A DNA stretch of 35,104 bases, taken from IMG/VR virus record IMGVR_UViG_3300032093_000437, positions 1 to 35,104 of that record. The stretch is one strand, 5' to 3'. Within the stretch, counting starts at the first letter, position 1. Each line of letters starts with the position of its first letter. Shown in pieces: positions 1-35,104 of this stretch. The stretch is from a virus. The notes below the pieces were generated by a model. It had not been told where the DNA came from, ran no database searches, and was given only the letters and a program-made list of their open reading frames with translations. A program made the translations under genes and the position numbers.

Positions 1-1706
1 CCTCACTTTATGGTGCTCAACTAAACATTAACTGGAAATATCTTCGCACTCAGATTTATTCTGATTATGATGCTATGGATACAGATGCAATCATTTCTTC
101 TGCTTTAGATATTATAGCTGATGAGAGTACTCTTAAAAATGATATGGGGGAAGTACTTCAAATTAGAAGTAGTGATGAAGATACACAAAAGATTTTATAT
201 AACTTATTCTATGATGTATTAAACATTGAGTTTAATCTATGGTCTTGGATTCGTCAAATGTGTAAGTATGGTGATTTCTTCTTAAAATTAGAGATCGCTG
301 AAAAATTTGGTGTATATAATGTTATACCTTACACTGCCTACCACATTGAAAGACAAGAAAATTACGATCCTAAAAAACCAGCTGAAATAAGATTTGCTTT
401 CTCTCCTGATGGCTACGCAGGTGGATCAGGTTATTATAGTATTGGAGGTCAAGGCACTCAGTCATCTAAAAAGAATGACAAAAACATTTATTTTGACAAC
501 TACGAAATGGCTCACTTCAGATTAATTACTGATGTGAACTATTTACCATATGGAAGATCATATTTAGAGCCTGCTCGTAAATTATACAAACAATACATCT
601 TAATGGAAGACGCAATGTTAATCCACCGTATTGTTCGCGCTCCAGAAAAACGTATTTTCTATATCAATGTTGGTTCTATTCCACCAAATGAAGTAGAAAA
701 CTTCATGCAGAAGACTATCAATACAATGAAGAAAACTCCATTTATTGATCCTCAAAGTGGTGAGTACAACATGAAGTATAACCAACAAAACATCTTAGAA
801 GATTTTTACATCCCAGTAAGAGGTAATGATAGTGCTACTAAGATTGAACCTACTAAAGGTATGGATTACACAGCAATTGAAGATGTAGTTTATTTAAGAG
901 ATAAATTATTTGCTGCTTTAAAAGTACCTAAAGCATTTATGGGTTATGAAAAAGACTTAACTGGTAAAGCAACATTAGCAGCTGAGGATATTCGATTCGC
1001 TCGCACAATTGACCGTATTCAACGTATTATATTATCTGAATTGTATAAAATCGCGTTAGTGCATTTATACACACAAGGATATAGAAATGAAGCATTAACT
1101 AACTTTGAATTATCATTAACTACTCCTTCTATCATTTATGATCAAGAAAGAATAGCATTAATGAAAGAAAAAGTAGATTTAGCTCGTAATATTATTGAAA
1201 CTAAAATCTTACCTACTGACTGGATTTATGATAATATATTCCATTTAAGTGAAGATCAATTTGATGAATATAGAGATTTAATAGCTGAAGATCAAAAGCG
1301 TATCTTTAGAATGAAACAAATTGAAAATGAAGGTAATGATCCATTAGAAACAGGTAAATCATATGGTACACCTCATGACTTAGCTACACTATATGGTGCT
1401 AGCAGAATGGGTTCATTACCAGATGGATATGATGAAGATTTAAAGTTAGGTCGTCCTGAAGAAAAAGCATCAAATATTGGAACTCAAAAGAATGCATTTG
1501 GTACTGATAGATTAGGTAACAAAGGTATGAAAAATGGAGATGACACTGGTGAAGATAAATCACTTAGAAATAATTTTAAAGGTGGTTCACCATTAGCTTT
1601 AGAAAACATGCTTAAAAATAAACCATTATTTGAAAATCTAGACAAAAGAATATCAGTAAAGAAAGACGATTCCTCGTTATTAGATGAGTCTCAAATACGA
1701 GAATAA
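1..1706 (+). CDS. 20: Portal protein, gp20-like (5' end outside window)
   Basis: This is the portal vertex protein of a T4-like phage. It forms the dodecameric ring through which DNA is packaged and to which the neck attaches. The frame is open from the first bases of the window (first full codon at 3-5, TCA), so the ATG at 75 is internal: the upstream codons read SLYGAQLNINWKYL and continue smoothly. About 567 residues are visible. Family-like blocks are the segment around 'APEKRIFYINVGSIPP' (nt 642-686) and 'VPKAFMGYEKDLTGKA' followed by 'EDIRFARTIDRIQR', which resemble the T4 gp20 core. The C-terminus is polar and Gly/Asn/Lys-rich. It is followed, with overlap, by head-core genes and the gp21/22/23 cluster, as expected for a portal. 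The missing N-terminus prevents comparison with the full T4 length. Confidence 0.9.
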   Translation, partial: SLYGAQLNINWKYLRTQIYSDYDAMDTDAIISSALDIIADESTLKNDMGEVLQIRSSDEDTQKILYNLFYDVLNIEFNLWSWIRQMCKYGDFFLKLEIAEKFGVYNVIPYTAYHIERQENYDPKKPAEIRFAFSPDGYAGGSGYYSIGGQGTQSSKKNDKNIYFDNYEMAHFRLITDVNYLPYGRSYLEPARKLYKQYILMEDAMLIHRIVRAPEKRIFYINVGSIPPNEVENFMQKTINTMKKTPFIDPQSGEYNMKYNQQNILEDFYIPVRGNDSATKIEPTKGMDYTAIEDVVYLRDKLFAALKVPKAFMGYEKDLTGKATLAAEDIRFARTIDRIQRIILSELYKIALVHLYTQGYRNEALTNFELSLTTPSIIYDQERIALMKEKVDLARNIIETKILPTDWIYDNIFHLSEDQFDEYRDLIAEDQKRIFRMKQIENEGNDPLETGKSYGTPHDLATLYGASRMGSLPDGYDEDLKLGRPEEKASNIGTQKNAFGTDRLGNKGMKNGDDTGEDKSLRNNFKGGSPLALENMLKNKPLFENLDKRISVKKDDSSLLDESQIRE

Positions 1707-2601
1707 AAACTTTTCATATATTTATAATAAAAATTATACCAAAGTGAATATTAAACACTCGAAGTACAAAAACCCGGGAATACTCTTTGAATTGCTTGTT
1801 AGACAAATAACAGCGGATACTTTATCAGGTAAAGACTCCCCAGCTTCTAATATTTTAAAGAAATATTTTACTAAATCTGAATTAGGTAAAGAATATAGAC
1901 TATATGAAAGTTTCTTTAAACATGTAGGAAACATTAGTGAAGCTAAAGCAGATATGGTTGTATCAACATTAGTTGAAAGTTCTAAACATTTAAACAGATC
2001 AGCTCTTAAGAGACAAAAATATAACTTAATTAAAGAAATTAAGTCTAATTATAATCTTGAAGAGTTTTTTAAAACTAAACTACCTAACTATAAAGCACAA
2101 GCGGCTTTATTTACATTATTAGAGGTATACAACAGTGAAAACTTAGCTGACCCTAATCAGATTATAGAAAATAAAACAGTTCTTTTAGAGTATTTAACTA
2201 AAACTACTATTGATAAAAAAGAAGTTAAAGAAACTATCTTAGAGGAATTCAAACATCAAGATAAAGATATTCGTGTTTTAACTTATAGAGTATTACTTGA
2301 AAAATTCAATGATAAGTATGCTGATTTGAATGAAAATCAAAAATCAGTATTAAAAGAATTTATTAATAGTATTGATAGTACACCTAAATTAAAAGAATTC
2401 TATAACACTAAAGTGAACGAAATTAAAGAAGCATTAGTTGCTTTAAATAAAAAAGTAACTGACAAAGCTATTCAAATTAAAATCCAAGAAGTTATAAATA
2501 TTTTACCTTCATTAGGTAAAACTGATAAAGTAAATGATGATAACTTAGTAAATCTTCTTCAATATTATCAATTGTTAGAAGAATTAGAATCAGCGAAATG
2601 A
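1684..2601 (+). CDS. Head-module protein of unknown function (305 aa, start uncertain)
   Basis: I do not recognise a function, but the block 'NPGILFELLVRQITAD' near the N-terminus looks like a protein often found between portal and protease in distant marine T4-like phages. The remainder is alpha-helical, Lys/Glu/Leu-rich and soluble, with no signal or membrane segment. It overlaps the portal end by 23 nt and the next gene by 4 nt (ATGA). The listed ATG at 1684 gives the longest frame. However, a copy of the late-type element TATTTATAATAAAAA sits at 1719-1733, inside the first codons. A GTG at 1744, 17 nt downstream, would start the protein as (M)NIKHSKYKNPG and give 285 residues. I consider the GTG at least as likely. 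A role in head assembly is inferred only from position. Confidence 0.75.
   Translation: MSLKYENKNFSYIYNKNYTKVNIKHSKYKNPGILFELLVRQITADTLSGKDSPASNILKKYFTKSELGKEYRLYESFFKHVGNISEAKADMVVSTLVESSKHLNRSALKRQKYNLIKEIKSNYNLEEFFKTKLPNYKAQAALFTLLEVYNSENLADPNQIIENKTVLLEYLTKTTIDKKEVKETILEEFKHQDKDIRVLTYRVLLEKFNDKYADLNENQKSVLKEFINSIDSTPKLKEFYNTKVNEIKEALVALNKKVTDKAIQIKIQEVINILPSLGKTDKVNDDNLVNLLQYYQLLEELESAK
1718..1733 (+). promoter_or_regulatory. Late-type ATATTTATAAYAAAA element inside head gene
   Basis: An exact copy of the intergenic element (ATATTTATAATAAAAA) overlaps the first codons of the 305-aa frame and lies 17 nt before a GTG at 1744. This is the same spacing as other copies have to their ATG. It is either a promoter that sets the true start at 1744 or a chance A/T-rich match. 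Confidence 0.5.
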
Positions 2602-3083
2602 ACTTAAAGGATAGAATAAGAGAGATAGTTAAAAAGCACTTAGATGAAATGAGTGCTACTGGGACTGGCTCTTCATTTAACTCAGGTCCTAATGGAGAAA
2701 ATTCTTCTACACCGGTAGCTGGGGTAGCTCCAAATTACTATGTTAAAAAATTAGGATTTAAACTTGTTAATAAAAAGAAATTAAATAAAGCTGCTAAAGG
2801 TATTGAAGTAAAACAATTATTTGAAGAAGATACACCTAGCTTTGATATAGAATCATATTTATCGTCGTTACAAACTGATGATGAAACTAAAAAATATATA
2901 GCTGATAAAGTAGGTGATTTTAACACATTAGCAGCTAAACTAAAAGAACTTATTGAGCTAATTAGAAACGCTAAATTAAAAACAATAAATTCATATAGAG
3001 ACAACCCAGAAATGAAATCACTATATGGAACAGATTTAGCTAGTTCTTTATTAGATGATGTAATTGAATTATTTAAAGATTAA
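2598..3083 (+). CDS. Small head protein with capsid-like cleavage-site motif (161 aa)
   Basis: The family is unknown to me. The ATG overlaps the previous stop (ATGA), indicating translational coupling. The N-terminus is an amphipathic, basic helix (residues 1-17, ending in L15-D16-E17), followed by a Gly/Ser/Asn-rich stretch at residues 19-35. That stretch matches residues 62-78 of the major capsid protein at 13 of 17 positions. L-x-E is the known T4 prohead-protease recognition pattern, so cleavage after E17 is a reasonable prediction. After residue ~45 the protein is Lys-rich and helical, ending in an acidic 'DDVIELFKD'. Position between portal and protease, 2 nt before the next gene, suggests an internal head or head-core protein that is processed during maturation. 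This is inference. Confidence 0.75.
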   Translation: MNLKDRIREIVKKHLDEMSATGTGSSFNSGPNGENSSTPVAGVAPNYYVKKLGFKLVNKKKLNKAAKGIEVKQLFEEDTPSFDIESYLSSLQTDDETKKYIADKVGDFNTLAAKLKELIELIRNAKLKTINSYRDNPEMKSLYGTDLASSLLDDVIELFKD

Positions 3084-3085
3084 AA

Positions 3086-4594
3086 ATGGAAAAAACACTA
3101 CAAGAACAGTATAACCTTATTAAAGAAGGTAAAGGAAATAAAGCATATTTCTTAAAATCAGCATTTCGCTTATTCCCAGATATGTTATCACCTGTTAACA
3201 CATTTGAAGATACTGTAACTATTCTTAAAAATAGAAGCATCATCAGTGAAGGTATAGGTGGTTTAGTAACATCAGGTAAAAAACAAGATTGGCACTCTAT
3301 CTTTAAAGAGAACATAGACAAGATTAAAGAAGATGACATTCAAAATAAAGAAAATATTAAAAAGGCTGTTGAATATTATAATCAAAACGCAGGCCGTATT
3401 TCAATGAAAGACGCAGCATCTAAATTTAATGTTGCTGAATTTGATGTTATCTCAGCCCTAAACCAAGGAGCTATTAGTGGAATTAGATTTGAAAACATAA
3501 ATGAAGCTAAAGAAAAAGAAGAACCATCTAAAGAAGTATTAGATAACCAAAAACATAATTTTGATTATAAAGATGAAAAAAATTATGATAACTTATTTGG
3601 TGAAGAATTCTTAAAAGGATACTACACTGAACTAAAAGATCCATCTAACGCTGATAAAGATGTTGATGAATTAAGAGCAATTGTCGCTAAAAATTTAGCT
3701 AAAGATCATCAATACTATGTTAAAAATGGTCAATTTGGAGTCAAAGGATTAGGGTACACAACTGAAGCGCCGGGTTTAGGTGAACCAAAAGAACCTAAAG
3801 GTAAATTTAAATCATCAGGATATGGTGATTTAAAAGAATCAGTATTACGCTCTCAAATTCATCTTTTAATTAAAGAAGTATTATCTGAAACACCACCTTT
3901 AAAAGCAGGTGAAATGGGAACATATGAGGGCAAACCAGTATTTATCATAGCTGTGTCAATGCATGCTAAAACAGATAAAGATGAATCTCAACCATTTTCA
4001 TATACTATTAAAACAGAAGATGGTAAAATATATAAAGAAGTTCCTATTAGTGCTGTTAAACCATCATTATCTGAAACTAAAGATAAAGATAAAGATAAAG
4101 AAAAAGAAGAAGCTAAAAAGAAAAAAGAAGAACTTAAAAAATTAGATAAAGAGTGGAAGAAAAAATTAAAAACAGGTGATGTAGATAGTGTAGATGAAAC
4201 TAAAAAACCTGTATCTGAAGCATTAGATATGGATTCTATTAAAAATGAAGGTGAAGATGCTAAGAAAAAAGTAATGGAAAGACGTATTACAAATGAAATT
4301 GTAAAACGTAAAAAACAAATCAAAGCATTAGAAACTTTAACTGAATTAGAAGGTAATGAAGATAATATAAAAAAAGTTAAAGAACTTCAATCTGAGATTA
4401 AGAAATTAGAAGGTGCTAAAGCTAAGTTAAATGGTAAGAAAAAGAAAGAAAAAGAGGTAGATGAAATGATTCTCCAAAATACTAAAACTAAAGCAACAGT
4501 AGTAGCTACTAATCCTCAATCTATAGCAACTCTTAAAGGAGCAGGTTTTCAACCTAGACCTGGATCAGAAGATGTAACACCAGCGGGAAAATAA
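3086..4594 (+). CDS. Large charged head-core-like protein (502 aa)
   Basis: No certain family. The N-terminal ~130 residues are helical. The middle contains a Gly/Pro/Lys segment (about 224-250, including 'GLGEPKEPKGKFK'). The helix at 254-268 (LRSQIHLLIKEVLSE) resembles the N-terminal helix of the preceding gene. Residues ~276-325 could be a small beta domain. Residues 330-460 are a Lys/Glu coiled coil with DKDKDK repeats. The end, 'ATLKGAGFQPRPG', is less charged. Several possible prohead-protease sites (hydrophobic-x-Glu) are visible: I53-S-E55, I138-N-E140, L266-S-E268, L328-S-E330. This composition and the place just before gp21 fit an internal scaffold/core protein that is chopped during maturation, but this is inferred. 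It starts 2 nt after the previous stop and ends 1 nt before the protease ATG. Confidence 0.75.
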   Translation: MEKTLQEQYNLIKEGKGNKAYFLKSAFRLFPDMLSPVNTFEDTVTILKNRSIISEGIGGLVTSGKKQDWHSIFKENIDKIKEDDIQNKENIKKAVEYYNQNAGRISMKDAASKFNVAEFDVISALNQGAISGIRFENINEAKEKEEPSKEVLDNQKHNFDYKDEKNYDNLFGEEFLKGYYTELKDPSNADKDVDELRAIVAKNLAKDHQYYVKNGQFGVKGLGYTTEAPGLGEPKEPKGKFKSSGYGDLKESVLRSQIHLLIKEVLSETPPLKAGEMGTYEGKPVFIIAVSMHAKTDKDESQPFSYTIKTEDGKIYKEVPISAVKPSLSETKDKDKDKEKEEAKKKKEELKKLDKEWKKKLKTGDVDSVDETKKPVSEALDMDSIKNEGEDAKKKVMERRITNEIVKRKKQIKALETLTELEGNEDNIKKVKELQSEIKKLEGAKAKLNGKKKKEKEVDEMILQNTKTKATVVATNPQSIATLKGAGFQPRPGSEDVTPAGK

Positions 4595-4595
4595 T

Positions 4596-5207
4596 ATGAA
4601 ACAAGTATTAATTGAAACTCAATATTTCACAGCTAAACCTTCAAAATTAATTGAAGGAAAATCATCAACAGGTAATCCACTTGTTGAAGGTATTTTAGCT
4701 ACTTGTGAAGTAAAAAATGGTAACGGTCGTTACTATTCAAGAGAATTGTGGGAACGTGAGATCAAAAAATACATGGATAGTGTCAATGCTAATAGAGCAT
4801 TAGGTGAATTAGACCACCCAGATTCATCTATTATTAATTTAAAAAATGTATCTCATAATATTAAAAAGATTTGGTGGGATGGAGACCATGTAATGGGAGC
4901 GATTGAAATACTACCTACACCATCAGGTAATATCTTAGCTGCTTTATTTCAAAACAATATACCTGTAGGTGTTTCATCCCGTGGAATGGGTTCATTAAAA
5001 CAAATGGGTGATTTAATGGAAGTACAAGATGACTTTGAATTATTATGTTGGGACTTTGTCTCAACTCCTTCAAACCCAGGTTCATATATGAAAGAAGTAG
5101 GTATGATGAATGAATCTAAATTACCTCAACAAACTAATAAGTATATAAAAGTAAATTCTGTTATCACAGATATATTATGTGCTAATGGAACTTGCCCAAT
5201 ATTTTAA
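4596..5207 (+). CDS. 21: Prohead core protease, gp21-like
   Basis: This serine protease cleaves scaffold, capsid and internal head proteins during T4-type prohead maturation. At 203 residues it is close to T4 gp21 (~212). Recognisable blocks are 'NGNGRYYSRELWE' (residues 41-53), 'ALGELDHPDSS' (68-78) with the expected catalytic His74, and 'PVGVSSRGMGSL' (123-134) with the catalytic Ser within the Ser127-Ser128 pair. Then comes an acidic 'DDFELLCWDFVSTPSNPGS' segment typical of the family. It lies directly before the scaffold and capsid genes, its substrates in T4. A strong terminator follows the stop. The leader shows no Shine-Dalgarno; the ATG follows AATAAT, and translation is probably coupled to the upstream gene (1 nt gap). 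Confidence 0.92.
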   Translation: MKQVLIETQYFTAKPSKLIEGKSSTGNPLVEGILATCEVKNGNGRYYSRELWEREIKKYMDSVNANRALGELDHPDSSIINLKNVSHNIKKIWWDGDHVMGAIEILPTPSGNILAALFQNNIPVGVSSRGMGSLKQMGDLMEVQDDFELLCWDFVSTPSNPGSYMKEVGMMNESKLPQQTNKYIKVNSVITDILCANGTCPIF

Positions 5208-5235
5208 CCTCTCCTAGAATAGTATTTTAGGACTG

Positions 5236-5266
5236 ATGCCTTTCGAAAGAAAGGCATTTCTTTTTT
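5236..5266 (+). terminator. Intrinsic terminator after prohead protease
   Basis: A perfect 9-bp stem (ATGCCTTTC / GAAAGGCAT, 5236-5244 and 5249-5257) is closed by a GAAA tetraloop and followed by TTC and six T. It separates the portal-protease operon from the scaffold-capsid operon. Confidence 0.9.
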
Positions 5267-5312
5267 GTAAAAAGGTGACTTTACATATCTCCATATATAT
5301 GTATGCTCAAAT

Positions 5313-5339
5313 ATGCTACCCCAATCTACTATGTAGCAT
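5313..5339 (+). other. Stem-loop in scaffold-gene leader (1)
   Basis: Inverted repeat ATGCTAC (5313-5319) / GTAGCAT (5333-5339) with a 13-nt loop, in the ~140-nt leader between the terminator and the scaffold ATG. There is no T-run after it, so it is not a terminator. It could be a leader structure stabilising or regulating the highly expressed scaffold-capsid mRNA. Confidence 0.5.
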
Positions 5340-5358
5340 GAATTAGTAAAAAATCTAT

Positions 5359-5378
5359 TACGTTTCTTAATAAACGTA
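5359..5378 (+). other. Stem-loop in scaffold-gene leader (2)
   Basis: Inverted repeat TACGTTT (5359-5365) / AAACGTA (5372-5378) with a 6-nt loop, 30 nt before the scaffold ATG. It is followed by an unusual Shine-Dalgarno-like GAGG at 5398-5401, 7 nt before the ATG. Most other genes in the window lack such a site. Confidence 0.45.
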
Positions 5379-5408
5379 TTTCCAAAACAATTTAATTGAG
5401 GACAAAAA

Positions 5409-6533
5409 ATGAACAGAGAAATGCTCAAAGAAGCAATCGCTGAGGCTAAAACTATCAAAGAAACAGCTATCGCGAATGCAAAAGCAGCTCTTGAAGAAGC
5501 ATTCACTCCACAACTTACCGCTATGTTTGCTGAAAAGTTAAACGAAATGGAAGGTATGGAAGAAGAAGTTTCTAAAGAGATGACTGACGAAAACTACAGT
5601 GTGGATGAAGATTTTAATCTTGAAGAAATCCTAGCTGAACTTGACGAAGTAAGTAAAGAAGATGAAATTAAAGAATCATCAGAAAACATGGAAGAGCTTA
5701 TGCTTGAAGAAATGTCTGATGAAGAACTTGAAGGTCTTATTCTAAAAGTATTACGTCAAGAAATCGAAGCTGGTAATGTTGAAGCCGGTGAAAATTTTGA
5801 AGAAGAAGAAACTGATATGGAAGATATGGAAGACATGGGTGACATGGAAGATATGGAAGACATGGAAGGTGAAGAAGAAGTTGAAGACACAGAAGAAGTT
5901 GAATTAGAAGAACTTTTAGCTGAAATCGAAGAAATGGAAAAAGAAAAAGAACCACTTAAGGAATATGTAGATGATTATATAACTCCTCTACAAGCACTTT
6001 TAGCAATTGGTGGACCAGTTGCAGCAGTTGTAGGTTCATTCTTGTACTATAAATTTAAAGATAAAGCTAAAGATGTAGTAGCTAAAGCTGAAGCTGGTGA
6101 CGCGGCTGCTAAAGCTGAGTTAGAAAAAGCTAAAGCTGAAGCTGAAAAAGCTATTCCAACTATTAAAGAAGCTGATGCAACTGAAATGGAAGAAACTATC
6201 GCTGAACTTCGCTCTGAACTTAACGAGGTAAATTTACTTAATGCTAAATTACTTTACACAAACAAAATTTTCAAAGCTAAGAATCTTACCGAATCTGAAA
6301 AAGTAAAGGTTTTAAACACATTTGACAAAGCAGAAACAGTAAAAGAAGTGAAATTAGTATTTGAAACTTTAACTGAGTCTTTAAAAGCATCAAGTATTGC
6401 TAAAAAGAACACTATTAAAGAATCATTAGGATCAGCTTCTAAAACTATTAGTGCTCCTGTTGAAACAAAACAACCAATTATTGAAGTAAATGATGCTTTT
6501 GCTCGTATGAGAATATTAGCCGGACTTAAATAA
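5409..6533 (+). CDS. 22: Prohead scaffold protein, gp22-like
   Basis: This is the internal scaffold on which the capsid protein assembles and which the protease then digests. Its position between gp21 and gp23, strong acidity and helical composition identify it, more than any catalytic motif. Residues 1-50 are an Ala/Glu/Lys helix typical of gp22 starts. Residues 50-182 are extremely acidic, with a Met-Glu-Asp repeat at 137-152. Residues 192-214 are markedly hydrophobic (ITPLQALLAIGGPVAAVVGS and onward), which is odd for a scaffold. Residues 217-250 are Ala/Lys/Glu coiled coil. The C-terminus ends 'ARMRILAGLK', like the capsid-binding tails of related scaffolds. At 374 residues it is longer than T4 gp22 (~269), mostly because of the acidic and hydrophobic insert. 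Start: ATG 5409 with GAGG 7 nt upstream. Confidence 0.85.
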   Translation: MNREMLKEAIAEAKTIKETAIANAKAALEEAFTPQLTAMFAEKLNEMEGMEEEVSKEMTDENYSVDEDFNLEEILAELDEVSKEDEIKESSENMEELMLEEMSDEELEGLILKVLRQEIEAGNVEAGENFEEEETDMEDMEDMGDMEDMEDMEGEEEVEDTEEVELEELLAEIEEMEKEKEPLKEYVDDYITPLQALLAIGGPVAAVVGSFLYYKFKDKAKDVVAKAEAGDAAAKAELEKAKAEAEKAIPTIKEADATEMEETIAELRSELNEVNLLNAKLLYTNKIFKAKNLTESEKVKVLNTFDKAETVKEVKLVFETLTESLKASSIAKKNTIKESLGSASKTISAPVETKQPIIEVNDAFARMRILAGLK

Positions 6534-6574
6534 TTAAAACTAAAATTTAAATTAACTAAAACCAATTTTAAAAA

Positions 6575-8248
6575 ATGGAAACAATTCAATCATTAGTTGA
6601 ATCTGCAAACCCATGGAAATCACTTCAAAGCGACGCTGCGCGTTTAGCTAACAAGTGGGTTAAAACCGGCCTTTTGGAAGGTTTGGGTGAGGATGTCAAC
6701 CGTAACAACATGGCTTTGATGTTGGAAAACCAAGCAAAGCAATTAGTAGTAGAATCTTCTGCTACTGGAACTAACTCTTATTTCACTTCTGGAACAAATG
6801 GTGAAAACTGGGCTGGTATTGCATTACCATTAGTACGTAAGGTATTTGGTCAAATCGCTGCGAAAGAATTCGTTAGTGTTCAACCAATGAACTTACCTTC
6901 TGGTCTTGTATTCTTCTTAGATTTCCAATATGGTAACACTAAGAACCCATTCACTTCAGGTGGTTCTTTATATGGTAACCGTAATGCTTCTAGCACAACT
7001 CCATTCGCTACCCCAGCGGCTGAAGGTGGTTTATATGGCGCAGGTCGTTTTACTTACTCTACCAACCAAACATCATCTGTTAATACCTTTACAATAGGTA
7101 CAGCTGTAGCTGACTTAGCGATTTCATCAGGTTCTTGGGCTGAAGTAGGATTTGACTCAGCTTTATCAGCTTCTGCACAAGATGGTGTACGTATTAAAAA
7201 ATTCACTATCTCAGCTTCTAAATTACCAAATGCTGATCCTGAGGCTGCACGTGGGTTTATTGTTAGTGGATCTAGTTTAGGAGTTGCTAATAATTTACAA
7301 GCATTCCATAACTATAACCCAACTACTACTACTTACACATTCTTCATTACTGCTTCTACAGCTACAGCTGCTACTCAAGTATACACTGTATTCTATAACA
7401 AAGCAACTACTGATCAATATCGTGGTGATTTCGAAGATACATCTGCACCTTCATTCTCTGTACCTAACGCTGCTAGCGCTACTTCAATTTCTATCCCAGA
7501 AATTAATATCTCTATGCAATCTCAAGCTATCACTGCTAAAACTAAAAAGTTAAAAGCAGCATGGACTCCAGAATTTGCACAAGATTTGAACGCTTACCAA
7601 AACTTAGATGCTGAAGCTGAATTAACTAACATCATGAGTGAGTATATCTCTTTAGAGATCGACTTAGAAATCTTAGATATGTTAATTGAAGATGCTCCAG
7701 CAGCTAACACTGAGTACTGGTCAGCTATTAACAACAACACTTTGAATAACGCTGGAACAGATTGGACAGCTAGTTTAGGATTCTACAACACTCAAGGTGC
7801 TTGGTTCCAAACTTTAGGTACTAAAATTAACAAGATCAGTAACAAGATTCATCAGTTGACTCTTCGTGGTGGTGCTAACTTCATGGTAGTATCTCCAACT
7901 ATCTCTACAATCTTAGAATCTATCCCAGGATTTGCAGCTAACGCTAACGGTGCTGAAGATATGGAATATGCATTCGGTGTACAAAAAGCTGGTCAATTTA
8001 ACAGCCGTTACACTGTTTATAAGAACCCTTACATGACAGAAAATACTATTTTAGTAGGTTTCCGTGGTAAGCAATTCTTAGAGGCAGGTGCTGTATTCGC
8101 TCCATACATTCCGTTGATCATGACTCCTCTTATCTACGATCCAAACACCTTCACTCCACGTAAAGGATTGTTGACTCGTTTCGCTAAGAAGATGTTACGT
8201 CCTGAATTCTATGGTAAGGTTTACATCAACGGTTTGAACACCCTGTAA
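6575..8248 (+). CDS. 23: Major capsid protein, gp23-like
   Basis: This is the main shell protein. The N-terminus 'METIQSLVESANPWKSLQ' and the block 'GIALPLVRKVFGQIAAKEFV' with 'SVQPMNLPSGLVFFLDFQYG' (to residue 120) are hallmarks of gp23. Cleavage by gp21 is predicted after E60 (LVVE|SSATG), near the T4 site after residue 65. Downstream are 'EFAQDLNAYQNLDAEAEL' and 'YISLEIDLEILDMLIEDAP', typical of the HK97-fold core. The C-terminus 'LLTRFAKKMLRPEFYGKVY' also matches. Length 557 (T4: 521). Codon choice is more C-ending (AAC, TTC, ATC) than its neighbours, as expected of a very highly expressed gene. It is followed by a strong terminator. The 41-nt gap from the scaffold gene holds only A/T-rich sequence and no Shine-Dalgarno. 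Confidence 0.96.
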   Translation: METIQSLVESANPWKSLQSDAARLANKWVKTGLLEGLGEDVNRNNMALMLENQAKQLVVESSATGTNSYFTSGTNGENWAGIALPLVRKVFGQIAAKEFVSVQPMNLPSGLVFFLDFQYGNTKNPFTSGGSLYGNRNASSTTPFATPAAEGGLYGAGRFTYSTNQTSSVNTFTIGTAVADLAISSGSWAEVGFDSALSASAQDGVRIKKFTISASKLPNADPEAARGFIVSGSSLGVANNLQAFHNYNPTTTTYTFFITASTATAATQVYTVFYNKATTDQYRGDFEDTSAPSFSVPNAASATSISIPEINISMQSQAITAKTKKLKAAWTPEFAQDLNAYQNLDAEAELTNIMSEYISLEIDLEILDMLIEDAPAANTEYWSAINNNTLNNAGTDWTASLGFYNTQGAWFQTLGTKINKISNKIHQLTLRGGANFMVVSPTISTILESIPGFAANANGAEDMEYAFGVQKAGQFNSRYTVYKNPYMTENTILVGFRGKQFLEAGAVFAPYIPLIMTPLIYDPNTFTPRKGLLTRFAKKMLRPEFYGKVYINGLNTL

Positions 8249-8277
8249 GCTATCCTTAGATAATATCTAACAATTGA

Positions 8278-8301
8278 GCCCAGAGTAATCTGGGCTTTTT
8301 T
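8278..8301 (+). terminator. Intrinsic terminator after major capsid gene
   Basis: Stem GCCCAGA (8278-8284) / TCTGGGC (8289-8295), loop GTAA, then six T. It ends the scaffold-capsid transcript, and the late-type element of the next gene begins 5 nt later. Confidence 0.92.
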
Positions 8302-8305
8302 GTTG

Positions 8306-8321
8306 ATATTTATATACAAAT
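8306..8321 (+). promoter_or_regulatory. Late-type element upstream of phoH-like gene
   Basis: ATATTTATATACAAAT; the core TATTTATA at 8307-8314 ends 15 nt before the ATG at 8330. It sits immediately after a terminator, so it is the obvious candidate promoter for this gene. Confidence 0.65.
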
Positions 8322-8329
8322 AATAAGTC

Positions 8330-9025
8330 ATGACAGATTTCAATCGAAGTGAAGAGGCTCAAAAAATCTTTAAAGAAAAAAGAAAGCCTAAAAACCCAAT
8401 TAGTTTTAAAATCCAACTAAATGAAGAACAAAAAGAAGCAAAACAATTAATTTTAGACCACCCAGTCACACTATTAAAAGGTATGGCTGGATCAGGAAAA
8501 ACATTAGTTGCTTGTCAAGTAGCACTTGATTTATTGTTTAGAAAAGATATTGAACGAATCATTATTACTCGCCCTACAGTAGCAAAAGAAGAAATAGGTT
8601 TTCTACCAGGTGATTTAAAAGAAAAAATGGATCCATGGTTAGCTCCTATCTATGCTAACTTACATATGTTATATGATAAGACTAAAATAGAAAAATTAGT
8701 AGCTGATGGGCAAATAGAAATTGTGCCATTTGCATTTATGCGAGGTAGAACATTTCCCGACGCAGTAGTAATAGTAGATGAATGTCAAAATATTACTCAC
8801 GGTCAAACTGAAATGATATTAGGTCGTTTAGGTAAAGGTGGAAAAATGATATTTTGTGGAGATATAACTCAAACTGATTTAAAGCAAAAGAAAGATTCTG
8901 GAATTGGATTTTTTACTCGATTAGAAGCGGAAATTAAGGGGGTTAAAGTAGTTACTCTTAAAACTAACCATAGACACGAAATTGTAGAACCTATTCTAAA
9001 ATTATACTCAGACTATAGGGACTAA
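8330..9025 (+). CDS. phoH: PhoH-like P-loop ATPase
   Basis: A PhoH-family nucleotide-binding protein related to the N-terminal domain of superfamily 1 helicases. Its role in phage biology is unsettled. Residues 51-58 are the Walker A motif GMAGSGKT; residues 146-154 (VVIVDECQN) are Walker B with D150-E151. The family signature 'RPTVAKEEIGFLPGDLKEKM' spans 81-100, and 'CGDITQTDL' (176-184) is the third conserved block. At 231 residues it is a single compact ATPase domain without the PIN or KH extension seen in some homologs. It sits alone between a terminator and a virion gene, with its own late-type element, so it is probably made late together with capsid proteins. The start ATG 8330 is supported by the element spacing. 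Confidence 0.93.
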   Translation: MTDFNRSEEAQKIFKEKRKPKNPISFKIQLNEEQKEAKQLILDHPVTLLKGMAGSGKTLVACQVALDLLFRKDIERIIITRPTVAKEEIGFLPGDLKEKMDPWLAPIYANLHMLYDKTKIEKLVADGQIEIVPFAFMRGRTFPDAVVIVDECQNITHGQTEMILGRLGKGGKMIFCGDITQTDLKQKKDSGIGFFTRLEAEIKGVKVVTLKTNHRHEIVEPILKLYSDYRD

Positions 9026-9039
9026 TATTTATAACAAAA
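9025..9039 (+). promoter_or_regulatory. Late-type element upstream of 161-aa virion gene
   Basis: ATATTTATAACAAAA; the core at 9026-9033 ends 13 nt before the ATG at 9047. It overlaps the stop codon region of phoH, so the gene boundary is compressed around the element. Confidence 0.65.
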
Positions 9040-9046
9040 CTTACAC

Positions 9047-9532
9047 ATGGCAGACTTACTCGTAACAATACAAGAATCAATTACTCTTCCTAATAGGAAT
9101 AAAGAAATATTATCTAACACTAAAGTTATTTCTGGTATTAATCAAACCTTAAGAAGGATAGATACTATACCAACTGTTTTTAGTGGTTCTGGAGTAGAAA
9201 TTCTTCATTTTGTTGACAGTGAATCTGAACAAACTGGTGGTGGATTTGTAAAACAAGATGTTAAATATGTTAGAATTACTAATTTAGATTCTACTAATTA
9301 TAGTTTAATATATTTAATTGATACAAATGATGAAAGTGTTATTTTTAAATTAGATGCTGGTAAATCCTTGATGTTTGGTAATGCTGATTTTAATGCTACA
9401 AGTGTTAATGACTATGTTATAGAAGGAGTATGGGACCCAGATTATTATTCTAGTTTTGTTTATTACAATAGTATAAAAGCCAAAGCAATAAGTTCTAGTA
9501 TACAACTAGAATATTTTGTCGCTTCTGCTTAA
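9047..9532 (+). CDS. Beta-rich virion protein of unknown function (161 aa)
   Basis: I do not recognise a named family. The start 'MADLLVTIQESITLPN' and the alternating hydrophobic/polar pattern (for example 'YVRITNLDSTNYSLIYLI') indicate a beta-sandwich of the type common among head-decoration or fibre-attachment proteins of marine phages. There is no signal peptide, membrane segment or catalytic motif. It sits between phoH and a run of fibre genes and has its own late-type element 13 nt upstream, arguing for a structural, late-expressed product. The ending 'SIQLEYFVASA' is also strand-like. Whether it belongs to head or tail cannot be decided here. Confidence 0.7.
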   Translation: MADLLVTIQESITLPNRNKEILSNTKVISGINQTLRRIDTIPTVFSGSGVEILHFVDSESEQTGGGFVKQDVKYVRITNLDSTNYSLIYLIDTNDESVIFKLDAGKSLMFGNADFNATSVNDYVIEGVWDPDYYSSFVYYNSIKAKAISSSIQLEYFVASA

Positions 9533-9540
9533 TATATAAC

Positions 9541-9555
9541 ATATTTATAATAAAA
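9541..9555 (+). promoter_or_regulatory. Late-type element upstream of YadA-like fibre gene
   Basis: ATATTTATAATAAAA; the core at 9542-9549 ends 15 nt before the ATG at 9565. It probably also drives the first fibre cassette (10354-12016), which has no copy of its own. Confidence 0.65.
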
Positions 9556-9564
9556 ATTTAACAC

Positions 9565-10338
9565 ATGGCATTAACATATAGAGGTACTAAAGGATCTCCT
9601 TTAACCATTGAAGAAATTGATAGTAATTTTGCTTACTTTACTGGTTCACATAGTATAACTGGTTCACTTACAATAAGTGGAGCATTATATACTACTGAAC
9701 CATTACTAATAACTGGTTCATTACTACCAGTAGACTCTGGAGGAACAGCTTTAGGTGATCCTGAATTATACTTCGGAGAATTATATTTAAGTTCTGCTTC
9801 TATCAATTTTATGGGATCACCAAATAACCAAATTGCTTCTATAAAAGCGTATGGTGAAAATATGGGTGCGATATTTGGAAACGGAAATGTATTTATCGCT
9901 CCAAATATACCTAGTGGATCTAGTATTAAAAATCTTAGAGGATCATTTTCTGTAGGAACAGGTTCATACGCTATTGGAACAGGATCAGCTACATTTGGTC
10001 AATTTGTTTACGCTGGTGGTAATTATCAAACTATTGTTGGTGGTTACAATCAAGTTAACTACAGTTCAAATTCTTTTGTAATAGGTAATGGTATTAATAC
10101 TGGAAGTAGAAGTAATTTATTATTTGCCTCAGGCTCACAAGTTCAAATAACTGGTTCATTAGTAATTTCAGGATCTATAAGTGTAATTTCAGGATCTATA
10201 AATGCTGGAAATGGAACAATAGTATTCCCAGGATTAGTATTAAATAGCTATATTGATGATGCTGCGGCCGCTGCTGCTGGTATCCCAGTAGGTGGATTAT
10301 ACAGAAATGGAAGTTTTGTACAAATTAGATTAGCATAA
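9565..10338 (+). CDS. Fibre / adhesin protein with YadA-head-like repeats (257 aa)
   Basis: Likely a trimeric fibre on the virion surface. The N-terminus 'PLTIEEIDSNFAYFTGS' is a common phage-fibre opening. It is followed by Thr-Gly-Ser repeats (ITGSLTISG, LLITGSLLP). The middle, 'GTGSYAIGTGSATFGQFVYA' and 'NYQTIVGGYNQV' with 'NSFVIGNG', resembles the left-handed parallel beta-roll repeats of YadA-type heads found in many phage fibres. 'LLFASGSQVQITGSL' returns to the Ser/Gly pattern. The C-terminal 'YIDDAAAAAAGIPVGGLYRN' is a recurring fibre tip in environmental phages. There is no chaperone (S74) autoprocessing domain. The gene is directly followed by a duplicated fibre cassette. Confidence 0.8.
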   Translation: MALTYRGTKGSPLTIEEIDSNFAYFTGSHSITGSLTISGALYTTEPLLITGSLLPVDSGGTALGDPELYFGELYLSSASINFMGSPNNQIASIKAYGENMGAIFGNGNVFIAPNIPSGSSIKNLRGSFSVGTGSYAIGTGSATFGQFVYAGGNYQTIVGGYNQVNYSSNSFVIGNGINTGSRSNLLFASGSQVQITGSLVISGSISVISGSINAGNGTIVFPGLVLNSYIDDAAAAAAGIPVGGLYRNGSFVQIRLA

Positions 10339-10353
10339 AATAATTTTACATAT

Positions 10354-11622
10354 ATGTCAATACTTTCAGGCTCATTAAACCTAAATGGTAATATAGTATC
10401 TAGTGGAGATTTAACTTTTTCAAATACTAGCTCAGCTGTAGTACAAAATGTACGTACTATAACTCCAAATGGAACCTCTTCATTTGATGGGTCTAGTAAT
10501 ACAACCTCTACATTAGATTATGGAATTAACATTATATATACTGCTACATCATCTAGTTATTGTGTTAAATTTCCTCAACCTACTACTGGTAAAAGCGTTA
10601 CAGTAATTAATAAAAGTGGTATAGATATAAAAATATTCCCAAGTAATGCTGGGGGAGACATTAACGGTGGAATTGATGAATATGTTTCTATCCCATCAGA
10701 TGGAACCTCATATTTATTTAACTGCTATGAAAACCCACTACCAGGTGGGTGGTCGGTAGTATCAGCAACTGGTAATAGTTTAATATTAACTTCAGAAGCA
10801 ATTACTTCTTCATTAAGTGAATTTAACTCACCTTGGATTGGTCAATCATTTTCAGCAAGTAGACATAATGTAGGATTTATTAATAATACTATGCAAGCTA
10901 CTGGTAGTAGTATACTATCATCCCAAAATCCATGGAATTCATTAGGATCATCTGGTGGGATTTCTCAATATGGAATATATACTTATACTAGTAATTACGG
11001 TGATTATAGTAGCTTTAATGTTTTTAATCACCAACGCCCAGATAATCCATGGAAAAAACTAAATAGTATAAAAATTATAACTAATATATCAAGTAGTCTT
11101 CAAGATAATATATATTTTAGTTTAGCTCTTGGATTATCATGTGAAATATATAATGCTGGAACAAATGAAGAACCTACATACCCATGGGACGCTACAGGAA
11201 CTTGGAATAATCCAAACCCACAATGGGTTGCTTTTCGTGATGGTATTTTAACTTCTTGGGTGAACGCTAACCCAGGAAATATGGGTGCTGATATTGGAGT
11301 AGGAGCAGGAGGAATGGGTTTAAACGCGATAGCTTCAGTAACCCCAGGAACATTTACTGCTGGTCCTGATAGTCCATATTTGGCTGCTTCCCCAGGTGCC
11401 CCAGGTACACTTAAATTTTCCATGAATGTATCTCAAAATAATACTATTAGTAGTCTTGGGGCTACTAATTTAGGGATAAATTTTATAGGTAGTTTCTCTA
11501 ATTTAACAGGAACATATGATGTATATAGAGTTAAACATTGGGGCATACATATGGGTCACTATCTAAATGCACCCTTACCAAAAGTAAAACTTATTCCTAG
11601 ATATTCTATAACTTTATCTTAA
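10354..11622 (+). CDS. Fibre-like protein, cassette copy A, large gene (422 aa)
   Basis: Paralog of the product of 12081-13391. Residues 1-~150 are strongly conserved between them: 'MSILSGSLNLNGN' start, 'GKSVTVINKSGIDIKIFPSN', 'YENPLPGGWSV'. The middle (about 150-325) diverges. A second conserved block begins 'PGTFTAG' (about nt 11341) and includes 'SPYLAA', and the C-terminus again aligns ('WGIHMG' against 'WGIGIH'). The protein is Ser/Thr/Gly/Asn-rich, beta-structured and lacks signal peptide or enzyme motifs. The conserved base, variable middle and conserved end fit a receptor-binding fibre or tip. The gap from the previous gene is 15 nt without a late-type element. Function beyond virion surface protein is not established. 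Confidence 0.75.
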   Translation: MSILSGSLNLNGNIVSSGDLTFSNTSSAVVQNVRTITPNGTSSFDGSSNTTSTLDYGINIIYTATSSSYCVKFPQPTTGKSVTVINKSGIDIKIFPSNAGGDINGGIDEYVSIPSDGTSYLFNCYENPLPGGWSVVSATGNSLILTSEAITSSLSEFNSPWIGQSFSASRHNVGFINNTMQATGSSILSSQNPWNSLGSSGGISQYGIYTYTSNYGDYSSFNVFNHQRPDNPWKKLNSIKIITNISSSLQDNIYFSLALGLSCEIYNAGTNEEPTYPWDATGTWNNPNPQWVAFRDGILTSWVNANPGNMGADIGVGAGGMGLNAIASVTPGTFTAGPDSPYLAASPGAPGTLKFSMNVSQNNTISSLGATNLGINFIGSFSNLTGTYDVYRVKHWGIHMGHYLNAPLPKVKLIPRYSITLS

Positions 11623-11632
11623 ACTAAAAATA

Positions 11633-12016
11633 ATGGCATACATATCACTTTATTCAGCATCTATCTATCAGTCAGCTAGTAATGTATTGCAAATAACAGC
11701 TAGTAGTGGTGGAAAATCAACTAACGCTATTACAGGTTCATGGTCTCGTTTAACAACCGGGTCATACATGTTTGTATCATCTGGCTCATTTTCTGGAGCT
11801 TCAGGTAGTATTACTGGGAGTATGGCAATTAATGTCGCGTTATTTGCTACTGGTAGTGCGTCTTCTTACCAAGCAAATGGACTATTTGCTTATACTTCTA
11901 GATCAAATGCAAACGCTATTTTTATAAACACATACTCAGATTTTATATCTCAAACTTTGGCTGATAATGCAATTGGATCTGGATCATGTAATTTATCTAT
12001 AGGAATTAATTATTAA
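11633..12016 (+). CDS. Small Ser/Gly-rich fibre-associated protein, cassette copy A (127 aa)
   Basis: Paralog of the product of 13400-13780: both share 'SLYSASIYQSAS', 'QITAS.GGKSTN.ITGS' and 'TGSY.FVSSGSFSG', and end '..IGINY'. Very rich in Ser, Gly, Ala and Thr, and predicted beta. It starts 10 nt after the large cassette gene and always follows it, so the two products probably work together, for example as tip and connector or as fibre and its attachment. No known family is recognised. Confidence 0.72.
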   Translation: MAYISLYSASIYQSASNVLQITASSGGKSTNAITGSWSRLTTGSYMFVSSGSFSGASGSITGSMAINVALFATGSASSYQANGLFAYTSRSNANAIFINTYSDFISQTLADNAIGSGSCNLSIGINY

Positions 12017-12053
12017 GGTTATTTAAAAAAACTTTATATTTAGGGTTTTTTAC

Positions 12054-12069
12054 ATATTTATAAATAAAC
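12054..12069 (+). promoter_or_regulatory. Late-type element between the two fibre cassettes
   Basis: ATATTTATAAATAAAC; the core TATTTATA at 12055-12062 ends 18 nt before the ATG at 12081. This copy also contains the classical T4 late sequence TATAAATA in the sense direction (12059-12066), so it is two-faced. Upstream, AAAAAAC (12026-12032) / GTTTTTT (12045-12051) could form a weak A/U hairpin. Confidence 0.6.
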
Positions 12070-12080
12070 ACCTAAATAAC

Positions 12081-13391
12081 ATGTCAATACTTTCAGGCTC
12101 ATTAAATCTAAATGGTAACTTAATTGCCAGCGGAGATATATCATTCACAACATCTGGCTCAGGTGTAATCCAAACTTTAACTACCATCGCAGCTAATGGA
12201 ACTGCATCATATGCTGGATTCAGTAATACTACTGCTTCTTTAAATTTTGGTATTAATCTTATAGATTATGCTGCTTCTCAAGACTATTGTGTTAAGCTAC
12301 CTCAACCAGTTACTGGAAAAAGTGTTATAGTAATAAATAAGAGTGGTATAGATGTAAAAGTATTCCCAAGTAACATTGGAGGAGACATTAATGGAAGTAT
12401 AAATGGATTTGCTACAGTTCCATCAAATGGAACCTCATATGCTTTTAATTGCTATGAAAACCCATTACCTGGAGGATGGTCAGTATTATCAACAAATGGT
12501 ACTACTCAAACATTAATCTCAGAAGTCATTAGTGGTTCGATAGGTTCTAAAGTATACCCAGCACCTGGATGGGAGACTTCAAAAAATCAATTTGCTTTTA
12601 TAAATAATACTTTAAAAGCTAGTGGAAGTGTTATTGCTGGTGTTCCACCACAATTTAATTTTCTAGCACCAACATTTGACCCCCAATATCAAATAGGAGA
12701 TACATATAGCACTAATTATCAAAGTAATCAATGGATAACCTCTAGACAATATCCAACTGATTCTTGGAGAAGAATTAATAGTATAACTTTAGTTACTAAT
12801 ATTACAGGAAGTGCTATAGTAACAAACCAAATTGGATGTGTTATGACCCTTGGATTTGATACTCACTTTTATTTTGCTAGTGATCCAACTCTTCGCTGGA
12901 TTGGTGGATTCTGGAATAATAATACTGGTTACCCAAACGTAGACCCGGCATGGACAAACTGGTATAATAATGTTCAAACCCCATGGGCAGCAGCTAATGA
13001 TGGTAATGGATACCCAATCCAACAGGGTACTGGCGGATCAGGAATAGGTACAGTACCATCTACAGTTTCAGTTATACCAGGAACATTTACAGCTGGTGGT
13101 ATAAGCCCATATTTAGCAGCCAACCCTGGAGAACCAGGAACTGCTAAATTTACTATAAATTTGCCACAACAATATGCGGCTAATTTCTTTGGTTGGACTG
13201 ATCTTGGAGCTAGATATATAAGTTCTTTTACACCTGACCAATATTATTACAATGGAACATCTTATGTCCCAGTAGGATTATTAAACGCTTATAGTGCTAA
13301 ATGTTGGGGAATAGGAATACACAATTTCTCATCAACTCTTACTTTTCCAGATTTAAAAATTTCACCTCAATATAACGTAACCTTAAATTAA
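12081..13391 (+). CDS. Fibre-like protein, cassette copy B, large gene (436 aa)
   Basis: Paralog of 10354-11622 (see that entry for shared blocks). The first 26 nt are identical in the two copies, and residues 1-~150 align nearly without gaps. The middle (~150-325) is different: 'YQIGDTYSTNYQSNQW' and Trp/Asn/Pro-rich loops such as 'PTLRWIGGFWNNNTGYPN'. The block 'PGTFTAG' recurs at nt ~13076, again followed by 'SPYLAA'. There are no enzyme motifs. Unlike copy A it has its own late-type element. Tandem duplication followed by divergence of the central, presumably exposed, part is consistent with alternative receptor-binding proteins, but binding is inferred. Confidence 0.75.
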   Translation: MSILSGSLNLNGNLIASGDISFTTSGSGVIQTLTTIAANGTASYAGFSNTTASLNFGINLIDYAASQDYCVKLPQPVTGKSVIVINKSGIDVKVFPSNIGGDINGSINGFATVPSNGTSYAFNCYENPLPGGWSVLSTNGTTQTLISEVISGSIGSKVYPAPGWETSKNQFAFINNTLKASGSVIAGVPPQFNFLAPTFDPQYQIGDTYSTNYQSNQWITSRQYPTDSWRRINSITLVTNITGSAIVTNQIGCVMTLGFDTHFYFASDPTLRWIGGFWNNNTGYPNVDPAWTNWYNNVQTPWAAANDGNGYPIQQGTGGSGIGTVPSTVSVIPGTFTAGGISPYLAANPGEPGTAKFTINLPQQYAANFFGWTDLGARYISSFTPDQYYYNGTSYVPVGLLNAYSAKCWGIGIHNFSSTLTFPDLKISPQYNVTLN

Positions 13392-13399
13392 TAAAAATA

Positions 13400-13780
13400 A
13401 TGGCATTCTTATCACTCTACTCAGCATCTATTTACCAATCAGCTAGTACTATGGTGCAAATAACAGCCAGTACAGGTGGAAAATCTACAAATCTTATAAC
13501 AGGTTCATTCACTCGTACAGCTACTGGATCATATACATTTGTATCTTCAGGATCATTTTCAGGAAGAACAGGTAGTTACACTGGAAGTATAGTTAGTAAT
13601 ATATCTTATAACCCACAAGTTAATACTTCTTCATTCGGTAGTATTTTTGTTTCAACTTTAGATATAAATCCAAATGCATTTTATGTTTATACATTCTCTG
13701 ATATGTTAACTCAAACATTAAGTGATAGTGCTATTGAATCTGGATCATATGAGATAAATATAGGAATTAACTACTTATAA
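13400..13780 (+). CDS. Small Ser/Gly-rich fibre-associated protein, cassette copy B (126 aa)
   Basis: Paralog of 11633-12016, with the conserved first ~65 residues ('MAFLSLYSASIYQSAS', 'GGKSTNLITGSFTRTATGSY') and a conserved C-terminal pattern ('TFSDMLTQTLSDSAI...IGINYL'). The centre (residues ~67-90) differs, mirroring the large partner. It starts 8 nt after the large gene and is followed by a terminator that closes the fibre block. Function is unknown; structural by context. Confidence 0.72.
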   Translation: MAFLSLYSASIYQSASTMVQITASTGGKSTNLITGSFTRTATGSYTFVSSGSFSGRTGSYTGSIVSNISYNPQVNTSSFGSIFVSTLDINPNAFYVYTFSDMLTQTLSDSAIESGSYEINIGINYL

Positions 13781-13805
13781 AAAATAAATATTATTAATAT
13801 TTTAG

Positions 13806-13833
13806 AAGATCCCCTAGTGGGATCTTTTATTTT
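13806..13833 (+). terminator. Intrinsic terminator after fibre block
   Basis: Stem AAGATCCC (13806-13813) / GGGATCTT (13819-13826), 5-nt loop CTAGT, then TTATTTT. It lies 14 nt before the late-type element of the neck operon. Confidence 0.88.
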
Positions 13834-13839
13834 CCTTTA

Positions 13840-13854
13840 ATATTTATAACAAAA
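13840..13854 (+). promoter_or_regulatory. Late-type element upstream of neck operon
   Basis: ATATTTATAACAAAA; the core at 13841-13848 ends 14 nt before the ATG at 13863. It follows a terminator, so it is the natural promoter for the gp13-gp14-gp15 operon. Confidence 0.68.
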
Positions 13855-13862
13855 TCTAACAC

Positions 13863-15032
13863 ATGAATATTCCTATATATCCTGGTTCTAGCTCATTTAT
13901 TCCTGGAATGACACCGTTTGGGTTTTATGACTATGATACTCAATTTCAAACAGACGCTGATAAAGTAACAACATTTTGTGCTCGTCGACTAGGATATCCT
14001 ATTATGGAAGTTGAATTGCAAGATTTAAACTTCTACGCGGCTTTTGAAGAAGCAATAACTACATATGGTAATGAATTATACGCTTACCAGGTTAGAGATA
14101 ATATGTTAACTTTAGAAGGAGCACCATCAACATTAAATCCTACTAATGCTCTTATTACACCTAACATGGCTACTGTCATTCGTTTATCACAACAATATGG
14201 TGAAGAAGCAGGTGTGGGTGGAAATGTAACTTATTATAGTGGAGCTATGGCTCTTACAAGTGGTACTCAAGAATATGATTTAGGAGCCTGGGCTATTGAA
14301 AATAACATCACAGGTGGGATAGAAATTAAAAGAGTATTTTACCAAGAAATACCAGCTGTAAATCAAATGTATGCCCCTTATGGTTTAGGAGCATTTAGTG
14401 GATTAGGTGGAGTACCAGCAGCTGGTATCTATGGAGGTATCTATGGTGGTGGATATGGAGGCGGTTACTTAATGATGCCAGCGGCATTTGATGCAGCTGT
14501 AGTTCAGGGTATAGAATTAAGCAACACTATTAGATTATCAGCTTTCACATTTAATATTATAAATAATAAACTAAAAATATTCCCTATACCAAATGATAGT
14601 AATACTAGAGGAGGATTTATTTGGTTTGAATATATTAAAATAGAAGATAGACTAACAAATAGTATTACAGAAAACCCAAATGGAGATATTATAACAAATC
14701 CATCAAATGCCCCATACACTAATCCTATATATGGTCAAATTAATTCTATAGGTAGACAATGGATATTTGAGTATACATTAGCGTTATGTAAAGAAATGCT
14801 AGGATACGTACGTGGAAAATATTCAACTGTACCTATTCCTGACCAAGCCGTAACATTAAACCAATCAGATCTATTAGCATCTGCTGGGACAGATAAAACA
14901 GCTTTAATTGAAAGATTAAGAATGTATTTAGATGAAACTTCAAATCGTGCTTTACTTGAAAGACGCGCTCAAGAAAGTGATTTTAGAAGACAAGAAATTA
15001 ATAATGTACCAATGACTATATACATCGGATAA
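13863..15032 (+). CDS. 13: Neck / head-completion protein, gp13-like
   Basis: Head-tail connector component. 'ADKVTTFCARRLGYPIMEVE' followed by 'FYAAFEEAITTYGNEL', and the C-terminal 'QWIFEYTLALCKEMLGYVRG', 'LIERLRMYLDETSNRALLER', are typical of the gp13 family in distant T4-like phages. At 389 residues it is longer than T4 gp13 (~309). Part of the excess is a Gly/Tyr-rich low-complexity loop around residues 174-207 (GIYGGIYGGGYGGGYLM), which is unusual in a neck protein. The stop overlaps the next ATG by 1 nt (TAATG), so translation of the gp14-like gene is coupled. Start ATG 13863 fits the late-element spacing. Confidence 0.82.
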   Translation: MNIPIYPGSSSFIPGMTPFGFYDYDTQFQTDADKVTTFCARRLGYPIMEVELQDLNFYAAFEEAITTYGNELYAYQVRDNMLTLEGAPSTLNPTNALITPNMATVIRLSQQYGEEAGVGGNVTYYSGAMALTSGTQEYDLGAWAIENNITGGIEIKRVFYQEIPAVNQMYAPYGLGAFSGLGGVPAAGIYGGIYGGGYGGGYLMMPAAFDAAVVQGIELSNTIRLSAFTFNIINNKLKIFPIPNDSNTRGGFIWFEYIKIEDRLTNSITENPNGDIITNPSNAPYTNPIYGQINSIGRQWIFEYTLALCKEMLGYVRGKYSTVPIPDQAVTLNQSDLLASAGTDKTALIERLRMYLDETSNRALLERRAQESDFRRQEINNVPMTIYIG

Positions 15033-15541
15033 TGGCTTTATTTGGATCATCTCGAGATATTTCAATGTTTAGAAAAATCAACCGTGAGTTGTTAGGAGAT
15101 GTTATTACTCAACAACTTGCTTTCTACAAATATGTTTTAGATAAAACTAAAATAAATATGTATGGAGAAGCATCAGGTGGTAAATTTTTTGAAGGTCCTA
15201 TCTTATTAAATGCTTTAATAACTGTAGGTGATAATACAAGTCCTACAAGTGAGTTTGGTGTTGATTTTAATTGGGATATTAAAGTCGCATTCTTAAGAGA
15301 TGATTTAGTTGACGCAAATGTTCACCCTGAAGTTGGGGACGTACTACTATACCAGGAATCTTATTTTGAAATTGATAATACAAATATTAAACAATTTTTT
15401 GTGGGTAAAGATCCTGACTATCCATATGCAACTAACCCATTAAACCCAGGATTAGATCAATTTGGATATAATGTAAGTGTAGTTTGTGAAACACACTACA
15501 TACCAGCAGATCGTGTTAACATTATTAAACAAAGATTATAA
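15032..15541 (+). CDS. 14: Neck protein, gp14-like
   Basis: Second connector protein. 'FGVDFNWDIKVAFLRDDLVD' followed by 'HPEVGDVLLYQESYFEID' matches the conserved centre of gp14 neck proteins. 'GEASGGKFFEGPILLNALI' precedes it. At 169 residues it is shorter than T4 gp14 (256), as in many marine relatives. The ATG overlaps the gp13 stop and the stop overlaps the next ATG, so three genes form a translationally coupled chain. No Shine-Dalgarno is visible or needed under coupling. Confidence 0.85.
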   Translation: MALFGSSRDISMFRKINRELLGDVITQQLAFYKYVLDKTKINMYGEASGGKFFEGPILLNALITVGDNTSPTSEFGVDFNWDIKVAFLRDDLVDANVHPEVGDVLLYQESYFEIDNTNIKQFFVGKDPDYPYATNPLNPGLDQFGYNVSVVCETHYIPADRVNIIKQRL

Positions 15542-16428
15542 TGGCTAAGCAAAGAAAACCAATACCTAAAACTCAAAAAGAGATAAGTAAACAACTACAG
15601 GAACCATATGTCCCACCAGTTGATGCTCTTGGTTTTTCTCCAACTGGTAATCCTAATGATACTAATAATATTAATAGAGCGAGCCAAACTTCGTTTAGAG
15701 ATGATACTGTTAAACCTTTAGTTATTGGTTTAGAGGATTTAGACTGGGCTATAATGTATTACTTTCAAAATGTTATTAAACCAACAGTTAAACAAAATGG
15801 AGAATTGTTATCTGTACCTGTAATATATGGTTCACCTGAGAAATGGGCTTCATTCCAAAAACAAGGTTATTTAAGAGATTTACAAGGTCGTTTAATGGCT
15901 CCATTATTAATGTTTAAAAGAAATAACATTGAAAAAAATAGATCTCTAACAAATAAATTAGATGCTAATAATCCTCATAATGTAGCTGTCACTGGTAAAA
16001 AATATAGTAAACAAAATGCTTATAGTAGTTTTAATATACTAAATGGAATAAAACCTGAACAAACGTTATATGCTACTGTAGTACCTGATTACTTAACAGT
16101 TACTTATGATTGTGCTGTGTTTACTTATTATAATGAACAGCTAAATAAAATAATTGAGGCGGTTGAATATGCTTCTGATGCTTATTGGGGTGATCCTGAA
16201 CGTTTTAAATTTAAAACAAATGTAGATTCATTCCCTACAACTATTGAGCTATCAGACAATGCTGAAAGAATAGTTAAAAGCACTTTCACTCTTAAGATGT
16301 TTGGCTATATCATACCAGATACAATACAAAAAGATACAACATTTGTACCTAAATTTTCAAATCGTAATAAATTAACATTTGGATTAGAAACAGTCTCAAA
16401 CATTAATAACTTACCACCTACTTCATGA
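15541..16428 (+). CDS. 15: Tail sheath stabiliser / completion protein, gp15-like
   Basis: Caps the contractile tail and links it to the neck. The pattern 'LLSVPVIYGSPEKWASFQK' (around residues 87-105), the centre 'LTVTYDCAVFTYYNEQLNKI' and the late segment 'FPTTIELSDNAERIVKSTFT' followed by 'LKMFGYI' matches the architecture of T4 gp15 (272 residues; here 295). The N-terminus is a Lys/Gln/Pro-rich extension. It is third in the coupled neck operon, directly before sheath and tube, the usual gp15 position once terminase is elsewhere. The stop codon TGA lies at the edge of the next late-type element. Confidence 0.82.
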   Translation: MAKQRKPIPKTQKEISKQLQEPYVPPVDALGFSPTGNPNDTNNINRASQTSFRDDTVKPLVIGLEDLDWAIMYYFQNVIKPTVKQNGELLSVPVIYGSPEKWASFQKQGYLRDLQGRLMAPLLMFKRNNIEKNRSLTNKLDANNPHNVAVTGKKYSKQNAYSSFNILNGIKPEQTLYATVVPDYLTVTYDCAVFTYYNEQLNKIIEAVEYASDAYWGDPERFKFKTNVDSFPTTIELSDNAERIVKSTFTLKMFGYIIPDTIQKDTTFVPKFSNRNKLTFGLETVSNINNLPPTS

Positions 16429-16442
16429 TATTTATAATAAAA
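16428..16442 (+). promoter_or_regulatory. Late-type element upstream of 83-aa gene
   Basis: ATATTTATAATAAAA; the core at 16429-16436 ends 12 nt before the ATG at 16449. It abuts the gp15-like stop codon. Confidence 0.62.
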
Positions 16443-16448
16443 TAGATT

Positions 16449-16700
16449 ATGGAAAAAAAAGTTTTAACCCAAGAAGAAATTCAATCATTAAAGAAATTAC
16501 AAATTAACCAAGCTAATATAATAACAGCTTTAGGTAGTGTAGAATATCAATTAGAAGTTTTAACATTACAAAAACAAAATCTTAAAATTGAATTACAAAA
16601 ACAATTAGAAGAAGAAACTAAAACTAGTGAAGAGTTATCAAAAAAATATGGTGAAGGAAATATAGACCTAGAAAAAGGAGAAATTATTATATTACCATAA
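16449..16700 (+). CDS. Small coiled-coil protein (83 aa)
   Basis: Unrecognised. The sequence is almost entirely one predicted helix with heptad-like Leu/Ile/Val spacing ('QLEVLTLQKQNLKIELQKQL'), ending in an acidic 'DLEKGEIIILP' that looks like a short strand. It has its own late-type element and lies between completion protein and sheath, so it is probably structural or an assembly factor. No frame on the other strand competes. Confidence 0.72.
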   Translation: MEKKVLTQEEIQSLKKLQINQANIITALGSVEYQLEVLTLQKQNLKIELQKQLEEETKTSEELSKKYGEGNIDLEKGEIIILP

Positions 16701-16717
16701 TTTTGATACCTCTTAAG

Positions 16718-16732
16718 ATATTTATAACAAAA
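16718..16732 (+). promoter_or_regulatory. Late-type element upstream of tail sheath gene
   Basis: ATATTTATAACAAAA; the core at 16719-16726 ends 26 nt before the ATG at 16753. This leader is longer than most; the intervening sequence is A/C-rich with no Shine-Dalgarno. Confidence 0.65.
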
Positions 16733-16752
16733 CTAAACACAATAACTAAAAC

Positions 16753-18471
16753 ATGGCAGAAATATTATTATCCCCTGGTGTATCAGCAAATGAAGTAGAC
16801 ACATCATTTGTAACTCAAGGTCCAATAACTGCTGGAGCGGCTATCATCGGTCCGACAGTAAAAGGACCAGTAGAAATACCTACAGTAGTCACTTCATATG
16901 CTCAATATCAACAAAAATTTGGAGATGTTTTCCAAAGTGGAAGCCCAGCTTTAACTTACACCTATTTTACATCTATAGCAGCTAGAAATTATTTTGATAA
17001 TGGAGGTACTTCATTATTAGTAGCTCGTGTTGTGACAGGATCTTATTCTTCTGCTACAAGTAGTTTAATTGTAAGTTCTAGTGGAGCAGCTAGCCCAGTA
17101 TTTGTTTTAGAAACAATTTCTGAAGGTACTATAATGAATAGCGCTGGACCTGAAGACTCAGCTGGAGCTTTAGCTAGTGGATCAGCTAATAATGTTAGAT
17201 GGGAAATAACAGCTACTAACACATCCTCAGGAACATTTGCTTTACTTATCAGACAAGGAAATGACACAACTAATGAACCAACTATTTTAGAACAATATAC
17301 TAATTTATCATTAGATCCCTATTCACCTGATTTTATATCAAGAAGAATAGGTGATAAAAAATTAACATATAGAACTGATGGTGGTGTAGCTTATTTACAA
17401 GAAACTGGAAGTTACGGTAATGTATCTGCTTATGTAAGAGTTAAAAGTGTTAACATAACTACTCCTAATTATTTCTTAAATAGTGGTACTCCAAATCCAT
17501 TATATACTGGTTCATTACCAATTAACGCTAGTGGTTCATTTGGTGGAGCTTTAGGACAAATAAGAGGTGGAGCTAAATTCTATAATGATATAAACAGCAC
17601 TGATACTCAAGGTTTAACACCTGGTTGTTATGATCGTATGGTTGACTTATTAGCCAACACAGATGATTATAAATTTAATGTATTAACAACACCCGGATTA
17701 TGTAATGATCTTACAGATCATGCTGGTGTTATTAATGATATAATATCTAGTATCCAAAATCGTGGAGATGCTATTTACATCCCAGATATGGTATCTTATG
17801 GTAAAACTATCACAGATGTTGTTTCTAACGCCGCTGGTAAAAATACTTCATACGCTGCTACATACTGGCCTTGGGTTCAAGTATTAGAACCAAACACTAA
17901 CCAATTAACATGGATCCCAGCTTCAACTGTTATCCCAGGTGTTTATGCTTATAATGATAGTGTTTCTTACCCATGGTTCGCACCAGCAGGTTTAAATCGT
18001 GGTAGTTTAAGTCAAGTAATTGGAGCTGAAAGAAATTTATCTCAAGCTAATAGAGATACTTTATATAATGGTAAAGTAAATCCAATCGCTACACTTAATG
18101 GACAAAGAGTAGTTTACGGTCAGAAAACATTACAAACTAGAGCAAGTGCTTTAGATCGTGTAAATGTTCGTCGTTTATTAATTGCTCTTAAGAGTTATAT
18201 TTCTCAAGTAGCTAACACATTAGTATTTGAACAAAATACCGCTACAACAAGAAATAACTTCTTAGCTACAGTTAACCCATACTTAGAATCAGTTCAACAA
18301 CAACAAGGTTTGTATGCTTTCCGAGTAATTATGGATGATAGTAATAATACAGCATCAGTAATTGACCAAAATCAATTAGTAGGTCAAATATATGTTCAAC
18401 CAACTAAAACAGCTGAATTTATTTACTTAGATTTCATTATCACACCAACTGGAGCTACTTTCCCAGCGTAA
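16753..18471 (+). CDS. 18: Contractile tail sheath protein, gp18-like
   Basis: Polymerises around the tail tube and contracts on infection. The N-terminus 'LLSPGVSANEVDTSFVTQGP' with 'GAAIIGPTVKGPVEIPTVVT' is the classic sheath opening. 'NYFDNGGTSLLVARVV' follows. The C-terminal portion 'VYGQKTLQTRASALDRVNVR' (the conserved 'QKTL...S..DRVNVRRLL' region) and 'TAEFIYLDFIITPTGATF' are characteristic. Length 572 (T4: 659), consistent with a smaller protruding domain. Followed by the tube gene, as in T4. Confidence 0.96.
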   Translation: MAEILLSPGVSANEVDTSFVTQGPITAGAAIIGPTVKGPVEIPTVVTSYAQYQQKFGDVFQSGSPALTYTYFTSIAARNYFDNGGTSLLVARVVTGSYSSATSSLIVSSSGAASPVFVLETISEGTIMNSAGPEDSAGALASGSANNVRWEITATNTSSGTFALLIRQGNDTTNEPTILEQYTNLSLDPYSPDFISRRIGDKKLTYRTDGGVAYLQETGSYGNVSAYVRVKSVNITTPNYFLNSGTPNPLYTGSLPINASGSFGGALGQIRGGAKFYNDINSTDTQGLTPGCYDRMVDLLANTDDYKFNVLTTPGLCNDLTDHAGVINDIISSIQNRGDAIYIPDMVSYGKTITDVVSNAAGKNTSYAATYWPWVQVLEPNTNQLTWIPASTVIPGVYAYNDSVSYPWFAPAGLNRGSLSQVIGAERNLSQANRDTLYNGKVNPIATLNGQRVVYGQKTLQTRASALDRVNVRRLLIALKSYISQVANTLVFEQNTATTRNNFLATVNPYLESVQQQQGLYAFRVIMDDSNNTASVIDQNQLVGQIYVQPTKTAEFIYLDFIITPTGATFPA

Positions 18472-18485
18472 TTTTTAAAAATTGA

Positions 18486-18500
18486 ATATTTATAACAAAT
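18486..18500 (+). promoter_or_regulatory. Late-type element upstream of tail tube gene
   Basis: ATATTTATAACAAAT; the core at 18487-18494 ends 14 nt before the ATG at 18509. It separates sheath and tube, so the two can be expressed at different levels. Confidence 0.65.
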
Positions 18501-18508
18501 AAAAAGAC

Positions 18509-18997
18509 ATGGCAATATTAGACGCAAACGAAATATTCTTCACAGCCTTTGAACCAAAACAGGCAAACAGATTTATCCTTTATATGGATGGTGTTCCTAG
18601 CTATATAGTAAAAGGAGTAAACGCTGTAACTGTAACTCAAGGTGAAGTAACATTAAATCATATTAACGTTTATAGAAAAGTTAAAGGTAAAACCACTTGG
18701 GGTAACATTCAAATGACATTATTTGATCCAATTACTCCATCAGGTGCTCAAGCTGTAATGGAATGGGTTCGTTTACATCATGAATCTGTAACAGGTAGAG
18801 ATGGTTACTCTGACTTCTATAAAAAAGATTTAGTATTAGATGTTTTAGGACCTGTAGGAGATGTAGTTAGTGAATGGATTATTAAAGGCGCATTTATAAC
18901 AGAAGCTAATTTTGGTGATTATAACTGGGATACTGAAAACCAGGCTGTAAATATCACAATGACAGTTGCTATGGATTACTGCGTATTGAATTTCTAA
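18509..18997 (+). CDS. 19: Tail tube protein, gp19-like
   Basis: Major tube subunit. At 162 residues it is the size of T4 gp19 (163). 'KQANRFILYMDGVPSYIVKG' near the N-terminus, 'GKTTWGNIQMTLFDPITPSG' and 'AQAVMEWVRLHHESVTGRDG' in the centre, and 'WIIKGAFITEANFGDYNWDT' near the end are the conserved gp19 blocks. It has its own late-type element and is followed by a strong terminator, as expected for an abundant product. Confidence 0.96.
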   Translation: MAILDANEIFFTAFEPKQANRFILYMDGVPSYIVKGVNAVTVTQGEVTLNHINVYRKVKGKTTWGNIQMTLFDPITPSGAQAVMEWVRLHHESVTGRDGYSDFYKKDLVLDVLGPVGDVVSEWIIKGAFITEANFGDYNWDTENQAVNITMTVAMDYCVLNF

Positions 18998-19018
18998 TAT
19001 TCACTACTTAACAATAAA

Positions 19019-19050
19019 AGAGCTCGCATTTTGCGAGCTCTCCTTTTTTT
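19019..19050 (+). terminator. Intrinsic terminator after tail tube gene
   Basis: A 10-bp stem AGAGCTCGCA (19019-19028) / TGCGAGCTCT (19032-19041) with a TTT loop, then CC and seven T (19044-19050). The strongest terminator in the window. Confidence 0.93.
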
Positions 19051-19051
19051 A

Positions 19052-19067
19052 ATATTTATTATAAAAT
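19052..19067 (+). promoter_or_regulatory. Late-type element (variant) upstream of 220-aa gene
   Basis: ATATTTATTATAAAAT: one substitution in the core (TATTTATT, 19053-19060), ending 10 nt before the ATG at 19071, immediately after a terminator. Confidence 0.55.
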
Positions 19068-19070
19068 AAT

Positions 19071-19733
19071 ATGGGTTTAAAACAATTATTAGAACAAGGA
19101 GCTACTCAATTAAGCGCTGGTAGTTTTCTTGGAGATACTCCAATTAATGATCCACAATCTGGGTTTGTTCAACAAAATTCTCCTGATAACACATATGAAG
19201 ATGAAGTTATTGGAACACCAAACAATGGTAGTACTTTAGTAAACACATTAGGTAGTACTGCTTTAGATAATACTCAACCATTATTTGATACTTCTACTTT
19301 ACCTCCAAATACTATCACTGATTATCCCGCGCTAACTAGTGGAGAATTTAACGGTGCTTCAACTCAATACCAAACTGTATATAGCCCTAATAATACTTAT
19401 TTAAACCAAGTAAGTTCACCAACATTTGAAGGAGTTCAAACACCTGCCTTACCAGATTCTGGGTTAACTACAGATACAGTAAATGCTATTGAGACAACAT
19501 TTATAGTTCCAAACCCAGATAACATCACAACATATCCTGCTTCTGATGTTACTCACAACACCTTATCATCAGGACTTAATTCTGCTCCTCAACAATTTAA
19601 TCAAATTTGGAATGGGCAAAACAAATACTGGAGTTTTTTTAGAACTAATCCAACAGTATTTAATCCTCAAGGTACTAACACAACTGGAAGAACAGGTGTA
19701 CTAGAAAGTCTTATTAATAGAATTGTAGGATAA
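19071..19733 (+). CDS. Unknown Asn/Thr/Pro-rich tail-region protein (220 aa)
   Basis: No family recognised. Low in charged residues and rich in Asn, Thr, Ser, Pro and Gln, with recurring 'N.T..YP' phrases ('NTITDYPALTSGEF', 'NITTYPASDVTHNT'), suggesting an extended or disordered virion component. Its start 'MGLKQLLEQGATQLSAG' resembles the start of the 94-aa product at 23241 ('MGLLNKLTTQGSSLTP'). It sits between the tube and the tail chaperone with its own variant late-type element. A tail role is inferred from context only. Confidence 0.65.
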   Translation: MGLKQLLEQGATQLSAGSFLGDTPINDPQSGFVQQNSPDNTYEDEVIGTPNNGSTLVNTLGSTALDNTQPLFDTSTLPPNTITDYPALTSGEFNGASTQYQTVYSPNNTYLNQVSSPTFEGVQTPALPDSGLTTDTVNAIETTFIVPNPDNITTYPASDVTHNTLSSGLNSAPQQFNQIWNGQNKYWSFFRTNPTVFNPQGTNTTGRTGVLESLINRIVG

Positions 19734-19755
19734 TTTAAGAAAACATATCTTGTAT

Positions 19756-19771
19756 ATATTTATATAAGACA
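19756..19771 (+). promoter_or_regulatory. Late-type element upstream of tail chaperone gene
   Basis: ATATTTATATAAGACA; the core at 19757-19764 lies 30 nt before the ATG at 19795, the longest spacing found. A second partial match, TTATAACAAATAAAA (19777-19791), is closer to the start, so the functional element may be the latter. Confidence 0.45.
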
Positions 19772-19794
19772 TAAAGTTATAACAAATAAAAGCT

Positions 19795-20526
19795 ATGAGT
19801 GAAAATAAATTAAAAATTCCAACAGAAGTTGTTGACTTACCATCTCAAGGTCTAGTCTACCCAGAATCATCTCCTTTATCAAGCGGTAAAATTGAAATGA
19901 AATATATGACCGCTAGAGAAGAAGATATTCTAACTAATCAGAATTACATTAGTAATGGCACAGTGATTGATAAATTAATGCAATCACTTATTATATCTGA
20001 TATTGATTATAATAATTTAATTGTTGGTGATAAAAATGCTATTATGGTAGCAGCTCGTATTTTAGGATATGGTAAAGAGTATAAATTTGATTATAAAGGA
20101 GAAGAATATAGTATTGATTTATCACAACTAGAAAATAAAGAAATAGATAAATCCTTATTTAAAGCGAGAGAAAATGAATTTTCATTTACACTTCCATCAA
20201 CAAATGTTTTAATCACATTTAAATTATTAACTCATGGCGATGAGAAAAAAATTGATAGTGAAGTAAATGGATTAAAGAAAATTAATAAAGATGCTTCCCC
20301 AGAATTATCAACTCGTTTAAAATATATGATAACTTCTGTTAATGGTGATAGAGATGTTAAAAGCATTAGAGAATTTGTAGATAATTATTTATTAGCTCGT
20401 GACTCTAGAGCATTAAGAGAATACATTAGAAAAATCCAACCAGATGTGAATTTAACATTTACAGCTAATAGCGGTGAGGAGGTCGCTATCCCAATTGGGA
20501 TTAACTTTTTTTGGCCTGACATCTGA
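19795..20526 (+). CDS. 26: Tail assembly chaperone / baseplate protein, gp26-like
   Basis: Resembles the T4 gp26 family (Pfam 'T4 baseplate protein'): 'VVDLPSQGLVYPESSPL' and 'KMKYMTAREEDILTNQ'-type opening (residues ~13-45), then an alpha/beta middle and a helical C-terminal third. In contractile-tail phages the gene at this place, just before the tape measure, encodes a chaperone of tail assembly made in short and frameshifted long forms. Here the frame ends only four residues after a seven-T run (20506-20512), while an overlapping frame continues for ~95 codons with gp51/gpT-like sequence. A Shine-Dalgarno-like GAGGAGGT (20476-20483), rare in this genome, lies upstream of the run. Length 243 (T4 gp26: 208). 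Confidence 0.78.
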   Translation: MSENKLKIPTEVVDLPSQGLVYPESSPLSSGKIEMKYMTAREEDILTNQNYISNGTVIDKLMQSLIISDIDYNNLIVGDKNAIMVAARILGYGKEYKFDYKGEEYSIDLSQLENKEIDKSLFKARENEFSFTLPSTNVLITFKLLTHGDEKKIDSEVNGLKKINKDASPELSTRLKYMITSVNGDRDVKSIREFVDNYLLARDSRALREYIRKIQPDVNLTFTANSGEEVAIPIGINFFWPDI

Positions 20527-20800
20527 TGTAACACCTCAAGTTAGAGCTAATTTATTTTCCCAAATACATGAAATTGTTTTCCATGGTCAAGGAGGTTATG
20601 ATTGGGAAACAGTCTATAATATGCCTATTTGGTTACGTAAATTTACTTATAATAAATTAAGAGAATACTACGAAAAACAAAACAAACAACAAAATGAAGA
20701 TTTAGCTACTCAATCTCAAAAAATTAAAGAAGGAAAAGTAGATTTACCATCTCATTTTAAAGGAAAAATAAATAACAATAAAAGAATAGCCAAGTATTAA
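20474..20800 (+). CDS. 51: Frameshift extension of tail chaperone, gp51/gpT-like
   Basis: The open frame is +1 relative to the upstream gene and overlaps it by 53 nt. The sequence that looks protein-like begins at GGC 20513 ('GLTSDVTPQVRANLFSQIHE', then 'YNMPIWLRKFTYNKLREYYE'). This is the helical type of T-domain found in frameshifted tail chaperones and in T4 gp51. No in-frame ATG exists before 20621, inside that conserved part; only GTG 20474 and TTG 20495 are available. I infer that it is made mainly as a gp26-51 fusion of about 334-336 residues by a +1 or -2 shift on TTTTTTT. The alternative is reinitiation at TTG 20495, 11 nt after GAGGAGGT. The C-terminus is Lys/Asn/Gln-rich. Ends within the loop of a small hairpin. 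Confidence 0.7.
   Translation: MRRSLSQLGLTFFGLTSDVTPQVRANLFSQIHEIVFHGQGGYDWETVYNMPIWLRKFTYNKLREYYEKQNKQQNEDLATQSQKIKEGKVDLPSHFKGKINNNKRIAKY
20506..20512 (+). other. Putative programmed frameshift site (T7 run)
   Basis: In the upstream frame the codons are AAC TTT TTT TGG. The tRNA on the second TTT can re-pair perfectly after +1 (20510-20512) or -2 (20507-20509), and both lead into the downstream frame. A -1 shift would not. The upstream stop follows at 20524-20526. Confidence 0.6.
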
Positions 20801-20812
20801 AACTTGGCTTTC
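20788..20812 (+). terminator. Weak terminator-like hairpin after tail chaperone
   Basis: Stem AGCCAAGT (20788-20795) / ACTTGGCT (20802-20809), 6-nt loop containing the stop codon, followed by only a short TTCTCC tail. It is placed like the other terminators, just before a late-type element, but its T-tract is poor. Confidence 0.55.
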
Positions 20813-20815
20813 TCC

Positions 20816-20830
20816 ATATTTATCACATAT
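20816..20830 (+). promoter_or_regulatory. Late-type element (variant) upstream of tape measure gene
   Basis: ATATTTATCACATAT: core TATTTATC at 20817-20824, 14 nt before the ATG at 20839. The spacing is typical but the 3' part of the element deviates. Confidence 0.5.
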
Positions 20831-20838
20831 ATATCAAT

Positions 20839-23202
20839 ATGGCTATAACTTCTGAAGAACAAAAAAAGATAAATGCCCTTATCCAAGAAGGTATTGAACT
20901 AGCTAAAAAACTAGGATCAGCTGCTGATGAGGCTAGTCTAAGAAATTTTACTGGAGATTTAATTCAAGCGGAAAGATTAGTAAGTTCTTTAAGAAAAGAA
21001 TGGCAAGATTTAACAGGAGATATAGGATATGCATTCCAAGGTTTTAAAAACATTGTTCAAGAAATTAAAAAACAAAATGTTGGTTTACTTGAAAGTGTTA
21101 AAGGATATAATAATTTAGCTTCAATAGCTCAAAAAATTCAAAACCACCAACGTGGTATTAGTAGTCTTTCTTCTGATGAAATTAAAAAATTAAGACAAAA
21201 AGCTCAAGAAGAAAAATTAAGATTAGAAAATGCTCGAGATTTACTAGCCAGTAGAGAAAAAGATTTAATACAAGAAAGAGCAATCCTAGCTCAAAAACTT
21301 AGAGCAGGTACCATCAGTGAAAATGAAAGAAAAACACTTCGTAAAATATTTAATGATTTAAAAGAAACAAGAGATGTTCAATCAAATATAAATGGTTTAT
21401 TACAAGAACAAGATGAATTATATCGTGGTCTTGAAAAAACTTTAGATAGAACTGAAGAACAAGTCAAAAATATTGAAAAGGCATTAGGTTTAGGTGGTAA
21501 CGCAGCTAAAGGATTACAAAAAACTTTAGATAAACTAGGATTAGGTGATTTTGCTAAAGCTTTAGGTTTAGATGAAGTAAATAAGAAAATGGATGAGACT
21601 GCTAAAAAGTTAACTGATAATGGTGACAAAGCAGCTACTTTAGGTACTAAATTTAAAGTATTAGGGGCGGGAATGAAAGAAATGGGTAAACAATTAATGG
21701 ATAATTTGTTTGACCCAATGGTTATTTTAGGAATGATCCTTAAAGGTTTTTTAGCTTTAGATAAAGCCCAAACTGAGTTTACACGTGAAACTGGAAGAAG
21801 TGCTGATTTACTAGATCGAGCAAATACAAGCGCTACTACTATGGCCCAACAGATAGGCCAAATGGTTGAATTAACTAAACAATTTGGTGCTGCTGCTGAT
21901 GTTATATTTACACCTGAGACTATTACTGAAGCCACTGAGATGACTAAGATGATGGGGTTGAGTAGTGAAGAAGCAGGTAATTTGGCTAGATTATCTAAAG
22001 TAACAGGAACTGAGTTAAAGGCTAATAATGAAAAAATTATAGCTTCATATAATAATTTTGTTAAATTAAATAAAACAGGTATAAGTGCTAAATCTGTATT
22101 TAAAGATGTAGCTAATGTATCTAGTACTATAGCATTATCATTTAAAGGTAATACAGCAGCAATAGCCGAATCAGTAATGGAGGCTAAAAAATTAGGTTTA
22201 AGTTTAGATCAAGTAGATAAAATAGCTGAATCATTACTTAATTTTGAAGACAGTATAGCAGCTGAGTTAGAAGCTGAATTACTTACCGGTGAACAAATTA
22301 ACTTAGAACAAGCTAGATCATATGCTTTAAATAATGATATGGCTAATTTAACTAAAGAAATAGGTAATAACCAAAGAATAATAAATGCTTTTGCTACTGG
22401 TAATCGTATTGAACAAGAATCTATAGGTAAATCTTTAGGATTAAATAGAGAAGAAATGGCCAAAATGATATTTGACCAACAAACACTTAATGGACTATCT
22501 GATGAACAAGCAGCTAAGTTAGCAGGTTTAGAATTATCAGACATGAAACGCTTAGAGATTCAAGAACAAATTAATAATGCTATAGCTAAAATGAGTGAAG
22601 CTTTAGCTGGCCCATTATCAGCATTTGCTGAATTATTGTCTAATGCTTGGGTGTTAAAAGGTATCTTTACAGCTATAGGAGTTATATTAGCAGCCAAAAT
22701 TGTCACTAGTTTAGCCGATTTAGGTAGGGCTTTAATCCCAATTATAGCTAGATTAGCTACAATGTTAGGTATTGAAACAGGTATAGCAGCTGCTAAAATA
22801 TCTGGAGCTATGGCTACCACTGTAGGATTAGGAGCAGTAGCAATTATAGGTGGTATAGCAGCTGGTATAGCAGCTTTAAACAGTAGTGTAGGATCAGCTA
22901 AACAAACAAAAGATGGTGTTATTAACCCTAATGGTGGTTTAGTTATATCAAAACCTGAAGGAGGAGTATTAACACCTATAGCCCAAGGTATACCAGGTGA
23001 CTATGCTTATTTAACAACAAATGGACCTCAACAAACTCAAGACGCTGTCATCTCCCCAGCTAATAAAGGAGCTGTAAACCCACCCGCAGCTTCATCTGCT
23101 CCTCAAACTATTACAATACATACTCATGTTATGTTAGATAAAAAAGAAATAGCATCAGCTATTAACCAAACTAACCTCCAAACTGAAGTTAAAACTCAAT
23201 AA
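20839..23202 (+). CDS. Tail tape measure protein
   Basis: Sets tail length and travels through the tube. Evidence: size (787 aa); position after tube and chaperone; a long helical N-terminal half with heptads (residues ~1-230); Ala/Gly/Leu-rich helices; and hydrophobic stretches at about 590-685 ('AIGVILAAKIVTSLADLGRA', 'AIIGGIAAGIAAL'), as in most tape measures. Residues ~310-390 ('TEFTRETGRSADLL', 'GLSSEEAGNLARLSKVTG') resemble tape-measure repeats of related phages. The Gly/Pro-rich C-terminal region 'TKDGVINPNGGLVISKPEGG' is common near tape-measure ends. At the usual ~1.5 angstrom per residue this predicts a tail near 115-120 nm. There is no peptidoglycan hydrolase motif inside it. T4 gp29 fills this role but direct homology is not claimed. 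Confidence 0.85.
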   Translation: MAITSEEQKKINALIQEGIELAKKLGSAADEASLRNFTGDLIQAERLVSSLRKEWQDLTGDIGYAFQGFKNIVQEIKKQNVGLLESVKGYNNLASIAQKIQNHQRGISSLSSDEIKKLRQKAQEEKLRLENARDLLASREKDLIQERAILAQKLRAGTISENERKTLRKIFNDLKETRDVQSNINGLLQEQDELYRGLEKTLDRTEEQVKNIEKALGLGGNAAKGLQKTLDKLGLGDFAKALGLDEVNKKMDETAKKLTDNGDKAATLGTKFKVLGAGMKEMGKQLMDNLFDPMVILGMILKGFLALDKAQTEFTRETGRSADLLDRANTSATTMAQQIGQMVELTKQFGAAADVIFTPETITEATEMTKMMGLSSEEAGNLARLSKVTGTELKANNEKIIASYNNFVKLNKTGISAKSVFKDVANVSSTIALSFKGNTAAIAESVMEAKKLGLSLDQVDKIAESLLNFEDSIAAELEAELLTGEQINLEQARSYALNNDMANLTKEIGNNQRIINAFATGNRIEQESIGKSLGLNREEMAKMIFDQQTLNGLSDEQAAKLAGLELSDMKRLEIQEQINNAIAKMSEALAGPLSAFAELLSNAWVLKGIFTAIGVILAAKIVTSLADLGRALIPIIARLATMLGIETGIAAAKISGAMATTVGLGAVAIIGGIAAGIAALNSSVGSAKQTKDGVINPNGGLVISKPEGGVLTPIAQGIPGDYAYLTTNGPQQTQDAVISPANKGAVNPPAASSAPQTITIHTHVMLDKKEIASAINQTNLQTEVKTQ

Positions 23203-23227
23203 AGGTTAATATTTATAATAAACCTTT
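23201..23227 (+). promoter_or_regulatory. Late-type element inside an inverted repeat, upstream of 94-aa gene
   Basis: ATATTTATAATAAAC with its core at 23210-23217, 23 nt before the ATG at 23241. The element is flanked by AAAGGTT (23201-23207) and AACCTTT (23221-23227), so it would occupy the loop of a 7-bp hairpin. Confidence 0.6.
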
Positions 23228-23240
23228 AAAACATACAATC

Positions 23241-23525
23241 ATGGGACTATTAAATAAACTTACAACACAAGGTTCAAGTTTAACACCATATGATGGAGTT
23301 ACTCCAACCCCAAATCCATTATCTACACCACAATCTCAACTTCAAATTTATTCATTAAATGGAACAAATGTAGTTAATGTTAACAGTGCTTATCAACAGT
23401 ATTTAGATGGTACTCAAAACAATTTGCCAACACCGTCATTACTTGACTTAAATGGAAATACTCCGTCTATATCCACAGCTAATCCATCACAAGCTCTACC
23501 ATATATTAACAACCAACCAGGTTAA
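23241..23525 (+). CDS. Small Pro/Asn/Ser-rich tail-region protein (94 aa)
   Basis: Not a named family. 'MGLLNKLTTQGSSLTPYDG' opens it, followed by Pro/Thr/Asn/Gln-rich sequence with no charged core, so probably an extended virion linker. The start resembles that of the 220-aa product at 19071. It has its own late-type element and its stop overlaps the ATG of the next gene by 1 nt (TTAATG), coupling it to the 820-aa baseplate protein. Confidence 0.68.
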   Translation: MGLLNKLTTQGSSLTPYDGVTPTPNPLSTPQSQLQIYSLNGTNVVNVNSAYQQYLDGTQNNLPTPSLLDLNGNTPSISTANPSQALPYINNQPG

Positions 23526-25987
23526 TGCCATTAATAACATCTAATACAGATCTTAAATCTTTGTCTTTTGGCCATGATAGGCCAGGATGGGCTAATAGTG
23601 GCCAACCTTTTTTATACTTTGGTTTTCCAAATTTAAACATAGGTACTATACCATCAAGGACAGGAAACAATCCTTATGTAAATCTGTCAGTAAATAATTT
23701 TGTTTATAAACCTATAAATCCTATCCCAGTTAATTCTCAAGCTATTGGGATGGTAAGAGGTTTTCAAAATGGTATTAATAATGATATAAATTTAATTAAT
23801 ATTGGAAGTAACTTTGTTGTAGAAGGAGTTGAAAATGTAATAGAAGGAGCAGCTAATCTTACTAATAGAATAGGAAATGCTACTGTTAGGGGAGCTATTA
23901 ATGCGCTTAACGGTGTTATAGGTGGTATAAACGCAGCTTCTGATTATATCACAGAAACATTTGACCCTACACTTAGATCAAGTTATCCTGATTTTTTATG
24001 GAGAAAAAATAGATTTAACTTAGGTCATTCTTTTATTGATACTCAAAGAATAACAAAATTCTTTTTCACACCAGCTGGTCTTTTCTTTTTATTAAAACAA
24101 AATTTATTAGAAAGACAAAATGTTAAAGTTGATGGAACAACACGTTTATATAGTCCTTTAAACACTATAGCACAAGTTGGAGTGAATGCTTATGGATATC
24201 ACCTAAACAAATCAGGTTTAAATCCATTTGAAAGAAGTTATTATAAAGGTGGAAATGAAGGATATTTTAATAACACCAAAAAACGTATTGGTTTAGCTGG
24301 AGTCCAAAATTTTGAAGATGATATAGGTAGAGGAGCTAATCGTTTAACATCATTACTATTAAATAAAATTAATCATGTACCAATAGGGTTAGATAAATAT
24401 GGTATAACAAATGTTCTTAACCGTAATGTTCTTCTTAGATATCTTAGTGGTCCTGGATCTACCTTAGGTATTGGGTTCACTGAGATTAGATTACAAAATG
24501 AAACTCGAAAAGTTGAATTAAGGAGAGACAAAACATGGCCTGGTGAAAAGTATAATATTAATAGAGAAAATAAATATGATTATCTAACACCAATAGGAAA
24601 ACCAGATATAGAATGGTATTTAACTGTTGGTGATACTTCTGGGGATTTAGGTACTAGAAGTGTATTTTACAAATGGTATTTACAAAATAAAGGATCTTAT
24701 AATAGTGTAACTGAAGCAGCAAAAGCTTATTATGGTACTACAGAAGAATTAGTAAAAATAGATATAGATTATTTAATCACAAGTAGTCTATACTCTCCAT
24801 CTGGTTCATCTGCTACTATAAAAAGATTAGGAGGAGATTCTACTAAACCAGAATATTATACTCCAACAGGAAGTAGTGTTAATTGGAGTTACACAGCAGG
24901 TAAGGGAGTAAGTAAAAATTATGATACGGCTTTAAAAGCAGCAGCCGCATCACTTAAATATCCTCTTCAAACAGGATCATTTTCTGTTAGTAATAGCCCA
25001 ATAGGAGAATCATCAACTATTAATTCTAATACAAATATTTTTAAAGACAAAGATGATAGTTCTAATAATGAATATACTTTAGATGGTTCTCAAATATCTC
25101 AATATAAATCTTTAGGACAAACACAAAATACAACATTTGGATCTAGTGGTGTAGAAGATTTTAGAAAATATCTTGTAAAAGGATCTATCCCAACAACAGA
25201 TTACACTGATTTTAATCGAGAAACAACATATCAAGCTAGTAAAACTAGTTATAAAGGAAATTGGAGTATAGCAGCTAATAAAAGAGTTTTAGACCCAAAT
25301 ATTCCAATTTCTTCTGATCAAGAAGAACCAAAAAGATATAGTGATATTATAGATTTTAATTTTACTTTACAATATCCTAGTGGTGATAAAAGATTAATTG
25401 ATTTTACTGCTTATTTAGAAGATTGGAGTGATGGGGTTAAAGCTGATTGGAATGCTATTAAATACATGGGTAGAGCTGAAAGCTTTTATAAATATGGTGG
25501 ATTTTCAAGAGAAGGATCAGTATCTTTCTTAGTGCCAGCCTTATCAAGAAGAAACATGATATCTAATTACAGAAAATTAAATGCTTTAGCTTGGTCAGTA
25601 GCCCCTTCTTATTCTGATATAGGTTTAATGAGAGGAATAATAACTAATTTTACAATGGGTGATTATTTTAGAAAAATGCCTATTTTAATTAAAAATGTAG
25701 ATTTCGCTGAAATTGAAGACATGGGCTGGGATATAAATAGAAAAGTAGATGGTACTGTATGGCAAAGAGATGAAATTGGTTTCACAGGTCAATTACCTAA
25801 AGGTATTAAAGTAACATTACAATATATTGTAATCCATGATTATACTCCAAAAGCTGGAGCAGAATTTATAGGATATGACCCTGATACAAACGCTGCTAGT
25901 GGAAGTGTATTTATTCCTTCATTAAACGACCCAGCAACAGGAAGTAAAGCTATTACTAGTGGTAATTATACTCCATTTCTAAAATAA
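23525..25987 (+). CDS. Baseplate protein with tube-like C-terminal domain (gp48/gp54-like)
   Basis: A large structural protein. The N-terminal ~600 residues are Asn/Gly/Tyr-rich and not recognised ('LKSLSFGHDRPGWANSGQPF' at the start). The C-terminal region, about residues 607-790, has the layout of tail-tube-like domains that cap the tube on the baseplate in marine T4-like phages: 'RLIDFTAYLEDWSDGVKADW', 'AIKYMGRAESFYKYGGFSRE', 'LMRGIITNFTMGDYFRKMP' and 'LPKGIKVTLQYIVIHDYTPK'. These phrases parallel cyanophage-type baseplate proteins I recall as gp48/gp54 equivalents, but without a search this is tentative. Function inferred: initiator platform for tube polymerisation. The gene lies directly before a gp53-like wedge gene and 7 nt separate them. 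At 820 residues it is much longer than T4 gp48 or gp54 (~320-360). Confidence 0.68.
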   Translation: MPLITSNTDLKSLSFGHDRPGWANSGQPFLYFGFPNLNIGTIPSRTGNNPYVNLSVNNFVYKPINPIPVNSQAIGMVRGFQNGINNDINLINIGSNFVVEGVENVIEGAANLTNRIGNATVRGAINALNGVIGGINAASDYITETFDPTLRSSYPDFLWRKNRFNLGHSFIDTQRITKFFFTPAGLFFLLKQNLLERQNVKVDGTTRLYSPLNTIAQVGVNAYGYHLNKSGLNPFERSYYKGGNEGYFNNTKKRIGLAGVQNFEDDIGRGANRLTSLLLNKINHVPIGLDKYGITNVLNRNVLLRYLSGPGSTLGIGFTEIRLQNETRKVELRRDKTWPGEKYNINRENKYDYLTPIGKPDIEWYLTVGDTSGDLGTRSVFYKWYLQNKGSYNSVTEAAKAYYGTTEELVKIDIDYLITSSLYSPSGSSATIKRLGGDSTKPEYYTPTGSSVNWSYTAGKGVSKNYDTALKAAAASLKYPLQTGSFSVSNSPIGESSTINSNTNIFKDKDDSSNNEYTLDGSQISQYKSLGQTQNTTFGSSGVEDFRKYLVKGSIPTTDYTDFNRETTYQASKTSYKGNWSIAANKRVLDPNIPISSDQEEPKRYSDIIDFNFTLQYPSGDKRLIDFTAYLEDWSDGVKADWNAIKYMGRAESFYKYGGFSREGSVSFLVPALSRRNMISNYRKLNALAWSVAPSYSDIGLMRGIITNFTMGDYFRKMPILIKNVDFAEIEDMGWDINRKVDGTVWQRDEIGFTGQLPKGIKVTLQYIVIHDYTPKAGAEFIGYDPDTNAASGSVFIPSLNDPATGSKAITSGNYTPFLK

Positions 25988-25994
25988 TCTTAAT

Positions 25995-26297
25995 ATGAAT
26001 CGTTATAGAAATACTAAAATAATAAACCAACCTAATACTAATATAAAATATTATAGGGATACAAAATATCCTAGTATACCTTTATCTATAACAGACATAT
26101 ATGTCATTACAGCTGATGGAGACAGATATGATATATTAGCGCAGCAATATTACAATGATTCTACATTATGGTGGATTATTTCTATAGCTAATGATAATTT
26201 AGTTCAAAATACCCTATACCCTTCAGCTGGCCTTCAAATACGTATACCACGTGATATAAGTGGTATTCTAGCCGCTTATAATTTACTAAATTCATAA
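25995..26297 (+). CDS. 53: Baseplate wedge protein with LysM-like fold, gp53-like
   Basis: Residues ~40-85 fit the LysM/tail-protein-X pattern used by gp53 to clamp baseplate arms: 'DRYDILAQQYYNDSTLWWII' followed by 'SIANDN', then 'YPSAGLQIRIPRDISG'. The first 30 residues are a basic, Asn/Tyr-rich arm. At 100 residues it is about half of T4 gp53 (196), so it represents essentially the LysM-like part. It lies between the tube-cap-like protein and the hub paralogs, in keeping with a baseplate gene cluster; 3 nt separate it from the next ATG. Peptidoglycan binding is possible for a LysM domain but not required here. Confidence 0.8.
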   Translation: MNRYRNTKIINQPNTNIKYYRDTKYPSIPLSITDIYVITADGDRYDILAQQYYNDSTLWWIISIANDNLVQNTLYPSAGLQIRIPRDISGILAAYNLLNS

Positions 26298-26300
26298 GTT

Positions 26301-29300
26301 ATGGCTACAAAGGTTTTAGGGAGTGAATTCAATGATTGGGTTCAAAAACAAATTAATCAAAGACAAAAAACTAACGCTTTAACCACTTCTAAAAGTACTA
26401 ATGATATTTTATATCAAAATGCAAATGACTCATTTATTAGATTAACATCTGCTGTTAACATTAATGATGAACCAACTAACGCTAAAAATTTCCAATTATT
26501 TTCAACTAGATTTGGAGGTGTTGGATCAACTGGAAGTTTTGCTTCTGGAGTAGGAACAGGAACTAACTCAACATACGCTTACGGATTCTTATCAGATGGA
26601 AAATATGGGTTTTCACCTCCACCTGGAATAGTGTCCGCTGATATTAAGGCTTTAAACCAAGGTTCTTTTAAAGAGGCTACAATTGAGATTTTAGCCCATA
26701 ATATGGATCAGTTTGAAATAATTGAAGTATTATATCTTAGAGTCGGATATACAGTTTTACTAGAGTGGGGTCATAACATGTACTTTGATAACACAGGAGC
26801 TTTTATTAGATCTAATCCCCATGAAGTATATACAACTTTTTTAAATGGTGGTAGCTCTCAATTAGATGTTCAAAATAAAATTATAGCAGAACGGTCAGGA
26901 TCTAATGGTAATTATGATGCTATGCATGGAGTAGTTAGAAATTTTAATTGGAACTTAGAAAAAGATGGAAGTTATAAAATATCTGTTAATATAGCCTCAG
27001 TAGGTGATGTTTTTGAATCTTTAAAAAGTAATACATCTCACCCTATTTCTGACGCTACTAAAATTGACGGAACTCAGGAAACTCCAGAAAATCAACCACC
27101 ACTTCAATTTAACGCTCAAAAAACTACAATAAATAAAATATTGTGGTATCTATCTCAAAAACTTCCTGCTTCTAAAGATATGAAAGTAGATGGATCTCAT
27201 AAATTTTATTTACAAGGTGATGAAACAAAAGCTTCTGATATAGCTGCGGGCATAGGTTTAAAAGCTAATCAATATAATGATAGTAAACCTGGGGCTCAAG
27301 GAGATGTAATAGGTTTTATATTTCCCCAATTAAACGGTGTTAATACTGGAGGAGCGGGGCTTAACGCTCAATACTTTATAAAATTAGGAGTACTACTGCG
27401 TTGTTTACAAAATTTTTGTTTACTATACAACCCAGACAAAAATAATGAAGCTTTAATCAATATTAACACAGATGATGAAGAAAGTTTTTGTTTTACTTAC
27501 GCTAGACAAGGTAGTTTAGATCCTAGAGTATGTTTAATAGATATTGATAAAGAATTAAAATTAACCATCAATCCCACTACCGGAGTAGCTACATCACCAC
27601 CTACTTCCTCAGCTAGTAATTATACTATCACTAATACTTACTATGATTATAAATTTTTAAAAATTGAAGACACATATTCTTCAACACCCGCATATGATGA
27701 TCTTTACGACCCAGAACAAGGACCATACATAGACGCTCCTAATGACATAGACAGTTATGCTTTATCTGTACTCCCAACAAGAGGAACTTGGTCAGATGAA
27801 TTTGAAAAATTTTTAAATGATCAATTTCCTGAAGCAGATAGCACAAAAATTGTTAAAAAAACAACAAACCAACCAGGTGGATTTGTTAGTGATTTAAACA
27901 ATATTAAATATTCTAACGCTACAACTGCTTACTTATCTATTCTTGAAGATTATGTTGTAAAAGATGATGATCAAGAATATCAAGATTTCAAAGATAAATT
28001 TATTTATGATCCTAATTTGTCTGGGACATTTGTCACATCCGCTGTGACTGAGGGGCAAAATTATTTAACTGATTATAATTTAGAAATTAATAAAATCATC
28101 AAAGTAATTGATGTGCCTACAAGTGGGGGTGGACCTAGAAAAATAACATTAACTGTGACTACTAAAAGGGCTATAGTATCTACATATGTAAAATCTACTA
28201 CAGGTTATGTAGGAACTAATGTGGAAGCGGAAAATGAAGAAGATATAGATGTATCTAATAATTTATTTGATAGAATAAGACCAGGATCTAAATTCAGAGT
28301 AGACCCAGATAATTATCCATTTATAGGTCGTACTATGAATATTTACATTAATATGAATCATGTGGCTAGTATATTACAAAATAATGTTGATATATCAAGT
28401 GGAGCTATATCAATGTTTACTTTCTTAGATACATTAATGAAAAATGTTCAAAGGGCTTTAGGTAATCTAAATAATTTTTATATCCCATATGATGAAAAAA
28501 CTAATGAATTTTCTATAGTAGATAAAACAGTAATTCCTCAATTAGGATCTTACTTACTAGCTACAAAAGGAAAAAATCCATTTAATATTAATCCTACAGA
28601 ATTTTTAACTAATACTTTAGGAACAAATGGGGGTAGTTTTGTAAGAGAAGCATCATTTAAAACCCAAATATCAAATAACTTTATGTCTCAAATTACTATT
28701 GGCGCCCAAGCAAATGGTAATATTGTAGGTACAAATGCTACATTATTAAGTAAATTAAATGTAGGTTACACAGACAGAATATTTTTTGAGAAAACTACAG
28801 AAAATAATAAATCAAATTCTACTTCAAATGATATATCTACTAATTTCCTTAGTAATGTAGGAATTGTACAAAATTTATATAACGCTATAAATGATGGAAA
28901 CATCTCAGATCAACAGATAGACGGTGCTATAGATGCTGGTGTTGATCTATTTAATTACGAGATAGGAGCATATGTTAATGAAGGTAGTATACCTGGATTA
29001 GGACTATTACCTATTAATTTAGAAATGACATTAGATGGATTAAGCGGAATGAATATAGGTGAAGCATACACAGCTGACACAAAACTTTTACCATCTTTAT
29101 ATAGAAATACAACTCAATTTATTATTACAGGTGTATCTCATAAAATACAAAATAATGATTGGACAACTACAGTTCAAAGCATATCAGGCCCAAAATATGA
29201 TGGAGTAACTGTAAAGTTACCTCCTAAACCTAAAACAGCTACTATTACTATTATTAAAGATCCAAGATGGAAACCATCAGCTCCTCCATCAGGAGCACCA

Positions 29301-29945
29301 ACTACCCCAGTAACACCAGGATCTTATCCTGGAGACTCTAGATATGATCCTTTAAAGACTATTATATTTAAAGGTGAAAGTACTAGTTATGATTCTTTAT
29401 TCCCTAGTACCACTTATACCGCTGTATATAAAGTATCTGCTACAACAAGAACTATTCAACAAATTATTGATGAAGGGGAACAACGTGTAGCAGCTGGGTA
29501 TAGCAGTACAGCTGTAGGAAGATACCAACAAATAACAAGATATATAAGTAATAGAGCAACAACAGTTGGCTTATCACTTACTGATCTTTTTAATGAACTT
29601 AACCAAAATAAAATGGGTGAATCTATAATAGATACAAAAGATGGTGGTGGGATTGGAGACTACATTAAAGGAAAAAATGAAGGTAATCAAACTCAATTAG
29701 AAGAAGCTATTGATATACTTGGAAGAGGATGGACATCTAAACCTATGATTAATAAAGGTGGAAGTAAAGTAGGAAATGTAGTTGACGGAACTGGGACAGT
29801 TGGTAACACATCCCCAGGTCCTGTAGCAGTAAATGTTGGCCAAGTAGTAAAGGCTCTTATAGAAACCCGAAAAAACTTTGTGAATAGCAGTATAACAGGT
29901 ATTGGTGGAAAACCAGTATTTATTCCAAGTTATATTACATATTAA
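26301..29945 (+). CDS. Giant baseplate hub/spike paralog A with lambda-R-like lytic domain (1214 aa)
   Basis: The body (residues ~1-425 and ~630-990) is shared with the next gene: 'STYAYGFLSDGKYGFSPPPG', 'LLEWGHNMYFDNTGAF', 'FIFPQLNGVNTGG', 'NYPFIGRTMNIYINMN', 'QIDGAIDAGVDLFNYEIG'. A variable insert occupies ~427-630. After a Pro-rich hinge (~990-1010) a separate domain follows. It has 'FKGEST' with Glu1026 and 'YSSTAVGRYQQITRYI' with G1073-R-Y-Q1076. The Glu to GRYQ distance (47) is close to that of lambda endolysin R (46, E19 to G65), so I call it a GH104-like lytic transglycosylase domain with Glu1026 as catalytic acid. A domain that locally opens the cell wall on a baseplate spike parallels the lysozyme in T4 gp5. 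The N-terminal body is not a family I can name; hub/spike is inferred from position and from the lytic domain. Confidence 0.72.
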   Translation: MATKVLGSEFNDWVQKQINQRQKTNALTTSKSTNDILYQNANDSFIRLTSAVNINDEPTNAKNFQLFSTRFGGVGSTGSFASGVGTGTNSTYAYGFLSDGKYGFSPPPGIVSADIKALNQGSFKEATIEILAHNMDQFEIIEVLYLRVGYTVLLEWGHNMYFDNTGAFIRSNPHEVYTTFLNGGSSQLDVQNKIIAERSGSNGNYDAMHGVVRNFNWNLEKDGSYKISVNIASVGDVFESLKSNTSHPISDATKIDGTQETPENQPPLQFNAQKTTINKILWYLSQKLPASKDMKVDGSHKFYLQGDETKASDIAAGIGLKANQYNDSKPGAQGDVIGFIFPQLNGVNTGGAGLNAQYFIKLGVLLRCLQNFCLLYNPDKNNEALININTDDEESFCFTYARQGSLDPRVCLIDIDKELKLTINPTTGVATSPPTSSASNYTITNTYYDYKFLKIEDTYSSTPAYDDLYDPEQGPYIDAPNDIDSYALSVLPTRGTWSDEFEKFLNDQFPEADSTKIVKKTTNQPGGFVSDLNNIKYSNATTAYLSILEDYVVKDDDQEYQDFKDKFIYDPNLSGTFVTSAVTEGQNYLTDYNLEINKIIKVIDVPTSGGGPRKITLTVTTKRAIVSTYVKSTTGYVGTNVEAENEEDIDVSNNLFDRIRPGSKFRVDPDNYPFIGRTMNIYINMNHVASILQNNVDISSGAISMFTFLDTLMKNVQRALGNLNNFYIPYDEKTNEFSIVDKTVIPQLGSYLLATKGKNPFNINPTEFLTNTLGTNGGSFVREASFKTQISNNFMSQITIGAQANGNIVGTNATLLSKLNVGYTDRIFFEKTTENNKSNSTSNDISTNFLSNVGIVQNLYNAINDGNISDQQIDGAIDAGVDLFNYEIGAYVNEGSIPGLGLLPINLEMTLDGLSGMNIGEAYTADTKLLPSLYRNTTQFIITGVSHKIQNNDWTTTVQSISGPKYDGVTVKLPPKPKTATITIIKDPRWKPSAPPSGAPTTPVTPGSYPGDSRYDPLKTIIFKGESTSYDSLFPSTTYTAVYKVSATTRTIQQIIDEGEQRVAAGYSSTAVGRYQQITRYISNRATTVGLSLTDLFNELNQNKMGESIIDTKDGGGIGDYIKGKNEGNQTQLEEAIDILGRGWTSKPMINKGGSKVGNVVDGTGTVGNTSPGPVAVNVGQVVKALIETRKNFVNSSITGIGGKPVFIPSYITY

Positions 29946-29954
29946 TAAAATAAT

Positions 29955-29970
29955 ATATTTATAACAAATA
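29955..29970 (+). promoter_or_regulatory. Late-type element upstream of hub paralog B
   Basis: ATATTTATAACAAATA; the core at 29956-29963 ends 17 nt before the ATG at 29981. Paralog A has no such element before its start, so the two copies are transcribed from different signals. Confidence 0.65.
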
Positions 29971-29980
29971 GTACTAAATA

Positions 29981-32900
29981 ATGGCTAGAAGCATAATAGG
30001 AGCAGGTTTTGATGAATATGTTAAAAATCAAATTGACCGTAGACAAAAGAATAATGCTATAACTACTTCTAAAAGTAATGATATAATTCTATACCAAAAC
30101 ACTAATGATGCTTTTTTACGATTAACATCAGGTGTTGATGTTAATGATACAAACACTGATGCTTTTAATTATCAATTATTTTCAACTAGATTTGGAGGAC
30201 TTGGTTCATCAGGAAACTTTGCTACTGGTGTTGGATTAGGAGCTAATTCAACATACGCATATGGATTTCTTTCAGATGGAACATATGGATACTCACCACC
30301 CCCAGGTCTAATATCAGCTGATATTAAAGCTTTAAATAAAGGTTCCCTTAGAGAGGCTACAGTTCAAATGGTAGCCCACAACTCAGCCCAATTTGAAATT
30401 ATTGAAAGACTATACCTTAGATTAGGTTATTCTATGTTATTAGAATGGGGTCATAATATGTACTTTGACAATACTGGTGCTTTTAATAGATCTAATCCTC
30501 ATGAAGTATGCAGTACATTTATAAAAACTAACTCTTATGATACTATTTTAAAAAAAATTAGAGAACAAAGAGCATCATCTGATGGTAATTATGATGCTAT
30601 GGTAGGTTTAGTAAAAAATTTTTCATGGGATTTAAAAAGAGATGGTAGTTATGATATAAGATTAGATATAATTGCCACTGGAGATATAATAGAATCTTTA
30701 AAAAGCAATACATCTCACCCTGTAAAAAATCCTTCTACAACAGAAACACCTGAAGACCAACCACCACTTCAATTTAACGCTCAAAAAACTACAATAAATA
30801 AAATACTATGGGAGTTATCTCAAAAGATACCTGTAGTAGATATGAAAACAGATGGCTCACATAAATTTTATTTAAATGGCCCAGAAACAACCGCAGCTAT
30901 AATTTCAAGTATAACTGGATTAACAGCTAACCAAGACAATAATAGTGAGTCATGGGCAGAAGGAGATGTAGTAGGTTTTATATTCCCTCAATTAAATGGA
31001 GTCAACACAGGAGGACCTGGACTTAATGCTCAGTATTTTGTAAAATTAGGTGTATTTCTAAGATGTTTGCAAAACTTTTGTTTACTATACAATCCAACTC
31101 AAGGTAATGAATCTATTTTTAAATTTAATTGGAATGAAAATGAAAATTTTTGCTTCACATATGCTAGACATGGTAGTTTAGATCCTAGAGTATGTTTAAT
31201 AGATATTGATAAAGATCTAAAACTAAATGTTAATCCTGTTACTGGTGTTGCAACCACTCCACCCCCTACTACAACTGTTAATTATAACATAAATGAAAGA
31301 AGATATGAGTATAAAGAAATAAGAATATATAAATATAATTCTTCTAATAAGAATTATGATGAATTATATAAAAATGTTCTTGATTTTAGTAAAGGAGTAT
31401 ATACTGATCCTAAGGAATACCAAGACTTAGACAGTTACGTTGATATAAATTTGCTTTCATCAATCCCATCATATAAAACACAACTAGAAAAAAGTTTTAA
31501 TGAAAAATTTGCTATACCTTTTTTAGAACCAGATGAAAATAAACCAGCTATAACAATAACTAACCCAACATCTTTAACTACCACAGCTACAGATTTAAAT
31601 AATGTTACAATTTACACTTACTCAGATAAAGATCTTCCATATTTACAACAATGGACTGGCCAAACTAATAAAGGGCAAAAAGTAACAGTACCTTTTGTTG
31701 ATCGAACATTAAATAATTACATAGATGGAGGATCTCACCCTGAATTATACTCAGCTAGAAATACTATAACCGCACAAGAAAATACAGAATATATTGTTAA
31801 GGCTGGTGAATTTGTAGGAAGTAAAGCTGTAGATGGAGGAGGTAATGAAGTTGATTTTAATCAAATAAAACAAAATTTAGCAGCTGGAACAGCTACAACA
31901 ACTTCTAATGTAGTGTTTGTTTTAGACACATATGCTATTGTAACTCATGAATATATTAAAGTATCTACAGGTTATACAGGAACTAATGTTGGAGTAACAG
32001 AAGATATAGATGTATCAAATCAATTATTTGATAGAATAAGAAATGGCTCTAGATTTAGAGCTGATTCAAGTAATTATCCATTTATAGGTCGTACTATGAA
32101 CATCTATATTAATATGAACTATATAGCTAAAATACTTCAAGATTATGTTGATGTAGGTTCTGGGGCTATAGCTATGTATGATCTTTTAGATAAATTAATG
32201 AAGGGAGTACAAAATGCTTTAGGAAATATTAATAATTTTAACATTACTTACGATGAGAACACTAACGAATTTTCTATAGCAGATAGTACATTCATACCTA
32301 ATTTACCTAAATACTTAGACACTCTAAAAGCATCAGGAATAATATCTGCTAATCCTTTTGATAATAAGTCTGTTGAATTTATAACTCATACTTTAACTCC
32401 TACTGAAGGTAGTTTTATGAGAGATGCTTCTGTGAAAACTAAATTATCTAACAATTTCCAAACAATGGTAACTGTTGGAGCTCAAGTTAATAAAAATGTT
32501 GTTGGATCTAACTCAACAGGTCTAACACGTTGGAATGCGGGTTTAACAGATAGAATTATAAATAAAAAAACATCAGAAAACAATAAAGATGGAACAAAAC
32601 CTGATGAAATATCTACTAATTTTCTTAGTAATGTAGGTATAGTGCAGAACTTATATAACGCTATAAATGATGGTAACATATCAGACCAACAGATTGATGG
32701 AGCTAAAGACGCAGGAATTGATTTATTTAATTATGAAATAGGAACTTATGTTAATGAAGGAATCATTCCTGGTGTAGGATTTATACCTATTGATTTAGAA
32801 TTAACTATGGAAGGATTAAGTGGAATGAAATTATATGAGTCATATACCGCTGACACAAAATTACTCCCTCCTAGATATAAAGATGCTATCCAGTTTATAA

Positions 32901-33763
32901 TAACAGGTATATCCCATAAAATACAAAATAATGACTGGACAACTACAATTCAGAGTATATCTGGGCCTAGATCTGATGCTGGAGCTGTAGGGACCCCACC
33001 AAAAATCAAAACAGCCACTATTAATGTTATTAAAGATCCAAAATGGAAACCATCTACACCTTCATTAAATAGTAATATTAATTCAGGAGGAACTGGAGGA
33101 ACACCTGGGGTGACTAGAATTAGAGTTGTTAGATCATATGCTGATCAAAACCAAGTTGTATCTAGATTAGTATTAATTAATGTAGACCCAACAACTAAAG
33201 CTGAAGTTGTAGTTGATGATAGCTCATTTTGGATATTAGAAAATCCATGGCTTAATAACCAACAGGCAACTATGGCTCTACAAAGTAGTTGTGTACCATT
33301 AGGATATTATAATGCCACAATTGAACCAGTTAATAAAAGAGGAAGAATAATTAAAGTAAATGGTTTTAGTGATGGAAAGGGTGGTGATACAAGCATCACA
33401 GCTAATGGAGTAACAAGAACAGGTATACTATGGCACCCAGGAGGAAACACAATATGGGTAGGTAAAGACCCAGATGTTAATAGATGGACTACAGGATGTT
33501 TACTATTTGCTACAAAAGATATCATTAATAATAAAGATTCTAATGGCTATTTTAAACAAACCGCAGAGACAGGTTATGGTGACATGGGTGGGAAGGTTTC
33601 AAACACAGCAAGAGAAAATTTCTTTACATTTTTAGCTAGTAAAATGAATTTAAAAGATAATGATGAATTTGATTTTGAAATAGTAGTAGCGGGAACAGGA
33701 ACAGCAGCTAATTATCCTAAATTAAATATCCACGACCCAGTTAATAATAAGTATTTTGGTTAA
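29981..33763 (+). CDS. Giant baseplate hub/spike paralog B with DUF5675/L,D-transpeptidase-like domain (1260 aa)
   Basis: Collinear with paralog A over ~1020 residues (shared blocks listed there), with its own variable insert at ~420-663. After the common 'KDPKWKPSTP' hinge (nt ~33060) the C-terminal ~235 residues are unrelated to A. They read 'SFWILENPWL', 'SSCVPLGYYNATIEPVNKRG', 'ILWHPGGNTIWVGKDP' and 'WTTGCLLFA', with His1152, Asn1156 and Cys1173. The 'E(D/N)P...C.P.G.Y......ILWH.GN....T.GC' pattern is that of DUF5675, with the His/Cys layout also seen in YkuD L,D-transpeptidases. A peptidoglycan-directed activity is therefore plausible but unproven. There is no signal peptide. It may be an alternative spike subunit, or form a mixed hub with A. 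Confidence 0.72.
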   Translation: MARSIIGAGFDEYVKNQIDRRQKNNAITTSKSNDIILYQNTNDAFLRLTSGVDVNDTNTDAFNYQLFSTRFGGLGSSGNFATGVGLGANSTYAYGFLSDGTYGYSPPPGLISADIKALNKGSLREATVQMVAHNSAQFEIIERLYLRLGYSMLLEWGHNMYFDNTGAFNRSNPHEVCSTFIKTNSYDTILKKIREQRASSDGNYDAMVGLVKNFSWDLKRDGSYDIRLDIIATGDIIESLKSNTSHPVKNPSTTETPEDQPPLQFNAQKTTINKILWELSQKIPVVDMKTDGSHKFYLNGPETTAAIISSITGLTANQDNNSESWAEGDVVGFIFPQLNGVNTGGPGLNAQYFVKLGVFLRCLQNFCLLYNPTQGNESIFKFNWNENENFCFTYARHGSLDPRVCLIDIDKDLKLNVNPVTGVATTPPPTTTVNYNINERRYEYKEIRIYKYNSSNKNYDELYKNVLDFSKGVYTDPKEYQDLDSYVDINLLSSIPSYKTQLEKSFNEKFAIPFLEPDENKPAITITNPTSLTTTATDLNNVTIYTYSDKDLPYLQQWTGQTNKGQKVTVPFVDRTLNNYIDGGSHPELYSARNTITAQENTEYIVKAGEFVGSKAVDGGGNEVDFNQIKQNLAAGTATTTSNVVFVLDTYAIVTHEYIKVSTGYTGTNVGVTEDIDVSNQLFDRIRNGSRFRADSSNYPFIGRTMNIYINMNYIAKILQDYVDVGSGAIAMYDLLDKLMKGVQNALGNINNFNITYDENTNEFSIADSTFIPNLPKYLDTLKASGIISANPFDNKSVEFITHTLTPTEGSFMRDASVKTKLSNNFQTMVTVGAQVNKNVVGSNSTGLTRWNAGLTDRIINKKTSENNKDGTKPDEISTNFLSNVGIVQNLYNAINDGNISDQQIDGAKDAGIDLFNYEIGTYVNEGIIPGVGFIPIDLELTMEGLSGMKLYESYTADTKLLPPRYKDAIQFIITGISHKIQNNDWTTTIQSISGPRSDAGAVGTPPKIKTATINVIKDPKWKPSTPSLNSNINSGGTGGTPGVTRIRVVRSYADQNQVVSRLVLINVDPTTKAEVVVDDSSFWILENPWLNNQQATMALQSSCVPLGYYNATIEPVNKRGRIIKVNGFSDGKGGDTSITANGVTRTGILWHPGGNTIWVGKDPDVNRWTTGCLLFATKDIINNKDSNGYFKQTAETGYGDMGGKVSNTARENFFTFLASKMNLKDNDEFDFEIVVAGTGTAANYPKLNIHDPVNNKYFG

Positions 33764-33775
33764 TATTTAGATAAG

Positions 33776-34309
33776 ATGTATATACCTAAAAATAAAATAA
33801 AGACAAATTTAATAGCGGGTCCAAATCAATTAGTTGACATTAATGGAAATGGATATGTAGGTAGTTACTATAAATTATCTACAGGAAGGATCCAATCAGG
33901 AAAATTCCCAGGTGATGGTAAAAATATAGATTTATTTGAAGTAGGATCATTAACTCCCCCAGAATTAAAAGCCCCTGCGTTACCAACACCATCAAATACA
34001 ACAAATATTTTACCTTTACATCCTACTCCTAAAGATTATGAATATGGGTCATTTATAAGATATTTTTCTAAGAAAAGAAATGAATATTTGTTTAAAGAAA
34101 TATCTCAAACTGAGTATAATACTTTAAATGAAAATGCTACTAGATTATTTGATTTATATAAACCATTTTATATTAAATGGATGTTAACAGGAAATGTTAC
34201 AACAGTAAGTGATTTTAATCGTTATTCTATACTAAGTACTGAAGAAAAAGAAAAAGTATATGGATTAAATGAGTTTTTAAAAATGAATTACACCCAATAT
34301 TACAAATAA
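33776..34309 (+). CDS. Unknown virion-region protein (177 aa)
   Basis: Unrecognised function. The N-terminal segment 'NGYVGSYYKLSTGRIQSGKF' ('G.Y...STG....GK.P.DG') has the look of a short beta domain present in baseplate or fibre-linker genes of environmental phages. Residues 65-85 are Pro-rich. The C-terminal half is helical and basic/aromatic ('YIKWMLTGNVTTVSDFNRYS'). It starts 12 nt after the hub gene and its stop overlaps the next ATG by 1 nt (AATAATG), indicating coupling. Only a degenerate late-type sequence, 4 nt from the ATG, precedes it, so it probably depends on the hub-B transcript. Confidence 0.7.
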   Translation: MYIPKNKIKTNLIAGPNQLVDINGNGYVGSYYKLSTGRIQSGKFPGDGKNIDLFEVGSLTPPELKAPALPTPSNTTNILPLHPTPKDYEYGSFIRYFSKKRNEYLFKEISQTEYNTLNENATRLFDLYKPFYIKWMLTGNVTTVSDFNRYSILSTEEKEKVYGLNEFLKMNYTQYYK

Positions 34310-34638
34310 TGTCTACTAGAGTACCATTCCAGTGGAACAATGCTAATTTTGCTTATAACACTAATCCATTTCCTAATCAAAGTATTAATCCATTCACTTG
34401 GGATGATGTTGCGTTAATAACGGGTATAATTGGGGCTATTGGTGGAAGTTATGATGAACATGACTTTTGGCAACATCGACCTAAAGAGGAGAAAAAGCGT
34501 TTTATTAAATTGCTTTGTAAAGTAGAAGGTAAAGAATACAAAGAAACGAAAGAAGTACTAGATCGTAAAATACGTATAACGGACATATCCTTAGTTGCTA
34601 AGGAAGTCTTAGGAATAAACATAAAAGTAGAATTATAA
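34309..34638 (+). CDS. Unknown small protein (109 aa)
   Basis: Not recognised. The first ~30 residues are Asn/Pro/Phe-rich. Residues ~31-47 are mildly hydrophobic ('DDVALITGIIGAIGGSYD') but too short and polar-flanked to be a sure membrane helix. The C-terminal half is basic, helical and charged ('EEKKRFIKLLCKVEGKEYKE'). It overlaps the previous stop and the next ATG by 1 nt each (TAATG), so it is the middle of a coupled three-gene chain. Assembly or baseplate roles are possible from context only. Confidence 0.7.
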   Translation: MSTRVPFQWNNANFAYNTNPFPNQSINPFTWDDVALITGIIGAIGGSYDEHDFWQHRPKEEKKRFIKLLCKVEGKEYKETKEVLDRKIRITDISLVAKEVLGINIKVEL

Positions 34639-35104
34639 TGTATAAATTATTTACGGATAAACCTGAAGTATTTGAGTGTAATATTAAACTTGAAGGTGCT
34701 TCATTAAAAAACAGTTCAGCTCGATTAATAATTGAGTCTGAGGATGTTAATTTAATGTTCGAAGGAACAATTAATAAAGACGGAAAATGCTCTATTCCTA
34801 TTAAAAAACTAAAAGGATTACTAGAAGACAACACCTCAGGTCAAATAAAGCTTGAAGTTATAGCGGAGGATACTTATTTTAGCCCTTGGAAATCAGATTT
34901 TATAGTAGATTCATCTCGTAAAGTAACTGTAGAAGTTAAATCAAATGACGCTGAAGTTATAAAAGATAGTACTCCTAAAATTCAAATTACAGGAATACAA
35001 GAAGTTGATCCTGTAACTGAACATATTATCAGAATAGTTAAAATGTTGGTTAAAGAAGATATCAATGTTAAAAACTTAACTGTTAAAAAAGATAAAGTAA
35101 ATAA
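34638..35104 (+). CDS. Unknown beta-rich protein, 3' end outside window
   Basis: ATG at 34638 overlaps the previous stop (TAATG). The frame is open to the last base (155 full codons plus 2 nt) with no stop. The first ~100 residues, 'MYKLFTDKPEVFECNIKLEG', 'ARLIIESEDVNLMFEGTINK', 'KCSIPIKKLKG' and 'YFSPWKSDFIVDSSRKVTVE', form a regular strand pattern resembling an Ig-like or jelly-roll domain seen in unannotated T4-like marine phage proteins. A charged region follows. The function is unknown and the C-terminal part is not available. Coupled translation with the two upstream genes suggests shared late expression. Confidence 0.75.
   Translation, partial: MYKLFTDKPEVFECNIKLEGASLKNSSARLIIESEDVNLMFEGTINKDGKCSIPIKKLKGLLEDNTSGQIKLEVIAEDTYFSPWKSDFIVDSSRKVTVEVKSNDAEVIKDSTPKIQITGIQEVDPVTEHIIRIVKMLVKEDINVKNLTVKKDKVN

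Follow-up and report, generated by a model that had tools for sequence, protein, structure and literature searches.

When a T4-like virus carries two similar fibre cassettes side by side, did they arise by duplication in place, or were they brought together by the swapping of fibre modules, a known route by which such viruses change what they bind? The question is raised by IMG/VR record IMGVR_UViG_3300032093_000437, which we analysed over its full 35,104 bases (positions 1–35,104, here 'the window') and in which a first-pass annotation had proposed the tandem duplication of a two-gene fibre cassette with divergent centres.

The window has a T4-like gene set (portal, protease, Gp23 capsid protein, PhoH, neck gene, sheath and tube). 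Judged by these genes, its source is an uncultured T4-like virus of bacteria, from a group related to Flavobacterium phages. Among isolated phages, the Flavobacterium phages immuto come closest by capsid protein (55%), and this relationship, together with A-rich, Shine-Dalgarno-poor gene starts, points to a host among the Bacteroidota.

A probable fibre island with two related gene pairs

Both gene pairs lie in a stretch, from a conserved 161-aa gene to the neck gene, that is best explained as a fibre island. Its features are as follows (other contigs are given L numbers throughout):

9047..9532, + strand: conserved 161-aa gene, upstream flank of the island; its homologue in Flavobacterium phage immuto lies between PhoH and the neck gene
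9542..9550, + strand: late-type element TATTTATAA, 23 nt before fibre gene W
9565..10338, + strand: W, fibre-type gene, 257 aa, with KGSPLTIEEIDSNF in its N-terminus; apparent chimera
10085..10165, no strand: putative recombination junction in W, in or adjoining a conserved RSNLLFASGSQVQITGSL stretch
10354..11622, + strand: A1, fibre/adhesin-type protein, 422 aa, without a late-type element of its own
11633..12016, + strand: B1, obligate partner of A1, 127 aa, predicted all-beta
12055..12063, + strand: late-type element TATTTATAA, 26 nt before A2
12081..13391, + strand: A2, fibre/adhesin-type protein, 436 aa, orthologue of the A gene of L013 and L011 (81%)
13400..13780, + strand: B2, obligate partner of A2, 126 aa
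13863..15032, + strand: neck/head-completion gene (PHROG 211, head-tail adaptor), downstream flank of the island

In these flanks the window is very similar to its close relative L013 (neck 97%, PhoH 98.7%, 161-aa gene 98%). Downstream, L013 (11477–12178) and L011 (3390–4091) each have an additional 233-aa gene that separates the homologues of window genes 15032 and 15541.

The four reading frames of the two pairs were recovered with exactly the boundaries that the first-pass annotation had given them, and they are indeed paired paralogues: A1 and A2 share 49% protein identity, B1 and B2 58%, and three DNA direct repeats of 197, 261 and 209 nt (73–78% identity; spacing 1727, 1727 and 1767 nt), far beyond chance, link the pairs. 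The fibre context proposed for both is likewise supported. Segment by segment, identity runs 59%, 74%, 31%, 35%, 22%, 66% and 32% along A1/A2, and 79%, 69%, 21% and 57% along B1/B2, which bears out the claim of strong N-terminal parts and divergent centres (segments at 21–35%). The accompanying claim that the ends are conserved again applies to A only in part, as a conserved patch (residues 326–360) is followed by a final stretch of about 60 residues at 32%. The annotation had also set divergent middles against middles conserved in structure; because the centres of A1 and A2 align over their whole length, as diverged homologues and not unrelated inserts, such conservation is, as far as sequence goes, partly what we found.

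Ancestry of the two pairs

The duplication itself was not upheld. A1-B1 comes closest to a cassette that a distant phage, L008, has in single copy (62%). A2-B2 is orthologous to the cassette of the close relative L013 (81%), which at the place of A1-B1 carries an unrelated fibre-like 429-aa gene. In the tree of A, A1 groups with the L008 gene (support 96/95) and A2 with those of L013 and L011 (99/97). Approximately unbiased (AU) tests reject a single clade of A1 and A2 (p = 1.7e-6) and of B1 and B2 (p = 3.9e-17). Since each pair has closer relatives than the other pair, and both genes reject their sister grouping, tandem duplication is unsupported, and a recent one is ruled out. Each half of A taken separately also rejects the grouping (N part p = 7e-4, C part p = 1e-8), so the N-terminal parts split as well and gene conversion between them can be dismissed. 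The contigs L009 and L010 also have two pairs, the first of which belongs to another branch; a single duplication common to the window and L009/L010, in which the first-slot copies would have one origin, is rejected too (AU p = 0.0014 and 8.8e-5). By comparison with relatives, the pairs are distant cousins of separate ancestry, most probably joined by the swapping of whole fibre modules.

Could the duplication instead be old, having taken place in this phage lineage and been followed, without any transfer between lineages, by divergence and by losses in relatives? The pairs are adjacent and alike in order and strand, a larger eight-row clade of A contains both copies with full support, and rejection is no more than borderline (p = 0.05) for a grouping that joins A1 to the A2 orthologues and leaves out L008 and L012. 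However, the sister of A1 is an A gene from a phage with a different genome arrangement, the affinity of W changes right next to A1 (see below), and the first cassette of L009/L010 differs, with a common slot-1 clade rejected. We therefore regard an old duplication as unlikely and prefer module exchange.

W and the probable movement of a block

The gene preceding A1 appears, from shifts in identity, to be chimeric. Residues 1 to about 182 of W match L013, L014 and L009, mostly at 66–97%, although W is without some 50 residues present in the L013 form, whereas its last 65 residues, the tip, resemble L008 and L043 (76–80%), and also L012. At the DNA level (40-nt bins), the closer relative switches from L013 to L008 at about 10085–10165. 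A tree test on the 65 columns of the tail, which are too few for a test of their own, could not reject a grouping with L013 (p = 0.23). The gene that follows differs with the form of W: W forms with GIPVGGLYRNGSF-type tips are directly followed by A-B, and the other W form by an MSTLK-type gene.

Given an L008-like tip on an L013-like first part, the simplest account is that the tip and A1-B1 probably moved as one block. In L008, W-A-B is found as a unit with queuosine/MazG genes on one side and DNA polymerase on the other; L015 and L043 have a similar neighbourhood. The W-A-B form is present in L012 as well, so the direction of transfer cannot be polarised. The genes just upstream of the unit in L008 (672–6023) include those of the queuosine pathway (QueC, QueD, QueE and GTP cyclohydrolase) and a MazG-like gene.

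Late-type elements and expression of the pairs

TATTTATAA precedes nine of the 30 gene starts in the window, against 0.24 expected at random positions; the nine sites, all on the + strand (e.g. 9026, 9542, 12055, 13841, 16719, 18487 and 29956), lie 20–34 nt before gene starts, and the element is probably a late promoter of this phage group. The copy at 9542..9550 would then probably mark the start of a W-A1-B1 transcript. The observation that, within the two pairs, only the second has its own element stands: TATTTATAA was found before A2, and was absent when looked for before A1, B1 and B2.

This asymmetry could be taken to mean that the cassettes switch, with one pair expressed or assembled at a time. 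Against such switching, pair 1 closely follows W behind the upstream element, so that read-through is expected; moreover, both pairs point in the same direction, the classified neighbours include no recombinase gene, and the arrangement is unchanged in three near-identical window-type contigs. We consider switching very improbable. As the W element could serve pair 1 and the element before A2 could serve pair 2, both could be displayed, and two receptor types in one particle, as the first-pass annotation had suggested, are possible.

A and B as an obligate pair

The cassette occurs in about 26 other IMG/VR contigs, and B stands directly behind A in 26 of the 26 that continue past A, mostly with a gap of 4–27 nt. 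Distances among A and among B proteins are strongly correlated (Mantel r = 0.93, reached by none of 5000 permutations), also after allowing for the neck protein (partial r = 0.89). A and B are thus a co-inherited, obligately adjacent pair: a fibre gene with a small partner gene at once behind it, inherited together, as in the module type of Alteromonas phages A5 and V22. In L041, the A gene is split between two overlapping frames (7503–8897 and 8779–9147), by a frameshift or a sequencing error.

At the level of families, A and B are by all sequence comparisons undescribed, while module exchange itself is known in kind. None of A1, B1, A2 and B2 matched PHROGs or Pfam at E 0.1, including the gp37/gp38 families of T4-like long tail fibre tip proteins, and other family members gave only unnamed or marginal matches. 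Family profiles of A and B found no match of note among PDB sequences; a tblastn search of 50,697 phage records with three A proteins returned nothing, as did an A profile scan of species genomes. B was also considered as a relative of some part of A, but hhalign found nothing (probability 0.8%). AlphaFold predicts B as all-beta (mean pLDDT 70.3, moderate). For A the mean is 61.6, with an unreliable N-terminal part and, from about residue 230, a beta-rich C-terminal domain mostly at 75–90 per block.

Allelic differences among near-identical phages

L009 and L010 have about 100% identity across W, a 357-aa gene, A1 and B1, then fall to 58–95% DNA identity in A2 and 71–86% in B2, and return to 93–100% in the neck genes. 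Within the island compared, their allelic divergence is thus confined to A2-B2 and, on this profile, means that the variable part of one cassette was either replaced or diverged rapidly. Whether the C part of A2 arose separately in L009 and L010 was put to a tree-based test, without a significant result (p = 0.12); it is the identity profile, then, that carries the allelic claim. Such exchange lends indirect support to a diversifying surface role for the cassettes.

Two other stretches vary in a similar way. Within gp23 (6575–8248), positions 6980–7460 of the window share 58–85% DNA identity with L013, most flanking stretches being at 93–100%; this middle stretch is likely a variable surface part. 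In the tail sheath, L009 (10366–11500) differs from L010 in the middle, with large gaps, in a region otherwise near-identical. These stretches may be other instances of surface variation, and because the capsid protein and the sheath also diverge internally, variability alone is no proof of receptor binding.

This bears on whether A and B decorate the head or neck as Hoc- or whisker-like fibres instead of serving as receptor-binding tail fibres, their variability being general surface variation. The divergent stretches in capsid protein and sheath are consistent with it, as is the place of the island, which has the capsid/PhoH genes on one side and the neck gene on the other. For fibritin/whiskers (wac), one would expect a gene next to the neck gene, which fits, and a coiled-coil shaft with foldon; the A model is beta-rich with one longer helix, with low confidence in the N part. 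Yet the module lies elsewhere in other phages, before the sheath gene (L016–L018) or beside DNA metabolism genes (L008), and among tail fibres there is precedent for a small partner gene co-inherited with the fibre gene (PMC10579305). A decoration role seems to us somewhat unlikely.

A proposed exchangeable fibre module

Our favoured reading, which we consider fairly probable, is that W-A-B is an exchangeable virion-fibre module, in which A is a variable adhesin-type subunit and B its cognate partner, and which changes by exchange, not duplication. A would be a fibre subunit, presumably in the virion, whose N-terminal part is conserved and whose C-terminal part, of adhesin type, diverges fast and binds a surface; B would be a dedicated small beta-protein matched to A, most likely a tip or capping/chaperone subunit; and W would be the fibre piece preceding A. 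Homologous recombination in conserved stretches would swap tips and pairs, altering copy number and the allele at each place, with no duplication in place. The W tip and A1-B1 would have come as one block from an L008-like source, and the resident A2-B2 would have stayed beside it with a late-type element of its own. Were both pairs expressed, a particle could have fibres of two types. A bolder and more tentative version holds that A-B is a new adhesin–partner family, so far only in uncultured phages, with two separately acquired pairs displayed at once, one swapping alleles and the other fixed; if so, binding specificity would be renewed without loss of the old host.

Known systems resemble this one in part. 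Alteromonas phages A5 and V22 have a tail fibre and cognate chaperone module in common (PMC10579305), and, much as proposed here, a small cognate partner gene accompanies the fibre gene, the two forming a host-recognition module moved between distant phages. In the window, two such pairs stand side by side, no sequence relation to that module is apparent, and B is only a candidate chaperone. The T5-like phages DT57C and DT571/2 have branched lateral fibres of LtfA and LtfB, of which LtfA differs and LtfB is identical (PMC4728585), much as L009 and L010, also close relatives, differ in one fibre gene (A2) with the other (A1) unchanged. However, LtfA and LtfB belong to the T5 type, in E. coli phages whose receptors have been tested, whereas receptor binding by A and B is putative. 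Ackermannviridae carry multiple tail spikes that are gained, lost and recombined (PMC11414711), and thus, like the window (putatively), several binding-protein genes in one phage; their spikes form a branched complex, whereas A has no recognised spike or enzyme domain. The closest isolate by capsid protein, Flavobacterium phage vB_FspM_immuto (Immutovirus), shares the homologous 161-aa and neck genes and has no gene of the A or B family in the structural region compared.

An apparent duplication thus becomes a readable case of fibre-module exchange. It centres on an obligate two-gene adhesin-type unit, of undescribed families, that shows both apparent block movement and allele differences between near-identical phages, and the A-B pairing rule is testable. 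For an uncultured T4-like group related to Flavobacterium phages, the locus marks candidate host-range genes.

Follow-up and report, generated by a model that had tools for sequence, protein, structure and literature searches.

A virus record of 35,104 bases, analysed here at its full length and referred to as the window, carries two adjacent genes, A and B, whose products share a body with the predicted fold of a gp27/VgrG-type tail hub and then end in different domains resembling cell wall enzymes. We interpret A and B – with a probability of roughly 60% – as baseplate hub proteins that derive from one duplication, have an exchangeable enzyme slot filled by different wall-enzyme-like tails, and have both been maintained. 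Hubs of the gp27 type close the tail tube and are driven at the cell envelope upon sheath contraction, and hub-borne hydrolases assist in opening the wall. The twin-hub finding is well supported as anatomy.

Paired hub genes in a T4-like structural cluster

The window is the whole virus record and carries a T4-like structural cluster, including portal, protease, capsid, PhoH, sheath, tube, and baseplate genes. Comparison with named phages places the capsid and sheath closest to those of Flavobacterium phage immuto (55%), with a Microcystis phage next (47-48%), which makes a Bacteroidota host likely; the virus, a T4-like myovirus, infects aquatic bacteria. Genes A and B sit within the baseplate cluster, with sheath, tube, hub- and wedge-type genes just 5′. 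Directly 5′ of A is a baseplate wedge-type gene of 100 aa (25995..26297, + strand; gp53/LysM-like, PHROG 7145, 3.6e-10), and a similar-sized gene precedes the hub in single-hub relatives. Directly 3′ of B is a conserved gene of 177 aa (33776..34309, + strand) with 54-66% identity in four relatives, three of which are single-hub phages. An 820-aa gene 5′ of the wedge-type gene (23525-25987) is changing fast, with a dN/dS of 0.64 relative to locus L002, a close relative of the window, and 0.09 for a gene that neighbours it; from position only, its product is possibly a tube-initiator-type protein.

The initial annotation, made from the sequence alone, described adjacent genes of 1214 and 1260 aa, and open reading frames of these lengths are present at 26301..29945 (A) and 29981..33763 (B), both on the + strand, as are all domains and residues given below, and separated by 35 bases from the A stop to the B start. 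The claim that about 1000 residues are shared also holds: BLASTP aligns A1-995 with B1-1027 at 589/1041 identical positions (57%, E=0) and finds no significant similarity between the two proteins past this region. The switch occurs at the proposed hinge, KDP.WKPS, which occurs once in each protein, as KDPRWKPS at residues 986-993 of A (29256..29279) and as KDPKWKPS at residues 1018-1025 of B (33032..33055). That the pair arose through misassembly is improbable, because it recurs in four other loci: in L001, a separate record, each hub is 100% identical to its counterpart in the window, the corresponding values for L002 and L003 are about 91% for the A body and 85% for the B body, and L004, a more distant phage, has twin hubs with bodies 54% and 56% identical.

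Searching solved structures by sequence for a relative of either hub returned chance-level rows only, and the identity of the body was addressed through a model of A1-1200 built on a 44-row alignment (pLDDT 65, pTM 0.57). The best Foldseek match to this model is the T5 tail tip (4.6e-5). In a second comparison, with VIA-align run on Foldseek's list, rows 1-49 among the 50 listed come from phage tails, baseplates, injection systems, or VgrG proteins; the hub of cyanophage A-1(L) ranks first (Z 12.7), and T4 gp27 is also present (Z 11.0-11.2). The body contains a variable insert at residues ~450-640, across whose windows A and B are 11-42% identical, and confidence is low in the stretch past the barrels. 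By predicted fold, the bodies of A (residues 1-985, 26301..29255) and B (residues 1-1017, 29981..33031) are thus gp27/VgrG-type tail hubs, with B, which has no model of its own, assigned through its 57% identity to A. The structural comparison therefore gave hub-type chains and not the non-hub family that would have counted against the annotation, and we think it likely that A and B are both hub subunits of the virion. The modest confidence of the models (pLDDT 65 for the body and 63 for the B tail) counts against our interpretation. The nearest named relative of the body is the hub of Flavobacterium phage immuto (immuto35A_237, annotated as a carboxypeptidase), 28-32% identical in pieces and with a VanY tail (1.9e-11); it is the single hub in a 160-kb record, whereas the window has two.

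Unlike C-terminal domains in A and B

The residues singled out in the annotation – Glu1026 and GRYQ 1073-1076 in A, and His1152 and Cys1173 in B – are all at the positions given. In A, residues 1026-1155 (29376..29765) form a putative lambda-R-like lysozyme domain, as had been proposed. The tail matches the PHROG 90 endolysin family (4e-11), and a ten-row profile of A tails reaches lambda lysozyme (3d3d and 1am7, E 0.001) and equally a 66 kDa protein (11mn, 0.001); Pfam gave no credible match to the A tail (best 0.054, Maf). Glu1026 (29376-29378), which we take to be the equivalent of the catalytic Glu of lambda lysozyme, and GRYQ (29517-29528) are invariant in 10/10 A-tail rows, and the matches to solved chains stop short of Glu1026. 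The strongest profile match (5.9e-7) is to residues 149-243 of the A-1(L) hub, which fall inside the lysozyme domain delimited by its authors (PMC10966104). In the part of that paper drawn on here, the lysozyme domain resembling the A tail is absent from the domains reported as active, which weakens our main explanation.

The B tail was proposed to be a DUF5675/L,D-transpeptidase-like domain, and this is supported by a Pfam match below the cut-off, a tentatively assigned predicted fold, and two conserved residues. Pfam DUF5675 covers residues 1049-1179 (33125..33517) with an E-value of 0.0016 and 18.7 bits, and we call the domain DUF5675-like because this score is under the curated cut-off of 26.7. 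The B tail of L004 scores higher (3.5e-5, 24.1 bits), also below the cut-off, which is passed by three lone-hub tails (L029, L053, and L071). Weak matches to Tlde1 in Pfam are present in the B tail of L004 (0.043) and in L053 (0.0054), NCBIfam matched none of eight sequences, and searching solved structures with a profile of the DUF5675 tails gave nothing beyond one row at 0.21. With a B-tail model (pLDDT 63), Foldseek lists nothing under 0.001, and its first two rows are Tlde1a (0.029 and 0.047). The top 13 VIA-align entries are of the L,D-transpeptidase type at Z 5.5-7.7 (values under 8 being weak if taken alone), followed by a next row at 2.6, and identity to these structures is 10-16% over the aligned parts; Bd1075, Csd6, Pgp2, and DpaA, which are among the 13, are to our understanding L,D-transpeptidase-type enzymes. 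His1152 (33434-33436) and Cys1173 (33497-33499) are invariant in 8/8 rows and presumably correspond to the catalytic pair of the L,D-transpeptidase family. We therefore describe the B tail as DUF5675-like, its predicted fold resembling that of L,D-transpeptidases; the outcome that would have refuted the annotation, two tails of one fold lacking catalytic residues, did not arise. The likeness of the B tail to enzymes such as Tlde1a and LdtMt2 lies in predicted fold; these are cellular enzymes or secreted effectors, whereas the domain of B sits on a hub.

From these assignments, the A tail would cut glycan and the B tail would act on the stem peptide. Alternatively, the B tail could modify the wall as a transpeptidase, or bind it, and so serve in anchoring or post-entry repair instead of hydrolysis. 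Cross-linking enzymes do belong to the L,D-transpeptidase fold, and Tlde1a, in the portion of the literature drawn on here, performs both cleavage and exchange; but DUF5675 is the sole tail of the single hubs L029, L053, and L071, in a slot that holds hydrolase families in other relatives, and together with the invariance of His and Cys this makes a non-hydrolytic role unlikely. The division of glycan and peptide activities over two hubs is proposed for the window type only, because the A tail of L004 is a different domain without a credible match.

Tail exchange and the origin of the tandem

A profile scan of viral contigs found at least 549 relatives, and because the best 80 of these were analysed, the census describes near kin. 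From 91 hub open reading frames, removal of 6 truncated and 11 duplicate sequences left 74 tails, and 72 after two short ones were set aside. At E<=0.01, Pfam finds among the 72 distinct tails M23 (7), phage tail lysozyme (6), VanY (6), DUF5675 (6), M15_4 (5), Amidase_2 (4), CHAP (2), DUF5715 (1), and Tlde1 (1); there are tails that hit two families, and many that hit none.

The initial annotation had suggested surveying relatives for other C-terminal swaps, and these prove to be frequent. Scoring tail similarity by blastp (E<=0.01, first 60 residues excluded), we find no tail similarity in 38/59 pairs whose bodies share 50% identity or more – seven of the 38 being A-versus-B pairs within the tandem clade – and in 8/18 pairs whose bodies share 70% or more, the pairs not being independent of one another. 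Loci L061 and L078 have bodies that are 92% identical and tails without similarity, and dissimilar tails are likewise joined to bodies 80% identical in L030 (M23, just under the cut-off) and L032 (VanY), and 75% identical in L026 (no credible family) and L029 (DUF5675). The opposite case is illustrated by L061 and L096, which have a tail in common (70%) and bodies with 50% identity. In the comparison of the window with L002, dS is 0.12 in the A tail and 0.33 in the A body, the pattern expected of a recently shared module. These comparisons indicate that the hub C-terminus is an exchangeable slot among relatives, in which swaps are frequent.

Several tails in the census merit mention in their own right. 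The A tail of L004 (L004:12001-12549) and the tails of L006, L010, L039, L074, and L076 form a family in which Trp, Glu, and Asn residues are invariant and which is a candidate new wall hydrolase; searches against solved structures and Pfam gave at best myohemerythrin (0.26-0.3) and Glucosaminidase (0.026), and a relation to the A tail of the window was looked for and not found. A hub tail of 526 aa (L083:12590-14167) has M15_4 at its end and space for a further domain before it; a pair of enzymes may thus be combined in one hub. Another (L028:12854-13564) has no Pfam match and on visual inspection resembles an SGNH hydrolase, so that the slot may here contain an esterase.

The tandem itself was seen in one small clade only. 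After exclusion of 16 loci (window pieces, duplicates, and P-TIM40) from a set of 103, two body copies are present in 4/87 loci (L001-L004) and one in the other 83, a predominance of single hubs that counts against our interpretation; since L001 has the same hubs as the window and L002 and L003 are near-identical, these represent three phage types. Several rows of alignments A6 and A7 are also near-identical. Flanking sequence of at least 1 kb is available on either side of the hub in 67 of the 83 single-hub loci, and of 3 kb in 39, so some could hide a second copy. In 14 whole records – where several rows in one record belong to a single open reading frame – two hub frames were found in L003 and L004 and one in each of the other 12, with no second hub elsewhere in the single-hub phages (11 virus records and immuto). 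A cellular source was looked for and not found, the genome scan giving one MAG contig.

Cyanophage P-TIM40 was considered as a second case of twin hubs and rejected, because by sequence and place we interpret gp020 and gp021 (L020:9862-16826) as adjacent, paralogous tape-measure-like proteins. The lysozyme domain of gp020 alone matches A, being lambda-R-like and 36% identical to the A tail, and here the tail enzyme is seen on another carrier, a tape-measure-like protein.

In the body tree A groups with B inside the window lineage, which taken alone would allow two independent duplications. The body sites, however, are mixed, with 35 supporting within-genome, 30 orthologous, and 10 cross groupings, and the classes are clustered in blocks (19 runs versus 33.3 expected, p=0.0001). 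Together with the B tail shared with L004 (70%) and the gene order, these clustered sites fit a single tandem duplication followed by patchy gene conversion between A and B. Between the window and L002, dN/dS is 0.13 (A) and 0.23 (B) for the bodies and 0.28-0.29 (A) and 0.35-0.37 (B) for the tails, and with values of 0.13-0.37 throughout we conclude that both copies are maintained by purifying selection. It is conceivable that the second hub arose recently as a side effect of tail swapping and lacks a lasting separate role, as the restriction of the tandem to 4/87 loci might suggest; but the tandem is present in phages whose bodies are only about 55% identical, with the B tail retained between them, and purifying selection acts on A and B, making this explanation very improbable.

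Hub assembly and relation to known systems

Because the bodies of A and B should both fit one threefold socket, either mixed trimers or two kinds of virions could form; if both proteins are hub subunits in virions, the balance tips slightly towards mixed trimers over two pure kinds of particle. We tentatively propose a fuller version of our interpretation, which is possible but less than even in probability: the tip would be combinatorial, mixed A/B trimers would equip every virion with an enzyme for cutting glycan and another for cutting peptide, gene conversion would preserve compatibility between the bodies, and the unrelated tails would escape conversion and be traded freely between phages. 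A competing and somewhat doubtful scheme is that A and B form homotrimers, one kind per virion, such that a burst contains two particle kinds suited to different walls. The fast change of tails on near-constant bodies is what one would predict for an enzyme that has to suit the wall of its host, and most relatives manage with a single hub; however, the two genes lie 35 bases apart in one orientation, an arrangement that gives no hint of a switch, and their bodies are still similar enough at 57% identity for mixed trimers to be possible.

VgrG proteins of type VI secretion systems correspond to a fusion of gp27 and gp5. Specialised (evolved) VgrGs are likewise hub-type proteins with exchangeable C-terminal effector domains, although they belong to a secretion system whose effectors hit rival cells. 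Both homotrimers and heterotrimers of specialised VgrGs are depicted in the part of a review drawn on here (PMC10433429), so that mixed hub trimers have a parallel in a related machine.

Hubs with wall enzymes fused on one chain are already known. The A-1(L) hub gp15 (PDB 8KEA) resembles our proteins in hub fold, in its lysozyme domain, and in bearing several wall enzymes, but its lysozyme, endoglucanase, and peptidase domains are on one chain (PMC10966104), whereas here two paralogous chains have one tail each. Similarly, gp147 of Bacillus phage 0305phi8-36 is a gp27-type hub fused to transglycosylase, NLP, and M23 domains, and its relative BtI1 has revised domains flanking the hub; this is a single hub gene, and a tandem hub paralog is not described in the section concerned (PMC2147016). 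We found no precedent in the open-licence literature, as far as it was accessible in part, for two paralogous tandem hubs each with its own enzyme, and the division of glycan-type and peptide-type domains over two paralogous hubs looks to be new.

These phages provide a natural series in which a nearly constant hub body, at up to 92% identity without tail similarity, is joined to different wall enzymes, and through which one can ask which peptidoglycan bond a phage has to break, whether breaking one suffices, and how new enzymes come to be accepted by hubs. DUF5675, a family of unknown function, gains a testable role. If A and B occupy one virion, the threefold tip need not consist of identical chains, and if the combinatorial tip is correct, it would represent, in phages, the equivalent of mixed trimers of specialised VgrGs, and DUF5675 would be a virion L,D-peptidase.
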